Below are positions 1-64,000 of a stretch of 64,000 nt of DNA, one piece after another. Below the pieces are notes generated by a model. That model did no database searches. It saw only the letters and a program-made list of their open reading frames with translations, and was not told the DNA's origin. A program made the position numbers and the translations under genes. Positions within the stretch are counted from its first letter, which is position 1. Each line of letters opens with the position of its first letter. Location: contig CAJWUI010000007.1 of NCBI GenBank assembly GCA_913047695.1, positions 62,001-126,000 of the forward strand. The letters are read 5' to 3'. This DNA comes from an uncultured Bacteroidota bacterium (lineage in GTDB: Bacteria; Bacteroidota; Bacteroidia; Flavobacteriales; Flavobacteriaceae).

Positions 1-1795
1 GCTCTCTCGGTTCAAATGGTCGCTCATTAAGGTATACTTTCAATGCAACACCAGTAAACAGGAAAAAAAGCATTAGAACCCAAAATCTTTTTGGATCTTG
101 GTTATACAAAAAATATAATCCAACAAGGCCTAGAAGAAAGGGTAGAAAGAAATATGTATTTCGGGCCTTATTATTTAAAGCATCATCATTTAAATTTTCT
201 TGATTTCCAAGGCGGATTTTATCGATAAATGGTATTCCACTTATCCAGTTACCATCAAGAATATTATATTCCCCTTGGTTGTCGTTCTGTCTACCTGTGA
301 AATTCCACATAAAATATCTCCAATACATATAACCTAGTTGATATTCTATGAAAAATCTCAGGTTAGAAAAAAAAGAGGGCTTTTCAATATCTAAATATGG
401 ACTGAAAGTTTTTAAAAATTCATGAAATTGATCTCCATCAATTGATCCATCTGAAATATCTTCACGGAATTGATCAATCCTATTTTTCAATTGTGTATTA
501 GAGCGATATTCTTGTTTAATCCTAAATTCTAAAGGTTCTGTAAAATTCATGTAGTTACCCGCGTGTTCACTACTCCAAAGGCGCGGTAGTATTCCATTAT
601 GAGCGCTATTAGAATTATATCTGGCATCTTTCCAAAAATTAACAATCTTATACCTCCCTGTTTTATAATCTCTTTCATATTTGGGTTTATCGTCTATATA
701 TGGTCTTTCAGGATCTTGCCCAGCATATACATCAGAAAACATTGGTCCATAAAAAAGTTTAGTTTCGGGATATTGTTCTAAATTATAATAAGCTAAAAGT
801 AGGCGTGCATCTGATGGAGAATTTTCATTAATTACAGTATTTGCATTAGCACGGATAGGAATCATAATCCATGATGAGAAGCCTAAAAAAACAAATAGTA
901 TTGCTAAAATTCCAGTATTTAAGTTTACAAGATTACGTTTTTGAGAAAATTTCAAACCAAAATAGAACAATCCAATAAGAATCAAAGCAGCTATTATTGT
1001 ACCACTATTAAATGGAAGCCCCATTGTATTTACAAAAAACACTTCAGCTTTTCCAAAAAATGCTAAAGTTGAGGGGAGTAACAATTTGAAGATGATAAGT
1101 AAAATTGCTGTTGAAATTAGGTTAGCATAAATAAAACCTTTGAGTGTTATCTGTTTGTAATTTTTAAAGTAATAAATCATTCCTAATGCAGGAATAGTTA
1201 AAAGGCCCATAAAGTGAACACCAAATGAAAGACCTATGACAAAAGCAATCATTAATAGCCATCGGTCTCCCCTTGAAGTATTCATTTCTTCTTCCCATTT
1301 TAATCCCAACCAAAATAATATTGAAAGAATCAGTGTAGCCATTGCATATACTTCAGTCTCAACTGCGTTAAACCAAAAACTGTCAGAAAAGCAAAACGAT
1401 AACGATCCTACTGCCGCACTACCAAAAAAACCTATGTGATCTGGAATTGAATCTAAATTTTTAAAAGAGGGAAGTTTTTTTAATAAAAGTGTTAGTGTCC
1501 AAAAAAGAAATAGAATAGTAAATGCTGATGAAAAAACAGACATATAATTTACCATTAAAGCTATTTTTTCTGGTCCTGAAGAAAATAATGCAAAAAAGGC
1601 ACCCATCATTTGAAAAAATGGGGCCCCAGGGGGATGTCCGACTTGAAGTTTGGCAGAGGTTGAGATATACTCTCCTGCATCCCAAAAACTTGCAGTTGGT
1701 TCAACTGTACTTCCAAATGTAAATAGGGCTATGGCAAAAACTGACCATCCAAAAACCAGATTCAAAATTCGATATGATGCATTTGAGTTTTGCAT
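1..1795 (-). CDS. DUF2723 (glycosyltransferase 117-like) multi-spanning membrane protein, 3' part missing
   Basis: The frame is open from an ATG at 1795 to the left edge, giving about 598 residues with no stop. The N-terminus begins MQNSNASYRILN. After the first membrane helix comes the signature VEPTASFWDAGEYISTSAKL, followed by QVGHPPGAPFFQM, the conserved first-loop motif of DUF2723 proteins, which resemble protein O-mannosyltransferases. Many hydrophobic segments follow, then a soluble region with an RPY/KYERDYKTGRY stretch. Bacteroidetes members are usually about 1000 residues, so roughly 40% should lie outside the window. Family knowledge suggests a lipid-linked sugar transferase for surface glycosylation; the acceptor cannot be read from the sequence. 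The short plus-strand frames inside it are shadows. Confidence 0.85.
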   Translation of the reverse strand, partial: MQNSNASYRILNLVFGWSVFAIALFTFGSTVEPTASFWDAGEYISTSAKLQVGHPPGAPFFQMMGAFFALFSSGPEKIALMVNYMSVFSSAFTILFLFWTLTLLLKKLPSFKNLDSIPDHIGFFGSAAVGSLSFCFSDSFWFNAVETEVYAMATLILSILFWLGLKWEEEMNTSRGDRWLLMIAFVIGLSFGVHFMGLLTIPALGMIYYFKNYKQITLKGFIYANLISTAILLIIFKLLLPSTLAFFGKAEVFFVNTMGLPFNSGTIIAALILIGLFYFGLKFSQKRNLVNLNTGILAILFVFLGFSSWIMIPIRANANTVINENSPSDARLLLAYYNLEQYPETKLFYGPMFSDVYAGQDPERPYIDDKPKYERDYKTGRYKIVNFWKDARYNSNSAHNGILPRLWSSEHAGNYMNFTEPLEFRIKQEYRSNTQLKNRIDQFREDISDGSIDGDQFHEFLKTFSPYLDIEKPSFFSNLRFFIEYQLGYMYWRYFMWNFTGRQNDNQGEYNILDGNWISGIPFIDKIRLGNQENLNDDALNNKARNTYFFLPFLLGLVGLYFLYNQDPKRFWVLMLFFLFTGVALKVYLNERPFEPRE

Positions 1796-1872
1796 TAATT
1801 TTTTTTACGAATTTAATGATTAATAGAGGAAGAGAAAATGTATTTTGAACTGTATGGTTTTTTTAATAAAAC

Positions 1873-1903
1873 TTGGTGTAAAAAAAACTTTCACATAAAT
1901 TTG
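1873..1903 (+). promoter_or_regulatory. Bacteroidetes-type promoter for tRNA-Gln
   Basis: TTG at 1873-1875 is followed by exactly 20 nt and then TAAATTTG at 1896-1903, a full match to the Bacteroidetes -33/-7 pattern (TTG, TAnnTTTG). The mature tRNA begins 10 nt downstream, which fits a start point near 1908. Confidence 0.75.
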
Positions 1904-1912
1904 CAGCTTAAT

Positions 1913-1985
1913 TGGCCTATGGTGTAACTGGCAACACGTCTGATTTTGGTTCAGAAGAGTCTAGGTTCGATCCCTAGTAGGCCAA
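1913..1985 (+). tRNA. tRNA-Gln (anticodon UUG)
   Basis: The 73-nt cloverleaf can be folded by eye. The acceptor stem is TGGCCTA/TAGGCCA (1913-1919 with 1978-1984) and the discriminator is A1985. The D stem is GTGT/ACAC. The anticodon stem TCTGA/TCAGA encloses loop TTTTGGT, whose middle triplet is TTG (Gln). The T stem is CTAGG/CCTAG with loop TTCGATC. The CCA end is not encoded. It stands alone between the divergent DUF2723 gene and the convergent amidohydrolase gene. Confidence 0.95.
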
Positions 1986-2068
1986 CTACTTTAAGTCCTC
2001 CTAGATTTTTTTATATAAAATAATTGAAGGCCCTAAGATCGATTTTTATTTTCCTAGTTAAAACTTTT

Positions 2069-3496
2069 TTAGTTTTTTATTGAATCTAAATATTTTCTAT
2101 TCATAAAAAAACCATTTTTTATAACGGCACGTATTTTTCTTGTGTTCCTGATGTCAATCAAAGGATTCTGATTTAAAATTATCAGGTCAGCAATATAGTT
2201 TGGTTTTATCCTTCCTAAGGAATCATGAAGATTGAAATATTTTGATGGATTTATGGTAGCTGCCTTTAAAGCCTCCAAATTAGTTAGGCCAGAGTTGGTT
2301 AATTCTTCAATTTCTTGATGTAAACTTAAACCAGGCACTAAAAATCCAATTGGAGTATCCGTTCCTGCCATAAATGTAATTCCCTTTTTGTGCATATATT
2401 TCACCATACTGGATTGCCATTTAGTGAAATCCATTCTTTCCTTATCTTCTTTAGCTTCCAGTTGGCGGATAGTTTTTCTCCAATTTTCTCCAATGTTTTT
2501 TGGAAGAAGATTTAAATATGAATCATATTCTTTAGATTTATAACTTTTCGAGGCAAAGTTTTTATAAAGTTTCAGAGTGGGAATTTGCCATGTGTCATTT
2601 TTTGCCAGGATATCTACAACATTTTTAATTTTGGAAGAATCAAGATTATAAATAGACCTCATACGTTGTTTATTATGTAATAAGGACCTAAGACTGGCAC
2701 CCCTTAAAGCGGATTTATTCTTTAAAATTGCTTTTCTTTCCTTTAAAAGATTATTGGTCATTTTGGTCATTGAAAGTTCAATATTCCTAAAATGTTCTAT
2801 GCTATTTAAGCCAGAGCTAGATGCAATTTCTACATTTATGCTAAGAGGAACATGACCCGTAAGTTTTAAATTATTTTTTTTAGCTAACTCTGTTAGAAGC
2901 TTAAATTGTGAGGGACTTAACATTTCATATGCTTTGAGAAAATCAACTTTATTTTCAATTAGCATTTCCACATTTTTTCTTAATTCATCGTCATCAACAT
3001 TTCTTATTGAAAGTACCGGATGAGTATGATCACTGCCATCATATACATTGAATTTCCCGTCTATTAAAGGTCCTGCAATTTTTAAACGAGCTTTTGTTTT
3101 AGGATTTTCTAATGAATTTTGTTTATAGCTATTTACAAAATCAAAGGGTCCTCCAGTATCCCTTAGACTTGTTATACCATGTAGTAAAAAAAGATCCATC
3201 ATCGAATCGGCCAATTCTGTTTGATATGCAAAATGTACATGTGTGTCCCAAAGGCCAGGGATTAAAAATTTAGACTCACCATCAAATATTTTATTTTTCT
3301 TAGAAATTTTAATTTCATTTGAATTAAAAATTTCAGTTATTTTATTTTTAGTAATGACGACAGTCTTGTTACTGCTAAGACCATCAATGGGATCAATTAT
3401 GTTAATATTTTCAATAACGTAGGAGTTTTCAAAAAAAATAGTTTCTTCTGAGCAAGAAAAAATAAATAATGAAAAAAAAAGAATAAAATTTTTCAT
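2069..3496 (-). CDS. Amidohydrolase-superfamily lipoprotein (imidazolonepropionase-like)
   Basis: The protein has 475 residues. A short hydrophobic signal ends in lipobox FIFSC (Cys15) followed by SEE, the acidic signal that sends Bacteroidetes lipoproteins to the surface. Metal-site residues of the superfamily are present: H86 and H88 (DTHVHF), K188, H215 (TGHVP), H235 (IEHF) and D380 (AGTDTP). The C-terminus has the usual AATINPSKYF...GRIKPNYIADLIILNQNP pattern of imidazolonepropionase- and prolidase-like hydrolases. A hydrolytic deacylase or peptidase role outside the inner membrane is inferred; the substrate is unknown. It lies 31 bp downstream of the GMC oxidoreductase on the same strand, so the two are probably cotranscribed. 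Confidence 0.88.
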   Translation of the reverse strand: MKNFILFFSLFIFSCSEETIFFENSYVIENINIIDPIDGLSSNKTVVITKNKITEIFNSNEIKISKKNKIFDGESKFLIPGLWDTHVHFAYQTELADSMMDLFLLHGITSLRDTGGPFDFVNSYKQNSLENPKTKARLKIAGPLIDGKFNVYDGSDHTHPVLSIRNVDDDELRKNVEMLIENKVDFLKAYEMLSPSQFKLLTELAKKNNLKLTGHVPLSINVEIASSSGLNSIEHFRNIELSMTKMTNNLLKERKAILKNKSALRGASLRSLLHNKQRMRSIYNLDSSKIKNVVDILAKNDTWQIPTLKLYKNFASKSYKSKEYDSYLNLLPKNIGENWRKTIRQLEAKEDKERMDFTKWQSSMVKYMHKKGITFMAGTDTPIGFLVPGLSLHQEIEELTNSGLTNLEALKAATINPSKYFNLHDSLGRIKPNYIADLIILNQNPLIDIRNTRKIRAVIKNGFFMNRKYLDSIKN

Positions 3497-3527
3497 GAAA
3501 AAGACATCTTGTTTAATTTGTTATTAG

Positions 3528-5210
3528 TTAAATATTAAGTTTTTTAAGCTCTAAAACAGCATGATCTACTGCTCTTGCAGTAAAAGCCATGTATGTCAAA
3601 GATGGATTTTGGGTCCCTGAAGAAGTCATAAAAGCGCCATCTGTGACAAACACATTTTTGACGGAATGTATTTGATTGTATTTATTTAAAATAGATGTTT
3701 TAGGATTATGACCCATTCGTGCTGTTCCCATTTCATGGATTCCTTTTCCAATAGGTGCGTTTGAATCATTAATAGTCACATCCTTACAACCTGCGTTTTC
3801 AAGCATTTCAGCTGCCTGAATTTTCCAATCTGCCTTCATCCTTTTTTCATTCTCTTTGAATTCAGCGTCAAAAACTATTTTGGGTAAACCATAAGAATCA
3901 ATTTTATTATAATCTAAAAACATACGATTTTCATGATAAGGTAATACTTCTCCAAAACCTCCCATTCCGATACTCCAATCTCCAGGTTTTAAAATAGCAT
4001 TTTTAAGATCAGAACCATAACTAAGTTCTTTGATTGCTTTTGACCAATCTCCTCTACTTGCACCTCCTTGATATCCATATCCCCTTATAAAATCAAAATT
4101 TTTTGATTTTCCACCAATATTTCTAAATCTCGGTATGTAGAATCCGTTTGGTCTTCTGCCATAATAATAGCGATCCTGAAAGTCTTCATATTTTCCTGAT
4201 GCACCACTTCCTAATTGGTGGTCCATAATGTTATGTCCTAATTCTCCAGAATCATTTCCAAGGCCATTCGGGAATCTATCTGATTTAGAATTCATTAATA
4301 TAGCGGTAGAAGCCATTGATGAGGCACATAAAAAAATAATTTTCGCTTTAAACTCAGAAATTTTTTTTGTAATTGTATTAACTACTCTTACTCCTGTAGC
4401 TTTCTTTTTGTCTTTGTTATAAATTACCTCTGAAACAACCGAGTTTGGATGTAATGTTAGTTTCCCAGTTTTTTCTGCTACCGGTATGGTAGACGAGTTA
4501 GAGCTAAAATAAGCGCCATAGGGGCAACCCCTGTCACACCTATTTCTGTATTGGCAAGCTGTTCTTAATCCACTTTTAGTTCCTTCAGTAATGTGAGCAA
4601 CTCTACCAACAGTTAAAATTCTATCTCTGTAATTCTTTGCTATGGATGATTGTAATTCTTTCTCTACACAATTTAGTTCCATGGGTGGCAAAAACTCACT
4701 ATCAGGGAGTTGAGCTAGGTTTAGAGCCTCACCACTTATTCCAATAAATTTTTCAACATAAGAGTACCATGGTGCAATCTCTTTATACCTTACTGGCCAA
4801 TCAACGGCTATACCATCTCTCAAATTTGCTTCAAAATCATCATCACTCCATCGATATGTTTGTCGTCCCCAGATTAAAGAACGACCACCTACCTGAGTTC
4901 CTCTGATCCAGTCAAAGGGTTTAATCTCATCGTAGTCATATTCTGAATCCTTATTGTAAAAATGTCTATTGCCCTCATGAATCCCCCACCTCTTTTGTTT
5001 ATTGTAATTTTTTAATTCCTCTTGAGTGGTTCTTCCACCATGTTTTACATCCCATGGGTCAAGATTCATTGTAGGATAATCTTCGATATGTTTAACCATT
5101 CGTCCTCTTTCAAGTACCAATGTTTTTAATCCCTTTTCACAAAGTTCTTTAGCTGCCCAACCACCACTTATTCCAGATCCAACAACTATGGCATCAAAGT
5201 TTTTATTCAT
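3528..5210 (-). CDS. GMC-family FAD-dependent oxidoreductase with a Cys cluster
   Basis: The protein has 560 residues. The N-terminal Rossmann motif VVGSGISGGWAAKEL (about 9-23) ends in LVLERG, which binds FAD. The second GMC signature GTQVGGRSLIWGRQT lies at 104-118. Near the C-terminus are H492 (HEMGTARMGHNP) and N535 (GTQNPSLT), the catalytic His/Asn pair of GMC enzymes. C219, C225 and C229 (CQYRNRCDRGCP) resemble the three-Cys motif that holds a 3Fe-4S cluster in membrane-linked sugar dehydrogenases. No signal peptide is evident. Such proteins are often encoded beside a small gluconate-dehydrogenase-subunit-3-like partner, and none is seen here. Likely role: oxidation of a sugar or alcohol; the substrate is unknown. 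Confidence 0.9.
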   Translation of the reverse strand: MNKNFDAIVVGSGISGGWAAKELCEKGLKTLVLERGRMVKHIEDYPTMNLDPWDVKHGGRTTQEELKNYNKQKRWGIHEGNRHFYNKDSEYDYDEIKPFDWIRGTQVGGRSLIWGRQTYRWSDDDFEANLRDGIAVDWPVRYKEIAPWYSYVEKFIGISGEALNLAQLPDSEFLPPMELNCVEKELQSSIAKNYRDRILTVGRVAHITEGTKSGLRTACQYRNRCDRGCPYGAYFSSNSSTIPVAEKTGKLTLHPNSVVSEVIYNKDKKKATGVRVVNTITKKISEFKAKIIFLCASSMASTAILMNSKSDRFPNGLGNDSGELGHNIMDHQLGSGASGKYEDFQDRYYYGRRPNGFYIPRFRNIGGKSKNFDFIRGYGYQGGASRGDWSKAIKELSYGSDLKNAILKPGDWSIGMGGFGEVLPYHENRMFLDYNKIDSYGLPKIVFDAEFKENEKRMKADWKIQAAEMLENAGCKDVTINDSNAPIGKGIHEMGTARMGHNPKTSILNKYNQIHSVKNVFVTDGAFMTSSGTQNPSLTYMAFTARAVDHAVLELKKLNI

Positions 5211-5252
5211 TCGAGTTTGATTAAATCAAAGATTAAATTAGTTGTTTTTAGT

Positions 5253-5284
5253 CTAAAATAGGGAATATTTAGAATTTCACTCAA
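5253..5284 (-). promoter_or_regulatory. Candidate promoter for the GMC/amidohydrolase pair
   Basis: On the minus strand TTG (complement of 5282-5284) is followed by 21 nt and TATTTTAG (complement of 5253-5260), one base away from TAnnTTTG. It lies in the 86-bp gap between the Enzyme I gene and the GMC gene, 42 nt before the GMC ATG. Confidence 0.35.
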
Positions 5285-5296
5285 TCAGACTTTAGA

Positions 5297-6925
5297 TTAT
5301 TTTAGTGATCTTATTTCTTCTTTTATTTTGGGGATTAACATTGGAGGGATACTCAAACTACTTATGCCTAAATCAATAAATTCATCTAAGTAATTAATAT
5401 TAGAAGCTAGTTCCCCACAAATGCTAATTTCTTTTTTCTTGGGAATTACCTCTAAAGCAAAATTCCGAATTATTTTTAAAACACTTTGATTACCAGATTC
5501 AATATAATGTGAAACATTTTTGTTTGTGCGATCCGCAGCCATCAAGAATTGAGCAAGATCATTAGTTCCAAAAGAAAAGAAATCTGCTTTTGAAATAAAA
5601 TCATTAGGATTTAAGGCTACATTTGGAACTTCAACCATAATTCCAACAGGAGGTAATTTTTCAATAATCTCACCCTGTTGATTTAACTCTTTTTGTTCCT
5701 TATGAATTGCAGTTATAATTTTATCCAAATCATTGGAATTTGTAATCATTGGGCAAAGAATTTTTATATCAAAATCTTTAGAAAGTTTTAAAAAAGCTCT
5801 TATTTGTGGTTTTAAAAGAGTGTCATAATAAGAAAAACCTAAACGAAGGGCTCTTTGACCCAAAGCTGGATTTTCCTCATTTTGTAAAGGCAGGTAAGAA
5901 ACCTTTTTATCACTTCCAAAATCAATAAGTCTTAAAGTGTGAGTTTTTTCAGGTAAGTTTTTTAGAATTTTAGAATAAAGTTCAAGCTGTGATTTTTCGT
6001 CTGGCATTTTATAACTTTCAAGAAAGCAAAGTTCAGTTCTCAATAATCCGATCCCGTCAGCGCCAAATCTTTTTGCTTTTAAAGCATCATCCAGTGATCC
6101 AACATTTGCCATAATATCAACTTTTTTACCAGATTTTGTAATTGCTTCATATTTTGACTTAATGAGTTGATTTTTATTTATGGATTTTTCCTTTAAAATC
6201 TCTTTCTCAAATTTTTGACTAATCTCCTTTTCAGGATTTATATGAATGCATTTATTTTTGCTATCCAGTATTATTTTATCTCCGTTTCTGACAATATTAA
6301 CGACATTTTTTACTCCCAATATATAGGGAACACCTAATGCTTTGGCAATAATTGATGAATGATCTGTAACTCCACCTTCCGTTGTAATAATGCCTAATAA
6401 GTTTGTTTGATTTATCTCTGCAATTTGGCTAGGGTCTATCTTTTCAGCAATAACTATTGAGGGATTGTTAACTTTAGAAATAACTTTTTCATCACCTAGT
6501 AACGATTTTAAAACCATATCCGAAAGCATTTTTAGATCTTCGGCTCTTCTATTGAGATACTCATCATCAAGGCTTTCTAATTCAGAAATAAAATTTCGAG
6601 TTACTTGATAATACGAATATGCAGCGTTAAAATTTTGTTTTTTTATTAAGTCTCTAGTCTGATCCAAAACTTCTGGATCGTTAACAATGCTGTTAAATGC
6701 TGTGTAAATTTCAAGCTCTTTTTCCGAAAGGTTTGCAGAAAGATTTACTTTTTGAGAATCTATTTTTTTTATTGTCTTATCTATAGCTTTTTTTAGGTTA
6801 CTTATTTCATTCTCTGAATTAATGCCTGTTTGTTTTTTAATCTCAATAGGATCATTGGAGTATAATATCTGTGCTTTACCAATAGCTAATCCCCAACTTG
6901 CTACTATTCCTTGAAGTGTTTTGAT
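5297..6925 (-). CDS. ptsI: PTS Enzyme I (PEP-protein phosphotransferase), apparent AUC start
   Basis: It transfers phosphate from PEP to HPr. The first ATG/GTG/TTG in frame is TTG 6667, but that loses 86 residues of clear Enzyme I sequence. Reading from ATC at 6925 gives (I/M)KTLQGIVASWGLAIGKA, the canonical N-terminus, and a 542-residue protein. With this numbering the phospho-accepting histidine in GGVTDHSSI is H189, the same number as in E. coli. The PEP-site LRTEL, the FGTNDLAQF motif and catalytic C503 (ISICGELA) are all present. The usual Arg of GGRTSHS is Val here. HPr's TAG stop lies in the same frame, one codon before ATC. It is the last gene of the operon. Confidence 0.92.
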   Translation of the reverse strand: MKTLQGIVASWGLAIGKAQILYSNDPIEIKKQTGINSENEISNLKKAIDKTIKKIDSQKVNLSANLSEKELEIYTAFNSIVNDPEVLDQTRDLIKKQNFNAAYSYYQVTRNFISELESLDDEYLNRRAEDLKMLSDMVLKSLLGDEKVISKVNNPSIVIAEKIDPSQIAEINQTNLLGIITTEGGVTDHSSIIAKALGVPYILGVKNVVNIVRNGDKIILDSKNKCIHINPEKEISQKFEKEILKEKSINKNQLIKSKYEAITKSGKKVDIMANVGSLDDALKAKRFGADGIGLLRTELCFLESYKMPDEKSQLELYSKILKNLPEKTHTLRLIDFGSDKKVSYLPLQNEENPALGQRALRLGFSYYDTLLKPQIRAFLKLSKDFDIKILCPMITNSNDLDKIITAIHKEQKELNQQGEIIEKLPPVGIMVEVPNVALNPNDFISKADFFSFGTNDLAQFLMAADRTNKNVSHYIESGNQSVLKIIRNFALEVIPKKKEISICGELASNINYLDEFIDLGISSLSIPPMLIPKIKEEIRSLK

Positions 6926-6928
6926 AGT

Positions 6929-7192
6929 CTACTCTTTGAAATTATTTTTAATGTATGATAATAAAGCTTCGTGTGCTTCTTTTTCGTCACTTCCTTCAGC
7001 TATGAGCATAATTTGGTCCCTAGATTTAACACCAAGAGTCATTAATGATAATGTGCTCTTCGCACTTACTTTTTTACCATTAAATTCCACAAAAATATCA
7101 GAATTAAATGTAGAGGCTTTTTTCGCAAATAAAGAGGCTGTTCTTGCATGAAAACCAATTTCGTCCTCAATATTTATTGAAAAACTAATCAT
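6929..7192 (-). CDS. ptsH: HPr phosphocarrier protein
   Basis: It carries phosphate from Enzyme I to IIA. The frame could be opened at TTG 7195, but ATG 7192 places the active-site histidine (GFHARTAS) at position 15, the position usual in HPr; the protein is then 87 residues. The regulatory-serine region appears as SAKSTLSLMTLGV. The usual Pro after HAR is Thr here. It lies 4 nt after the IIB stop, and its own stop is followed after 3 nt by Enzyme I. A dedicated HPr/Enzyme I pair inside a transporter operon suggests that this may be the only PTS energy source in the genome, but that needs the rest of the chromosome. Confidence 0.93.
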   Translation of the reverse strand: MISFSINIEDEIGFHARTASLFAKKASTFNSDIFVEFNGKKVSAKSTLSLMTLGVKSRDQIMLIAEGSDEKEAHEALLSYIKNNFKE

Positions 7193-7196
7193 CAAA

Positions 7197-7508
7197 CTAT
7201 TTTTTAATTAACAATTCTGCTTTGTCCATAATAAGACTAGGTTTTCGCAAAGCCTCATTTACACTTACATCCAAAATGTTTTTCCCTTTAAAACGATCCT
7301 TACCTGAGATAGAAACCATTTTTGCAATTATAACAACATCCGCTTGTTCAATTTGTTCTTTTGAGATCTTCACCGGAATTTTATGCCCTCCTTGTTCTTC
7401 TACACATATTTCGTGACCTCTGGTTTTGGCTTCTTTTTTTAAAGCTAAAGCTGCCATTTTACTGTGTGCTACTCCAGCTAGGCAAGCTGTAATTAACGCA
7501 ATTTTCAT
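7197..7508 (-). CDS. PTS fructose-family IIB component
   Basis: The protein has 103 residues, the normal size for a stand-alone fructose-family IIB domain. The N-terminus MKIALITACLAGVAHSKMA matches the phosphocysteine loop of fructose IIB (ITACPTGIAHTYMA), with the active cysteine at position 9. The remainder follows the family: GHEICVEEQGG, then an ADVVIIA strand and a DRFKGK segment. It accepts phosphate from IIA and passes it to the sugar during transport through IIC. It lies between IIC (10-bp gap) and HPr. IIA, IIB and IIC are separate polypeptides here, whereas most fructose systems fuse them. Confidence 0.92.
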   Translation of the reverse strand: MKIALITACLAGVAHSKMAALALKKEAKTRGHEICVEEQGGHKIPVKISKEQIEQADVVIIAKMVSISGKDRFKGKNILDVSVNEALRKPSLIMDKAELLIKK

Positions 7509-7518
7509 AATTATTTAT

Positions 7519-8580
7519 TTAGGTTTCATTTAATTCAGTATCTGCAGCATCAAGCGCATCAATATCTCTATTACTTATGCTTTTTAGAAAATTTGCTGTC
7601 AGTGCAGTAACTAGAGAACCGATTACGACACAAATAACAAAGATTAATGGCTTATCATAAAAAAACCATTGTGCAATTCCCAAGACAGGAGTACTTAACT
7701 CTAATAAAAAAATACCAGCTATAGTACCTCCAATTGTGCACCCCAAAACAGTAGCTATTGTTACACGTATAATGTCACCCACTGCTAGTGGGATTACAAT
7801 TTCAGTAAACCCTCCAATTATTGAATATATCCAGGAACTCTTCGCATAATTACGCTCTACTTTTGTGTAAAGTTTTGGTTTTAAAAATGTTGCTAAACAC
7901 ATTCCAAGAGGAGGTATGATAACAATACTTCCACAGATCCCTAATGGTACATATAAATCTAAATCCATAACTGCTGTTGCAAAGGTACTTTGAGTCTTAC
8001 TAAATGGACCTCCGTAATCAATACCTCCCAAAAATCCCATAACTGCCCCCATAATTGCTGAGCCCTCTTCGCCTAAATTAGAAAGGAAAGAGGAAATAAC
8101 TTCCATAAGCCAGGCAATTGGTGGACCAAGGAGATATACCATAAAGACTACTACTATAAGTGTACTAAAAACTGGAGCTATAAATCCCCAAGTGCTCTGA
8201 AGTATTTCTGGAAGTTCTAATTTCATAAGCATGTAGGTAGCATAACCTACTAAAATCCCACCGAGTAGTGCTCCTAGATAACCTGTATCAATTTGTTGGG
8301 CTAAAACACCTACTATGAATCCAGGAGCAATACCTGGAGTATCACTAATACTGTATGCTGTGTAGGCAGCCATAATAGGCACAAAATAAGTTAAGCCTAT
8401 CGTGCCAACATCTTTAAATATTTTCCAAATAGAACCATCTTCGTGACTTCCGCCCCCCAAAACAGCTAGACTTCCTACCATACCCCCTATAAGAAGAATT
8501 GGCAGCATATAGGAAACTCCAGTTCTAAAGTGAGTTCCAGTTTCTCTAAAAATATTTCCTGTTTCTTTCCAAAAATCCAT
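7519..8580 (-). CDS. PTS fructose-family IIC membrane permease
   Basis: The protein has 353 residues and about nine or ten hydrophobic segments. Family landmarks are present: GVSYMLPILLIGG near the N-terminus, YFVPIMAAYTAYSISDTPGIAPGF, the substrate-loop GGIDYGGPFSK (fructose IIC usually has DMGGPVNKA), and GGFTEIVIPLAVGDIIRV (usually TEGAIPFAAADPLRV). It forms the membrane channel that takes up and phosphorylates the substrate. The changes in both substrate-loop motifs suggest a substrate other than plain fructose, but this is inference. It is closely spaced with IIA and IIB (10 bp each side). Confidence 0.92.
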   Translation of the reverse strand: MDFWKETGNIFRETGTHFRTGVSYMLPILLIGGMVGSLAVLGGGSHEDGSIWKIFKDVGTIGLTYFVPIMAAYTAYSISDTPGIAPGFIVGVLAQQIDTGYLGALLGGILVGYATYMLMKLELPEILQSTWGFIAPVFSTLIVVVFMVYLLGPPIAWLMEVISSFLSNLGEEGSAIMGAVMGFLGGIDYGGPFSKTQSTFATAVMDLDLYVPLGICGSIVIIPPLGMCLATFLKPKLYTKVERNYAKSSWIYSIIGGFTEIVIPLAVGDIIRVTIATVLGCTIGGTIAGIFLLELSTPVLGIAQWFFYDKPLIFVICVVIGSLVTALTANFLKSISNRDIDALDAADTELNET

Positions 8581-8590
8581 AGTATATAAT

Positions 8591-9028
8591 TTATTGAAAT
8601 GTTTTTGAAATTTCTTCGACAGATTTAGCTTCTTCCCAAGACTTTCTTACTTTTTCCTCTAATGCTAAGCTAGCTATCTGAGACATCAAATCTATATGAA
8701 GATTATCTTCCTTTTTATTTGAATGTGGTATTGCAAGAATTAATATAAATTTAACTTCATCATCATTTTTATCCCATTCCAAACTAACGGTTCGGCAAAA
8801 ACCGAAGCTTACTTTTTTAACCGCTTTTGAAATCGCATGAGGTATTGCAATATTATAACCACAATAAGTTGACAATAATTCTTCACGTTTTAAAACAGCA
8901 TCAAAATATTCTCTTCTGTCAGATAAACATCCTTTATCGTCTAATTTGTTTACAAGAAAATTTAAAGCGTGAGATTTATTTTTTAATTCTGAGTTAAGCT
9001 CAATAAAAGCTGGAGAAAGCAGATTCAT
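8591..9028 (-). CDS. PTS fructose/mannitol-family IIA component
   Basis: The protein has 145 residues. The motif REELLSTYCGYNIAIPHA contains the phospho-accepting His64, as in EIIA-Fru (REELGSTGIG..IAIPHG). A second conserved stretch is FILILAIPHSNKKEDNLHIDLMSQIA. It takes phosphate from HPr and gives it to IIB. It is a free-standing IIA rather than being fused to HPr or IIBC. It lies between the epimerase and IIC genes with 10-bp gaps on both sides. Confidence 0.92.
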   Translation of the reverse strand: MNLLSPAFIELNSELKNKSHALNFLVNKLDDKGCLSDRREYFDAVLKREELLSTYCGYNIAIPHAISKAVKKVSFGFCRTVSLEWDKNDDEVKFILILAIPHSNKKEDNLHIDLMSQIASLALEEKVRKSWEEAKSVEEISKTFQ

Positions 9029-9038
9029 TTTTTAAAAT

Positions 9039-9740
9039 TTAATGTTGGGCTTTTTCAATAGCATTTCTACATTTTATCATCGCCTTTTGAATTCCATCAG
9101 GATCTTTAAAAATGGCGGATGATAGAACTACTACATCTGGATTACATGAAATAAGAGGATTTAAATTATCTTCCCTTATTCCACCATCAATAGCAATTTC
9201 ACAATTTGGATTTTTTTCATCAACTAGCTTCCTTGCTCTTTGTAAAAGATCCAAGCATGATTTTCTCCAACCCCAATTATCTTTACCATCGGTTTCATCT
9301 ACCCCATGAACTACAACGTGTAATCTATCAATATCATAAATTGACTCTTCAACAAATGAGAGTGGGGTATAAAGACCTATTGTTAGTCCGATCTTCATAT
9401 TTCTTTCCCTACACCAATTTATTATGTAAGCAAGTGGAGCCCCAATGAAATGTTCAGCAGGTATTATTAGCATGTTTGTTCCAACTTCAGCTAACTTGTC
9501 AATAAATAATAGATCACAAGTTTTAGTATAAATATGACATTCTATGGGTAGTTTGGTTTGCTTTCGAATTCCACTAATTATTTGATGTCCACCCATAAGT
9601 TGCATATTTTTTAAATCATGCATATCAGCTGCATCTGAGTGAATGTAATCTGCTCCAGCCACTGTGACTTGCTTTACTAAATCTGCAATATTTCCATAGT
9701 CGACATGTGCTAATCCAGCAGCTATTTTGATTTTCCTCAT
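9039..9740 (-). CDS. Ribulose-phosphate 3-epimerase-family protein
   Basis: The protein has 233 residues and is a TIM-barrel epimerase of the Rpe/AlsE/SgcE family. Metal ligands are conserved in order: H34 and D36 (IHSDAADM), H69 (IECHIY) and D185 (IAIDGGIRED). D36 and D185 are the acid/base pair that moves the C3 proton in the family. HSDAADM replaces the usual HIDVMDG, so it is probably not the housekeeping pentose-phosphate enzyme. Its place among PTS genes points to a 6-phosphate ketose (allulose-6-phosphate-like) made by the transporter. The exact substrate is unknown. Gaps to neighbours are 7 and 10 bp. Confidence 0.85.
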   Translation of the reverse strand: MRKIKIAAGLAHVDYGNIADLVKQVTVAGADYIHSDAADMHDLKNMQLMGGHQIISGIRKQTKLPIECHIYTKTCDLLFIDKLAEVGTNMLIIPAEHFIGAPLAYIINWCRERNMKIGLTIGLYTPLSFVEESIYDIDRLHVVVHGVDETDGKDNWGWRKSCLDLLQRARKLVDEKNPNCEIAIDGGIREDNLNPLISCNPDVVVLSSAIFKDPDGIQKAMIKCRNAIEKAQH

Positions 9741-9747
9741 TGATATT

Positions 9748-10905
9748 TTATTCTTCGATACTTTGACTCATTATACTTAATATTCTCTCACTATTTTTTG
9801 GATCTAACTTTTTCAATAAAGGATGAGAAAGAATTTCTTCTTGTTCATTTAAAGTAATTGCAGCACGAGATTTTGATCTAATTAAATCAGTAGTTTTTAA
9901 TAACCCAATTACTTCATTAGTTAGTGCCTTTGGAGTTTTTTCTATTCCTAGGTAAGAAGCAATATTTCTGAATTTTTCTGCAGCAATTTTTTCCTTGTAT
10001 TCCAGGAATGCAGGGTAAACAATAGCTAGAGTTTCACCATGAGCTATTCTCTGACATATTCCACCTATTATTTCACCTAGTGGATGAGGTAAATCTGCAC
10101 CACCATTTGATAAGCATATACCAGCGGCTGTATCCGCCCAAGCTAATTTTGTTCTATATTCAATAGAGTCAGGTTTTTGAATTACTTTTGGTAAATATTC
10201 AACAACTAGTCGAATTGTTTCGAGAGAAAGATATTCTGTTAAAGGAGACGTATTTTGTCCTAGATAGCTTTCAAAAGCATGAGTAAAAGCATCAAAACCT
10301 GTCGCAGCTGTTACCCTAGAAGGAACAGAAAGCATCAATTTGGGATCTATTATTGCAACTTTAGGAAAGAGATCTCTATGAAAAAGTGTAATTTTTTCTC
10401 TGTTTTTAGTATCACTTATAACGGCTGCTTGAGTACACTGTGAGCCGGTGCCTGAGGTTGTCGAAACTGCAATAAATGGTAGACTTGAATTTTTTGAGGC
10501 AATATATTCAAATGGATGATTATAGTTTGAAAAAGCATTATTCCAATTGACTATCCCATTTGATTCATATAATAAAGCAATTAATTTTGCAGAGTCCATC
10601 ACTGATCCACCACCTACGCCTAAAACAAAGTCTACTTTATTTTCACTTGCAATTTTAACCCCCCTATTGATACCTTCTAAAGTTGGATTAGGGACAATCT
10701 CATCAAAAAAACTTACAGAAACACCTGTGGAATCAAGTAGAATTTCAATTTGTTTGTAAATAGCCTTTAAACTTCCATCTTTTGGTCGAGATACTACTAA
10801 ACATTTTTTACCATAAAGAGGTGCAATTTGCTTTAAATTTTTAAGACTTCCACTACCAAAAATAAGTTTAGTGGGGGTGAAAAAATTAAATGATGAAGTA
10901 CCCAT
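9748..10905 (-). CDS. Iron-containing alcohol dehydrogenase (group III)
   Basis: The protein has 385 residues, typical for the family. The NAD(P)-binding GVGGGSVMDSAK motif lies at 96-107. All four metal ligands are visible: D205 and H209 (GFDAFTHA), H274 (LPHPLGE) and H289 (AHGE). These enzymes interconvert short aldehydes or ketones with alcohols. It is cotranscribed with the upstream tryptophanase (10-bp gap) and the downstream epimerase (7-bp gap). In this operon it may act on the sugar-phosphate product or on an aldehyde made later in the pathway; which one cannot be told from sequence. Confidence 0.9.
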   Translation of the reverse strand: MGTSSFNFFTPTKLIFGSGSLKNLKQIAPLYGKKCLVVSRPKDGSLKAIYKQIEILLDSTGVSVSFFDEIVPNPTLEGINRGVKIASENKVDFVLGVGGGSVMDSAKLIALLYESNGIVNWNNAFSNYNHPFEYIASKNSSLPFIAVSTTSGTGSQCTQAAVISDTKNREKITLFHRDLFPKVAIIDPKLMLSVPSRVTAATGFDAFTHAFESYLGQNTSPLTEYLSLETIRLVVEYLPKVIQKPDSIEYRTKLAWADTAAGICLSNGGADLPHPLGEIIGGICQRIAHGETLAIVYPAFLEYKEKIAAEKFRNIASYLGIEKTPKALTNEVIGLLKTTDLIRSKSRAAITLNEQEEILSHPLLKKLDPKNSERILSIMSQSIEE

Positions 10906-10915
10906 GTTTCTTATT

Positions 10916-12307
10916 TTATGCTATCATCTCAAACTTTGCAGTAAAATGACGTAAACTAATAATAGGACCTTCATAGGTAAGTTTTAATCCCTTCATTTTA
11001 TCTCTCCTTTTAAAGACATCTTCAAGAGCATTAATTACAACATCCATATGTCTATTTGTGTAAACTCTTCTTGAAACCGTCAGACGTACTAGTTCTAAAT
11101 CAGGGAAAATTATCTTTCCAGTTTCTTTATCTTTTTTTGAAAAAGCACAGGAACCTAGCTCAACACCCCTAACACCAGCTGTCTTATACAATTCTATTAC
11201 TAGAGCTTGACCAGGAAATTCTTTTTGAGGAATATCGGGATAAAATTTTTGTGCATCAATATATACCCCATGTCCACCCGTAGGAAGAATAATAGGTATT
11301 CCTCGTTTAAATAATTCTTCCCCAAGATATTGAACTTGTTCTATTCTATATTTAAGATATTCTTCATCAATTCCTTCTTGCAGTCCAATTGCTAGTGCTT
11401 CTAGATCTCTTCCACTCATACCTCCATAAGTAACAAAACCTTCGTTGATAATTGCCAATTGATTAATCATTGGAAATAATTCTTCGTGTCTTGTACAAAT
11501 GAATCCACCTATGTTTACTAATCCATCTTTTTTAGAACTCATTACGCATCCATCTGCATAAGAGAATAATTCTTTGGCAATTTCTTTAACCGATTTATTT
11601 TCATACCCTTTTTCTCTTTTTTTTATAAAGTAACAATTTTCTGCAAATCTTGCAGCATCTATCATTAAAGGAATATTATTTGCTTTAGCTATTGATGAAA
11701 CGCTCCTGATATTTTCCATCGAAACAGGTTGTCCTCCATTTCCATTTGATGTAACTGTAATTATAATAAGTGGAATATTTTGACTTCCCTTTTCTGAAAT
11801 AAATTTTTCAAGTTTTTCCAAATCCATATTTCCCTTAAATGGATAAGGATTTGAATTAGCTGTTCTGCCTTCTTCAATTATGAGATCTACAGGTATTGAT
11901 CCAGCAATTTCTGAGTGACCTTTAAAACTGTCAAAATGTAAATTACCCAATATATACCCACCTTTGGAGGCGTAAAGTTGGGACATTATGAAGTCTGCAG
12001 CTCTACCTTGATGGGTAGGTTGAACATATGGGAAACCCATTATATCTTGGACTGAATCTCTGAGATGATAAAAACTTGAACTTCCTGCATAAGACTCGTC
12101 ACCTGTCATTATCCCCCCCCATTGCTTACTACTCATCGCCGAAGTACCACTGTCTGTCAACATGTCTATAAATACATTCTCTGCAGGTATTTTAAAAATA
12201 TTGAAATCTGCTGCTTTAACTAGTTTCTCTCTTTCTTCTCTTGTGGTTTTTCTTATGGGCTCCACCATTTTTATTCGAAAAGGTTCTGCGTCATCAAGAA
12301 AGTTCAT
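10916..12307 (-). CDS. tnaA: Tryptophanase-like PLP beta-eliminating lyase
   Basis: The protein has 463 residues and belongs to the tryptophanase/tyrosine phenol-lyase family. The PLP lysine is K260 (SSKKDGLVNIGG). The phosphate/ring region includes LTDSGTSAMS and PTHQGR. Residues that separate the two enzymes favour tryptophanase: D126 in NLHFDSFKGHS (TnaA has FFDTTQGHS, TPL has FTTTRYHQ), VELG where TPL has the substrate-binding Arg (MERG), and H454 in LRHFTAKF (TPL has Phe). Other segments (SSKQWGGIMTGDESYAGS, GRDLEALAIGL) look more like TPL. It would split an amino acid to pyruvate, ammonia and a leaving group. It is the first gene of the PTS operon, with no tnaB-type permease nearby. Confidence 0.85.
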   Translation of the reverse strand: MNFLDDAEPFRIKMVEPIRKTTREEREKLVKAADFNIFKIPAENVFIDMLTDSGTSAMSSKQWGGIMTGDESYAGSSSFYHLRDSVQDIMGFPYVQPTHQGRAADFIMSQLYASKGGYILGNLHFDSFKGHSEIAGSIPVDLIIEEGRTANSNPYPFKGNMDLEKLEKFISEKGSQNIPLIIITVTSNGNGGQPVSMENIRSVSSIAKANNIPLMIDAARFAENCYFIKKREKGYENKSVKEIAKELFSYADGCVMSSKKDGLVNIGGFICTRHEELFPMINQLAIINEGFVTYGGMSGRDLEALAIGLQEGIDEEYLKYRIEQVQYLGEELFKRGIPIILPTGGHGVYIDAQKFYPDIPQKEFPGQALVIELYKTAGVRGVELGSCAFSKKDKETGKIIFPDLELVRLTVSRRVYTNRHMDVVINALEDVFKRRDKMKGLKLTYEGPIISLRHFTAKFEMIA

Positions 12308-12319
12308 ATGATATTAATA

Positions 12320-12345
12320 TTAGTTACACATTTATTGGTAACTAA
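12320..12345. promoter_or_regulatory. Inverted repeat, candidate operator of the PTS-tryptophanase operon
   Basis: TTAGTTAC (12320-12327), a 10-nt spacer, and GTAACTAA (12338-12345) form a perfect 8-bp-arm palindrome. It lies 12 bp upstream of the tryptophanase ATG, in the 96-bp gap shared with the divergent isomerase gene. The spacing fits a dimeric regulator of the GntR/LacI type. A TAATTTTA stretch on the minus strand overlaps its distal arm and could be a -7 box, but no matching TTG is present. No regulator gene lies nearby. Confidence 0.5.
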
Positions 12346-12403
12346 AATTACATTTTTCTCGCTTTTTGATAGCTTTTTTTAATTAATTTTAAATTTTTCG
12401 CAG

Positions 12404-13294
12404 ATGGAAAGACGTAATTTTTTAAATCAAATTGGACTTTTAGGTGGGATATCACTTGCAGGGCTATCAATCGAACCATGCATTTCATTTTCAAAATATA
12501 AAATGGGTCTTCAGCTTTTTAGTGTTCGTGATGCTATGGAAAAAGATCCAATTGAAACCCTTAAAAAATTAAAGCTAATGGGATATGAAGATTTTGAAAC
12601 TTATGGTTTCGATCCAAATACTAATAAAATTTACGGTTTAAATGTTTCTGATTTCAGTCAAATTTTAAAGGATTTAGGTCTTTCAACCACTAGTGGTCAT
12701 TTCGGATTTACTGATTATTTTAATTCTAATGAAGATAAACTTAAGTGGTTTGTTGATAGTTGCATAGAGGCATCTAAAAAACTTAAAGCGTCCTATATAA
12801 CCTGGCCATGGGTACACCCCGATCAGCGTAATTCAGAAAGTTTCAAAATTTTAGCAAACAAGCTTAATCAGATTGGAGAACAAGTAAATTCTGCTGGTTT
12901 AAAATTTGCGTATCATAATCATGGGTATGAATTCGAAGATTGGAACGGAACAACAGGTCACGAAATTTTAATTAGAGTAACAGATCCAGATTTTGTCAAA
13001 CTCCAGATGGATATGTATTGGGTTGTACATTCAGGGCAAACTCCAAAAGAGCTGGTTGACCAACACCCAGGACGTTATACAATGTGGCATATAAAAGATA
13101 TGGATAAAATTACGAGAGATTATAGTGAATTGGGTAATGGATCAATTGACTATGCTAAAATTCTTCCTGATTCTGAAAAAAGTGGATTAGAATATTATTA
13201 CATAGAGCAAGGGGGCAATTTTAAATATAATTCAATGAAAAGTGCAGCAACATCTGCAAAATTCTTTAAGAAAAATCTTCAAAACCTAATCTAA
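12404..13294 (+). CDS. Exported sugar-phosphate isomerase/epimerase-like TIM-barrel protein
   Basis: The protein has 296 residues. The N-terminus ERRNFLNQIGLLGGISLAG is a Tat-like signal (RRNFL, then a hydrophobic stretch), common in this family in Bacteroidetes. The rest is a xylose-isomerase-like/AP-endonuclease-2 barrel, with MGLQLFSVRDAM at the first strand, FAYHNHGYEF as the typical metal-binding strand, LQMDMYWVVHSGQ, WHIKDMD and YYIEQGG. Such proteins isomerise or epimerise free sugars or inositols in the periplasm. A TTG, 21 nt, TAAATTTT sequence ends 6 nt before the ATG and may be its promoter. It diverges from the PTS operon and could share its operator. Confidence 0.85.
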   Translation: MERRNFLNQIGLLGGISLAGLSIEPCISFSKYKMGLQLFSVRDAMEKDPIETLKKLKLMGYEDFETYGFDPNTNKIYGLNVSDFSQILKDLGLSTTSGHFGFTDYFNSNEDKLKWFVDSCIEASKKLKASYITWPWVHPDQRNSESFKILANKLNQIGEQVNSAGLKFAYHNHGYEFEDWNGTTGHEILIRVTDPDFVKLQMDMYWVVHSGQTPKELVDQHPGRYTMWHIKDMDKITRDYSELGNGSIDYAKILPDSEKSGLEYYYIEQGGNFKYNSMKSAATSAKFFKKNLQNLI

Positions 13295-13298
13295 TTTT

Positions 13299-14087
13299 TT
13301 ATTTTACTTTAAAAGCTCCTTTTAAATAAGTTCTTGCTTTTCCACCGATCAATACTCGATCTCCCCTGTTATGGCATAATAATTCCCCACCTCTTTGAGA
13401 TAGTTGTTTAGCTTGCATTTCCTCTTTGTTTAATTTTTTTGCCCAGTAAGGTATCAAAGAGCAATGTGCAGAACCAGTAACAGGATCTTCAAGTAAAGTA
13501 GCTCTTGGAGTGAAAAAACGAGAAACAAAATCAACATTATCTCCTGGTGCTGTTATTATAACTCCACCAGTACCTAGATTTAAAGTATCAAAAATATTTC
13601 TTTCAATTTGAATATTTTTTACATCTTCCAAGTTCTCATAAACTAAAACAAAGTCCCTTGATTTAAAAACCTCTTGTGGTTTTTTACTTAAAGATTTTTC
13701 TAAATTCGATGGAAGTTCAGATTTTACTGGCATTCGAGAAGGAAAATTCAAAAAATAATAATCTTTTTCTACATTAACACTAACTTTTCCACTAAGAGTC
13801 ATAAAAATTAGGTTTGACTCAGGATTTTGTAAATGTTTTTTTATAACATGAGCAGTTGCAAGAGTAGCATGTCCACAGAGGTCCATCTCTAGGTCAGGAG
13901 TAAACCATCTTAAATGAATTGCATCTTTATCTTGAACGAAGAAAGCAGTCTCAGGCACTGCATTTTCTTTTGCTATATTTAAAAGTATTTCGTCTTCTAA
14001 CCATTTATCTAAAGGAACCACACAAGCCGGATTTCCTTTAAAAATTGAAGTGGTGAATGCATCAACTTGATAGACAGAATAGGTCAT
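13299..14087 (-). CDS. PhzF-family isomerase
   Basis: The protein has 262 residues, the usual PhzF length. The two-fold fold is marked by QVDAFTTSIFKGNPACVV at the N-terminus, the catalytic Glu46 in NAVPETAFF, DLCGHATLATAHVI, and DPVTGSAHCSLIPYW in the second half. The family catalyses proton shifts without cofactor, as in the phenazine enzyme PhzF, but most members have no known substrate. No other phenazine genes are in the window, so a phenazine role is not supported. It lies 40 bp after the ferredoxin-NADP reductase gene on the same strand, and meets the isomerase gene tail to tail with a 4-bp gap. Confidence 0.9.
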   Translation of the reverse strand: MTYSVYQVDAFTTSIFKGNPACVVPLDKWLEDEILLNIAKENAVPETAFFVQDKDAIHLRWFTPDLEMDLCGHATLATAHVIKKHLQNPESNLIFMTLSGKVSVNVEKDYYFLNFPSRMPVKSELPSNLEKSLSKKPQEVFKSRDFVLVYENLEDVKNIQIERNIFDTLNLGTGGVIITAPGDNVDFVSRFFTPRATLLEDPVTGSAHCSLIPYWAKKLNKEEMQAKQLSQRGGELLCHNRGDRVLIGGKARTYLKGAFKVK

Positions 14088-14127
14088 TGTTAAATATAAT
14101 TACTTTTTGAATCTTATTGGAAAGAAC

Positions 14128-15141
14128 TCAATCAAATCCTTGTATACCTTGAACCGTTGTGTATTTTAAAGTAAACTTCTTTTCTGGATTAATAATTTTA
14201 TAAGCAGCTTGAACAGCAAGTGTTGCCTCATGAAAACCACATAATATCAGCTTCAATTTTCCCGGGTAAGTGTTGACATCTCCAATAGCAAATATTCCTG
14301 GGATATTGGTCTGGTAGTCAATCGTATTATCAACTTTAATTGCATTTTTCTCAATTTCTAAACCCCAATCAACAATAGGTCCTAATTTTGGAGACAAACC
14401 AAATAGTGGTAACCAGAAATCAACTTTAACAACCTTTTTATTTCCATTTTTTTGTTCTATTTCAATTTCTGACAAAACTTTTTCACCTTTAAGGCCTACC
14501 ACCTCTGCATTAGTATACAATTCTAATTTACCTTCATTTTTCAATTCATATATTTTCTCCACGGAATCCTTATGAGCTCTAAATGATTCACTTCTATGAA
14601 CTAATCCGACTGATGTATTACTTTGATTTGCAAAAAATATGGCCCAATCTAATGCTGAATCTCCTCCACCCGAAATAAATACTTTTTTACCCATAAATAA
14701 ATCAGGTTCTTTGACAATAAATTCAACCCCTTTTCTCTCAAATTGTGTTAAATTTTGAATTATTGGTTTTCTTGGTTCAAAGCTTCCTAAACCACCGGCT
14801 ATCATTACAACAGGAGCTATATGTTCTGTCCCTTCTCTAGTTGTGACTATAAAACATCCATCTTTTTGCTTTTTTATTTTTTCAGCCCTTTCACCAAGAG
14901 TAAAACCTGGTTTAAAGGGTTTGGCTTGTTCCATTAAATTGTCAACAAGTTCACCGGCCAAAACAGTTGGGTAGCCAGGGATATCATAGATTGGTTTTTT
15001 TGGATAGATCTCTGAAAGTTGTCCTCCAGGATTTGCGATTGCATCAATTAAATGGCACCTGAGCTTCATTAGGCCAGCTTCAAAAACCGCAAAAAGGCCA
15101 ACTGGACCAGCGCCGATAATAATAATGTCTGTTCTAATCAT
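14128..15141 (-). CDS. Thioredoxin-reductase-like ferredoxin-NADP+ reductase (type 2)
   Basis: The protein has 337 residues from ATG 15141; an in-frame TTG four codons upstream is less likely. The FAD motif IIIGAGPVGLFAVFEAG, the stretch GGQLSEIYPKKPIYDIPGYP and the NADPH motif ISGGGDSALDWA match Bacillus YumC-type FNR. The CxxC pair of true thioredoxin reductases is absent: the region reads MIAGGLGSFEPRKP. The C-terminal FAIGDVNTYPGKLKLI segment closes the FAD site. It should reduce ferredoxin or flavodoxin with NADPH in the cytoplasm. It lies 57 bp downstream of the MoxR gene. Confidence 0.92.
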   Translation of the reverse strand: MIRTDIIIIGAGPVGLFAVFEAGLMKLRCHLIDAIANPGGQLSEIYPKKPIYDIPGYPTVLAGELVDNLMEQAKPFKPGFTLGERAEKIKKQKDGCFIVTTREGTEHIAPVVMIAGGLGSFEPRKPIIQNLTQFERKGVEFIVKEPDLFMGKKVFISGGGDSALDWAIFFANQSNTSVGLVHRSESFRAHKDSVEKIYELKNEGKLELYTNAEVVGLKGEKVLSEIEIEQKNGNKKVVKVDFWLPLFGLSPKLGPIVDWGLEIEKNAIKVDNTIDYQTNIPGIFAIGDVNTYPGKLKLILCGFHEATLAVQAAYKIINPEKKFTLKYTTVQGIQGFD

Positions 15142-15198
15142 AGCTTTTACCAAAATTCAAATTTCTTTACTATTTATTGAAATAACTAATCTTAAATT

Positions 15199-16662
15199 CT
15201 ATAGACCGCTTATGTAACTCCCAAGCGTGTCTTTGAACTGAAAACCTTCAAGAGTTCTGTATTTATTTAAACGCTTGTTGGCTTCAAGTCCCCAAAGAAG
15301 AAATTCCATCATAAAATAGATATCATCTTTTTCGCATTTAGGGTGATGTTTTTTTATAATATTTTGGATATCTGGAATCATTTCTAAGGTGTCTCTGTAT
15401 GCACTCTCACTTAGGGTGTCCTCTAGAAAGATTTCATTATCACTTAAAAACCATCCTAAAAGTTTATCATATGGACTTTTTTGATCTTCCTTTTCAAGTT
15501 TTTTAATCTCAGGGAAATAAGAAGGAAAAAGAGTTTTGCAAGCCTCAGAAATTAAATGATAGGAAATTTGTTCTGCGCCTTCCTGCTCACCTTCATATAC
15601 TAATTCGACTTTTCCGTTAATGGACGGAATAATCCCTAAAAAATCTGCCATACGAATACATGCATTTTTTTCTCCATTAATTAAAATTCTTCGCTCCGCA
15701 GTACTTATTAGATTTTCAAATGCTGTAATACTCATCCTTGTACTAACTCCACTTTTAGAATCAACATAATCACTTTTACGTGCTTCAAAACTTATCTGTT
15801 CAAGAATGTCTCTTGCCAACTCAGGAACATGAATTTTTGTTTTGTTGGTGTTTTTAATGTTTGCTTCTTGTTTTGTAATTGCTTTAGCAATTTCGATCGA
15901 GTGTGGATAATGTGTTAAAATTTGTGAACCAATTCTATCCTTAAGTGGAGTTACAATGCTACCCCTGTTAGTATAGTCTTCTGGGTTGGCAGTAAATATG
16001 ATCTGTGTTTCGATGGGAAGCCTCAATTTAAATCCACGAATTTGGATCTCTTTTTCTTGTAAAATTGAAAAAAGAGCTACTTGGATTCTCGCCTGTAAAT
16101 CGGGTAATTCATTTAAAACAAATATACATCTATGGGCTCGAGGTATCATACCAAAATGTATAACACGCTCATCAGCATAAGAGAGTCTTAAGTTAGCTGC
16201 CTTAATTGGGTCTACATCTCCAATTAAATCAGCAACAGTAACATCTGGTGTAGCAAGTTTTTCAAAAAAGCGATCATGACGATGTAGCCATTTAATTGGA
16301 GTTTGCTCCCCTCTTTTAGAAATTAATTCTTTAGCCTCCTGACTAATTGGTGAAAGTGGACAATCATTTATTTCAGAACCATCTACTACAGGTATCCACT
16401 CGTTTAATAATTCGGTCATTTGACGAGCTATTCGAGTTTTAGCTTGACCTCTTAATCCAAGGAGATTTATATTGTGTCCAGATAATAAAGCTCTTTCGAT
16501 ATCAGGAATTACTGTATTTTCATACCCAATTAATCCGTCAAATGTACTTAAACCGTTAGTTAGGCGTTGTCTCAAATTACCAGCTAATTCTTGCTGTATG
16601 CTTTCTGATTTATAATCAGTTTTTTTTAATTCTCCTAGTGTTGCAATTTTTGGTGAATCCAT
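15199..16662 (-). CDS. MoxR/magnesium-chelatase-type AAA+ ATPase
   Basis: The protein has 487 residues. The Walker A motif GLRGQAKTR lies at 69-77. The Walker-B-like strand CIFVLNELPDL is followed by the LQARIQVALFSILQEKEIQIRG stretch typical of ChlI/MoxR proteins, and sensor TANPEDYTNRG. The alpha-helical lid follows, with SGVSTRMSITAFENLISTAERR. It is not a chlorophyll enzyme here: no porphyrin genes accompany it. It is paired with a VWA protein 11 bp upstream. This two-gene ATPase/VWA arrangement is widespread and thought to act as a chaperone that inserts metal or remodels partners. The client is unknown. Confidence 0.88.
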   Translation of the reverse strand: MDSPKIATLGELKKTDYKSESIQQELAGNLRQRLTNGLSTFDGLIGYENTVIPDIERALLSGHNINLLGLRGQAKTRIARQMTELLNEWIPVVDGSEINDCPLSPISQEAKELISKRGEQTPIKWLHRHDRFFEKLATPDVTVADLIGDVDPIKAANLRLSYADERVIHFGMIPRAHRCIFVLNELPDLQARIQVALFSILQEKEIQIRGFKLRLPIETQIIFTANPEDYTNRGSIVTPLKDRIGSQILTHYPHSIEIAKAITKQEANIKNTNKTKIHVPELARDILEQISFEARKSDYVDSKSGVSTRMSITAFENLISTAERRILINGEKNACIRMADFLGIIPSINGKVELVYEGEQEGAEQISYHLISEACKTLFPSYFPEIKKLEKEDQKSPYDKLLGWFLSDNEIFLEDTLSESAYRDTLEMIPDIQNIIKKHHPKCEKDDIYFMMEFLLWGLEANKRLNKYRTLEGFQFKDTLGSYISGL

Positions 16663-16673
16663 ATTTGTAGTTC

Positions 16674-17798
16674 TTATTCTAGTTTTTTTCTTCTGTTTTT
16701 GTTGTAATCTTCGAAAATCATTTGTCCTAAACCTTTCAAACCAGTAAAGAAAGCTTTTCCTTTATTAATTTCTGTGAACGTGCGAACGAATTGTTGAAGG
16801 TAAGGGTCTTGTGCTATCATGAAAGTTGTTATAGGAATTTGTAATTTTTTTGCTTGCCTTGCCATGTTATAGCATTTTTCTACAATACTATCATCTAGTC
16901 CAACACTATTTTTATAGTAATTACCATCAGGCATTTTTAGACAACTCGGTTTGCCATCAGTTATCATAAAAATTTGCTTATTAGTGTTTTTCTTTCTTCT
17001 AAGTAAGTCCATAGCCAGCTCTAGTCCAGCAACAGTATTAGTGTGATACGGACCGACTTTCAAATATGGTAATTCTTTTAAAGAAATTGGCCATGCATCA
17101 TTACCGAATACGAGTATATCGAGTGTATCTTTAGGATATTGGGTTGTTATCATTTCAGCTAGAGCCATAGCTACTTTCTTAGCGGGTGTAATACGATCCT
17201 CTCCATAAAGTATCATACTATGGCTTATATCTATCATCAATATTGTGCTCATCTGAGTTTTAAAGAAATTATCTTCAACTACAAGATCGTCATGTTGGAT
17301 CGAAAAGTCGTTACTTATTGACCTAATCTGAGCATTTTTTATACTTTGGGTTATATCGATTTTTTCTAGTGGGTCTCCGAATTGGTAAGCCTTGTATTCG
17401 CCTGTATTGTCTTCTCCTTGACCTATTTTTTGTGTTTTGTGATTCCCTGTTTTAGATTTTTTTAATTTTCCAAAAATCTGTTTAAGGGCGTGTTCTCTTA
17501 GAAGCTTTTCGGTTTTTGGGGCTAACGACAATCCCTGTCCATTACCACCTTTTTGATTATTTAGTTTTATATATGATTTTTTGAGCAAGTCCTCTATGAA
17601 ATCATTAATTGTATAGTCTTCATCTGTAAGCTTATATTCCTTATCAAGTTCTCTGAGCCAATCTATGGCCTCATCAAAGTCGCCAGAAGTGTGAGTAATG
17701 AGCTCCTTAAATATTTCGAATAAACGTTCAAAGGGGGTCTGAACTTTTTTTTGATGTTTAGTAAAACTTAACCCAGTACCAATAGCTTGCAATTTCAT
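16674..17798 (-). CDS. VWA-domain protein, partner of the MoxR ATPase
   Basis: The protein has 374 residues from ATG 17798; a TTG nine bases upstream is also in frame. The first 180 residues are a charged helical region. A von Willebrand A domain follows with a complete-looking metal-ion site: D190-x-S192-x-S194 (DISHSM), a Thr in HTNTVAGLELAM, and ITDGKPSC. It should bind a divalent metal and interact with the ATPase encoded 11 bp downstream. A TATTTTTG stretch ends 6 nt before the ATG, which would make the transcript almost leaderless, but no TTG at -33 is seen. Confidence 0.88.
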   Translation of the reverse strand: MKLQAIGTGLSFTKHQKKVQTPFERLFEIFKELITHTSGDFDEAIDWLRELDKEYKLTDEDYTINDFIEDLLKKSYIKLNNQKGGNGQGLSLAPKTEKLLREHALKQIFGKLKKSKTGNHKTQKIGQGEDNTGEYKAYQFGDPLEKIDITQSIKNAQIRSISNDFSIQHDDLVVEDNFFKTQMSTILMIDISHSMILYGEDRITPAKKVAMALAEMITTQYPKDTLDILVFGNDAWPISLKELPYLKVGPYHTNTVAGLELAMDLLRRKKNTNKQIFMITDGKPSCLKMPDGNYYKNSVGLDDSIVEKCYNMARQAKKLQIPITTFMIAQDPYLQQFVRTFTEINKGKAFFTGLKGLGQMIFEDYNKNRRKKLE

Positions 17799-17960
17799 AG
17801 CCGCCAAAAATACAATTTTTTTGATCTAGAAATTTAAATTTCAGTTTAATTTCCAAAACTGTTATCAAACAATTATATAATTAATAAATAAAATCAATAA
17901 AATTTTCAAAATGTGAAAATCAGATAAACATAATTTCAAATTTCTAATAGAAAACAAAAA

Positions 17961-17992
17961 ATTGGTCATATAAACAAATTCACCTATATTTG
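17961..17992 (+). promoter_or_regulatory. Bacteroidetes-type promoter of rimP-nusA-infB
   Basis: TTG at 17962-17964, a 20-nt spacer, and TATATTTG at 17985-17992 fully match the -33/-7 pattern. The predicted start near 17998 leaves a leader of about 48 nt before rimP. Confidence 0.7.
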
Positions 17993-18014
17993 AAATATAT
18001 TAGTGATTAATACC

Positions 18015-18043
18015 AAGGAGACTTAAATGTCCCCTTTTTTTTT
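18015..18043 (+). terminator. Hairpin plus T-run in the rimP leader (attenuator-like)
   Basis: AAGGAGAC (18015-18022) can pair with GTCCCCTT (18029-18036) apart from one A-C mismatch, and nine T's follow (18035-18043). It ends 2 nt before the rimP ATG and lies downstream of the predicted start. It therefore looks like an intrinsic terminator inside the leader of an essential operon. The same bases can be read as AAGGAG followed by an ATG (18027) for a 22-codon frame that overlaps rimP. Confidence 0.4.
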
Positions 18044-18045
18044 AT

Positions 18046-18507
18046 ATGAGTTTACGTTTAAAATTAGAAAAACTATTGTCAGAAATATTAGGTGAAAATC
18101 CTTCACTGTTTTTGATAGAATTAAAAATTGGTGCCGATAATACTATTAATATCATTCTAGACGGCGATAATGGAGTTACATTAAACGATTGTATTAAAAT
18201 AAGTAGGTTTATTAAGCATCAATTAGATGATGATGAAGAAGATTTTTCTCTTGAAGTTGCATCTTCAGGGGTTGGTAATCCTTTAAAAAATAGCAGACAA
18301 TTTCTAAAGAATATTGGTAGAAAACTTAAAGTAGAACTGTTAAATGGTTCTTCATTGCATGGGTTATTAGATACTGCTGATGATTTAGGATTTACATTAA
18401 AATGGAAACAAAGAGAACCCAAACCTGTTGGTAAGGGTAAAATAACAGTGGAAAAAAAAGAGAAACTATCGTATGATGAAGTTATTAAAACAATTGTTCT
18501 AGTCTAA
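18046..18507 (+). CDS. rimP: Ribosome maturation factor RimP
   Basis: The protein has 153 residues. The family landmarks are LFLIELKIGADNTINIILDGDNGVTLNDCIKISR (about residues 24-57) and LEVASSGVGNPLKNSRQFLKNIGR. RimP assists 30S subunit assembly in the cytoplasm. It heads the classic rimP-nusA-infB cluster, with nusA starting 13 bp after its stop. Its promoter and an unusual hairpin lie directly upstream. Confidence 0.95.
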   Translation: MSLRLKLEKLLSEILGENPSLFLIELKIGADNTINIILDGDNGVTLNDCIKISRFIKHQLDDDEEDFSLEVASSGVGNPLKNSRQFLKNIGRKLKVELLNGSSLHGLLDTADDLGFTLKWKQREPKPVGKGKITVEKKEKLSYDEVIKTIVLV

Positions 18508-18520
18508 AGTAATATTAAAA

Positions 18521-19753
18521 ATGGAAAATTTTGCCTTAATTGATTCTTTTTCAGAATTCAAAGATGATAAGCTAATCGACAGAGTAACATTAATGGTTAT
18601 TTTGGAAGATGTATTTAAGAATACCTTAAAACGTAAATTTGGATCTGATGAAAATTTCGATATTATTATTAATCCAGATAAAGGAGATTTGGAAATATGG
18701 AGAAACAGGGTAGTAGTTGAAAACGGTAAAGTCGAAGATCCAAATCAAGAAATCGAACTTAGCGAAGCAAAAAAAATTGAACCTGACTTTGAAGTTGGAG
18801 AAGATGTTTCTGAGGAAGTAAAATTAATCGATTTAGGGAGAAGATCAATTCAGTATCTAAGGCAAAATCTTGTTGCTAAAATTTTTGAACATGATAGTAC
18901 AAACATTTTTAAGCAATTTAAAGATCGAGAGGGAGACTTATTTACCGCGGAGGTTCATCACATTAGAAATAGAGAAATCATTTTATTGGATGACCATGGA
19001 AATGAAATTATACTCCCAAAAGACCGTCAAATCCCAAGTGATTTTTTCAGAAAAGGGGATAATGTGCGTGGAATTATTGAAAGTGTTGAATTAAGAGGCA
19101 ATAAGCCAAGAATTATATTGTCAAGAACCTCACCGGTTTTTTTGGAAAAACTATTTGAACAAGAAATACCTGAAGTTTTTGATGGACTTATTACAATCAA
19201 AAAAGCTGTAAGAATCCCAGGTGAGAAAGCAAAAGTTGCTGTTGATTCGTATGATGACAGAATTGATCCAGTTGGTGCTTGTGTTGGGATGAAAGGATCA
19301 CGAATTCATGGTATTGTAAGAGAATTAGGAAATGAAAATATTGATGTTGTAAATTACACAAATAATATTCAGCTTTTTATTTCTCGGGCATTAAGTCCTG
19401 CAAAAGTCAGCTCATTAAAAATTGATGAAGAAAATAAACAAGTTGAAGTTTTTTTAAATCCGGAGGAAGTTTCAAAAGCCATTGGTAAAGGAGGATCTAA
19501 TATTCGGCTTGCGGGAAAACTTACAGGGTATGAAATTGATGTTTTCCGTGAAGGTGTTGAAGAAGATATTGAGCTCAAAGAGTTTAGTGATGAGATAGAA
19601 GATTGGGTTATCGAAGAATTTAAGAAAGTAGGATTAGATACTGCAAAAAGTATTTTGGAACTTGACAAGGTCGACTTAATGAAAAGAACTGATTTAGAGG
19701 ATGAGACAGTTGATGAGGTCTTACGGATACTAAAAGAAGAATTTGAAGAATAG
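18521..19753 (+). CDS. nusA: Transcription termination/antitermination factor NusA
   Basis: The protein has 410 residues, the short Bacteroidetes form. An N-terminal RNA-polymerase-binding domain (about 1-135) is followed by an S1 domain (about 140-205, with GIIESVE) and two KH domains (VDPVGACVGMKGSRI-like sequence DPVGACVGMKGSRIHGI near 248-264 and EEVSKAIGKGGSNIRLA near 317-333). A short acidic helix-hairpin tail ends the protein. It binds RNA polymerase and controls pausing and termination. It is cotranscribed with rimP and infB. Confidence 0.97.
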   Translation: MENFALIDSFSEFKDDKLIDRVTLMVILEDVFKNTLKRKFGSDENFDIIINPDKGDLEIWRNRVVVENGKVEDPNQEIELSEAKKIEPDFEVGEDVSEEVKLIDLGRRSIQYLRQNLVAKIFEHDSTNIFKQFKDREGDLFTAEVHHIRNREIILLDDHGNEIILPKDRQIPSDFFRKGDNVRGIIESVELRGNKPRIILSRTSPVFLEKLFEQEIPEVFDGLITIKKAVRIPGEKAKVAVDSYDDRIDPVGACVGMKGSRIHGIVRELGNENIDVVNYTNNIQLFISRALSPAKVSSLKIDEENKQVEVFLNPEEVSKAIGKGGSNIRLAGKLTGYEIDVFREGVEEDIELKEFSDEIEDWVIEEFKKVGLDTAKSILELDKVDLMKRTDLEDETVDEVLRILKEEFEE

Positions 19754-19795
19754 AAACGAAAAAATTAATATTGTTTATAAATTTTAATCGAAAAA

Positions 19796-22438
19796 ATGGA
19801 AAGCAATCCAAGCATTAGACTAAACAAGGTTTTAAGAGAGTTGAATATCTCTCTTGATCGCGCTGTGGAGTTTTTGAATCATAAAGGTATTGAAGTTGAT
19901 GCTCGCCCAACTACCAAGATTACCACCAAAATTTATAAACTTTTATCTGACGAGTTTGAGACTGATAAAACTAAAAAAGTTGAATCTCATGAGATTAGTG
20001 AAGAGAAAAGAAAAGAAAAAGAGACCCTTAGAATAATTCAGGAGAAAAAAGAACAAGACCGGCTTGATAAAATAGCAAGAAGAGAAGAACTCAAAACGAA
20101 CAGGATTTCTATTGAAAAGCCTAAAACTTTAGGTAAAATTAATTTGGATGAGATAAAGAAAAAAAATTTTGAAAGTAAAGAAAAAAAACCTGTAGACATA
20201 TCAAAAGAAAAAAGTGAAATATATCAGAATAAATCGCAAACACAATCCCAAGTTAATGGTGGCATACAAGTTAACAACAGAGAAACTAAATCCTCTGAAA
20301 ATAGCGCTTTAGAACAGGAAGAAAAACTACAAACAAACTACCAGAAGTTATCCGGACCTGTAACAACCGGACAAAAAATAAATTTGGATAAAGTCTCTGA
20401 AAAGGAGAAAACAGTCGAGGACGCAAGAAAAAGAAAGCGAAAAAGAATAAGTAAAGATATAAAGAGTTCAAAAGGAAGTGATCAATTTAAAAGAAATACT
20501 CATCGTCCAGCTATTCCTAAAAAAGAAGAGCCATCTGATGAAGAAGTACAAAAGCAAATTCGAGAAACTCTTGAAAAACTTCAAGGAAAGTCCGCTAAAT
20601 CAAAGGGAGCGAAGTACCGAAGAGATAAAAGATCCCTGCATAGGCAAAAATCTGAAGAAGAGCTGGCTCAGATGGAAGCCGAAAGTAAAATCTTGAAAGT
20701 GACTGAATTTATTACAGTTGGTGAAGTAGCAACTATGATGAATGTTTCCTCTACAGATATCATTTCAACATGCATGACATTGGGTATTATGGTTACAATG
20801 AACCAGAGGCTGGATGCGGAAACACTTACTATAGTAGCTGAGGAATTTGGTTATGAAGTAAGTTTTGAAAAAACTGAACTTGAAGAAAATATTATTGATG
20901 AGGATGAGGATGTAGACCATAATTTAGTTTCCCGTGCACCAATAGTTACTGTTATGGGTCATGTTGACCACGGAAAAACATCTCTTTTGGATTTTATAAG
21001 AAAGGAAAATGTAATAGCTGGTGAATCAGGGGGAATAACACAGCACATAGGAGCATATGGCGTTACTCTGGAAAATGGTGAAAAAATAACTTTTTTGGAT
21101 ACCCCAGGGCATGAGGCGTTTACTGCTATGCGTGCCCGAGGTGCGCAGGTAACAGACATTGCAATTATAGTTGTAGCTGCTGATGATAACATAATGCCTC
21201 AAACTAAAGAGGCGATTAGTCATGCACAAGCTGCTAATGTTCCTATCGTATTTGCAATTAACAAGATTGACAAACAAGATGCCAATCCAGAGAAAATTAA
21301 GGAAGCATTGGCAGGAATGAATTTAATGGTTGAGGATTGGGGAGGAAAAATACAATCTCAGGATATATCTGCAATTAATGGAAGTGGAATTAATGAGCTC
21401 TTGGAAAAGGTGCTCTTAGAAGCTGAGTTATTAGAATTAAAAGCAAATCCAGATAGAAAAGCTAAGGGAACTGTTGTCGAAGCCTTTTTGGATAAAGGGA
21501 GAGGATATGTTTCAACCATTTTGGTTCAAAACGGGACTTTGAGCATGGGGGATTATATACTTGCAGGAAAACAAAGCGGAAAAGTTAAAGCGATATTTAA
21601 TGAAAGAGGAATTAATTTGGATAAAGCGCCACCTGCTACACCAGTCTCTATTTTAGGTTTGGATGGCGCACCTCAAGCTGGAGACTCATTTTTGGTCTTA
21701 GACGATGAAAGGGAAGCTAAGCAAATTGCTGCCAAAAGAACTCAACTTCTTCGTGAACAAAATGTCCGAACACAAAGGCATATTACTCTTGATGAAATAG
21801 GCAGAAGAATTGCCTTGGGGGATTTTAAAGAACTTAATATTATCCTTAAAGGAGATGTTGATGGGTCTGTTGAGGCATTAACTGACTCACTTCAAAAACT
21901 TTCTACTGGAGAAATTGAAGTAAATATCATTCATAAAGGTGTTGGAGCAATAACTGAATCTGATGTTTTGTTAGCCTCAGCATCTGATGCAATAGTAATA
22001 GGTTTTAATGTTCGTCCAATGGGAAATGCAAGGACAATAGCCGAAAAAGAAGAAATTGACATTCGCTCATACTCAATTATATACGACGCCATAAACGATG
22101 TTAAAGATGCTATGGAAGGATTGCTTTCCCCAGAGATGAAAGAGGAGATTACTGGAACTGTCGAGATTAGGGAAACATATAAAATTTCTAAATTAGGAAC
22201 GATTGCAGGTTGTATGGTAACTTCTGGGAAAATTCTTAAGAATTCTGGTATCAGAATTATACGTGAAGGAGTTGTAATTTACAGCGGCGATTTGATTTCA
22301 CTTAAAAGGTTTAAAGATGATGTGAAAGAGGTCACTAAGGGATATGATTGTGGTTTACAGATCAAGAACTATAATGATATCAAAAAAGGTGACGTTTTAG
22401 AATGTTTCCAAGAAATTGCGGTAAAGAAATCTCTTTAA
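19796..22438 (+). CDS. infB: Translation initiation factor IF-2
   Basis: The protein has 880 residues. The N-terminal IF2 domain ([22 protein letters not shown]) is followed by about 250 highly charged Lys/Glu-rich residues. A second N-domain (about 300-350) leads into the GTPase domain: G1 GHVDHGKTS (about 387-395), G3 DTPGHEAF, G4 NKID and G5 SAI. Domains II-IV with VDGSVEAL and [20 protein letters not shown] follow. It delivers initiator tRNA to the 30S subunit. Its TAA stop overlaps the stop of the convergent SPOR gene. Confidence 0.98.
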
Positions 22439-22818
22439 TTAGTTTTTTTTAACAAAAAAGCATCGGGAAAAACTTTCCTGACAGTATCTAGAGTTTTTAG
22501 ACCAATTAACTTATCCTTATAAAACCCCGCTTGCACTTTATAGTTAGGGGTCTCAAAGCTCAAATCGACTGGTAGATTTGGAAATTCAGCCTTACATTTA
22601 TTTGATATTTCATCTGCAGTTGTGAGGTTACCATAATATAATTGTAGTGTAAAATAAGTTTTTTCGTAGATTTCTCTGTCTAGTTTAATTTTTTTGTTCA
22701 AAAGACTATCAATTTTATCATTTTGTTTAATGTTGATTTTTAAGTTTTGAGAAAAAACAGGATGTACAAAAATTAAAAACATCAATAGAAATAAACTATT
22801 TGAAAGATTATTAATCAT
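22435..22818 (-). CDS. Small exported SPOR-domain protein
   Basis: The protein has 127 residues from ATG 22818; an in-frame TTG five codons upstream is less likely. A signal peptide ([22 protein letters not shown]) is followed by a linker and a C-terminal SPOR-like region with [35 protein letters not shown] domains bind denuded peptidoglycan, so a periplasmic wall-linked role is likely. It is convergent with infB and their stop codons overlap. Its promoter would lie in the 139-bp gap shared with the Act operon. Confidence 0.8.
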
Positions 22819-22972
22819 CAAACAAAAAAACAAAATTTTCTAATTATCAACTATATATTTAACAAACTATCTTTCTTATTTAGAATTAATATAAATTACG
22901 AAATTCTACAATCCTTAGCTATATAAAAAGCGGTCTATGACTTATTTTTGTTATGGATTTTAGATATATGTT

Positions 22973-24307
22973 TTGGGGAATAATTTATACTCGAATTATA
23001 GAGAAGTTTTTTTAGGATTTATTAAACCTCTATTTTTCTTTTTTGTTTTTTTTACAGCCTCCTATAATTTTATTATTTCAGCTCAGGAACTAACCTCTGC
23101 AGACAATACTGCAGCAGTACAAGCTGGTAAAAAGCTTTTTAATACAAATTGTGCTGCTTGCCATAAGCTGAATAAACGCGCGGTGGGGCCAGCACTTAAA
23201 GGTGTTTCAGAAAAATATGACAGAGAATGGTTATATAGTTGGATAAAAAATAGTACTGCAATGGTAAAATCCGGTGATCCACAAGCGGTTGCAGTCTATG
23301 AAGAATATAATGGGTCCGTAATGACATCATTCCCCCAGCTATCAAACTCCGATATTGATAATATTTTAGCTTACACAGATTATGTTCCTCCTGCACCTGT
23401 AGCTCAAGTAAACGCGTCTGGTAATGTAGGAGCAAAAACAGTTTCGTCTTCTTCGAGCATAAGCAACACAATTATACTCATTGCCTTAGCACTTGTGTTT
23501 ACAATCCTTGTGATAATGCTTTTCTTAGTTCAAAAAACATTGATGCGAATTGCAAAGCTCAGTGGTGTAGACATAAAGCCTGAACCGAAACCCAAAAGGA
23601 CTCCAATCTGGATGGCTTTTGTTCAAAATCAATTCCTCGTTCTGATATCAGTTGTTTTACTTTTATTCAGTAGTGCTTATTTTGTTTATGGTTATTTTAT
23701 GCAAGTTGGGGTTGATCAGGGATATATGCCAATTCAACCAATACATTACTCGCACAAAATTCACGCAGGGGCGAATCAAATCGAGTGTAAGTATTGTCAC
23801 TCATCGGCAAGAGTTTCAAAACATTCAGGAATACCTTCGTTAAACGTATGTATGAACTGCCATCAAAACATTGCGGAATATAACGGAGAAGAGGACTTAG
23901 AAAATGGTTACACTAAAGACTTCTATACAAAAGAAATAAAAAAACTTTATGCTGCCGTAGGTTGGGACGAAGAAAATCAGAGATATACAGGCGAATCCCA
24001 ACCAGTAAAGTGGGTTCGCATACACAACCTTCCTGACTTTGTGTATTTTAATCATGCCCAACATGTAGAGGTTGGGGAGATAGCATGTCAGAAATGTCAC
24101 GGTCCAGTAGAAGAAATGGAAATTATGTATCAGCACTCATCATTAACTATGGGTTGGTGTATAAACTGTCACAGAGAGACTAATATTAAAGTCGAAAGCA
24201 ATGAATATTACGCCAAAATCCATGAGGCACTCTCCAAAAAATATGGAGTAGAAAAATTAACTGTTGCTCAAATGGGAGGCCTCGAATGTGGAAAATGTCA
24301 CTATTAA
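22973..24307 (+). CDS. actA: Alternative complex III subunit ActA, multihaem cytochrome c
   Basis: The protein has 444 residues from TTG 22973; upstream is a TAG and no ATG precedes the signal peptide. After the signal comes a monohaem cytochrome c domain (CAACH at C60), then a membrane helix (about 165-187) and another (about 219-243). Five further CxxCH sites follow at C272, C293, C372, C396 and C439, the last only two residues from the C-terminus. ActA receives electrons inside the quinol:cytochrome c oxidoreductase. A TATTTTTG at 22943-22950 could be a -7 box, but no TTG lies at the right distance. It is the first of eight oxidase genes. Confidence 0.93.
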   Translation: MGNNLYSNYREVFLGFIKPLFFFFVFFTASYNFIISAQELTSADNTAAVQAGKKLFNTNCAACHKLNKRAVGPALKGVSEKYDREWLYSWIKNSTAMVKSGDPQAVAVYEEYNGSVMTSFPQLSNSDIDNILAYTDYVPPAPVAQVNASGNVGAKTVSSSSSISNTIILIALALVFTILVIMLFLVQKTLMRIAKLSGVDIKPEPKPKRTPIWMAFVQNQFLVLISVVLLLFSSAYFVYGYFMQVGVDQGYMPIQPIHYSHKIHAGANQIECKYCHSSARVSKHSGIPSLNVCMNCHQNIAEYNGEEDLENGYTKDFYTKEIKKLYAAVGWDEENQRYTGESQPVKWVRIHNLPDFVYFNHAQHVEVGEIACQKCHGPVEEMEIMYQHSSLTMGWCINCHRETNIKVESNEYYAKIHEALSKKYGVEKLTVAQMGGLECGKCHY

Positions 24308-24326
24308 ATGAATTTAAGGAAAGCTT

Positions 24327-27300
24327 ATGGCATTGAATAAAACATATTGGAAAAGCATAGATCAGATAGATTCATCTAATGGGGATTTAAAGAAGCTAGA
24401 ACATAATGAATTCGTCTCAAAACTTCCTGAGGATTTTTTAAGTGATGAAGAGTCACTTGATAAAAGTAATACCTCTCGGAGAGATTTTCTAAAATATGCT
24501 GGTTTTACTACTGCTATGGCAACAATTGCAGCTTGCGAAGGCCCTGTTATTAACTCAGTTCCTTATGTGGTACAACCTGAACAAATTCGCCCTGGAATTG
24601 CTAATTACTATGCCACTACTATGGCTGATGGTTATGACTTTGCAAGTATATTAATTAAAACAAGAGAGGGTAGACCAATAAAAGTAGAAAGTAATTCTGA
24701 CGCACCGACACTTGGCTGTGCGAACGCTCGAGTTCATGCATCAGTACTTTCTTTATATGACAATATGCGTTTAAAAGGGCCCATAGCATTTGGCAAAGAA
24801 GTGTCATGGGACAATCTTTGTATTCGGGTTGAAAATCGATTAAAAGAGATGGCTAAGGCCAAAAAGGATGTAGTTCTTTTAACCCCAACTATACCAAGCC
24901 CGACAACAAAAAAAATCATATCAAGATTTACCAAATTATTTCCAAATATTCGTCATGTCGTACATGATGCTATATCCTCTGATTCAGCTCTTAATGCATT
25001 TGAAACTTTTTATGGACAAAGGGCATTAGCAGATTATGATTTCTCCAAATCAAAAATAGTAGTTTCTATTGGCGCAAATTTTCTCGAAGATTGGCAGGGT
25101 GGAGGTTATGAATCAGGTTATGCTAAGTCAAGAGTACCTATTAAAAAAAATAAAAAAGCTAGTATGTCAAAGCATTTTCAATTTGAATCAAATATGTCTC
25201 TGACAGGATCCAACGCAGATTATCGTTTACCTTGTACTCCATCGGATCAAAAAAATATCTTAGCTTATATATATGATAATTTAATTCTTGGATCACCAGG
25301 GCAATTATCAGAAAAATTAAAACCGTTAGCTGATAAAGCCTTAGATAAACTTAAAAATTACGGTTCTGACGGAGTCATAGTAACTGGCATTGAAGATGAA
25401 AATGCGCAAGCAGCTGTTTTCGCAATTAATACATTTCTCAATAGTAAGTCTTTTGACCCTCAAAGTCCGAAACTAATTCGTCAGGGTAACACGAAAGAAG
25501 TACTTAGTTTGCTCAAGGAAATTGAGGAAGGAAACCTGGACGGTCTTATCACTGTCGAGGTTAATCCAGTTTTTACTTTTCCTAACGGTGAGTTGCTTTC
25601 TGAAGCTATAAAAAATCTAGAATTTTCTCTAAACTTTACTTCAACTAGTAATGAAACATCTTCAGTTTCTCAGTTTGTAGCCGCTGTTCCTCATTACTTA
25701 GAATCTTGGGGAGATTATGAATTCAAGCCTGGGCATTTTGCATTAGCTCAGCCAACAATTAGACCCCTTTTCAACACCCTACAATTTCAGGATGTTTTAA
25801 ACAGGCTAATGGGGAGAGATCTGAAGCTTTACGATGAAATTAAAACTCACTGGGAAGAAGAAATTTTAGGGATAAATTCTTGGAGTAAAGCATTACACGA
25901 TGGATTTTTTTCTAAAGTGACCTCAAAAAAATTAATATCTCCAAACTTTTCAGGTCTAAACTTAGAAAAGTTAAGAGAATCAAAAGAAGAGGGGATTAGC
26001 CTCGTGCTCTATTCTAAAATAGGTATGGGTGATGGGCAACAAGCAAATAATCCATGGCTACAAGAATTTCCTGATCCAATTACAAGAGTTAGCTGGGACA
26101 ACTATCTAACTATATCCAAGTCGGATGCAGACAGAATTGGTTTGAAAAATACAAATACCTCAAATGGAGCCCTAAATGGGAGTTATGCAGCTATCAAAGT
26201 AAATGGGAAAAGCCTTAAAATTCCTGTCATAATTCAGCCTGGTCAGGCGTTAGGAACTGTTGGTTTATCATTTGGTTATGGGAAAAGGATGGGCTTGAAG
26301 GAGGAAATGCAAACAGGAGTCAATGCCTATAGTTTTTACCATGGCTTTAAGAATGTACAATCTGTAGAAATATCAAATGTTGAAGGAGTGCACGAATTTG
26401 CTTGTGTTCAATTACATAACACTTTGATGGGTAGAGGTGACATAATTAAGGAAACAACCTTGGAAATTTTCAATACAAAAGACAAAAAATATTGGAATCC
26501 AATGCCTCATGTTTCCAAAAATCATATGGAATTCGATGTTACTTCAAAAGAAGTCGACATGTGGCAAGAATTCGATCGTTCTATAGGACATCACTTTAAT
26601 CTTTCCATAGACTTAAATGCTTGTACTGGTTGTGGTGCATGTGTTATCGCTTGTCATGCAGAAAATAACGTACCTGTAGTTGGTAAGAGAGAGGTGAGAA
26701 AGTCAAGAGATATGCATTGGTTACGCATTGACCGCTATTATTCATCTGCCGATACATTCAGTGGTGATAGCGAAACGAAAGATAATATCTCTGGAATTGG
26801 TGATTCTTTAACCACATTTGGAAAAATGGAGCAAGCAGCAGAAAATCCACAGGTCGCTTTTATGCCAGTAATGTGTCAACATTGTAACCATGCCCCTTGT
26901 GAAACAGTATGCCCTGTAGCGGCTTCATCTCACGGTAGACAGGGACAAAACCATATGGCATATAATAGATGCATAGGTACAAGATATTGCGCTAACAACT
27001 GCCCTTATAAAGTTCGCCGCTTTAACTGGTTCCTTTACAATAAAAATGATGAATTTGATTACCATATGAATAATGATTTAGGGCGAATGGTTTTAAATCC
27101 TGATGTTGTAGTACGCTCAAGAGGGGTAATGGAAAAATGTTCAATGTGCATTCAAATGACACAGAAAACTATTTTAGATGCAAAATTGGAAGGTAGAGAA
27201 ATCAAGGACAGTGATTGGAACTGCGCTTGTTCAAATGCCTGTGATACAGGAGCTATGGTTTTTGGAGATATAAACGATAAAGAAAGTAAAGTTGCAGAAT

Positions 27301-27398
27301 TACACGAGGACGATCGAATGTACCATTTACTTGAGCACGTTGGAACGAAACCAAATGTGATGTACCAAGTTAAAGTAAGAAATACCGAAGATGTTTGA
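24327..27398 (+). CDS. actB: Alternative complex III subunit ActB (molybdopterin-like domain plus Fe-S domain)
   Basis: The protein has 1023 residues. An N-terminal Tat-type motif TSRRDFLKYAGF is followed by a lipobox-like AACEGP. A long molybdopterin-oxidoreductase-like domain (about 50-740) lacks obvious cofactor motifs, as is usual in ActB. From residue 766 a ferredoxin-like domain carries four Cys clusters: CTGCGACVIAC, CQHCNHAPCETVC, CIGTRYCANNC and CSMC...CACSNAC. These should hold Fe-S centres that carry electrons from quinol to ActA. It starts 19 bp after actA. Confidence 0.96.
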   Translation: MALNKTYWKSIDQIDSSNGDLKKLEHNEFVSKLPEDFLSDEESLDKSNTSRRDFLKYAGFTTAMATIAACEGPVINSVPYVVQPEQIRPGIANYYATTMADGYDFASILIKTREGRPIKVESNSDAPTLGCANARVHASVLSLYDNMRLKGPIAFGKEVSWDNLCIRVENRLKEMAKAKKDVVLLTPTIPSPTTKKIISRFTKLFPNIRHVVHDAISSDSALNAFETFYGQRALADYDFSKSKIVVSIGANFLEDWQGGGYESGYAKSRVPIKKNKKASMSKHFQFESNMSLTGSNADYRLPCTPSDQKNILAYIYDNLILGSPGQLSEKLKPLADKALDKLKNYGSDGVIVTGIEDENAQAAVFAINTFLNSKSFDPQSPKLIRQGNTKEVLSLLKEIEEGNLDGLITVEVNPVFTFPNGELLSEAIKNLEFSLNFTSTSNETSSVSQFVAAVPHYLESWGDYEFKPGHFALAQPTIRPLFNTLQFQDVLNRLMGRDLKLYDEIKTHWEEEILGINSWSKALHDGFFSKVTSKKLISPNFSGLNLEKLRESKEEGISLVLYSKIGMGDGQQANNPWLQEFPDPITRVSWDNYLTISKSDADRIGLKNTNTSNGALNGSYAAIKVNGKSLKIPVIIQPGQALGTVGLSFGYGKRMGLKEEMQTGVNAYSFYHGFKNVQSVEISNVEGVHEFACVQLHNTLMGRGDIIKETTLEIFNTKDKKYWNPMPHVSKNHMEFDVTSKEVDMWQEFDRSIGHHFNLSIDLNACTGCGACVIACHAENNVPVVGKREVRKSRDMHWLRIDRYYSSADTFSGDSETKDNISGIGDSLTTFGKMEQAAENPQVAFMPVMCQHCNHAPCETVCPVAASSHGRQGQNHMAYNRCIGTRYCANNCPYKVRRFNWFLYNKNDEFDYHMNNDLGRMVLNPDVVVRSRGVMEKCSMCIQMTQKTILDAKLEGREIKDSDWNCACSNACDTGAMVFGDINDKESKVAELHEDDRMYHLLEHVGTKPNVMYQVKVRNTEDV

Positions 27399-27420
27399 AA
27401 ATAAATAGACATTTAAAAAT

Positions 27421-28812
27421 ATGGCATTACATTACGAAGCACCAATAAGAAAACCACTTGTAACAGGAGACAAATCGTATCATGACGTTACTATCGACGT
27501 TGCTGCACCTGTTGAAGGAGCAGCAAACATGCAGTGGTGGACCGTTTTTGGAATTGCTTTAACTGCATTTTTATGGGGTTTAGGTTGTATAATTTATACC
27601 ATTTCTACAGGTATAGGTACTTGGGGACTTAATAAAACAGTTGGTTGGGCTTGGGATATCACCAATTTTGTTTGGTGGGTAGGAATTGGTCACGCCGGGA
27701 CTCTAATTTCTGCTGTACTATTACTTTTCAGACAAAAATGGAGAATGGCGATAAACAGATCTGCTGAGGCTATGACAATTTTTTCAGTGGTTCAAGCAGG
27801 ATTATTTCCTATTATTCATATGGGTAGGCCATGGCTAGCTTATTGGGTTTTGCCCATTCCTAACGGATTTGGATCCTTATGGGTTAATTTTAATTCACCT
27901 CTTCTTTGGGATGTATTTGCTATCTCAACATACCTTTCAGTTTCACTAGTTTTCTGGTGGACAGGATTACTACCAGATTTTGCCATGATTAGGGACCGCG
28001 CTGTACTCCCTTTTCAGAAGAAAATTTATAGTCTATTAAGTTTTGGATGGACAGGAAGAGCCAAAGACTGGCAACGTTTTGAGGAAGTATCGCTAGTGCT
28101 AGCTGGTTTAGCGACGCCATTAGTTCTTTCAGTACACACCATTGTATCTTTTGATTTTGCTACATCTGTTATCCCTGGTTGGCACACAACTATATTTCCA
28201 CCTTATTTCGTTGCAGGTGCAATATTTTCAGGATTTGCTATGGTAAATACTTTACTTATAATTATGAGAAAAGTATCACATCTAGAAAATTATATTACCG
28301 TACAGCATATAGAATTAATGAATATCGTTATAATGATAACAGGTTCAATAGTAGGTGTAGCATATATTACTGAACTTTTCATAGCTTGGTATTCAGGTGT
28401 AGAGTATGAACAATATGCATTTTTGAATCGCGCTACAGGCCCTTACTGGTGGGCTTACTGGGCAATGATGACATGCAATGTTTTCTCTCCTCAATTCATG
28501 TGGTTTAAAAAACTTAGAACAAGTATCATGTTTTCATTTATCATATCGATTGTTGTAAATATTGGAATGTGGTTCGAGCGCTTTGTGATTATAGTAACCT
28601 CTCTTCACAGAGACTATTTACCTTCCTCATGGACTATGTTTTCTCCGACATTTGTTGACATAGGTATATTCATTGGAACAATCGGATTTTTCTTTGTTCT
28701 ATTTTTACTCTATTCTAGAACATTCCCTGTAATTGCACAAGCTGAGGTAAAGACTATACTTAAATCATCTGGTGAGAAATATAAAAAATTAAGAGACGTA
28801 AATAATGAGTAG
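27421..28812 (+). CDS. actC: Alternative complex III subunit ActC (NrfD-like quinol-site membrane protein)
   Basis: The protein has 463 residues and about ten transmembrane helices. It is of the NrfD/PsrC family, with WVGIGHAGTLISAVLLLFRQKWR and HMGRPWLAYW near the quinol-binding side, both typical of ActC. In alternative complex III it is the core quinol-oxidising subunit. Its last 8 bases overlap the start of actD, which implies translational coupling. Confidence 0.96.
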   Translation: MALHYEAPIRKPLVTGDKSYHDVTIDVAAPVEGAANMQWWTVFGIALTAFLWGLGCIIYTISTGIGTWGLNKTVGWAWDITNFVWWVGIGHAGTLISAVLLLFRQKWRMAINRSAEAMTIFSVVQAGLFPIIHMGRPWLAYWVLPIPNGFGSLWVNFNSPLLWDVFAISTYLSVSLVFWWTGLLPDFAMIRDRAVLPFQKKIYSLLSFGWTGRAKDWQRFEEVSLVLAGLATPLVLSVHTIVSFDFATSVIPGWHTTIFPPYFVAGAIFSGFAMVNTLLIIMRKVSHLENYITVQHIELMNIVIMITGSIVGVAYITELFIAWYSGVEYEQYAFLNRATGPYWWAYWAMMTCNVFSPQFMWFKKLRTSIMFSFIISIVVNIGMWFERFVIIVTSLHRDYLPSSWTMFSPTFVDIGIFIGTIGFFFVLFLLYSRTFPVIAQAEVKTILKSSGEKYKKLRDVNNE

Positions 28813-29335
28813 TAACAGATTTATACACGCACTTTATGATGATGATGATACGCTTTTGAAAGCGGTCAAGAACATTCGTTCTCAAAAGTATGAAATAGAT
28901 GAGGTATACACTCCTTTCCCTGTTCATGGCCTTGATAAAGCACTTGGAATTGAAGAAACCAGAATTGCAATCATGGCTTTTATTTATGGCTGTATTGGAT
29001 TAATAGTAGCCTTTATTATGATGGACTTCATAATGATAAAAGATTGGCCACAAAATATTGGTGGAAAACCAAGTTTCAGTTTTTTAGAAAATATGCCTTC
29101 TTTTGTTCCTGTTATGTTTGAAATGACAGTATTTTTTGCTGCTCATCTTATGGTTATAACTTTTTATTTAAGGAGTAAACTTTGGCCTTTTAAAAAGGCG
29201 GAAAATCCTAATCCATTAACTACTGATGATAAATTTTTAATTGAGATTGAACTTAATGATAATGAAAAGGGGCTTACTACTCTTTTAAAAAAATCAGGTG
29301 CTGTTGAAGTCTCTATAATCGAAAAATCAGAATAA
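28805..29335 (+). CDS. actD: Alternative complex III subunit ActD (DUF3341)
   Basis: The protein has 176 residues. The N-terminal soluble part (HALYDDDDTLLKAVKNIRSQ...EVYTPFPVHGLDKALG) is the DUF3341 signature. Two transmembrane helices follow (about 55-77 and 97-121) and a charged tail ends it. It is a structural membrane subunit of alternative complex III. It overlaps actC by 8 nt, and its TAA directly abuts the actE ATG. Confidence 0.95.
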   Translation: MSSNRFIHALYDDDDTLLKAVKNIRSQKYEIDEVYTPFPVHGLDKALGIEETRIAIMAFIYGCIGLIVAFIMMDFIMIKDWPQNIGGKPSFSFLENMPSFVPVMFEMTVFFAAHLMVITFYLRSKLWPFKKAENPNPLTTDDKFLIEIELNDNEKGLTTLLKKSGAVEVSIIEKSE

Positions 29336-29884
29336 ATGAAAAATAGAATTATTCTTGCCGTTATTTTTCTAGGTATATTATTCAAATCTTGTGCAGATCA
29401 GTCTCGGCCAAATTATCAGTATTTTCCTAACATGTACGAATCTGTCGGTTATGAGACCTACTCTGAGTCAGATGCTTTTAACAACGGTATTGAAGCGCAA
29501 AAGCCAGTTGAAGGGACAATCGCTAGAGGTTGGGAACCTTATGGCTATCCTGACACAAATGAAGGATATGAGGACGCAAAATTAAATTTAATTTCTCCAC
29601 TAGAAATTAGTGATACAAATTCTAAAAATGGTAAGGAACTTTATGGAATCTATTGTGCGGTTTGTCATGGAAATAAAGGTGATGGACAAGGAATTTTGAT
29701 GAAAAGAGAAAAGTTTTTAGGCGTTCCTAGCTATGCAGATAGGGAAATTACTCCAGGGAGCATTTATCATGTTTTAATGTATGGAAAAAATGCTATGGGA
29801 TCTCATGCAGGCCAAGTTAATTCAGAAGAGCGGTGGCAAATTGCTCAGCATGTTATGGAATTAAGAACAAAACTTAAAAAGTAA
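29336..29884 (+). CDS. actE: Alternative complex III subunit ActE, monohaem cytochrome c lipoprotein
   Basis: The protein has 182 residues. The signal ends in lipobox GILFKSC followed by AD, so it is a lipoprotein. A single haem motif CAVCHG lies near residue 106. A methionine suited to be the second haem ligand occurs in the C-terminal region (ALMYGKNAMGSHAGQ-like segment). It is thought to pass electrons from the Act core to the oxidase. There is no gap to actD and 1 nt to actF. Confidence 0.95.
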   Translation: MKNRIILAVIFLGILFKSCADQSRPNYQYFPNMYESVGYETYSESDAFNNGIEAQKPVEGTIARGWEPYGYPDTNEGYEDAKLNLISPLEISDTNSKNGKELYGIYCAVCHGNKGDGQGILMKREKFLGVPSYADREITPGSIYHVLMYGKNAMGSHAGQVNSEERWQIAQHVMELRTKLKK

Positions 29885-29885
29885 T

Positions 29886-31298
29886 ATGGAAAAGCAAATG
29901 ATGTACATATTTCCAAAAAAAATTAAAAGTCTATCCGTCTATTTGATGGTAGCAGGCTTTTTTGGTTTGGTTTATGGATTTCTGAGTGCACCAAAAAATA
30001 TAGAAGAATCGAAAGCAATTATTGCAACTAGCCACGGTGATCATCATGGTGGTGAACACAATGCGCATACTTCAGGTTTGCATGGAGCGTCCCCAAATAT
30101 TAAGAATGCAACAAATTATAGTGGTGGTGATATGCATGTAAGTTCAAATACAGAAATTAAAAATGCTGAAATTCATTCTGAAGACCATGATAATGAACAT
30201 GATGAACACGTTTATCATCAACTAGCGAATAAGCCCTGGGCTGCTCTTTATGTATCTGCTTTTTACTTCTTTATGATTTCACTAGGTGTTTTAGCATTCT
30301 ATGGAATACAACGTGCAGCTCAAGCAGGGTGGTCACCAGTCCTTTTCAGGGTCATGGAAAGTATTACAGGTTATTTGTTACCTGGAGGATTAATAGTTAT
30401 TGTAATTTTATTTCTCTCGGGGCTACATTTAAATCATCTTTTTATATGGATGGATCCTGAAGTAGTTGCCCATGACAAACTAATAGCGGGAAAAGTTGGA
30501 TATTTGAATACCCCTTTCTTTTTAGCAAGGGCAATATTTTTTCTTAGTGGTTGGTCTTTATATAGATTTTTTTCTAGGAAGTTTTCTTTAGCCCAAGACA
30601 AGGCTTCTGATATCTCAAATCATAAAAAAAACTTTAGAATTTCTGCGGCCTTTTTGGTATTCTTTATAGTTACAGAATCAATTATGTCTTGGGATTGGAT
30701 AATGTCTATAGACCCTCATTGGTTCAGTACATTGTTCGGATGGTATGTCTTTGCAAGTATGGTTGTTTCTGGGGTTACAGCTATTGCTCTTATAACAATT
30801 TATCTAAAATCAAGGGGCTATCTAGAATTTGTAAATGATAGTCATATTCATGATCTGGCTAAATTTATGTTTGGTTTTAGCATTTTTTGGACTTATTTAT
30901 GGTTTTCACAATTTATGTTGATTTGGTTTTCCAATATTCCTGAAGAGGTTACTTATTTTATTTCTAGAATCGAAGATTATAATTTACCCTTCTTTGGAAT
31001 GCTGGTAATGAACTTTATTTTCCCATTACTTGTTTTAATTAATAGTGATTATAAAAGGAAGAATTATTTTGTGGTAATGGCAGGAATAGTTATCCTTTTA
31101 GGGCACTATATTGATATATTCAATATGATTATGCCATCTGCCGTTGGTGACAAATGGTTTATTGGGGTTCCTGAGATAGGAGGTTTCTTATTTTTTTTAG
31201 GACTATTTGTCTTTATAGTTTTTAAAGAATTAACAAAAGCTCCTCTTCTAACAACAGGAGACCCATATGTTCAGGAAAGTAAAAATTTTCATTACTAA
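29886..31298 (+). CDS. actF: Alternative complex III subunit ActF, with a His-rich loop
   Basis: The protein has 470 residues and about ten transmembrane helices. It resembles ActC, of which it is a distant duplicate. After the first helix comes a soluble insertion (about 45-111) that holds 12 histidines along with many Asp/Glu residues, for example HGDHHGGEHNAH. The membrane core includes WMDPEVVAHDKLIAGKVGYLN and SIMSWDWIMSIDPHWFSTLFGWY, typical of ActF. It is a membrane subunit of alternative complex III. The histidine-rich loop may bind metal or may simply be a linker. Confidence 0.95.
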   Translation: MEKQMMYIFPKKIKSLSVYLMVAGFFGLVYGFLSAPKNIEESKAIIATSHGDHHGGEHNAHTSGLHGASPNIKNATNYSGGDMHVSSNTEIKNAEIHSEDHDNEHDEHVYHQLANKPWAALYVSAFYFFMISLGVLAFYGIQRAAQAGWSPVLFRVMESITGYLLPGGLIVIVILFLSGLHLNHLFIWMDPEVVAHDKLIAGKVGYLNTPFFLARAIFFLSGWSLYRFFSRKFSLAQDKASDISNHKKNFRISAAFLVFFIVTESIMSWDWIMSIDPHWFSTLFGWYVFASMVVSGVTAIALITIYLKSRGYLEFVNDSHIHDLAKFMFGFSIFWTYLWFSQFMLIWFSNIPEEVTYFISRIEDYNLPFFGMLVMNFIFPLLVLINSDYKRKNYFVVMAGIVILLGHYIDIFNMIMPSAVGDKWFIGVPEIGGFLFFLGLFVFIVFKELTKAPLLTTGDPYVQESKNFHY

Positions 31299-31311
31299 TA
31301 ACTAAAAATAG

Positions 31312-32376
31312 ATGAATATTGTATTAGCATTTTCCGTTCTTATCTTGATTGCAATAGCAATCTGGCAGGTAACTAAGATATTTGAACTGTCTCAGGGAAA
31401 GAAAATATACACTCAAATTGCTGATGACAATGATAATAACTGGAATGGTAAATTGATGTTTGCATTTTTAATTTTCATCTACGGAATCACTATTTTTTCT
31501 TTCGTTTCATATGGTGATGTATTGCTACCTCAGGCAGCATCTGAACACGGTTCTGATTATGACAATCTAATGTGGGTCTCATTTGCTATTATCTTTTTTG
31601 TGCAAACAATTACACAGGCACTTTTGCATTATTTCTCTTATAAATACCGAGGTGAAAAGGGGAAAAAAGCGTTATTCTATGCTGATAACGACAAATTAGA
31701 GGCAATTTGGACAATAATCCCTGTAATTGTTTTAGCAGGATTGATTTTAGTCGGCCTTTATACTTGGACAGATATCATGACTGTTGAAGAAAATGATGAT
31801 GCATTAGTAGTAGAGCTATATGCCCAACAATTTAATTGGAAAGCTAGGTATGCTGGAGATGACGGTGTTTTAGGAGATGCTAACGTACGTTTTTTACAAG
31901 ATTTTGATGGAAAAAATTTAGTTGGAATTGACGCAACTGATCCAAACGCTTTTGACGATGTTGTAGTACAAGAACTCCACCTTCCTGTTGGAAGAGAAGT
32001 TATTTTCAAAATGAGATCACAAGATGTTTTACATTCGGCTTATATGCCATTTTTCCGAGCACAAATGAATTGTGTTCCAGGAATGATAACGGAATTTGCT
32101 TTTACACCAAATAAGACGACAGAAGAAATGCGTCAGGATCCTGACATTATTTCTAAAGTAAAAAAAATTAATAAATTGAGAGCAGAAAAAAGTAAAGAAC
32201 TAATCTTAAATGGAGATGTCGCTTTAGACCCATATGAATTTGATTTTCTTTTACTTTGTAATAAAATTTGTGGTGCATCACACTACAATATGCAAATGAA
32301 AATAATTGTAGAATCAAAAGAAGAATACGCCAAATGGATGTCTGAACAGCAGACCTTTGCAGAAGTAATTCAATAA
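31312..32376 (+). CDS. coxB: Cytochrome c oxidase subunit II (CuA)
   Basis: The protein has 354 residues with three hydrophobic segments near the N-terminus (the first about 3-20), then the periplasmic cupredoxin domain. The CuA ligands are all present: H241 (QDVLHSAYMP), C316, C320, H324 and M327 (CNKICGASHYNM). There is no C-terminal cytochrome c domain, so this is an aa3-type rather than a caa3-type subunit. An insertion of about 50 charged residues (roughly 265-305) lies just before the CuA loop. It accepts electrons from ActE or a soluble cytochrome c. Confidence 0.96.
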   Translation: MNIVLAFSVLILIAIAIWQVTKIFELSQGKKIYTQIADDNDNNWNGKLMFAFLIFIYGITIFSFVSYGDVLLPQAASEHGSDYDNLMWVSFAIIFFVQTITQALLHYFSYKYRGEKGKKALFYADNDKLEAIWTIIPVIVLAGLILVGLYTWTDIMTVEENDDALVVELYAQQFNWKARYAGDDGVLGDANVRFLQDFDGKNLVGIDATDPNAFDDVVVQELHLPVGREVIFKMRSQDVLHSAYMPFFRAQMNCVPGMITEFAFTPNKTTEEMRQDPDIISKVKKINKLRAEKSKELILNGDVALDPYEFDFLLLCNKICGASHYNMQMKIIVESKEEYAKWMSEQQTFAEVIQ

Positions 32377-32400
32377 TTAAACTATAAAAAAAGTAAAGAT

Positions 32401-34188
32401 ATGTCAATAGCAGTAGCACACACAGAAGAGGATCACGGACATCATCACAAGGAAACATTTGTTACAAAATATATTTTTAGTCAAGATCATAAGATGATCT
32501 CTAAGCAATATTTAATAACAGGTTTATTCATGGGTATTATTGGGATAGCAATGTCCCTTTTGTTTCGTTTGCAATTAGCGTGGCCAGAACAACCATTTAG
32601 TATTTTTGAAGTTCTACTCGGAAAGTGGGCACCAGACGGGGTAATGGATCCAAATGTTTACCTTGCTCTAGTCACTATTCATGGAACAATAATGGTATTT
32701 TTTGTATTAACCGCGGGTTTAAGTGGGACATTCAGTAACCTTTTAATTCCCTTGCAGATTGGGGCTCGTGATATGGCATCAGGATTGCTCAACATGATTT
32801 CATTTTGGCTTTTCTTTCTTTCAAGTACAATAATGGTTATGTCACTTTTTGTAGAGGCTGGACCTGCTGCTGCAGGATGGACTATCTACCCACCACTTTC
32901 TGCTTTACCACAGGCGCAACCTGGTTCAGGAACTGGAATGACATTATGGTTAGTGTCGATGGCAATTTTTATTGCATCTTCTCTGTTAGGTTCACTTAAC
33001 TACATTGTTACTGTGATTAACCTTAGAACCAAAGGGATGACTATGACTCGCTTACCTTTGACCATTTGGGCATTTTTTGTAACTGCAATAATTGGTGTTG
33101 TTTCATTTCCAGTACTTCTTTCAGCTGCTTTACTTTTAATTATGGATAGAAGTTTTGGGACCTCATTTTTCCTTTCGGATATATTTATTCAAGGCGAAGT
33201 ACTTCACTACCAGGGGGGATCACCTGTACTTTATGAACATTTATTCTGGTTTTTGGGTCACCCAGAAGTTTATATTGTTTTGCTACCAGCCCTAGGGATA
33301 ACATCTGAAATTATAGCTACTAATGCCAGAAAACCAATTTTCGGTTATCGTGCTATGGTTGCTTCGATTTTAGCGATTGCATTTCTATCTACTATTGTTT
33401 GGGGGCATCACATGTTTATTTCAGGAATGAATCCATTTCTTGGATCTGTATTTACTTTTACGACGTTACTAATAGCTATTCCATCCGCTGTTAAGGCTTT
33501 TAATTACATTACAACCCTTTGGAAAGGAAATCTTCAGTTAAACCCTGCAATGCTTTTTTCTATAGGATTAGTTTCAACTTTTATAACTGGAGGTTTAACA
33601 GGTATTATACTAGGTGATAGCACCCTTGATATTAATGTACACGATACTTATTTTGTTGTAGCTCACTTTCATCTAGTTATGGGAATTTCGGCTCTATATG
33701 GACTATTTGCTGGGGTTTATCACTGGTTTCCCAAAATGTTTGGGCGAATGATGAATAAAAATATGGGTTATTTACATTTCTGGGTTACTGCTATTTGTGC
33801 TTATGGAGTATTTTTTCCAATGCACTTTATAGGGATGGCAGGTCTACCAAGGAGGTATTATACTAATACCGCTTTTCCATACTTTGATGATCTAGCAGAC
33901 ATCAATATATTGATTACAGTTTTTGCCTTAGTTGCTGGCTTAGCTCAACTTGTATTTTTATATAACTTCATACATAGTATGTTTTATGGAAAAGAAACAG
34001 TTCAAAATCCATGGAGATCAAATACTTTGGAATGGACTGCACCTGTAGAGCATTTTCATGGAAACTGGCAAGGTGAGATACCACATGTGCATCGATGGGC
34101 ATATGATTATTCAAAACCAGGTCATAAAGATGATTTTATGCCTCAAAATATACCACTTCAAAAAGGAGAAGAGGAATTACAACATTAG
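32401..34188 (+). CDS. coxA: Cytochrome c oxidase subunit I
   Basis: The protein has 595 residues, with about 12 transmembrane helices. The haem a ligand H94 (TIHGTIMVF), the copper-site H287 and cross-linked Y291 (GHPEVYIVLLP), H336-H337 (WGHHMF) and the haem pair in VAHFHLVMG are all present. A short cytoplasmic N-terminus is rich in His (EEDHGHHHKE). It reduces oxygen to water and pumps protons. Subunits III and IV are encoded 25 kb downstream. It is the last gene of the Act-Cox operon. Confidence 0.97.
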   Translation: MSIAVAHTEEDHGHHHKETFVTKYIFSQDHKMISKQYLITGLFMGIIGIAMSLLFRLQLAWPEQPFSIFEVLLGKWAPDGVMDPNVYLALVTIHGTIMVFFVLTAGLSGTFSNLLIPLQIGARDMASGLLNMISFWLFFLSSTIMVMSLFVEAGPAAAGWTIYPPLSALPQAQPGSGTGMTLWLVSMAIFIASSLLGSLNYIVTVINLRTKGMTMTRLPLTIWAFFVTAIIGVVSFPVLLSAALLLIMDRSFGTSFFLSDIFIQGEVLHYQGGSPVLYEHLFWFLGHPEVYIVLLPALGITSEIIATNARKPIFGYRAMVASILAIAFLSTIVWGHHMFISGMNPFLGSVFTFTTLLIAIPSAVKAFNYITTLWKGNLQLNPAMLFSIGLVSTFITGGLTGIILGDSTLDINVHDTYFVVAHFHLVMGISALYGLFAGVYHWFPKMFGRMMNKNMGYLHFWVTAICAYGVFFPMHFIGMAGLPRRYYTNTAFPYFDDLADINILITVFALVAGLAQLVFLYNFIHSMFYGKETVQNPWRSNTLEWTAPVEHFHGNWQGEIPHVHRWAYDYSKPGHKDDFMPQNIPLQKGEEELQH

Positions 34189-34278
34189 TTTTTAAAAATT
34201 ATTTAAAAATTAAATTTTTAATTCCTAAACACGTGCCGTTTTATTTATAATGCCTTTTTACATGAGCGAGTGATTCGT

Positions 34279-34286
34279 TATATTTG
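34279..34286 (+). promoter_or_regulatory. Possible -7 box just before ruvB
   Basis: TATATTTG fits the Bacteroidetes -7 element and ends 5 nt before the ruvB ATG. No TTG is present 19-21 nt upstream (the site reads as a T-run), so the assignment is weak. If real, the transcript would be almost leaderless. Confidence 0.25.
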
Positions 34287-34291
34287 AGAAA

Positions 34292-35311
34292 ATGAATGAG
34301 CATCTAGATCCTACTGACAAACAATTTTCTGGGGAAGACAACGAAATTGATAAGGCATTAAGGCCTGTAAGCTTTGATGACTTTGCAGGACAACAGACCA
34401 TTTTAGAGAATTTAAAAGTCTTTGTCACTGCAGCAAAGCAAAGAGAGGAGGCTTTAGATCACACTTTATTCCATGGGCCACCTGGTCTAGGAAAAACAAC
34501 TCTAGCTCACATTTTAGCGAATGAATTGGAAGTTGGTATTAAATTAACCTCAGGACCAGTTCTCGATAAACCCGGGGATCTAGCTGGTCTGTTAACAAAT
34601 CTTCAACCTAGAGATATTCTTTTCATTGACGAAATTCACCGATTAAGTCCCATCGTAGAGGAGTATTTATATTCCGCTATGGAAGATTATAAAATTGATA
34701 TTTTAATTGAGTCAGGACCCAATGCGAGAACAGTCCAAATTAACTTAGAGCCTTTTACTTTGGTTGGTGCAACTACTCGATCAGGACTTTTAACAGCTCC
34801 TATGAGGGCCCGTTTTGGGATTAGCAACCGTCTAGAATATTATACCACCGAACTTTTGGCCACAATTTTAGAGAGAAGCGCAAATATACTCAACGTAGAA
34901 ATAAATCACGAGGCTGCAATCGAGATTGCCGGAAGAAGTAGGGGTACACCAAGAATATCAAATGGTTTACTTAGAAGAATAAGAGACTTTGCACAAATAA
35001 AGGGAAATGGTAAAATTGATAAGAAAATCACTCAATATGGCTTAAAGGCCCTCCAGGTTGATGCTTTCGGATTAGATGAAATGGACAATAAAATCCTGAC
35101 CTCAATTATTGATAAGTTTAATGGTGGTCCTGTTGGGATCACAACCCTTGCAACAGCTGTTTCTGAAAATGCTGAAACAATAGAGGAAGTTTACGAACCC
35201 TTTTTAATACAACAAGGCTTTATTGTTCGGACACCAAGAGGTCGCGAAGTAACTACACGCGCCTATGAACATTTGGGAAGAATAAAGAATAGTCAAAGAG
35301 GACTTTTCTAA
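34292..35311 (+). CDS. ruvB: Holliday junction helicase ATPase RuvB
   Basis: The protein has 339 residues. The start is supported by the family N-terminal [12 protein letters not shown]. Walker [13 protein letters not shown] and Walker [10 protein letters not shown] are present, as are sensor [18 protein letters not shown] and the winged-helix DNA-binding end with [15 protein letters not shown]. With RuvA, whose gene lies 15 kb away in this window, it drives branch migration. queG follows after 15 bp. Confidence 0.98.
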
Positions 35312-35326
35312 AAATTCAATTATATA

Positions 35327-36256
35327 ATGGCTTTAAATATCGAAAAGAATACAAAACTTATAAAAGACAAGGCTGTAGATCTTGGATTTATTTCTTGTGG
35401 AATTTCAAAAGCTGATTTTTTGGAAGATGAAGCCCCTAGATTAGAAAAATGGTTAAATCAAAATCATCACGGGCAAATGGGATATATGGAAAACAATTTC
35501 GATAAAAGACTTGATCCAAGATTACTTGTTCCTGATTCAAAAAGTGTCGTCTCTCTTCTTTTCAATTATTATACTGACAAAAAGCAGGAAGATAGTCAAG
35601 CACCAAAAATTTCATCATACGCCTTTGGAGAAGATTATCATTTTGTAATTAAAAGGAAATTAAACAAATTAATGAATTACATTAAAACAGAGATTGGTGA
35701 TGTTAGCGGAAGAGCTTTTGTTGATTCAGCACCAATAATGGAGAAGTCTTGGGCATCAAAAAGTGGTTTAGGATGGATTGGAAAGAATACCAACCTAATA
35801 TCAAAAAAGACAGGCTCTTTTTTCTTTATTGCCGAGTTAATAATTGATTTAGAATTAGAATATGATAGCTCGACTACTGATCATTGTGGAAGTTGTACCA
35901 AATGCATTGACGCCTGTCCTACCGAAGCTTTAATAGCACCGTATCAAATTGACGGCAGTAAATGTATCTCTTATCTAACTATAGAGCTCAAAGATCAAAT
36001 CCCAAACGAATTCAAAGATAAAATGGACAATTGGGCGTTTGGATGTGATATTTGCCAAACGGTTTGCCCATGGAATCGTTTTTCGAAAGAGCATAAAGAA
36101 GAATCTTTTTCACCAAAAGATGAGCTTATAAAAATGACAAAAAATGAATGGAATGAGATTACAGAGGAAGTGTTTAATACAGTATTTAAAAACAGTGCTA
36201 TTAAAAGGACAAAGTATAATGGTTTAAAGCGAAATATAAAATTTCTAAAAAATTAG
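35327..36256 (+). CDS. queG: Epoxyqueuosine reductase
   Basis: The protein has 309 residues. The cobalamin-binding N-terminal half includes [18 protein letters not shown] and [23 protein letters not shown]. Two 4Fe-4S motifs follow: [13 protein letters not shown] and [11 protein letters not shown]. It performs the final step of queuosine synthesis in tRNA. The C-terminal HEAT repeat seen in longer homologues is absent, as is common in Bacteroidetes. It is cotranscribed with ruvB. Confidence 0.96.
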
Positions 36257-36275
36257 ACACCCAACATTCTTTAGT

Positions 36276-36383
36276 ATGAGTGAAGAGTTAAATCATAGAT
36301 CTGAAATGCTTCGAAAAACTCGGATTGTTCATGAGGAAAAACAAATCCTTAAACAAAACACCTTAATCTTATTATATCGTTAA
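36276..36383 (+). CDS. Possible 35-residue ORF between queG and susC
   Basis: ATG 36276 to TAA 36383 encodes MSEELNHRSEMLRKTRIVHE followed by 15 more residues. It has no recognisable domain and is strongly charged, with a helical look. It lies 19 bp after queG, so it could be translated from the same message. The region may equally be non-coding, since the frame is too short for composition to decide. The rest of the 238-bp gap holds the inverted repeat and leader before susC. Confidence 0.2.
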   Translation: MSEELNHRSEMLRKTRIVHEEKQILKQNTLILLYR

Positions 36384-36384
36384 T

Positions 36385-36405
36385 TTCTTAACAAAATATT
36401 AAGAA
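36385..36405. promoter_or_regulatory. Inverted repeat upstream of susC
   Basis: TTCTTAA (36385-36391), a 7-nt spacer, and TTAAGAA (36399-36405) form perfect 7-bp arms 90 bp before the susC ATG. A second, smaller repeat (TTGATT, 6 nt, AATCAA) lies at 36435-36452. Either could be an operator or a leader hairpin. A TATAATTG at 36423-36430 is one base from the -7 pattern but lacks a TTG partner. Confidence 0.35.
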
Positions 36406-36494
36406 TTTAAAAAAAACATCACTATAATTGTAGGTTGATTAGTTAAAATCAAACAGAATTTAATAAAGAATAATTTAAATTAATTTAAAACCAA

Positions 36495-39400
36495 ATGATG
36501 AAAAAAGAGTTCTTAAAAAAATTCTCATTTCTTTTTGCTTTTTTGCTTAGTGTGGGAATTTTCGCTCAAACAGTTACGGGTGTCGTAACGAGTGACGACG
36601 GTCCACTGCCAGGTGCTACGGTTCTGGTTCAGGGGACAAATGAATTCGCTACAACTGATTTTGACGGTAATTTTACAATTGAAGCTGCTCAGGGAGACAT
36701 CCTGATTGTTTCATTTGTTGGTTATCAAACTCAAGAAGTTGCAGTTGATGGCGATAGCTTAACCATTACAATGGCTCTAGGTAATTTACTAGACGAAGTA
36801 ATTGTAACAACAGGTTACGGTACTCAATCTAAAAGAGATATTACAGGAGCTGTATCTACAGTTGATGCGGATGATTTGACCGCTATCCCTGCTACGACTT
36901 TCTCGCAGCAATTGCAAGGTAGAGCGTCAGGTATTTCAATTGTTAGTGATGCTACTCCTGGGGGTGAAGCATCTGTACGTATTCGTGGTTTTGGATCTAT
37001 TGGAAATAATAACCCACTTTACGTTATCGACGGTGTACCATCTCAGTCTCAAGGAAACCTTAATCCACAGGACATAGAATCATTACAGATTCTTAAAGAC
37101 GCATCTGCTGCTTCAATCTATGGGTCAAGAGCTGCGAATGGTGTAATTATTATTACAACCAAAAAAGGTAAGGTTGGAGAACCAAGAATTAGCGTTAGCG
37201 GATATTATGGCTGGCAGACTACTGACCGCAACGTCGAGGCTCTTGACGCTGCAGGACTTGGAGAGTATCTTTACCTAGCTGACTATTATGCAGGAAAAAC
37301 TCCTTCTCATGGACAGTATGGTTTTAGTGGTACCCCTGAAAATCCACAAATTTCAATACCTAACTATGTTTTCCCTAGTGGTGCTAGTTCAGTTGATGAA
37401 TCACTATACTCATTAACTCCTGACAACATATACGCGATCACTAGATCAGCTGATACAAATTGGTGGGAACTATTAACCAGAGACAATGCACCAATAAGAC
37501 AGTATTCTCTTGATGCGAGTGCTGCTAATGAGAAATCACAATATGCATTCAACCTAACTTACTTCAGCCAAGACGCTGTAGTTAAGTACCAAGGCTATGA
37601 TAGGGTTTCAATTCGTGTAAACTCTTCAACAAAAACTCTTGGTGATGCACTAGAAATAGGAGAAAACTTCACAGTTTCTTTAGACAACAGAAAAGGTGGT
37701 TACGGTAATGACGGCGAGCAAAATGCTGTGTCAGGTTCATACAAGCACCATCCACTTCTACCTAACTATGATATAGCTGGTAACTTTGCCGGTTCTCGTG
37801 GTTTAAATTTAGGTAACAACTTTAACCCATATGCTACTCAGTCAAGAAACCAAGATGATAGAGTGAGGAGGGCTAGAATTTTTGGTAATGCATATGTTCA
37901 GTTGACTATTGCTGAAGATTTTAAGCTAAAATCTAGTTTTGGAGCTGACATTAGTACAAGAAGATTTTTAGATATAGGTAGACCACAACCTGAATATGTT
38001 GAAGGAAACTTCATAAACAGCTCAAGAAGTGGACAATCTTGGGGATATGAGTGGGTATTTACAAACACTCTGTCTTGGGCAAAAACTATCGGAGATCATG
38101 AAATAAGTGCATACGCCGGTGTTGAAGCGATTGAAGGATTTTCAGAGTTTTTTGGAGCAGGTAGACAACGTTTTCCTTTTCAAACGACTAACATCATAAG
38201 CTACTTAGATTTAGGTAACCAAGGAACGGCGAGTAACTTTGGTAATATTTCTAAAGACTTTTCGCTTTGGTCACAGTTTGCTCAAGCCAACTACCAATTC
38301 AAAGAAAAATATTTAGCTCAGGTGACTGTTCGTAATGATGGATCATCAAGATTCTTACAAGCAACAAATAGTGCTGTATTCCCTGCATTCAGTGTTGGTT
38401 GGAGAATTTCTGAAGAGGACTTCTTATCAGGTGTTTCTTTTATAGATGACTTGAAACTACGTTATGGTTGGGGTAAAACTGGTAACCAAGAAATTGGTGA
38501 CTACAATGCCTACACAACCTTTAGATCAACAGCTTATAACTCAGGTTATCCTATAGACGGAAGTAGCTCAAGTCCTGCATTAGGTTTTGACCCTTCACAG
38601 TATGGTAACCCTAATGCAAAATGGGAAGCGACTACATCTAACAACATTGGATTAGATGCCTCTTTATTTGACCAAAAACTATTTTTAGAATTGGATGTTT
38701 GGAACAGGACTACTTCAGACATGCTTCTTGTTGTTCCAGTAATTTATTCAGCTGGTGACGCTGGTGCACCTGCGGTAAATATTGCAGAGATGTATAACGA
38801 AGGTATAGATTTTGCTTTCGACGTTCAAGAAGATTTTGGAGACCTTAACGTGTCTATTGGTGGAAATATTTCTGCATATGTGAACGAAATTAGAGGATTA
38901 GATGAATTCGATACACCGATTTTTGGTAGTAGTCGACGTGTGCCTGCACTAACTAGAACTGGTGTTGGTGATCCTATATCCTCACTATATGGTTTCGAGG
39001 TTGAAGGTATTTTCCAATCACAAGCTGAAGCCGACGCTCATGCACCGTATGGTACATCAGGCTATAATGCTCCTGGTAAATTTAAATATGCTGATATAAA
39101 TAACGATGGTGAGATCAATGATGACGATAGAACTGTTATTGGTAATCCTCACCCAGACTTCGTTTTCGGAGTTAACTTAAACGTTAGATATAAAAACTTT
39201 AATCTAAATGTATTTGGTAATGGTGTAGTTGGTAATGATGTGTATAACTATGTGCGTTATTTTGCTGACTTTAACACATTCCAAGGAAACAGATCTGTAA
39301 GAGCACTTAGAGACGCTTGGCAACCAAGCAACCCGTCTGCTCCAAGATCACAGTGGACAGCTGCTAACCCTGACGCTACGTCTCCAATAATGGATGCTAA

Positions 39401-39686
39401 CGACCAGATTAGTAGTAGAACTTCTTCATACTTAATTGAAGATGGTTCTTACTTTAGATTGAGAAACGTACAACTTACTTATTCTTTTGATGACTCTATA
39501 AATGATGCATTAGGTATAAGTGGAGGACAAATATACTTCCAAGGTCAAAATTTATTGACTGTTACTGATTATTCAGGATTAAATCCAGAAATTCAGACAG
39601 GAAATGACATCCAATTAGGATATGACGGAGGATTTATGCCTGTCTCAAGAACACTGATTGTAGGATTGAATCTATCATTATTTTAA
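36495..39686 (+). CDS. SusC/RagA-family TonB-dependent outer-membrane receptor
   Basis: The protein has 1063 residues. A signal peptide ends near FAQ, followed by a carboxypeptidase-regulatory-like domain (about 25-100, TGVVTSDDGPLPGATVLVQG). The TonB-linked stretch LDEVIVTTGYGTQSKRDITGAVS and the plug domain (SIYGSRAANGVIIITTKKGK) follow, then a long beta-barrel ending in NLSLF. It imports a ligand held by its SusD partner, powered by TonB. The ligand is unknown: no glycoside hydrolase or peptidase gene is next to it. susD begins 18 bp downstream. Confidence 0.96.
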   Translation: MMKKEFLKKFSFLFAFLLSVGIFAQTVTGVVTSDDGPLPGATVLVQGTNEFATTDFDGNFTIEAAQGDILIVSFVGYQTQEVAVDGDSLTITMALGNLLDEVIVTTGYGTQSKRDITGAVSTVDADDLTAIPATTFSQQLQGRASGISIVSDATPGGEASVRIRGFGSIGNNNPLYVIDGVPSQSQGNLNPQDIESLQILKDASAASIYGSRAANGVIIITTKKGKVGEPRISVSGYYGWQTTDRNVEALDAAGLGEYLYLADYYAGKTPSHGQYGFSGTPENPQISIPNYVFPSGASSVDESLYSLTPDNIYAITRSADTNWWELLTRDNAPIRQYSLDASAANEKSQYAFNLTYFSQDAVVKYQGYDRVSIRVNSSTKTLGDALEIGENFTVSLDNRKGGYGNDGEQNAVSGSYKHHPLLPNYDIAGNFAGSRGLNLGNNFNPYATQSRNQDDRVRRARIFGNAYVQLTIAEDFKLKSSFGADISTRRFLDIGRPQPEYVEGNFINSSRSGQSWGYEWVFTNTLSWAKTIGDHEISAYAGVEAIEGFSEFFGAGRQRFPFQTTNIISYLDLGNQGTASNFGNISKDFSLWSQFAQANYQFKEKYLAQVTVRNDGSSRFLQATNSAVFPAFSVGWRISEEDFLSGVSFIDDLKLRYGWGKTGNQEIGDYNAYTTFRSTAYNSGYPIDGSSSSPALGFDPSQYGNPNAKWEATTSNNIGLDASLFDQKLFLELDVWNRTTSDMLLVVPVIYSAGDAGAPAVNIAEMYNEGIDFAFDVQEDFGDLNVSIGGNISAYVNEIRGLDEFDTPIFGSSRRVPALTRTGVGDPISSLYGFEVEGIFQSQAEADAHAPYGTSGYNAPGKFKYADINNDGEINDDDRTVIGNPHPDFVFGVNLNVRYKNFNLNVFGNGVVGNDVYNYVRYFADFNTFQGNRSVRALRDAWQPSNPSAPRSQWTAANPDATSPIMDANDQISSRTSSYLIEDGSYFRLRNVQLTYSFDDSINDALGISGGQIYFQGQNLLTVTDYSGLNPEIQTGNDIQLGYDGGFMPVSRTLIVGLNLSLF

Positions 39687-39704
39687 TTTTTAATTACTTG
39701 TAAA

Positions 39705-41441
39705 ATGAAAAATTTAAGAATTTTATTACTTGCATCACTAGCAATTTTCTCACTGACAGTTGCTTGTGACGACGAATTCCTAGAAAAAGAGCCACAGGCT
39801 TCTCTTTCTGGGCCGGCTTTAGCAAATGCTGAAGGAGTAGAAGGAAAACTAATATCAGCTTACAGAACTCTGCAGGGTTATGGTATGGCAGGTGCTGGTG
39901 GACCTTGGTATTACTCAACATGGTCGTGGATTCACGGAGCGATTTCATCTGATAACGCTCTTAAGGGTACTGATGCTGGTGACCAGCCAGAGCACTCTTC
40001 TGTTGAACGTTACGACTTTAACACTTTCATGGTTCACAACCGTGACAAATGGCGTTCTGGATACTGGGGTATCGCAAGAGCTAACGATGTTATAAACAGC
40101 GTCGCAGCTGCAGAGGATATTGATCCTGCTAGAGCGACAACTCTTGTTGGTGAAGCTAAGTTCCTTAGAGGGTGGCAACACTTTGAAATGCAGAAAATGT
40201 ACAGAAATCCAAAGTATGTTAGTGAAGCGAACTTTGATTTAGGTAACCTAGATGCCTCTAAAGTTCCAAATTCTGGTAAGATTTGGGCTGGTATTGAGCA
40301 AGATTTTACTGAAGCAGCAGCTGCACTCCCAGCAACTCAAACTGAAGTTGGAAGAGCTACTAGCTGGGCTGCTAAAGCATACCTTGCTAAAGCAAAAATT
40401 TACCAATCTGACTGGGCTGGTGCTGAGCCAATCCTAATGGATATTATAAATAACGGTCCATTTGAATTGGTTGAAAAGTATGAAGACAACTTCTTAGTTG
40501 CTACCCGTAACAACAAAGAATCTATTTTCGAAATTCAATATGCTGTATCTAGTGCTAATGACGAATCTGGTAACAAAGATGCTGGATTAGCGCATCCATA
40601 TATTGCTCCATGGGGTTGTTGTGGATTTTTACAGGCTCCTCAGGATTTAATTGATTTTTTCCAAACTGATGCTAACGGTTTACCTCTATTAGATGAGTCA
40701 TGGAAAACCAATCATATTACTAATCCTACTGGTGATAAAATTGGAGAGCCAATCGGAGATCCTAGAGTAGATCCTAGACTTGATCACACAGTTGGTCGTC
40801 CAGGTATTTTATTTAAAAATCACCACATCATGCAAGTTGATTACATCCGTGATTTAACTTATGCAGGACCTTACTTCTCAAGAAAACACATTGCAGAGCC
40901 AGAAGGTTTTGGAATTTCTGGATGGGGTAACATATCTGCAAATAACTTTAGAATCATGCGTTTAGCACATGTAATTTTATGGGCTGCTGAAGCTAAAGTT
41001 GAATTAGGGAAGCTTGAGGAAGGAAGAGCTTTAATCAACCTTTTAAGAGCAAGAGCTGCAAATCCTGACGGATTTGTTGAGGGTGCAACGCAAGGTGCTA
41101 CACGTGTAGAATTTACTAAGACGGGGTCACCTGCTGCGAACTACGTAATAGGTGAGTACACTGCTGCTTGGACTGATCAAGCCGTTGCTCGAAGAGCTGT
41201 TCGTTACGAATCTAGACTCGAAACAGCAATGGAAGGAAACCGCTTCTTTGACTTACAAAGATGGGGAACACAAGCTCAAGTACTTAATGAGTACATCGCT
41301 AGAGAATCTAGATATAGAGTTTATCTACAAGGTAAGTCATTTGCTTCACCTAAAAATGAATTCTATCCAATTCCAACGTATGCAATTGATAGATCATTCC
41401 TAGATGGTGAGCCAACTCTTACACAGGATCCTAATTACTAG
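39705..41441 (+). CDS. SusD/RagB-family nutrient-binding lipoprotein
   Basis: The protein has 578 residues. The signal ends in LTVAC followed by DDE, a surface-export signature. The N-terminal SusD-like part carries FLEKEPQASLSG, helical TPR-like segments with EAKFLRGWQHFEMQKMY follow, and the C-terminus has RYESRLETAMEGNRFFDLQRWG and KNEFYPIPTYAIDRS. These are typical family marks. It caps the SusC barrel and binds the ligand at the cell surface. A strong terminator closes the susCD unit 23 bp downstream. Confidence 0.96.
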   Translation: MKNLRILLLASLAIFSLTVACDDEFLEKEPQASLSGPALANAEGVEGKLISAYRTLQGYGMAGAGGPWYYSTWSWIHGAISSDNALKGTDAGDQPEHSSVERYDFNTFMVHNRDKWRSGYWGIARANDVINSVAAAEDIDPARATTLVGEAKFLRGWQHFEMQKMYRNPKYVSEANFDLGNLDASKVPNSGKIWAGIEQDFTEAAAALPATQTEVGRATSWAAKAYLAKAKIYQSDWAGAEPILMDIINNGPFELVEKYEDNFLVATRNNKESIFEIQYAVSSANDESGNKDAGLAHPYIAPWGCCGFLQAPQDLIDFFQTDANGLPLLDESWKTNHITNPTGDKIGEPIGDPRVDPRLDHTVGRPGILFKNHHIMQVDYIRDLTYAGPYFSRKHIAEPEGFGISGWGNISANNFRIMRLAHVILWAAEAKVELGKLEEGRALINLLRARAANPDGFVEGATQGATRVEFTKTGSPAANYVIGEYTAAWTDQAVARRAVRYESRLETAMEGNRFFDLQRWGTQAQVLNEYIARESRYRVYLQGKSFASPKNEFYPIPTYAIDRSFLDGEPTLTQDPNY

Positions 41442-41463
41442 AAATTAAATCCTTTGATAGTTC

Positions 41464-41501
41464 AAAACCGCGGAGTATATTTGCTCCGCGGTTTTTTTTT
41501 T
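41464..41501 (+). terminator. Rho-independent terminator after susD
   Basis: ACCGCGGAG (41467-41475), an 8-nt loop, and CTCCGCGGT (41484-41492) form a GC-rich perfect stem, extended by AAAA/TTTT pairs and followed by a run of T's to 41501. Its last T is only 3 nt before the ATG of the next gene, so that gene must rely on read-through or another promoter. Confidence 0.9.
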
Positions 41502-41504
41502 GCT

Positions 41505-44500
41505 ATGAAACATATTACGCTTACTTTAATAATCATTTCGCTTTACTCCTGTTCAAAAACAGAAACACTGTTTAAGCTTTTAGACTCTGAGCAAACAGGT
41601 GTAGACTTTAATAATAAGATCACAGAAACAACGGAATTTAATATACTTACTGATGAATATATCTTTAATGGTGGGGGGGTAGCAGTTGCAGATTTTGATA
41701 AAAATGGACTACCAGATCTCTTTTTTACTGGGAACATGGTAAGTAACCAACTTTATCTTAACCAAGGGGATCTTAAATTTAAAAAAGTAACTGAGCAAGC
41801 AAAATTGGATTCTTCCCATTTTTGGTCATCTGGCGTAGCAGCAGTAGATATAAATTCTGACGGTTTAATGGATATATATGTAGCTTCATCTATGCAAAAA
41901 GGGAATAGAGAAAATAGACTATATATAAATCAGGGCAACGATAATGATGGAATACCAATTTTTAAAGAAGAAGCTAAAAATTATGGAATAGATGACTCTT
42001 CAAATAGTATGGGGGTCGCATTTATTGATTTTGACCGAGACGGAGACCTAGACTTGTATGTTTTAAATAATGAACAAAATGCAACTCTACCAACAAATTA
42101 TAGAAAAAAAATATTAGACGGCTCAGCCCTTAGCAATGATAAATTTTACAAAAACAATGGTAACGGAACTTTTTCTGACATAACACTGCAAGCTGGAATA
42201 GTATACGAAGGGTTTGGATTAAGTGTGACACCGGTTGATATTAATAAAGATCAATGGATCGACTTGTATATAACCAATGACTATCTAACAAATGATCTTT
42301 TATATATAAATCAAAAAGATGGAACTTTTAAAAATGAAATAGAAAACTACCTTTCACACCAAAGTAAATTTTCTATGGGTTCTGATGCCTCAGATTTTAA
42401 TAATGACGGATACACTGACTTAGTTACTTTGGATATGCTCGGCGAAAGCCATGAGAGAAGAAAAACAACGATATCTAAAAGTTTTTTCTTTCAAAATGTA
42501 CTCAACAAAAAGTGGGGATATCAAGATCAGCACATGCGAAATATGTTATTTAAAAATAATGGATCAAGTCTACCATTCTCTGAAATAGGTCAATTTTCAG
42601 GTATTTATCAAACAGATTGGAGCTGGTCTCCCCTTTTTGCTGACTTTGACTATGATGGTAATAAAGATTTGTTCATAACCAACGGCTTTCCGAGAGATAT
42701 AACTGATATGGATTTTGCAAATTATAGACTTAATTACGGTTCTTTTACACCGGTAGCAACTTTATTGGACTCGATTCCGATTGTTAAAATACCAAATTAT
42801 GCATATAAAAATAACGGAGATTTAACTTTCGAAAATGTAAGTAAAAATTGGGGGTTAGGCATATCTTCCTTTTCAAACGGAGCTATCTTTAGTGATCTTG
42901 ACCTTGATGGTGATATTGATTATGTTGTTAATAATATAAATGATAAGGCATTTGTATTTGAAAATAATTTATCTCAGCAAGAAAACCCACCAAATTATAT
43001 ACAAATTGAACTTAAAGGTGATAAATTAAATCCTAAAGCCTTGGGTGCAAAAGTCGTTATACGCCTTTCAGATAATTCAATTCAATTTCAAGAACAACAG
43101 ACATCTAGAGGATATATGTCTTCAACTGATCCTGTAATGTATTTTGGATTGGGAAAAGAAAAAAGTATACAATCGATTGAAATTTTGTGGCCAAATGGTT
43201 CTGTTTCAAAAATTAATAATCCTGATCTAAACAAAAGAATAAGCTTTAGTCAAAGTGATGGGGTTAAGGGCAGTAATCTTCTTTTTCCTTTTATAGAAGA
43301 AAAAAAGTTACTTCCCTACAATGAAGTATCAAGTAAATACGATATAAATTACTTTCATAGTGAAAAAAATGTTCAAGACTTTTTTAAACAACGATTATTA
43401 CCGCATAAATTATCACAAAACGGACCATGTATTGCCGTAGGTGATATAAATGGTGACAACCTCGAGGATTTTGTGGTAGGTAGCTCTTCTTCATTTTCAC
43501 CTAGGATATTTACTCAACAAAAAAATAGTAAATTTCTTTCTACGGAATTGTTTCAAAAAGAAGAAGAAAAAAAGTATGAGGTTGAAAGCATGACCCTTTT
43601 TGATGCTGACCAAGACGGTGATTTAGACCTTTATCTAGTTTCAGGAGGTAACGAGTACGACAAGGGCTCTATATGGTACCAAGATAGATTATTATTTAAT
43701 GACGGTTCTGGAAATTTCGAAAACAAAGAAAATAGGCTACCAAAAATTCTAGTTAACGGTTGCATTGCAAGGCCGTCAGATTTTGATATGGATGGGGATC
43801 TTGATCTATTTGTAGGTGGCCATAATATACCTGGAGCTTATCCTTTAGCTGATAATAATTTTTTGTTAAGAAATAATAATGGGTTTTTTGAAGATGTCAC
43901 AAAGAGCTTTATCCCTTCAATCGAATCGTTTGGTATCCTAACCGATGCTCTTTGGACTGATTTTGATGGTGATAATAGAAATGATTTGGTTCTAGTAGGT
44001 GAGTACAGCCCTATTACGGTGTTATTAAATAAGGAGAAAGGTTTTGTAAAACTGAAATCAAATACTCTTGAAGATACTAACGGTCTTTGGCGGTCAATTG
44101 AATTAGTTGATTTTGATCATGATGGTGATCTAGACTTTATATTAGGAAATTTAGGAAAGAACAATATGCTGTCTTTAGCACCTGAAACTCCATTATATAT
44201 ATCAACAAAAGATGTTGACAAAAATGGAAGTGTTGACCCTTTAATTTTTAACACACAGCAAAATAGTGATGGTAAATTAGACGTATATCCGATCCAATTT
44301 TGGGATAATTTGACCCAACAAAGTCCATTATTTAGACAGGAATTCAATTCATATCATTCTTTCTCAAAAGCAAACTTTGAATATTATAAAGAGAAAGGAT
44401 TTATTGATAGTGATAGTATTTTATTGGCAAAACATTGTGAATCTAAATGGATTGAAAACCTTGGAGATGCTAATTTTAAATTAAACAATCTACCAGATTT

Positions 44501-44798
44501 ATTGCAGTTAGGACCTATAAATGACTTTCTTGTTTTAGGCTCTGGGAAAAATCGTAGAATTTACATTGTTGGTAATGACTTTGGAGGTGCACCATTTGAA
44601 GGTAATACTGATGCATTACAGGGGTCCATTTTATATTGGGATGAAAACGGAGAGGAAAAGATTATTAGCGCACAAGACTCTGGTTTTCACGTCTTCGGTG
44701 ATGCTAGAGAAATAAGCAGTATTAGACTTAAAAATGGCAAAATTTTGATTTTAGTATCACAAAATCAGAACAAGTTACTCGCATTTGAACAATCCTAG
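41505..44798 (+). CDS. FG-GAP/VCBS repeat lipoprotein with ASPIC/UnbV domain
   Basis: The protein has 1097 residues from ATG 41505. The frame extends further upstream only through the terminator. The signal ends in lipobox ISLYSC. About 13 calcium-loop motifs of the DxDxDG type are scattered through it (FDKNGLPD, FDRDGDLD, FNNDGYTD, ADQDGDLD, FDMDGDLD, FDHDGDLD and others), which indicates beta-propeller repeats. Near the middle lies an ASPIC/UnbV domain (LNPKALGAKVVIRL...SRGYMSSTDPVMYFGLG). Such proteins often accompany SusCD pairs and may bind glycans at the cell surface; the function is unproven. Confidence 0.9.
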   Translation: MKHITLTLIIISLYSCSKTETLFKLLDSEQTGVDFNNKITETTEFNILTDEYIFNGGGVAVADFDKNGLPDLFFTGNMVSNQLYLNQGDLKFKKVTEQAKLDSSHFWSSGVAAVDINSDGLMDIYVASSMQKGNRENRLYINQGNDNDGIPIFKEEAKNYGIDDSSNSMGVAFIDFDRDGDLDLYVLNNEQNATLPTNYRKKILDGSALSNDKFYKNNGNGTFSDITLQAGIVYEGFGLSVTPVDINKDQWIDLYITNDYLTNDLLYINQKDGTFKNEIENYLSHQSKFSMGSDASDFNNDGYTDLVTLDMLGESHERRKTTISKSFFFQNVLNKKWGYQDQHMRNMLFKNNGSSLPFSEIGQFSGIYQTDWSWSPLFADFDYDGNKDLFITNGFPRDITDMDFANYRLNYGSFTPVATLLDSIPIVKIPNYAYKNNGDLTFENVSKNWGLGISSFSNGAIFSDLDLDGDIDYVVNNINDKAFVFENNLSQQENPPNYIQIELKGDKLNPKALGAKVVIRLSDNSIQFQEQQTSRGYMSSTDPVMYFGLGKEKSIQSIEILWPNGSVSKINNPDLNKRISFSQSDGVKGSNLLFPFIEEKKLLPYNEVSSKYDINYFHSEKNVQDFFKQRLLPHKLSQNGPCIAVGDINGDNLEDFVVGSSSSFSPRIFTQQKNSKFLSTELFQKEEEKKYEVESMTLFDADQDGDLDLYLVSGGNEYDKGSIWYQDRLLFNDGSGNFENKENRLPKILVNGCIARPSDFDMDGDLDLFVGGHNIPGAYPLADNNFLLRNNNGFFEDVTKSFIPSIESFGILTDALWTDFDGDNRNDLVLVGEYSPITVLLNKEKGFVKLKSNTLEDTNGLWRSIELVDFDHDGDLDFILGNLGKNNMLSLAPETPLYISTKDVDKNGSVDPLIFNTQQNSDGKLDVYPIQFWDNLTQQSPLFRQEFNSYHSFSKANFEYYKEKGFIDSDSILLAKHCESKWIENLGDANFKLNNLPDLLQLGPINDFLVLGSGKNRRIYIVGNDFGGAPFEGNTDALQGSILYWDENGEEKIISAQDSGFHVFGDAREISSIRLKNGKILILVSQNQNKLLAFEQS

Positions 44799-44936
44799 TT
44801 TCAATTTAAGTAATTAAATACCATTTATTCTGCGTAACGATTAACTTATTTAACTCAAAAATATTATTTTTGACTTGCTTAAATGTGTTGGAAACTGAAT
44901 TTTGAATCATTTTAATTAATGAATTAAGAACCAGTA

Positions 44937-46328
44937 ATGATAAATGTAATGAGGAAAACCAGAGCTTTAATATTTACAGCCTTATTAATCCAATTATCTT
45001 GTAATATACACGATAACAAGGAATATCTCAATAAACTGGATGATCCTGAATTATTTCAGTCAGCAATGCAAAATTTAACAAATGTCATCGTTTATGATAT
45101 TTTTTCACCTCCAGTTGCATCTAGGGTTTACTTATATCCAACGATTGCTGCATACGAAATCATTGCTAAATATAATCCTGAAAAATTTATCAGCTTATCT
45201 GGGCAGGTTAAGGATTTAGGAAATATACCAAAACCGGGAGAAGTAACTATAAGTCCGAACCTTGCTGCAATATTTTGTTTCAATATTGTTGGGAAAAAAT
45301 TGATCTTTTCACAAGATAAAATGGAATCATTTGAAAATGAATTAAACAAAAAACTTATTCAGTATGAAGTCCCAAAAAATGTAATCAGAACATCTAATAA
45401 TTATGCAAAAAAAGTAGCAAAATTTATTCTAGAATGGGCCTCTAAAGACATGTATAGCCAAACCCGTACCTTTCCTAAATATTCTATAAAAGATGAGGAC
45501 CAGTATTGGAAACCAACTCCACCTGACTATATGGATGGCATTGAACCTCATTGGCAGGAAATAAGGACAATGGTTTTAGATTCATCAAATCAATTTCCAC
45601 CAAAAGATCCATTACCATATAACTTAAAAAAAGACAGCCCATTTCATAAACAGTTAATGCAGGTTTTTAATATTACTAACGGGCTTACTAAAGAACAAGT
45701 TGAAATTGCAAAATTTTGGGACTGTAATCCTTATGTTACGCATCATAAAGGACACTCCATGTTTGCTACAAAAAAAATCACCCCCGGAGGGCATTGGATA
45801 GGAATAACTTCTGTAGCTACACGTAAAGCGAAAAGTTCATTTGCTGATACAATAAATGCATATGCAAATGTTTCAATTGCTTTATTTGATGCATTTATAA
45901 GTTGCTGGGATGAAAAATGGAGGACTTTGGTAGTGAGACCAGAAACATTGATAAATGAATATTATGATGAGGAATGGCTACCCTTGTTACAAACCCCCCC
46001 ATTCCCTGAATATACCAGTGGACACTCAGTAATTTCAAGAGCAGCAGCAGTAACTTTAACAAAAATCTACGGAGATAATTTCAGTTTTATAGATACTACG
46101 GAAATAGCTTATGGGTTACCTGAGAGAAGCTACAAATCTTTTATGCATGCTTCTGAAGAGGCAGCAATTTCTAGACTTTACGGAGGAATTCACTATATGA
46201 TGGCAATTACTGAAGGTGTTGCCCAGGGCCAAAAAGTAGGTTCATATATTGCTAACAGATTACAAACAAAAAAATCTCCAGAAAGCTTATTAACCCTTAA
46301 CACAAAAATTAGTGAAAAAAAGCCTTAG
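44937..46328 (+). CDS. Vanadium-haloperoxidase/PAP2-family lipoprotein
   Basis: The protein has 463 residues (ATG 44937; ATG 44949 is also possible). The signal ends in LIQLSC with Cys22. The full vanadate/phosphate pocket is visible with fungal-haloperoxidase spacing: K327 and R334 (KWRTLVVRP), S361-G362-H363 (PEYTSGHS), and R413 and H419 (SRLYGGIHY). The same pocket serves acid phosphatases, so halide oxidation is possible but not proven. Its placement outside the inner membrane fits either. A TATTTTTG at 44865-44872 may be a -7 box without clear partner. It overlaps the next gene by 17 nt. Confidence 0.88.
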   Translation: MINVMRKTRALIFTALLIQLSCNIHDNKEYLNKLDDPELFQSAMQNLTNVIVYDIFSPPVASRVYLYPTIAAYEIIAKYNPEKFISLSGQVKDLGNIPKPGEVTISPNLAAIFCFNIVGKKLIFSQDKMESFENELNKKLIQYEVPKNVIRTSNNYAKKVAKFILEWASKDMYSQTRTFPKYSIKDEDQYWKPTPPDYMDGIEPHWQEIRTMVLDSSNQFPPKDPLPYNLKKDSPFHKQLMQVFNITNGLTKEQVEIAKFWDCNPYVTHHKGHSMFATKKITPGGHWIGITSVATRKAKSSFADTINAYANVSIALFDAFISCWDEKWRTLVVRPETLINEYYDEEWLPLLQTPPFPEYTSGHSVISRAAAVTLTKIYGDNFSFIDTTEIAYGLPERSYKSFMHASEEAAISRLYGGIHYMMAITEGVAQGQKVGSYIANRLQTKKSPESLLTLNTKISEKKP

Positions 46329-47676
46329 TTTTTGGCAAATACTAACCATGAACTTCGGTTTTTTTGGAGTGCAATTTAGCTTTGGTTTACAACAAAGCAA
46401 CATGAGTGCAATTTATAGGTATTTAGGTGCTGAGGAATCAGAGCTACCTATTCTATGGTTAGCAGGACCGGTAACAGGTTTAATAGTCCAACCTATTATT
46501 GGAGCAATAAGCGATGGGACATGGTCACCAAAATTTGGTAGAAGGAAGCCTTACTTTCTTTTAGGTGCTATAATTGCAAGTTTAGCTTTAATTGCTATGC
46601 CTTACTCTAGTTCAATTTGGATGGCTGCTGGTCTTTTATGGATTTTAGATGCCGCAAACAATATAGCTTTAGAACCATACAGAGCCTTCATTTCTGATAA
46701 ATTACCAAAAAAACAATTTTCATTTGGCTTTTTAGTGCAAAGTTTTTTCACTGGCCTAGGAACCACAGTTGCCAATTTCACACCTGCTATTTTGGTATCC
46801 TTTGGCATATTAGCTCTAACTGATAAAATGAACAATGGTATTCCAGTTTCAACCTATTGGGCATTTGGGATCGGTGCTGCAGCGTCTATTATAACTATTC
46901 TAATTACGGTTATTACTACCTCGGAATATCCTCCAACATCAGAGGACTTAAAAGAAATACAATCGTCAAAGGGTAACAAAAATTTATTAATAAAGACTTT
47001 TCAAGATATTATTTTTGCATTCAGAAACATGCCTGTAGCTATGAAACAATTAATACCGGTTATGTTTTTTCCATGGTTTGCAATGTTTTGCTATTGGCAG
47101 TATTTAACTTCAGCTCTTTCACTCTCCTTATACGGTACATTAGATGAAACAACTTCATTTTTTAATAAGGCACAACTTTTGACAGGAAATTTAAACGGTA
47201 CATATAATATTATTTGTTTTTCAATAGCGTTTGCAATGATCCCAATTGCTAAAAAAATTGGGCCAAAAAAATTGCACTTTTTTAGTTTAGCTATAGGAGG
47301 TTTTGGACTTTTATGTATGCCATTACTTAATGACACAGATATTTTATTTGTTTTGCCCTTTGGAAGTGGAATTGAAATTCCCCAAATATACCTTTTTTCA
47401 TTTTGCATGGGTATTGCTTGGGCATCTATGATGGCTATGCCTTATCAAATGTTAGCATCATCTATCCCAACAAATAAAATGGGAATTTATATGGGTATAT
47501 TCAATATGTTTATCGTGATCCCCATGATTATTCAAATTTTTTCTGTTCAGTATATTATTTATGACCTATTAGGACAAAATCCAATAAATATTATACGGCT
47601 GTCAGGAATATTTCTTATTGCTGGAGGAATTTTTTCATTATTTGTTAGCCTTCCTGCAAAGGCAGATTCAATTTAA
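46312..47676 (+). CDS. SLC45/GPH-like sugar transporter (MFS), GTG start
   Basis: The protein has 454 residues with about 12 transmembrane helices. It resembles bacterial relatives of the SLC45/sucrose-proton symporters: GPVTGLIVQPIIGAISDGTWS and the loop motif KFGRRKPYFLLGA lie near the N-terminus, and CMGIAWASMMAMPYQML in the second half. The start is GTG 46312, inside the haloperoxidase gene, so translation is coupled. It should bring a sugar across the inner membrane after SusCD uptake. This suggests the locus handles an oligosaccharide or glycoside, with the substrate not defined. Confidence 0.87.
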   Translation: MKKSLSFWQILTMNFGFFGVQFSFGLQQSNMSAIYRYLGAEESELPILWLAGPVTGLIVQPIIGAISDGTWSPKFGRRKPYFLLGAIIASLALIAMPYSSSIWMAAGLLWILDAANNIALEPYRAFISDKLPKKQFSFGFLVQSFFTGLGTTVANFTPAILVSFGILALTDKMNNGIPVSTYWAFGIGAAASIITILITVITTSEYPPTSEDLKEIQSSKGNKNLLIKTFQDIIFAFRNMPVAMKQLIPVMFFPWFAMFCYWQYLTSALSLSLYGTLDETTSFFNKAQLLTGNLNGTYNIICFSIAFAMIPIAKKIGPKKLHFFSLAIGGFGLLCMPLLNDTDILFVLPFGSGIEIPQIYLFSFCMGIAWASMMAMPYQMLASSIPTNKMGIYMGIFNMFIVIPMIIQIFSVQYIIYDLLGQNPINIIRLSGIFLIAGGIFSLFVSLPAKADSI

Positions 47677-47707
47677 TTGAGTAATTTCAAGATAGTAATA
47701 TTAACTC

Positions 47708-49978
47708 ATGTCAAATCAGCAACACAGAAGGGCTGCACTAGTTTATCATGCCAAACCTAAACCAGGAAAAACAAAAGTTGTTCCGACCAAAAATTATAAT
47801 ACTCAAAGAGACTTAGCATTGGCTTACTCCCCTGGTGTTGCTATTCCTTGTACTGAAATAGAAAAGCAAAAATCTGATGTTTACAAGTATACCAATAAAG
47901 GGAATTTGGTTGCCGTTATCACCAATGGTACTGCTGTACTAGGTCTAGGTGATATTGGTCCATGTGCATCTAAACCTGTCATGGAGGGTAAAGCTTTACT
48001 TTTTAAAATTTTTGCGGGAATTGATGTTTTCGATATAGAATTAGATGCTAAAGACCCAGAAAAATTTATTGAAGCAGTTAAGTCTATTTCACCAACATTT
48101 GGAGGAATAAATTTAGAAGATATTAGATCACCAGAAGCATTTGAAATTGAACGCAGGCTCAAGGAAGAACTTGATATTCCAGTTATGCACGACGACCAAC
48201 ACGGAACCGCTATTATTTCAGCTGCTGCTCTTTTAAATGCACTAGAGCTTGCAGGTAAGAAGATTACAGATGTGAAAATTGTCGTTTCCGGCGCAGGTGC
48301 AGCGGCTATAGCATGTGCCAAACTTTATGTTTCTTTTGGCGCAAGAATAAAAAATATTGTAATGTTGGATAGTAAGGGCGTAATTCAAAAAAACCGCAAG
48401 GATCTGACTAGAGAAAAGGCAGAATTTGCAACAAAACAACAACTAAATACATTGGACGAGGCGATTGTTGGATCTGACGTATTTGTTGGTTTATCACAAC
48501 CCAATATCCTTACAAAAAAGATGCTCCAAAAGATGAGTAGCAATCCAATTGTTTTTGCAATGGCTAATCCAGATCCTGAAATTGGATATAACGCTGCTTG
48601 TAGTGCAAGAAAAGATATTATCATGGCAACTGGTCGTTCAGATCATCCAAATCAAGTTAACAACGTGCTTGGTTTTCCATTCATTTTCAGAGGTGCTTTA
48701 GATGTAAAAGCTACATCAATAAATGAACGAATGAAGATGGCAGCAGTAAAAGCAATTGCAGATCTAGCCAAAGAGTCTGTTCCAGAACAAGTAAATATAG
48801 CTTACGAAGAAACAAGATTGAGTTTTGGTAGAGACTACATAATACCTAAGCCTTTTGATCCCCGTTTAATTACAACAGTACCTCCCGCTGTTGCAAAAGC
48901 TGCAATGGAATCAGGAGTGGCTCGTGAGCCTATTGAAAACTGGGAACGGTACAGGGAAACCTTAGAACAACGTCTTGGCAACACTCAAAAAATAATTCGA
49001 TTGCTCCACGATCGTGCAAAATCAGCTCCTAAACGCTTGGTTTTTGCAGAAGCAGACCAAATGGACGTTCTTAAGGCCGCTCAAATTGTTTTTGAAGAAT
49101 CTATCGCTATACCTATCTTATTGGGAGATAGAAAAAAAATTAAAGAGTTGTGCGATCTTATTGAATTTAACGAAAACATTGAAGTAATAGATCCCAAAGA
49201 AGACAAACAAAAAAAGATTAGAAATAAATATGCTGAACTTTTTTGGGATTCACAAAAAAGGAAAGGATACACTTTGTATGATTCACAACGCTTAATGCGA
49301 GAGAGAAACTATTTTGCGTCTATGATGATAAAGAATGGAGACGCAGACGCGATGATTTCTGGCTACTCTAGAAATTACAGATCAGTTGTTAAGCCTATAT
49401 TAGAGACAATTCCGAAAAATAAAGGAGTAAGTAGAGTTGCTGCTGCAAATTTGATGTTAACAAAATCAGGACCGCTATTTTTAGCGGATACAACAATTAA
49501 TGTTGATCCATCATCAAAAGAATTAGCAAAAATTGCACAAATGACTGGACAAATGGCAAAAATTTTTGGATTAGAGCCCATAATCGGTATGCTTTCCTTT
49601 TCAAATTTTGGGTCCTCGCGGTTTCCACAGGCAAAAAAAGTTTCCAAAGCAGTTACTATGCTTCACAGAAGTAATCCAGATTTAATTGTTGATGGACCCA
49701 TACAATCTGATTTTGCTCTAAATAAGAAACTTTTGCAAGACAGATTTCCATTTTCAAGCTTAATTAATAAAAAAGTAAACATTCTGGTTTTTCCAAATTT
49801 AGATGCAGCTAATATAACCTATAAGCTTATGAAAGAATTAAATGAAGCTCATTCGATAGGACCTATTTTAATGGGTCTAAGTGAACCAATTCATATTTTA
49901 CAATTAGGTGCTTCCGTATCTGAAATTGTTAACATGTCTGCGGTCGCAGTTGTGGATGCCCAAACAAAGAAAAAATAG
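47708..49978 (+). CDS. maeB: NADP-dependent malic enzyme with phosphotransacetylase-like C-domain
   Basis: The protein has 756 residues. The malic domain (ALAYSPGVAIPCTEI, MEGKALLFKIFAGIDVFDIEL, DIPVMHDDQHGTA) and a NAD(P) Rossmann domain (IVVSGAGAAAIACAKLY) make up residues 1-425. A Pta-like domain follows (about 430-756, with DGPIQSDFALN and INPD-like NVDPSSKELA). This hybrid layout defines MaeB, in which the second domain is regulatory. It makes pyruvate and NADPH from malate. ruvA starts 4 bp after its stop. Confidence 0.96.
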   Translation: MSNQQHRRAALVYHAKPKPGKTKVVPTKNYNTQRDLALAYSPGVAIPCTEIEKQKSDVYKYTNKGNLVAVITNGTAVLGLGDIGPCASKPVMEGKALLFKIFAGIDVFDIELDAKDPEKFIEAVKSISPTFGGINLEDIRSPEAFEIERRLKEELDIPVMHDDQHGTAIISAAALLNALELAGKKITDVKIVVSGAGAAAIACAKLYVSFGARIKNIVMLDSKGVIQKNRKDLTREKAEFATKQQLNTLDEAIVGSDVFVGLSQPNILTKKMLQKMSSNPIVFAMANPDPEIGYNAACSARKDIIMATGRSDHPNQVNNVLGFPFIFRGALDVKATSINERMKMAAVKAIADLAKESVPEQVNIAYEETRLSFGRDYIIPKPFDPRLITTVPPAVAKAAMESGVAREPIENWERYRETLEQRLGNTQKIIRLLHDRAKSAPKRLVFAEADQMDVLKAAQIVFEESIAIPILLGDRKKIKELCDLIEFNENIEVIDPKEDKQKKIRNKYAELFWDSQKRKGYTLYDSQRLMRERNYFASMMIKNGDADAMISGYSRNYRSVVKPILETIPKNKGVSRVAAANLMLTKSGPLFLADTTINVDPSSKELAKIAQMTGQMAKIFGLEPIIGMLSFSNFGSSRFPQAKKVSKAVTMLHRSNPDLIVDGPIQSDFALNKKLLQDRFPFSSLINKKVNILVFPNLDAANITYKLMKELNEAHSIGPILMGLSEPIHILQLGASVSEIVNMSAVAVVDAQTKKK

Positions 49979-49982
49979 ATAG

Positions 49983-50564
49983 ATGATTACTCAAATTATT
50001 GGCAGATTGGTTGAAAAAACTCCTACGCAGGTTGTAATTGATTGTAAAGGAGTAGGTTATGCAGTTAATATATCACTTCACACCTTTTCTCAGATCAGTG
50101 ACAATGAAAATATTAAACTCTACACCCACCTTCAGGTACGTGAAGACTCGCATACACTTTTTGGCTTTAATACAACTATTGAAAGATCCGTTTTTTTACT
50201 TTTAATTTCAGTTTCTGGAATTGGTTCTAGTACTGCAAGAATGATGTTGTCGTCTCTGGAACCCCTTCAAATTCAACGAGCAATAATTTCTGAAGATCTA
50301 AATACTATAAAAGCAATTAAAGGGATTGGTTTAAAAACAGCACAAAGGGTTTTGATAGAATTAAAAGATAAAATGTTAAACCTTCAAGTTGAAGGCGAAA
50401 TTCAAAATTTTGGAAACAATACAATCAAAGATGAAGCGTTATCAGCATTAGAGGTTCTTGGTTACACAAGGAAGCAGTCTGAGCGCATCTTAGATAGCAT
50501 TATTCAAAGTGCTCCAGACAGTTCTGTTGAGGAACTTATCAAGGAGGCTCTGAATAAATTGTGA
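49983..50564 (+). CDS. ruvA: Holliday junction DNA-binding protein RuvA
   Basis: The protein has 193 residues. The N-terminal OB fold (MITQIIGRLVEKTPTQVVIDCKGVGYAVNIS, REDSHTLFGF) is followed by two helix-hairpin-helix motifs (VSGIGSSTARMML and IKGIGLKTAQRVLIELKDK) and the small C-terminal domain that contacts RuvB (DEALSALEVLGYTRKQS). It binds the four-way junction and loads RuvB. It lies between maeB and sprA with 4-bp gaps each side. Confidence 0.97.
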   Translation: MITQIIGRLVEKTPTQVVIDCKGVGYAVNISLHTFSQISDNENIKLYTHLQVREDSHTLFGFNTTIERSVFLLLISVSGIGSSTARMMLSSLEPLQIQRAIISEDLNTIKAIKGIGLKTAQRVLIELKDKMLNLQVEGEIQNFGNNTIKDEALSALEVLGYTRKQSERILDSIIQSAPDSSVEELIKEALNKL

Positions 50565-50568
50565 GTTT

Positions 50569-53500
50569 TTGATTGGAATATCTGAAAATGTAGTTTTTAA
50601 AACATCCAAAAACTTCATCATCATATTTATCATGATGATGTTAGCTAGTAGAACTGTTTTTGGACAAAAAGCTGCTGAAGTGGGTTCTATTATTGAGCTA
50701 AAGCCAAGTAATATTGAGCGTTTATACACCTATGACCCTGTTAGCAATCTATATATATTAACAGAGGAAATTGGTGGTTTTCCGATTAGTACTCCAATGG
50801 TTATGACCGTCGCAGAATATGAATCATTTATTCTAAAAGAACAAATGAGTAGGTATTTTAAAGAAAAAATTCAGGCACTAAGTGGATATGGCTCAGATAT
50901 TGAAGATGCGCAAAAGAATTTACTTCCAGAACTCTATGTAAATAATGAGTTTTTTGAAACGATTTTCGGTAGTAATACCATTGATATTAAACCTCAAGGT
51001 TCGATAGGAGTAGATTTAGGATATCGATATCAAAGAAGTGATAATCCTATTGCCTCGGTAATTAATCGTAGATCTCCAGGTTTTGATTTTGACCAAAGGA
51101 TTAGTTTAAGTTTATTGGGAAATATAGGTGAACGCCTGCAAATCACAGCTAATTATGATACAGAATCTACTTTTGATTTTCAAAACTTGGTAAAAATTGA
51201 ATTTAACCCTCCAAACTTATCAGAGCTAACAGAAATAATCCCTGGTAAGTTAGGAACAAATATTTCTAATATAGAAAAGGGTATTTCCACAATTAATGAG
51301 TCTGTTAATAATATTGGTAGAACAATCGGTAATGAAGAAGAAACAATCAGTAATTCAAAAAATTCATTAAATAAAGTAAGGCAAAAAATTGAGAATCTTA
51401 AAAATAATGTAAAACAGCTTCCTAATAATTCAGAGCTTGTAGGAAATCGTGTATCTGAATACTTAAGAGGAAAAATTACGGAAGATGCTATCATTCAAAA
51501 TATAGACATTGGGAACGTCAATATGCCAATAAATAGTAATCTAATTCAAGGTGCACAAAGTTTGTTTGGAGTGCGTACAGATCTAAAATTTGGAAATACA
51601 ACAATATCCGGAGTATTTTCAGAACAACGTTCTCAATCACAAAATATTGTTTCCCAGGGAGGAGGAAGATTACAAGAGTTTAACTTTTTTGCTTTAGATT
51701 ATGAGGAAGATCGACATTTTTTTATTAGTCAATATTTTAGAGATAATTATGATCAATTTTTAGCAAATTTTCCATATATCAATTCTCCAGTTCAAATTAC
51801 ACGTATAGAAGTTTGGGTAACAAATAGGGGGTACCAAACTCAAAATGTTAGAAACATAATAGCACTTCAAGACTTGGGAGAACCGAATCCTGATAATACA
51901 AAATTGGATGATAATTATTTGGATTTTATAAATTCTTCAAATCCTTTTGCGCCTCCTGATAATAGTGTAAATAAACTTGATCCTGATGAAATTGGTTTTA
52001 GTGGAGTACTCAATACAAAAATTAGGGATATAGCAACAGTAAATGATGCCTTTGAAAAAATAAATGCAAATGAAGGATTTGACTATGCCGTATTAGAAAG
52101 TGCACGAAAACTTAGCTCACAAGAATACACATTTCATCCCCAGTTAGGATACATATCTCTTAATCAACGTTTAAGTAATGATGAAGTTTTAGGAGTTGCT
52201 TTTCAATTTACTCATTTGGGAAAGACATATCAGGTTGGAGAATTTGCTAATGGAGATATACCAGGAACTTCTGTAATTCAACTAAATCAAAATTTCGTTC
52301 AAGGCCAAAATCAGCAAGAACAAATTCAAACAAATAGTTTAATTGTCAAAATGTTAAAAAGTAGTTTAACTGATGTCCGCCAGCCTGTTTGGAATTTGAT
52401 GATGAAAAATATTTATAATACAGGGGCATTTCAGCTTTCCGAAGAGGATTTTAGGTTAAATATTTTGTATAGTGATCCATCACCAATTAATTATTTAACT
52501 CCAGTTGATAAATCCATTTGGCCGGAAGATTTAGATAATGAAATATTGTTAAACACCTTAGAACTTGATAAGCTAAATGCTTATCAAGATTTAGTTCCTA
52601 GTGGAGATGGATTTTTTGACTTTTTACCAGGGATTACGGTTGATCCTCGTTTTGGAAGAATAATCTTTACAAAAGTGGAACCGTTTGGTGAATTTTTATT
52701 TAGCCTTTTAGATAACCCAAGTTCAGCGAAAGAAAATTATAAGATTGATAATACATTTAATGCAAATCAAAAAAAATATGTTTTCAAAGAAATGTATACC
52801 CTTACAAAAGCAGCAGCCCTAGAATTTACTGAAAAAAATAAATTTCAACTTAAGGGAAGATATAAGTCTGAAGGAGGCGACGGTATAAATATTGGAGCGT
52901 TTAACATTCCAAGAGGCTCAGTTAGAGTTACAGCAGGAGGAAGAATTCTTCAGGAAGGATTAGATTATACTGTAAATTATGAAATAGGAAGGGTAAAAAT
53001 TTTAGATGAAGGTCTTAAAGCATCTAATATTCCTATCGACATTTCAGTTGAAAATAATTCATTCTTTAATCAACAGAATAAAAGATTTTCAGGAATTAAT
53101 TTGAAACATAGGCTAACTGATAACTTCTATGTTGGAGGTACACTTATTAATCTAAGTGAAAATCCTCTTACTCAAAAGGCGAATTATGGAACCGAACCAG
53201 TTAATAATACTATGAAAGGGTTAAACACTAATTTTTCTACTGAACTCCCCTTTCTAACTCGTTTGGTTAATAAATGGCCAACCATAAGAACTCGTATTCC
53301 CTCTCAAATTTCATTTAGAGGTGAAGTTGCAAGTATAAATGCTAATGATCCTAGAAATACGAGACTAAATGGTGAAACAAACGTTTATATAGATGATTTT
53401 GAAGGAGCACAAACAAATATTGATGTAAAAGGATTTAATGCGTGGAACCTTTCTAGTGTCCCAATTGAAGGAGTTTTAGGATCATCACATCAGGGACTAG

Positions 53501-56500
53501 AAAGCGGTTATGGAAGATCTAAATTAGCATGGTATTCTATTGATCAAATTTTTTACTCTAGACAGCCACCAGGAATAAACAATGACGATATATCGAGTAA
53601 TGAAACTAGAAGTATATCTATAAATGAACTTTTTCCAGAGCAAGATTTGGTACAAGGAATGATTAGTAGACTTCCAACTTTAGATTTAGCATATTATCCA
53701 AAAGAAAAAGGACCTTATAATAATGCAGAATTATCTCAATTTTTATTAGACCCAAAAAAAAATTGGGCTGGTATTACACGTACACTAAATGCAACAAATT
53801 TTGAACAGTCAAATGTTGAGTTTATAGAATTTTGGTTACTGGATACATTTTCAGATAATATTTCAGAGGATGATGAATTAGGGGAATTAATATTTCACTT
53901 AGGTAATATATCTGAAGATATACTTCGTGATGGCAGAAAACAATTCGAAAATGGACTACCAAGCGATAGTGAAATTACCCCTACCTATGAAACTCCGTGG
54001 GGAAGAGTACCAGCTACTCAATCTTTGGTATATGCTTTTAATTCAAATCCTGAAGATCGTATTTTACAGGATGTAGGATTAGATGGTCTTAGCGATCAAG
54101 AAGAATCTGAAATTTTTACCAACGGACCTATAAATGATCCTGCAGGAGATAATTATGAATATTATCTTCAAGTCGAAGGAAGTATACTTGAGCGTTATAA
54201 AAATTATAATGGTTTTGAAAATAATACTCCAATTGAATTTAGTGATAATGACCGAGGAAATACAACTGAACCTGACACAGAAGATATAAACAGAGATCAA
54301 AGCATGAATACTATAGATAGTTATTTTGAATATCATGTGCCAATTTTTAAAACTATGCAAGTTGGAAATCACCCATTTATTACTGATGTAAGAGAGAACG
54401 TGGAGGTAAGGGCTCCAAATGGTGACCAGTATACAACTAGATGGATACAATTCAAAGTTCCAATCCAAAAGTCATATTATGAGAATACTTCTTTTAATTC
54501 ATATTTCGGTGCAGTTAATGAAATTAATGATTTACGTTCGATTAGATTTATGCGTATGTTGTTGAGCGGTTTTAGTGAGGAGATAGTATTTCGTTTTGGC
54601 ACATTAGATTTGGTAAGAGGAGATTGGAGACGCTATAACAAGGCCCTAAATGAAGATATAATAGCAAATGAAAATACTACTGTTGATATTAGCACAGTAA
54701 ATATATTAGAAAATGAAAATCGAATTCCCATCAATTATGTTTTACCCCCTGAAATTCAAAGAGAGCAGATAAATAATAACAATACTATAATTCGCCAGAA
54801 TGAACAATCCTTAGCAATGCGAATTTTCAATCTGAAACCAATGGACTCAAGAGGAATTTTTAAAACAGTTGATTATGACATGAGGCAATATAGCAAACTA
54901 CGTATGTTTTTGCATGCGGAGTCATTACCAGGGAACGAACCTCTTCCTGGCTTGAAATCAGAAGATGAATATGATAAAAGATTAGTTGCCTTTATTCGTT
55001 TAGGGACAGATTACCAAGATAATTTTTATCAAATTGAGATCCCTCTAAAGCCCTCTGATTATGACGAAAATGTTTCAAATAGTTTAACTTCTGAAGAAGT
55101 ATGGATACCAGATTCAAATTCAATAGAAGTATCGATAGAGTTACTTTCAAAGCTGAAAGCTAAAGCATTACAAAAATTAGGATTAGGCGAAACATTATAT
55201 TTTGATGAGGAGTTAAATGAAATTTTTGAATTTACACCAATAAGTTCTCTTCCAGGACAAAAAAAATATAAACTTGCAATTAAAGGTAATCCGTCGCTTG
55301 GTAATATAAGGACATTGATGATAGGGCTGAAAAACCCATCAGTTAAATTAGGTGAAGACCTTTCTGGAGAAGTTTGGTTTAACGAATTACGTATTTCTGG
55401 AATAGACAATCAAGAAGGATGGGCAGCTATCGGTGCTTTAGATGCAAACTTAGCTGATTTTGCTAATTTTTCAGCTAACGGACGATATTCATCGATAGGC
55501 TTTGGAAGCATAGATCAGACTCCCAACCAAAGAACAAGGGAAGAGCTTTTACAATACGATTTTATTTCAAATCTAAATTTAGGGCTACTAGCACCATCAA
55601 AATGGGGACTTCAAATCCCATTAAGCTTTGCTAGTGGTGAAACTTTCATAACTCCTAAATATGACCCTTTCTATCAAGATTTAAAACTCGAGGATCGTTT
55701 AGAAACATCAGAGCGTAGATCACAAAGAGACTCCATTCGTGATCAAGCAATTGATTATACAAATAGAAAAAGTGTAAGCCTAATAGGTGTTAGAAAAAGA
55801 AGTTCAGGTCAAGGCATTCAAAGATTTTACAGTCCAGAGAATTTTGATTTTTCATACGCATACAACAAATTAGAGCATCGTGATTTTGAGATAGAAAGCC
55901 AAGAAGAGATAAACCTTTTGCTTGGAGCTAATTATGTTCACTCATTTAATACAAAAACAATAGAACCATTTAAAAATGTGAAATTTTTTAATAGGAAAAG
56001 ATATTGGAGATGGCTTCAACAGTTAAATTTTAACCTATTACCGAATTCTCTTGAAGGATCAGCAAACGTTAATAGAATTTTGAATAATCAAAAGTTTAGA
56101 CAGGTTTATTTAGAAGGTACTGATGCCTCACTTCAAAGAAGTCTACCAAATTTGCAGCAGAGAAACTTTTTATTTGATTATAATTATTCATTAAGCCATA
56201 ACATCACACGCTCTCTAAGATTCAACTTTAATGCCACTACTAGTAGTATAATTAGAAATAATCCTGAAAATTTTCAGAATGATAATGATAATATATTATG
56301 GAAGAATATTTTAAACACCGGGGAACCAAATACTCATTTTCAATCATTAGCATTAAATTATAAACTTCCTTTTCAATATTTACCATTTTTGAGTTTTATA
56401 GATGCAACTTATAGCTATGTAGGTAACTTTAATTGGCAAAGGGGGTCGGAGGCGTTGGCTGAAGTTAAAAGTGAAGATGGATCGTCGTTAGGAATTGTAA

Positions 56501-58002
56501 ATACAATTCAGAACAACAATAAAAAAACATTATCTGGAGCCATAAACTTTTCTAAACTATACAATGCTTTTGGATTAAGGCCAAACAAAACTGAACTTTT
56601 AAAAAAGACAAATCAACTTAAAAGTAAAGATTCTATCAAAAAAAATCTTACGATTCGAAAAAGTTTAAACAGAGTAGTTGATGTACTAGCCACATTAAAA
56701 AGAATTCAGCTAAATTACAACGAAAATAATGGAACTATTCTTCCTGGTTATCTTCCAAGAGTAGGTTTTGCTGGTGGTATGCAACCTACCATTGGATTTA
56801 CAATAGGTAGTCAAGCTGATATTAGATATGAAGCAGCAAGAAAAGGATGGCTTACAGGATTTCCAAACTTTAATCAGCTATTCACTCAAATCAGATCAAA
56901 TAAATTTTTAGCAACTGCTCAAATGGTCCCCTTCAAAGGATTGATTGTAGACCTAAATGCGGAAAGAGATTTTGCTGAAAATAAGATAGAAAACTTTAGT
57001 ATAAATAATCTACAATATTTCCCGAAAAACTCAAATATTTCTGGGAATTTTGGAATATCAACAATTATTATTAAAACAGCCTTCAATCGTTCAGATGGAC
57101 TTGGGAGTAAAACATTTGAAAAATTTAGAGAATACAGAACTATAATAGCAGGACGTCTTAGTGAAAAAAATGATCTTCCAGAATTGAAAAATGAAATAGA
57201 TGGATATCCCTTTGGATATGGTAAAAACCAGCAATCTGTATTGCTACACTCTTTTATAGCTGCTTATTCAGGTATTGATCCTTACAAAATAAATTTAAAC
57301 CCAATAAGAAACGCCCCTCTACCCAATTGGAACTTAAAATTAACAGCTCTTTCAGAAATCAAGGGGTTGTCAAAAATTTTTAATCGTTTTTCAATTAATC
57401 ATGCTTACAGAGCTAGTTACACATTAAATAACTTTCAGACAAATTTTGATTATGATTCAACCATTCCTTTTCAAACTGATAAATTGGGAAATTATATACC
57501 TGAGAGACTTTATTCTAATATTAATTTAGTAGAACAATTTAACCCTTTAGCTAGGATTGATATGGAATTTAAAAATTCAATAAAAGTCTTAGCAGAATTT
57601 AGAAAAGAACGTGCAATTTCCTTGAGCCTTGATAATAATCTAATCACCGAGACTCTTGGAGATGAATATATAGTTGGGCTTGGATATAGAGTGAAAGATG
57701 TGAGATTTAGAACAAATATTAGCGGAAGAAGAGTGATTTTAAATGGTGATTTAAATATAAAAGTCGATGTTTCCTATCGAAATAATTTGACACTACTTAA
57801 AAACCTTGAATATGATAATAATCAAGTGACTGCAGGACAAAAACTTATGGCAATAAAAGTAACTGCTGATTATGCACTTACAAAAAATCTTACGGCCTTA
57901 TTTTTTTATGATCACAATTTTTCCGAGTTTGCTATTTCAACTGCATTTCCTCAAACTAGTATTCGATCTGGATTTACAATTCGTTATAACTTTGGAAATT
58001 AA
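50569..58002 (+). CDS. sprA: Cell-surface/type IX secretion translocon protein SprA
   Basis: The protein has 2477 residues, the usual giant size of SprA, the outer-membrane pore of the type IX secretion system. The start is TTG 50569, 4 bp after ruvA; the only other early start, ATG 50632, would cut into the signal peptide (IIIFIMMMLASRTVFGQ). Landmarks are the IDIKPQGSIGVDLGYRYQRSDN barrel start, the RGEVASINANDPRNTRLNGETNVYIDDFEGAQ segment, GYGTSIRFMR-like LRSIRFMRMLLSGF, and the C-terminal SGFTIRYNFGN strand. It is placed after maeB-ruvA and before gcvH, a familiar flavobacterial order. Confidence 0.97.
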   Translation: MIGISENVVFKTSKNFIIIFIMMMLASRTVFGQKAAEVGSIIELKPSNIERLYTYDPVSNLYILTEEIGGFPISTPMVMTVAEYESFILKEQMSRYFKEKIQALSGYGSDIEDAQKNLLPELYVNNEFFETIFGSNTIDIKPQGSIGVDLGYRYQRSDNPIASVINRRSPGFDFDQRISLSLLGNIGERLQITANYDTESTFDFQNLVKIEFNPPNLSELTEIIPGKLGTNISNIEKGISTINESVNNIGRTIGNEEETISNSKNSLNKVRQKIENLKNNVKQLPNNSELVGNRVSEYLRGKITEDAIIQNIDIGNVNMPINSNLIQGAQSLFGVRTDLKFGNTTISGVFSEQRSQSQNIVSQGGGRLQEFNFFALDYEEDRHFFISQYFRDNYDQFLANFPYINSPVQITRIEVWVTNRGYQTQNVRNIIALQDLGEPNPDNTKLDDNYLDFINSSNPFAPPDNSVNKLDPDEIGFSGVLNTKIRDIATVNDAFEKINANEGFDYAVLESARKLSSQEYTFHPQLGYISLNQRLSNDEVLGVAFQFTHLGKTYQVGEFANGDIPGTSVIQLNQNFVQGQNQQEQIQTNSLIVKMLKSSLTDVRQPVWNLMMKNIYNTGAFQLSEEDFRLNILYSDPSPINYLTPVDKSIWPEDLDNEILLNTLELDKLNAYQDLVPSGDGFFDFLPGITVDPRFGRIIFTKVEPFGEFLFSLLDNPSSAKENYKIDNTFNANQKKYVFKEMYTLTKAAALEFTEKNKFQLKGRYKSEGGDGINIGAFNIPRGSVRVTAGGRILQEGLDYTVNYEIGRVKILDEGLKASNIPIDISVENNSFFNQQNKRFSGINLKHRLTDNFYVGGTLINLSENPLTQKANYGTEPVNNTMKGLNTNFSTELPFLTRLVNKWPTIRTRIPSQISFRGEVASINANDPRNTRLNGETNVYIDDFEGAQTNIDVKGFNAWNLSSVPIEGVLGSSHQGLESGYGRSKLAWYSIDQIFYSRQPPGINNDDISSNETRSISINELFPEQDLVQGMISRLPTLDLAYYPKEKGPYNNAELSQFLLDPKKNWAGITRTLNATNFEQSNVEFIEFWLLDTFSDNISEDDELGELIFHLGNISEDILRDGRKQFENGLPSDSEITPTYETPWGRVPATQSLVYAFNSNPEDRILQDVGLDGLSDQEESEIFTNGPINDPAGDNYEYYLQVEGSILERYKNYNGFENNTPIEFSDNDRGNTTEPDTEDINRDQSMNTIDSYFEYHVPIFKTMQVGNHPFITDVRENVEVRAPNGDQYTTRWIQFKVPIQKSYYENTSFNSYFGAVNEINDLRSIRFMRMLLSGFSEEIVFRFGTLDLVRGDWRRYNKALNEDIIANENTTVDISTVNILENENRIPINYVLPPEIQREQINNNNTIIRQNEQSLAMRIFNLKPMDSRGIFKTVDYDMRQYSKLRMFLHAESLPGNEPLPGLKSEDEYDKRLVAFIRLGTDYQDNFYQIEIPLKPSDYDENVSNSLTSEEVWIPDSNSIEVSIELLSKLKAKALQKLGLGETLYFDEELNEIFEFTPISSLPGQKKYKLAIKGNPSLGNIRTLMIGLKNPSVKLGEDLSGEVWFNELRISGIDNQEGWAAIGALDANLADFANFSANGRYSSIGFGSIDQTPNQRTREELLQYDFISNLNLGLLAPSKWGLQIPLSFASGETFITPKYDPFYQDLKLEDRLETSERRSQRDSIRDQAIDYTNRKSVSLIGVRKRSSGQGIQRFYSPENFDFSYAYNKLEHRDFEIESQEEINLLLGANYVHSFNTKTIEPFKNVKFFNRKRYWRWLQQLNFNLLPNSLEGSANVNRILNNQKFRQVYLEGTDASLQRSLPNLQQRNFLFDYNYSLSHNITRSLRFNFNATTSSIIRNNPENFQNDNDNILWKNILNTGEPNTHFQSLALNYKLPFQYLPFLSFIDATYSYVGNFNWQRGSEALAEVKSEDGSSLGIVNTIQNNNKKTLSGAINFSKLYNAFGLRPNKTELLKKTNQLKSKDSIKKNLTIRKSLNRVVDVLATLKRIQLNYNENNGTILPGYLPRVGFAGGMQPTIGFTIGSQADIRYEAARKGWLTGFPNFNQLFTQIRSNKFLATAQMVPFKGLIVDLNAERDFAENKIENFSINNLQYFPKNSNISGNFGISTIIIKTAFNRSDGLGSKTFEKFREYRTIIAGRLSEKNDLPELKNEIDGYPFGYGKNQQSVLLHSFIAAYSGIDPYKINLNPIRNAPLPNWNLKLTALSEIKGLSKIFNRFSINHAYRASYTLNNFQTNFDYDSTIPFQTDKLGNYIPERLYSNINLVEQFNPLARIDMEFKNSIKVLAEFRKERAISLSLDNNLITETLGDEYIVGLGYRVKDVRFRTNISGRRVILNGDLNIKVDVSYRNNLTLLKNLEYDNNQVTAGQKLMAIKVTADYALTKNLTALFFYDHNFSEFAISTAFPQTSIRSGFTIRYNFGN

Positions 58003-58046
58003 TAATATTTTTGATTAAGGAAATGTTTTAAATTTGTCAAAAAAAA

Positions 58047-58430
58047 ATGAATATTCCAGCTGACATAAAATACACTAAAGACCATGAGTGGATAAAATTT
58101 GAGGGTGAGATTGCTACAGTCGGAATTACTGATTTTGCCCAAGGCGAACTTGGAGATATAGTTTATGTTGAAATAGATACACTTAATTCTAAGCTTGACT
58201 TCGAAGAAGTTTTTGGTTCTGTAGAAGCAGTAAAAACAGTTTCAGATTTATTTATGCCTGTCACAGGGGAAATAATTGAAATCAATGAACTTTTGGAAGA
58301 TACACCTGAAATAGTTAATGAGGATCCCTATGGAGAAGGCTGGATGGTTAAAATACGTTGTAGTGATTTGAAACAATCTAAAAACCTTCTTGATCATAAA
58401 TCTTACTATACATTACTCAAAAACGGATAA
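58047..58430 (+). CDS. gcvH: Glycine cleavage system H protein
   Basis: The protein has 127 residues. The lipoyl-attachment lysine is K63 in FGSVEAVKTVSDLFMPVTGEI. YTKDHEWIKFEGEIATVGIT at the N-terminus and LLEDTPEIVNEDPYGEGWMVKI downstream are typical. It shuttles the aminomethyl group between the P, T and L proteins of glycine cleavage; none of those is in this window. No VanZ-type gene, often found between gcvH and tonB in related genomes, is present. Confidence 0.97.
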   Translation: MNIPADIKYTKDHEWIKFEGEIATVGITDFAQGELGDIVYVEIDTLNSKLDFEEVFGSVEAVKTVSDLFMPVTGEIIEINELLEDTPEIVNEDPYGEGWMVKIRCSDLKQSKNLLDHKSYYTLLKNG

Positions 58431-58495
58431 AATTTAGGGCTTTGTTAATAATGTTTACTTAAAGGACTTATTATTAATTGAGAAATGGCTGTTTT

Positions 58496-58530
58496 TTGTA
58501 TATTTTTTTTAGATTAGCTCTTTAAATTTG
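58496..58530 (+). promoter_or_regulatory. Candidate promoter of the tonB-like gene
   Basis: TAAATTTG at 58523-58530 is a full match to the -7 element and ends 7 nt before the ATG at 58538. The nearest TTG (58496-58498) is 24 nt upstream, rather longer than the usual spacing. Confidence 0.4.
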
Positions 58531-58537
58531 TTTGACA

Positions 58538-59242
58538 ATGCAGCCAAAAAAAAATGAAAAGGTAGATTTAACAAAAAACAGCAGCTTATACTTTGCGATT
58601 GGCCTGTCGTTTGTTTTATTAGTTACATGGCAAACTATTGAGTGGAAAACTTACAAAAAGACTTATGATTATGAGGCTTTAAATGTAGATAATGATGATG
58701 ATGAAGAAATTCCAATTACTGAGCAAATTAAAACACCACCACCACCACCACCACCACCACCACCAGCACCTGAAATAATTGAAATTGTCGAAGATGAAGA
58801 GGAGGTTGAGGAGACTGTAATTGAGTCAACCGAAACAGATGAAGAAGAAATCGTTGAAATAGTGGAAGTGGAGGAAGAAGAGGTTGACATAGACGTACCT
58901 TTTGCCGTTATCGAGGATGTTCCAATTTTCCCAGGTTGTGAAAGAGTTAAAAAATCAGAGAGACGTAACTGTTTTCAAGAAAAAATGAATAAGCATATCA
59001 GGAAAAACTTCCGCTACCCTGAAATTGCCCAAGAAATGGGCATACAAGGGCGAGTATATGTAAACTTTATAATATCTAAAGATGGAAGTATAACTAATAT
59101 TAGAATGCGAGGCCCAGATAAAAATTTGGAAAAAGAAGCTGAGCGGATAATTTCAAAACTTCCATCTATGATTCCGGGCAAACAAAGGGGACGTCCTGTT
59201 AGAGTTCCTTTTAGTATACCTATTACTTTTAGACTGCAATAA
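58538..59242 (+). CDS. TonB-family energy transducer
   Basis: The protein has 234 residues from ATG 58538; a TTG two codons upstream is less likely. A single N-terminal helix (about 18-36) is followed by a run of 10 prolines encoded by an (ACC)10 tract (58735-58764), then a Glu/Val-rich acidic linker. The TonB C-terminal domain follows (RYPEIAQEMGIQGRVYVNFIISKDGSI to the end). It should transmit proton-motive energy to receptors such as the SusC protein in this window. ExbB and ExbD are not nearby. Confidence 0.93.
   Translation: MQPKKNEKVDLTKNSSLYFAIGLSFVLLVTWQTIEWKTYKKTYDYEALNVDNDDDEEIPITEQIKTPPPPPPPPPPAPEIIEIVEDEEEVEETVIESTETDEEEIVEIVEVEEEEVDIDVPFAVIEDVPIFPGCERVKKSERRNCFQEKMNKHIRKNFRYPEIAQEMGIQGRVYVNFIISKDGSITNIRMRGPDKNLEKEAERIISKLPSMIPGKQRGRPVRVPFSIPITFRLQ
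58735..58764 (+). repeat. (ACC)10 trinucleotide repeat
   Basis: Ten perfect ACC units encode the polyproline spacer of the TonB protein. Changes in copy number would lengthen or shorten the spacer without shifting the frame. Confidence 0.9.
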
Positions 59243-59263
59243 AATTTATCTGGGGATAAATCA

Positions 59264-59294
59264 TTGCTCAATGACTTATTCTACACTATATTTG
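59264..59294 (+). promoter_or_regulatory. Bacteroidetes-type promoter of the second oxidase operon
   Basis: TTG at 59264-59266, 20 nt, and TATATTTG at 59287-59294 match the -33/-7 pattern exactly. The cyoE ATG lies 22 nt beyond the -7 box, giving a short leader. Confidence 0.7.
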
Positions 59295-59315
59295 CTTGTT
59301 GAATGATGACGTCTG

Positions 59316-60218
59316 ATGCCTTTTTACAAAACCATTTCAGTAAACACACGATACCAAAACTTAATTGATTTTTCCCAGCTTACAAAATTTAGACTGTCAA
59401 TTTCAATAGTCTTGTCTTCAATTGCTGGTTATTTTTTAGCTGTTGAGGAAATTAACTATTATTCCTTGGCTTTACTTATAGTAGGAGGTTTTTCTATGGT
59501 TGGAGCCTCAAATGTTTTTAACCAAATATTTGAAAAAGACTTAGACAAGAAAATGTTAAGGACTCAAAATAGGCCTCTTCCAGATAAGAGAATTCGACCT
59601 AAGACTGCAATGTATATAGGAGTAATTTTAACACTGATCGGAGTTGTTTGTCTTTATTTAATAAACTTAAAAACTGCTTTTTTTGCAAGCATCTCCACAT
59701 TTTTATATGCATGCTTATACACTCCACTCAAACAAAAAACGCCATTATCAGTTTTTGTGGGCGCTTTCCCAGGGGCCATACCATTTATGCTAGGCTGGGT
59801 AGCTGCAACTAATAAATTTGGAATTGAACCTGGGCTATTATTTATGTTACAGTTTTTTTGGCAATTTCCCCATTTTTGGGCAATAGGTTGGCTCATGCAT
59901 GATCAGTATGAATCTGCAGGTTTTAAAATGTTACCTTCTGGATCAAAAGATCAAAGTACAGCTTTCCAAGTTGTCTTTTATACACTATGGACAATATTAA
60001 TTTCACTTATACCTTCATTCAAATTTACTGGTATGCTTTACTTAACCCAAGTAGCCTCGCTACTTATATTACTATTAGGAATAATGTTTTTCTATTTTGC
60101 TATAAATTTGATGTTGTCAAAAACTGATAAATCGGCAAGACTTTTAATCAAATCAAGTATTATTTATATAACAGGGGTGCAAATTGTTTATGTGTTAGAT
60201 AAATTATTATTTCAATGA
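59316..60218 (+). CDS. cyoE: Protoheme IX farnesyltransferase (heme O synthase)
   Basis: The protein has 300 residues and about eight transmembrane helices. The UbiA-family motif is ASNVFNQIFEKDLDKKMLRT (about 64-83), followed by QNRPLP. It adds the farnesyl tail to haem B, giving haem O, the precursor of the haem A in the CoxA enzyme. Two upstream ATGs (59303, 59306) are out of frame. Its TGA overlaps the ATG of the next gene. No CtaA (haem A synthase) is in this window. Confidence 0.96.
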   Translation: MPFYKTISVNTRYQNLIDFSQLTKFRLSISIVLSSIAGYFLAVEEINYYSLALLIVGGFSMVGASNVFNQIFEKDLDKKMLRTQNRPLPDKRIRPKTAMYIGVILTLIGVVCLYLINLKTAFFASISTFLYACLYTPLKQKTPLSVFVGAFPGAIPFMLGWVAATNKFGIEPGLLFMLQFFWQFPHFWAIGWLMHDQYESAGFKMLPSGSKDQSTAFQVVFYTLWTILISLIPSFKFTGMLYLTQVASLLILLLGIMFFYFAINLMLSKTDKSARLLIKSSIIYITGVQIVYVLDKLLFQ

Positions 60219-60790
60219 GTAATAACGAAATATTATTAAAGTCTAAAAAAGCAAAAAAAATGATGCTTTGGCTTGGTATGATAAGTATCAGTATGACTTT
60301 CGCTGGTCTCACAAGTGCATATGTTGTGAGTAGCTCTAGGGCAGACTGGATACAACAAATTGATTTGCCTTTTGATTTCACTATCAGTTCTCTGATAATT
60401 ATTCTAAGTAGTTTTACTTTTTATTTAGCATTTAAAATGCTAAAAATGAAAAATTTGAAAATAACCCAATTGTTGCTTAGTGTAACCCTATTATTAGCGT
60501 TGGCATTTGTTTATTTTCAAATACAAGGTTTTAATGGGATAATAGAAAAGGGATATTATTTCACAGGACCTGAAAGTTCAATTACGACATCTTACTTGTA
60601 TATATTAGTTTTGTTACATATGGCACACCTTGGCGCAGGGATTATAATTATTTTATATGTTTTGCTTAATAGTTTTAAGGGGCTTTATTTTAATGGGAAT
60701 ACATTAGGATTTGAACTGGCCTTAACTTTTTGGCATTTTCTTGATATACTGTGGCTATATTTATATTTATTCGTTTCATTCTATGGTTAA
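60215..60790 (+). CDS. Cytochrome oxidase subunit III, short form
   Basis: The protein has 191 residues with five transmembrane helices. It resembles a heme-copper oxidase subunit III: MLWLGMISISMTFAGLTSAYVV at the first helix, LHMAHLGAGIIIILYV, and a C-terminal ALTFWHFLDILWLYLYLF. It overlaps cyoE by 4 nt and is followed after 36 bp by a longer subunit III. Tandem subunit III genes of this kind occur in flavobacterial oxidase operons. Both probably join the CoxBA core encoded upstream. Confidence 0.9.
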   Translation: MSNNEILLKSKKAKKMMLWLGMISISMTFAGLTSAYVVSSSRADWIQQIDLPFDFTISSLIIILSSFTFYLAFKMLKMKNLKITQLLLSVTLLLALAFVYFQIQGFNGIIEKGYYFTGPESSITTSYLYILVLLHMAHLGAGIIIILYVLLNSFKGLYFNGNTLGFELALTFWHFLDILWLYLYLFVSFYG

Positions 60791-60826
60791 ATTTTATAAA
60801 TTTATATCGGATTTGACTTTAAACAT

Positions 60827-61807
60827 ATGGAAGTAACTACTAACACACAAGTCAACGAGAGAGAACTTTGGGGTGGTGGAGCTAAACCTTTTAGTGCAAG
60901 CTATGGGAAGATAATGATGTGGTTTTTCATTGTTTCAGATGCATTGACTTTTACTGGATTCCTAGTTTCTTATGGTTTTTCAAGATTTAAAAATATAAAC
61001 TCATGGCCGATTGCCGATGAGGTTTTCACACATTTCCCGTTTTTACACGGTATTGACGCTCCAATGTACTATGTTGCTTTAATGACATTTATTTTAATTT
61101 TTTCTTCTGTAACTATGGTACTTGCTGTTGACGCTGGCCATCACATGAATAAGTCTAAAGTTACTTTTTATATGTTATTGACTATAATTGGTGGAGCCAT
61201 TTTTGTGGGGTCCCAGGCCTGGGAATGGAAAAATTTTATAAAAGGTGAATATGGGGCTTTAGAAACAAAAGGAGGCCAAATACTCCAGTTCGTTAATTCA
61301 GAAAATGATAAACGTGTATCAATCCAAGACTTTGCAATTGGAATAGATTCAGAACGTGAAACACACAAGTCAAATATTGGACTTTGGTATCAGAATGAAA
61401 AAACACTTCCAAAAATTACCCTGGAAGAGGTTAAAAAGGGTTTTTTAGCTAATCCTAATCTTACGATAAGAACGGAACAGATTTCTGAAAATGGTCAAAA
61501 AACTTTGCTTTCAAGAGATGAAGCAATTTACAAGATAGATGATGCAATAGGAGTTGTTGAAGGGGCAAATTTGATACACAATGAGTATGGGAACAGATTA
61601 TTCGCTGACTTCTTTTTCTTTATAACTGGTTTTCATGGTTTTCATGTATTTTCAGGAGTCGTTATAAATATCATAATATTTTTTAATGTTATACTGGGAA
61701 CTTATGAGAAAAGAGGTCACTATGAAATGGTTGAGAAAGTAGGATTGTATTGGCATTTTGTAGACCTAGTATGGGTTTTTGTATTTACATTTTTCTATCT
61801 CGTTTAA
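60827..61807 (+). CDS. Cytochrome oxidase subunit III with a large soluble insertion
   Basis: The protein has 326 residues. Membrane segments at about 27-50, 80-101 and 113-133 are followed by a soluble insertion (about 138-258) with no obvious domain. The remaining helices end in VGLYWHFVDLVWVFVFTFFYLV, the usual subunit III end. H-rich FHGFHVFSGV lies in the fifth helix region. Without the insertion the size is normal for subunit III. It lies between the short subunit III and the subunit IV gene. Confidence 0.92.
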   Translation: MEVTTNTQVNERELWGGGAKPFSASYGKIMMWFFIVSDALTFTGFLVSYGFSRFKNINSWPIADEVFTHFPFLHGIDAPMYYVALMTFILIFSSVTMVLAVDAGHHMNKSKVTFYMLLTIIGGAIFVGSQAWEWKNFIKGEYGALETKGGQILQFVNSENDKRVSIQDFAIGIDSERETHKSNIGLWYQNEKTLPKITLEEVKKGFLANPNLTIRTEQISENGQKTLLSRDEAIYKIDDAIGVVEGANLIHNEYGNRLFADFFFFITGFHGFHVFSGVVINIIIFFNVILGTYEKRGHYEMVEKVGLYWHFVDLVWVFVFTFFYLV

Positions 61808-61817
61808 AATAATTATT

Positions 61818-62201
61818 ATGGCAGAAGGACAGCATAAACTAGCAATTTTTAGAGGGCTATTAAAATTTAAATCTAACCAACAAAAGATTTGGGGTGTTTT
61901 AATTTTTCTATCTATAGTTACAACTATTGAAGTAGGATTAGGAATATTAAAGCCAGAAATTCTTATGACAAGTTTTTTGAGAATGAAACTTCTTAACTGG
62001 ATTTTTATTTTACTAACAATCGTAAAAGCATATTATATTGCATGGGATTTTATGCATATTCGTGACGAACGAAGTGGTTTAAAAAATTCAATAGTCTTAC
62101 CATTAGTGATTTTGATTCCATATCTTATATTTATTCTTATACTGGAGGCAGATTATATTTTTGATGTTATGGATATTGGATTTGTTTCCTGGAATTTCTA
62201 A
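61818..62201 (+). CDS. Cytochrome c oxidase subunit IV family protein
   Basis: The protein has 127 residues from ATG 61818; the frame extends 13 codons upstream, but that region lies inside the preceding gene. Three hydrophobic helices follow a short N-terminus (IWGVLIFLSIVTTIEVGLGIL, LLNWIFILLTIVKAYYIAWDF with MHIRDER, and a C-terminal one). This is the pattern of the small oxidase subunit IV (CtaF/COX4-like) proteins. It is probably a structural subunit of the aa3 oxidase. Confidence 0.88.
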   Translation: MAEGQHKLAIFRGLLKFKSNQQKIWGVLIFLSIVTTIEVGLGILKPEILMTSFLRMKLLNWIFILLTIVKAYYIAWDFMHIRDERSGLKNSIVLPLVILIPYLIFILILEADYIFDVMDIGFVSWNF

Positions 62202-62267
62202 CATCGGATAATCTTTAAAATATAGTACAACTAATTATTACCATTAATTCATAGTGAGTATAAATTT

Positions 62268-62924
62268 ATGACTAAGGATTCAAATAAAAAGCTCGTTTTA
62301 GGGATACTGTTCATATTTCCACTATTAGTTTATTTGTTTTTTGCTTCTGGGAAGAACAACTTCGCAAAGCTTCCAATTCTAACTGAAAAAGTAAATGAAT
62401 TGCCTAAATGTTATTTAGGGGAAAAAATTAAATTAAAGAATAAGATTACAATTCTAGGTTACTGGGGTGGTGATTTAAAAAATAAAAAGGCAGAGGCACT
62501 TAATTTAAATGAAAAAATTTATAAAAGGTTTTACCAATTTGATGACTTTCAGTTTGTTTTTTTTGTAGACACTTTTCAAATTAAACAGGTTCAAGAATTG
62601 AAAAAAGAACTTGTTAAAGGAGTAGGGACTGATATTTCAAGGTGGAATTTTTTACATACGACTGCGGAAAGTATGAAAACTCATTTTAGCTCGCTAAAAA
62701 CTCCTTTTTTATTAGATGAATCAGGAAATACACCATATGTGTTCATTATTGATAAAGATTTGAGCCTAAGGGGAAGAAACGATGATGAAGATTCAGGGAC
62801 ATTATATGCTTTTGATGCTCGGTCTGTAGCACAAATAAATAAAAAAATGATTGATGATGTGAAGGTGATACTTGCTGAATATCGACTGGCACTTAAAATT
62901 TATAATTCGGAAAGAGAAAAATGA
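62268..62924 (+). CDS. Membrane-anchored SCO/thioredoxin-like protein without cysteine pair
   Basis: The protein has 218 residues. One N-terminal helix (about 9-26) anchors a soluble domain facing the periplasm. The pattern resembles a thioredoxin fold: KITILGYWGGD, then FQFVFFVDTF, and TPYVFIIDKDLSLRGRNDDED, which echoes LIDKKGFIRSRSDKYGN of the SCO protein encoded next. It has a single cysteine (ELPKCYLG), so it cannot hold copper or a disulfide as SCO does. Its gene overlaps the SCO gene by 4 nt. It may be an oxidase assembly partner; the function is not known. Confidence 0.7.
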   Translation: MTKDSNKKLVLGILFIFPLLVYLFFASGKNNFAKLPILTEKVNELPKCYLGEKIKLKNKITILGYWGGDLKNKKAEALNLNEKIYKRFYQFDDFQFVFFVDTFQIKQVQELKKELVKGVGTDISRWNFLHTTAESMKTHFSSLKTPFLLDESGNTPYVFIIDKDLSLRGRNDDEDSGTLYAFDARSVAQINKKMIDDVKVILAEYRLALKIYNSEREK

Positions 62925-63616
62925 AAAAGTTAAAAAGTGTTGGACTTTTTTTAATTATTATAATTTTTGGAATTTTATTTATTCCAAAAATTTTCAATAG
63001 AATTATTGATAATAAAGTAGTGGATAATAATCGATCAACTTCTGCATCACCCCTTCAATTCATTTTTTTAAATGGTGAGGCTAAAAAAGTCCCTGATTTT
63101 ATGTTTTTTAACCAAGACAGCTTAATTATATCAAATGAAGACTTTAAAGATAAAGTTTACGTTGTTGAATTTTTCTTCACATCATGCCCCACTATTTGTC
63201 CTATCATGAATAAAAACATGAAAAAAATTGAAAATAAGTTTGGAAGCAAAGAAAATTTTGGAATAGCATCTTTTACAGTTGATCCAACATATGACACCCC
63301 TAAAGTTTTGAAAAATTATGCGGAATCATATAATGTTTTTTCTCAAAATTGGCATTTTCTCACTGGTGATAAGGAAAGTATATATTCTCTTGCCAACGAA
63401 GGATTTAATATATTTGCGTCTGTAAACCCAAAAGTAGCAGGTGGTTTTGAACATCAAGGCTATTTTGCGTTGATTGATAAAAAAGGGTTTATCCGCTCAC
63501 GATCCGACAAATATGGTAATCCCATAGTATATTATATGGGAGTTTATAAAGAAAACGTAAAAGTTCAAGAGGTGGATTTACTTATTGAGGACATCGAAAA
63601 GTTATTAAAAGAATAG
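62921..63616 (+). CDS. SCO1/SenC-family copper chaperone for CuA assembly
   Basis: The protein has 231 residues. One membrane anchor (about 7-23) precedes the thioredoxin-like domain. The copper ligands C89 and C93 (FTSCPTICPIM) and H178 (FEHQGYFALID) are all present. It should deliver copper to the CuA site of CoxB. It starts inside the end of the preceding gene and is followed after 3 nt by the DUF420 gene. Confidence 0.94.
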   Translation: MKKLKSVGLFLIIIIFGILFIPKIFNRIIDNKVVDNNRSTSASPLQFIFLNGEAKKVPDFMFFNQDSLIISNEDFKDKVYVVEFFFTSCPTICPIMNKNMKKIENKFGSKENFGIASFTVDPTYDTPKVLKNYAESYNVFSQNWHFLTGDKESIYSLANEGFNIFASVNPKVAGGFEHQGYFALIDKKGFIRSRSDKYGNPIVYYMGVYKENVKVQEVDLLIEDIEKLLKE

Positions 63617-63619
63617 AAA

Positions 63620-64000
63620 ATGAATAGAAGAGGTGAACTAATTACAAAAAAATATACCCCTTGGGTTTGGACATTATCGATTGCCATTCCAATAGTAGTA
63701 GTGATTCTTTTTATGATTAAAATTCCTAATGTAAAACCGCTTACTTTCCTTCCACCTACTTATGCTACCATTAATGCAATTACTGCTTTGGTTCTTGTTT
63801 TTGCTTATATAGCAATTAAAAAGAAAAAAATGATTCTCCATGAAAGGCTTATGAAAATAGCAATATCCTTGTCTGTTGTTTTTCTTGCCATGTATGTTGC
63901 ATATCACATGACTTCTAACCCTACACCGTACGGAGGCCAAGGGATTTTAAGACCAATATATTATTTTATTCTTATAAGCCACATTTTACTTTCAGTAGGT
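63620..64000 (+). CDS. DUF420 membrane protein, cut by the right edge
   Basis: The frame is open from ATG 63620 to the window end (127 codons). It begins MNRRGELITKKYTPWVWTLS. Transmembrane segments alternate with FLPPTYATINAITALVLVFAYIAI, KMILHERLMKIAIS and YHMTSNPTPYGGQG, the DUF420 signature. The family, related to CtaM, is linked to oxidase assembly. It is the last visible gene of the second oxidase operon. Minus-strand frames in this region are shadows. Confidence 0.88.
   Translation, partial: MNRRGELITKKYTPWVWTLSIAIPIVVVILFMIKIPNVKPLTFLPPTYATINAITALVLVFAYIAIKKKKMILHERLMKIAISLSVVFLAMYVAYHMTSNPTPYGGQGILRPIYYFILISHILLSVG

Follow-up and report, generated by a model that had tools for sequence, protein, structure and literature searches.

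Background

What kind of compound would call for a tryptophanase-like lyase and a sugar phosphotransferase system (PTS) to be encoded in the same operon? The question is raised by eight genes in the window, the whole 64,000-nt stretch of DNA from an uncultured member of the Flavobacteriaceae that was analysed here. Marine flavobacteria are mainly seen as polymer users that depend on TonB/SusCD systems. A first-pass annotation of the window had proposed that the eight genes form one self-contained PTS operon, that its lyase cleaves a beta-substituted amino acid and that the substrate may be something other than an ordinary hexose.

Results

Organization and distribution of the operon

The eight genes do occur in the order first described, tightly packed on the minus strand with gaps, from upstream to downstream, of 10, 7, 10, 10, 10, 1 and 3 nt. 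The first gene (10916..12307) encodes a 463-aa PLP lyase of the tryptophanase/tyrosine phenol-lyase family (PF01212, 263 bits), and is followed by an iron-containing alcohol dehydrogenase (ADH) of 385 aa (9748..10905; PF00465, 161 bits) and an Rpe-family epimerase-like TIM barrel of 233 aa (9039..9740; PF00834, 88 bits). The PTS genes come next: a IIA of the fructose/PtsN type (8591..9028; PF00359, 107 bits), a fructose-type IIC (7519..8580; TIGR01427, 190.9 bits; PRK10478, 198 bits), a fructose-type IIB (7197..7508; PF02302, 61.6 bits; PRK10474, 88.6 bits), HPr (6929..7195; TIGR01003, 89.5 bits) and a 542-aa Enzyme I (EI; 5297..6925; TIGR01417, 413 bits). No kinase, aldolase or regulator lies inside the block, as had been stated. 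By its position between the operon and a divergent gene at 12404, the intergenic stretch 12308..12403, to which no strand is assigned, is presumed to be the promoter side and the insertion boundary of the operon.

The first-pass annotation suggested a search for the same gene order. Of 19 other flavobacterial loci, 18 share it, and so does L068, a locus with X residues from ambiguous bases; 7% contamination is listed for its genome, G365. G453 was not counted as an extra locus beside NBU2977 (L034). Across seven operon genes (EI left out), dN/dS was 0.014 to 0.30; the values against L020 are rough, dS there being >1. Given this recurrence and the low dN/dS, the arrangement is not a matter of chance. 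The surroundings of the operon vary between loci, and a search around the block across loci saw neither a regulator nor conserved flanking genes, the flanks differing between sub-clades. An empty site was found in G003, a non-carrier, where the genes that flank the block position lie 120 nt apart without it. HPr is present as a single copy in 9/9 carriers tested and in 0/5 non-carriers of the same genus. Together with this co-inheritance, the conserved order supports the proposal of one self-contained unit.

Homologous sets without the lyase and ADH had been named as the observation that would speak against a single system. This was borne out in part. One such set was found, in L031, where lyase and ADH are absent together and the PTS and epimerase are kept, an apparent 2.56-kb loss relative to L032. 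Sets in Clostridiaceae and Photobacterium lack the lyase, have an ADH in 6 of 7 cases and use another PTS class. Thus the lyase is not obligatory everywhere; the wider set consists of ADH, epimerase and PTS, and in flavobacteria the lyase is its partner.

Sequence constraint is uneven within the operon. Over 12 divergent loci, mean identity to the window is 82% for the lyase, 85% for the epimerase, 83% for IIC and 75% for IIB, compared with 48-61% for EI, IIA, HPr and ADH, so that the first four show the strongest constraint.

The PTS proteins and the start of Enzyme I

The active sites had been described as intact, and in the window the phosphorylation motifs, the ADH metal-ligand motifs and the PLP-site residues of the lyase are indeed kept. 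The phosphorylation-site motifs are GFHAR in HPr, IAIPH in IIA, TACLAGVAH in IIB, and GGVTDHS and ICGELA in EI. GFHAR is kept in 21/21 loci and IAIPH or VAIPH in 21/21; the IIB cysteine motif T[AS]CLAG occurs in 20/20 other loci, six rows having TSC instead of TAC. Model cut-offs were exceeded by IIC (TIGR01427, 190.9 > 157.55), HPr (TIGR01003, 89.5 > 47.9) and EI (TIGR01417, 413 > 341.7), and those of the fructose-type subfamilies were narrowly missed by IIB (73.7 vs 76.85) and IIA (92 vs 103.5).

The statement that PTS is uncommon in Bacteroidota holds for the importer, counted as PF02378 IIC only (2/178 genomes, the source genome included), and fails for HPr, which was found in 181/247. The operon HPr is the sole HPr match in its own genome. 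It may start at TTG 7195, which gives the 1-nt gap, or at ATG 7192, 3 nt further in. The full-length EI frame contains no ATG, GTG or TTG start and opens directly after the HPr stop; the conserved N-terminus begins at an ATC (6925-6923), 3 nt past that stop, and the first conventional start, TTG 6667 (residue 87), would remove much of the N-terminal domain. Readthrough of HPr and EI into one protein was rejected: the frames coincide in the window and differ in L020, L024, L025 and L034. Because the frames differ in these relatives, a coupled ATC/ATT start appears likelier for EI, judging from the reading frames.

A separate lyase clade

That the lyase is tryptophanase-like stands as a statement of family membership, since it passes the PF01212 gathering score (263.4 vs 27), has Lys at the K257 position and satisfies the subfamily model NF009709 (667.6 vs a cut-off of 285). 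It does not stand as an assignment to plain tryptophanase. The protein falls under both TnaA equivalog cut-offs (591.6 vs 750 for NF053783, 531.1 vs 825.8 for TIGR02617) and under that for tyrosine phenol-lyase (TPL; 563.6 vs 720.7). In a midpoint-rooted tree of 51 rows, 10/10 operon lyases cluster together with 100/100 support. Their clade sits on a long stem of 0.64 changes per site and is separate from the clostridial group, the flavobacterial group and that of E. coli, Vibrio and Photobacterium. The operon lyases have 26 clade-specific positions; changed residues include T125 and T126, adjoining the leaving-group residue T124, and E103 and P408, where 41/41 other rows agree. L048_gen was left out of both the tree and this site comparison. 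An ordinary tryptophanase or TPL was set aside in view of the cut-offs, the tree and the changed sites.

The PLP-site and carboxylate-site residues checked, whose roles we assign on general grounds, are kept in the 10 aligned operon lyases apart from one X in L068. In 10/10 of these proteins the TPL positions T124, M379 and F448 are Asp, Val and His, and the position of TPL R381 is Leu. We take Asp, Val and His at the first three, and Ile at R381, to be the marks of tryptophanase as opposed to TPL. The retention of the tryptophanase-type Asp, Val and His keeps tryptophan or an indole compound among the possible substrates. The predicted fold of the lyase was poor (pLDDT 54.8) and was not used.

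The alcohol dehydrogenase

The ADH passes PF00465 (161 vs 31.3) and falls under the cut-offs of all 17 NCBIfam models listed. Its motifs GFDAFTHA, PHPLGE and HGETL, which we take to be the metal ligands, are intact in the window; the third motif pattern is unmatched in L025, L027, L028 and L030, and L031 has no ADH. A relative with 42-45% identity is encoded near the epimerase in 6/7 clostridial and Photobacterium loci with a full-length epimerase, L097 being the exception.

An epimerase subfamily in three phyla

The epimerase passes PF00834 (88 vs 21.1) and is well under the Rpe equivalog cut-off of TIGR01163 (93 vs 212.6). H34, D36, H69 and D185, presumably the catalytic and metal residues of the Rpe family, are invariant in the 16 aligned sequences. 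The GFGGQ/GFAGQ loop, which we understand to bind phosphate in Rpe, is replaced by HGVDETDGKDNWGWR or a variant in 15/15 subfamily rows, and this loss makes a phosphate-ester substrate uncertain. An AF2 model (pLDDT 84.1) has Rpe structures as its best PDB matches (TM 0.84). A housekeeping Rpe was rejected on the score, the loop and an identity of 16-28% to Rpe, AlsE and SgcE from E. coli; on sequence grounds the predicted epimerase belongs to a distinct PF00834 subfamily. A DNA search found no Rpe homologues in E. coli genomes, and among plasmid records the Rpe query matched 1/72,556 at E<=1e-30.

The subfamily spans Bacteroidota, Bacillota and Pseudomonadota. In Clostridiaceae and Photobacterium, the full-length epimerase is accompanied by both a PTS IIBC and an M20 peptidase in 7/7 loci read, and the two M20 proteins scored both exceeded the Sapep-dipeptidase cut-off. 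A TAL_FSA aldolase accompanies the epimerase in 4/6 clostridial loci, and the Photobacterium cluster has transaldolase, transketolase and RpiA. No cluster among the loci read combined an operon-type lyase with an M20 peptidase. TnaA/TPL-family genes occur in 5/6 clostridial epimerase carriers versus ~29/194 others (Fisher p ~0.0006, a test that ignores kinship and joins two E-value limits, with ~194 approximate because 200 genomes were drawn and 206 seen), but in the stretches covered no clostridial lyase gene adjoined the PTS or lay near the epimerase cluster, so the co-occurrence counts as weak support.

Discussion

A candidate pathway and its alternatives

We tentatively favour, as a possibility, the reading of the operon as a cassette that is complete in itself and breaks down a sugar or polyol beta-linked to an alanine unit, of the O-glycosyl-serine or S-glycosyl-cysteine type. 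PEP phosphate would pass from EI through HPr and IIA to IIB, and the fructose-type IIC would take up the compound, which would arrive as a phosphate ester; relay and importer are given by the gene content, and the substrate is one we infer. The lyase would then beta-eliminate the amino-acid part, yielding pyruvate, ammonia and a freed sugar phosphate or thiosugar phosphate, a step for which the family chemistry is known and the substrate conjectural. Finally, the carbon chain may be oxidised or reduced by the iron ADH and then epimerised by the Rpe-like enzyme, giving a ketose phosphate that would join the pentose-phosphate/glycolytic pool and be consumed by housekeeping enzymes. The corresponding ADH and epimerase pair of Clostridiaceae and Photobacterium would serve a related dipeptide conjugate, imported via a glucose-type PTS and opened by the M20 dipeptidase. 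The earlier suggestion that the substrate may not be an ordinary hexose is supported, and such a hexose is indeed unlikely.

Several observations were counted in favour of such a cassette: the conserved gene order; the strong constraint on lyase, epimerase, IIC and IIB; the retained PLP-site and carboxylate-site residues of the lyase alongside changes next to T124; the spread of the epimerase subfamily over three phyla, with M20 peptidase, PTS IIBC, ADH and aldolase or pentose-phosphate genes as its company; the precedent of a dipeptidase acting before a beta-lyase on a Cys-Gly conjugate; the release of thiols by E. coli tryptophanase; and the joint absence of lyase and ADH from L031. Counted against it were the ADH, which should also meet the substrate and yet has a mean identity of 61% and dN/dS up to 0.30; the clostridial and Photobacterium clusters without a lyase, and L031, with PTS and epimerase kept where lyase and ADH are missing; the position of the clostridial lyase genes away from the PTS and the lack, among the loci read, of any cluster with both an M20 peptidase and an operon-type lyase; the tryptophanase-type Asp, Val and His of the lyase; and an Rpe-like enzyme devoid of the usual phosphate loop.

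Also conceivable, though doubtful, is an operon for PTS uptake of an unconjugated sugar or polyol (a pentitol or a rare ketose, for example), in which IIC imports the substrate, the ADH oxidises a polyol phosphate and the Rpe-like enzyme epimerises it, with the lyase a co-transcribed nitrogen or indole enzyme that shares no intermediate. ADH, epimerase and PTS do occur without the lyase in Clostridiaceae and Photobacterium, accompanied by a transaldolase or Fsa-type aldolase and, in Photobacterium, by transketolase and RpiA; the E. coli ptsA-fsaB-gldA/frwCB genes are a comparable fructose-type set with its own phosphorelay protein, and the lyase is missing from L031, though so is the ADH. However, the lyase heads the block in 18/19 loci, is constrained like the epimerase and IIC, forms a clade of its own tied to this operon and is absent along with the ADH from L031. 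Moreover, the lyase-less relatives carry an M20 peptidase in 7/7 loci, for which a plain sugar would have no use.

A tryptophan-bearing substrate is very improbable. Here C-mannosyl-tryptophan, for instance, would be phosphorylated on its mannose by the PTS, the lyase would remove the side chain, and the ADH and metal TIM-barrel enzyme would act on the C-glycoside after oxidation. Known C-glycoside cleavage begins with an oxidation, after which a TIM-barrel enzyme with a metal takes over, and tryptophanase-type residues are kept at the leaving-group site of the lyase, with changed neighbours. Nevertheless, the epimerase model matches Rpe structures best, and the known C-deglycosidases are, as we understand it, xylose-isomerase-like. 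A literature search pairing C-mannosyl tryptophan with tryptophanase found nothing, and a wider one, as far as titles and abstracts tell, listed two papers, one on kidney function and one reviewing mucus. Very improbable, too, is a PTS with a mainly regulatory role, whose phosphorylation relay would sense PEP/pyruvate and govern the lyase while transport came second. The lyase family yields pyruvate, the relay uses PEP and HPr is common in sampled Bacteroidota where PF02378 IIC is rare, but the block has no regulator, and constraint on IIC and IIB is among the strongest in the operon.

Implications

Doubtful as it must be called for now, the broader picture built on the cassette would be a new pathway in NS5/MS024-2A marine flavobacteria. 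Glycosyl amino acids would be imported by the PTS and cleaved by a member of the tryptophanase family that has turned into a (phospho)glycosyl-amino-acid beta-lyase; a new PTS-linked epimerase subfamily, found across three phyla, would follow, and elsewhere an M20 dipeptidase would replace the lyase at the point of entry. If true, a PTS cassette that is gained and lost and brings its own phosphorelay would give access, by a separate route, to small compounds of the glyco-amino-acid kind within dissolved organic matter. Two testable enzyme groups are defined, the lyase clade and the epimerase subfamily, the latter linking uncharacterised clusters of PTS and M20 peptidase genes in Bacillota and Pseudomonadota to the Bacteroidota operon. 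The listed titles and opening abstract lines of open-licence papers yielded no description of this operon, and the main texts of three MS024-2A/NS5 papers (PMC9122927, PMC2668756, PMC6794258) mention neither phosphotransferase, PTS nor tryptophanase.

Comparison with known systems

The closest parallels are partial ones. The E. coli ptsA-fsaB-gldA/frwCB region shares with the operon a fructose-type IIC (33% identity to FrwC over 294 positions) and IIB (41% to FrwB over 97), an alcohol dehydrogenase, GldA (24% to the operon ADH over 136 positions), and a phosphorelay protein of its own, PtsA, to which EI is 28% and HPr 35% identical. PtsA, presumably arranged as EI-HPr-IIA, is a single fused protein matched by both HPr and EI, which are separate genes in the operon. 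Unlike the operon, the E. coli region includes the Fsa aldolase and pyruvate-formate-lyase homologues, and the stretch has no beta-eliminating lyase or Rpe-like enzyme. To our knowledge, its substrate is not known either. The E. coli sgcXBCQAER genes likewise combine PTS IIA, IIB and IIC with an epimerase-like protein, SgcE, and SgcX is annotated with a Zn-dependent exopeptidase domain; they differ in having no lyase, ADH, HPr or EI, and SgcE is 16-19% identical to the epimerase subfamily. With Rpe and allulose-6-phosphate 3-epimerase, the operon epimerase shares the fold and the metal/catalytic residues, but identity to E. coli Rpe and AlsE is 22-28% across the subfamily and the phosphate loop is replaced.

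A stepwise route of peptidase and beta-lyase is represented by PepV and PatB, the latter of what we take to be another PLP family than the operon lyase. In Staphylococcus hominis, the dipeptidase PepV and then the beta-lyase PatB act on Cys-Gly-3M3SH; a PepV-like enzyme adjoins the same epimerase subfamily in clostridia and Photobacterium, whereas in S. hominis uptake is via a peptide transporter and sugar is not involved (PMC11742315). E. coli tryptophanase is reported to release thiols in hop solution (PMC11203769). TnaA and TPL belong to the same PLP-lyase family as the operon enzyme, with ~47-53% identity to full-length flavobacterial members and the PLP-site residues kept. The operon lyase gene is linked to a PTS, whereas the gene that comes after tnaA in E. 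coli is tnaB, for a permease.

Operon content and distribution

The eight minus-strand genes (window 12307 to 5297) form a real, conserved and self-contained operon encoding a lyase of the tryptophanase/tyrosine phenol-lyase (TPL) family, an iron alcohol dehydrogenase (ADH), an Rpe-family epimerase, PTS IIA, IIC and IIB, HPr and Enzyme I (EI). The common strand and tight spacing reported in the first-pass annotation were confirmed by reading the window sequence, and Pfam and NCBIfam agree with its gene families. The window (G000:C7:62001-126000) comes from a 1.96-Mb genome of 89% completeness. In an IIC scan of genome contigs, its nearest named relatives were records labelled uncultured Bacteroidetes, Flavobacteriaceae or Flavobacteria bacterium MS024-2A, from which we infer membership in MS024-2A, a GTDB genus that PMC9122927 counts as part of the NS5 marine group.

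The same scan returned 20 loci, 19 flavobacterial and one from Clostridium, and 18 of the 19 carry all eight genes in the same order (at L033, EI is cut by the contig end), as does L068, from a genome of another genus (G365). By genome search, IIC was present in 15 of 100 genomes, our own included, all within the genus of the window (15/38); in several of these the contig is one already listed as a named locus. The annotation had held that homologous sets without lyase and dehydrogenase would speak against a single system. One such set exists, L031, which lacks both genes but keeps the remainder of the operon unbroken; its positions 8773-8812 correspond to 6252-8812 in the close relative L032, so that 2.56 kb is missing between flanks 91 and 96% identical, although in this metagenome-assembled genome an assembly error is possible.

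In close kin the operon is flanked by genes for a GMC oxidoreductase, an amidohydrolase and a TIM-barrel-like protein (2069-5210, minus strand, and 12404-13294, plus strand), which may belong to another pathway. Genes flanking the operon in the window are common to L017-L020 and L026 and partly to L021 and L023; other neighbors occur at L024, L027-L030, L032, L034, L036 and L068, and none of the window's flanking genes was found on the shorter contigs of L022, L025 and L033. In the non-carrier G003 (L155 6157-8847), the TIM-barrel and GMC genes lie adjacent, 120 nt apart, without the operon, the run leading to the GMC gene comprising the upstream neighbors of the operon in the window, magnesium-chelatase-like, FNR-like, PhzF-like and TIM-barrel genes (named by eye). 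Around the GMC gene in the other four of the five non-carriers read, none of the remaining queried neighbors was present; a sixth, G013, was only searched. Because flanks differ among loci and G003 presents an empty site, the eight-gene block behaves as a unit gained or lost. Separately, GMC matches number 3-4 in each of the six same-genus non-carriers (E<=1e-100), and dipeptidase-like, D-threonine-aldolase-like and gluconate-permease-like genes (named by eye) adjoin the operon in G365 (L068 551-4515, minus strand).

The claim that PTS transporters are uncommon in Bacteroidota holds for the PF02378 IIC, found in 2/178 genomes of the phylum sample (own included), but not for HPr, found in 181/247; thus the IIC family is rare and HPr is not, and HPr probably serves another role in the sampled Bacteroidota. 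G000 has a single HPr (PF00381) match, as do 9/9 further flavobacterial carriers (L024, L027, L028, L029, L031, L032, L034, L036 and G365), and HPr was found in 0/5 same-genus non-carriers (genomes 90-95% complete).

Conservation and the Enzyme I start

Across 12 divergent loci, mean identity to the window was 82% for the lyase, 85% for the epimerase, 83% for IIC and 75% for IIB, and 61, 59, 50 and 48% for ADH, HPr, IIA and EI. When the genes other than EI were compared with those of L018, L026 and L020 (dS >1 for L020), the lyase had a dN/dS of 0.014-0.029, the epimerase 0.030-0.052, IIC 0.038-0.089 and ADH 0.115-0.303. Lyase, epimerase, IIC and IIB are under the strongest selective constraint. 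ADH is at odds with this pattern: it is expected to meet the substrate too, yet is more variable.

In the window, the full-length EI frame has its first ATG, GTG or TTG only at residue 87, and the first residue of the conserved N-terminus (IKTLQGIVAS) is ATC (6923-6925, minus strand), 3 nt past the HPr stop. Among 21 loci (window, 19 others and L068), the codon here, close behind the HPr stop, is ATC in nine and ATT in seven, 16/21 in all, a set including several near-copies so that the lineage count is only rough. By reading, L031, L032 and L033 have ATG (3/21), and the codon is ambiguous at L030 and L068; an in-frame TTG lies a few codons upstream in L025, L030 and L068. EI appears to start with ATC in the window; a conserved non-AUG start, if true, would be unusual.

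Lyase and epimerase subgroups

Lyase matches were found in 45/397 genomes drawn from the family. Operon-type lyases were those of the window and three others (G023, G453 and G365; 84, 75 and 70% identity), the remaining full-length matches being ~47-53% identical. In a 51-row tree, 10 operon lyases form one group (support 100/100, branch 0.64). They keep the PLP lysine and partner residues, and at the site that distinguishes tryptophanase from TPL they have Asp, Val, Leu and His, closer to tryptophanase. At 26 positions all members of the group share a residue that no more than one other row has. Among these changes are T125S and T126F, both adjoining the leaving-group residue, together with E103D and P408S, all at sites on which 41/41 other rows agree (TPL numbering); this suggests that the PLP chemistry is unchanged and that the leaving group may differ.

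The epimerase belongs to a distinct PF00834 subfamily, 56-95% identical internally and 16-28% identical to E. coli Rpe, AlsE and SgcE, which retains the His/Asp/His/Asp set and replaces the GFGGQ loop by HGVDETDGKDNWGWR or a variant (shorter in Photobacterium). Its AlphaFold model, with a pLDDT of 84.1, finds its counterparts among Rpe structures (TM 0.84). Beyond flavobacteria, it occurs in 6/206 genomes in the family of the Clostridium metagenome-assembled genome G795, in 1/299 from that phylum (G795 only; others among the matches listed are 23-32% identical) and in Photobacterium sp. DA100 (57%), and in 0/344 other Bacteroidota sampled (E<=1e-25). G795 also has a second, shortened copy (L089 7897-8379; 63% over 156 residues) that looks degraded; the preceding open frame (L089 7270-7905) had no Pfam match at 1e-5.

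Proposed function

All seven loci outside flavobacteria with a full-length epimerase, clostridial (L088, L096-L100) and Photobacterium (L101), encode a PF01546 (M20) peptidase and PTS IIBC; the L097 peptidase also has an HbpS-like domain, fused to M20. An ADH 42-45% identical to the window's lies within ~4 kb in six, all except L097. A TAL_FSA aldolase was confirmed at L088, L096, L099 and L100, with TalB, transketolase and RpiA at L101; regulators are PRD-type at L088, L096, L098, L099 and L100 and DeoR-type at L101. Scored against NCBIfam models, the M20 proteins of L088 and L101 both exceed the Sapep-dipeptidase cut-off, and the two PTS proteins came nearest to glucose/maltose-type models, with scores under their cut-offs. 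The Clostridium IIC (L035), 50% identical to the window's, adjoins two M29 peptidase genes.

A peptidase accompanies the relatives, and a beta-eliminating amino-acid lyase the flavobacterial set; the simplest joint reading would be a conjugate in which serine or cysteine bears a beta-linked sugar or polyol. The PTS would import this putative conjugate in phosphorylated form, the lyase would then free pyruvate and ammonia, and ADH, in whichever direction it presumably acts, and the epimerase would convert the freed sugar phosphate to a central-metabolism intermediate. The lyase may instead be merely co-transcribed, given that relatives lacking it exist.

The sequences document which genes the operon contains, their order, how well they are conserved and the residues at their active sites. 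As a PTS catabolic operon it belongs to a familiar type, and it includes two subgroups of enzymes, the lyase group and the epimerase subfamily; no description of it was found in the titles and abstract openings searched or, by word search, in the main text of selected papers. Two reports bear on the beta-linked conjugate: E. coli tryptophanase is reported to free thiols in hop solution (PMC11203769), and peptidase and beta-eliminating lyase are reported as successive steps of Cys-Gly-3M3SH breakdown (PMC11742315).
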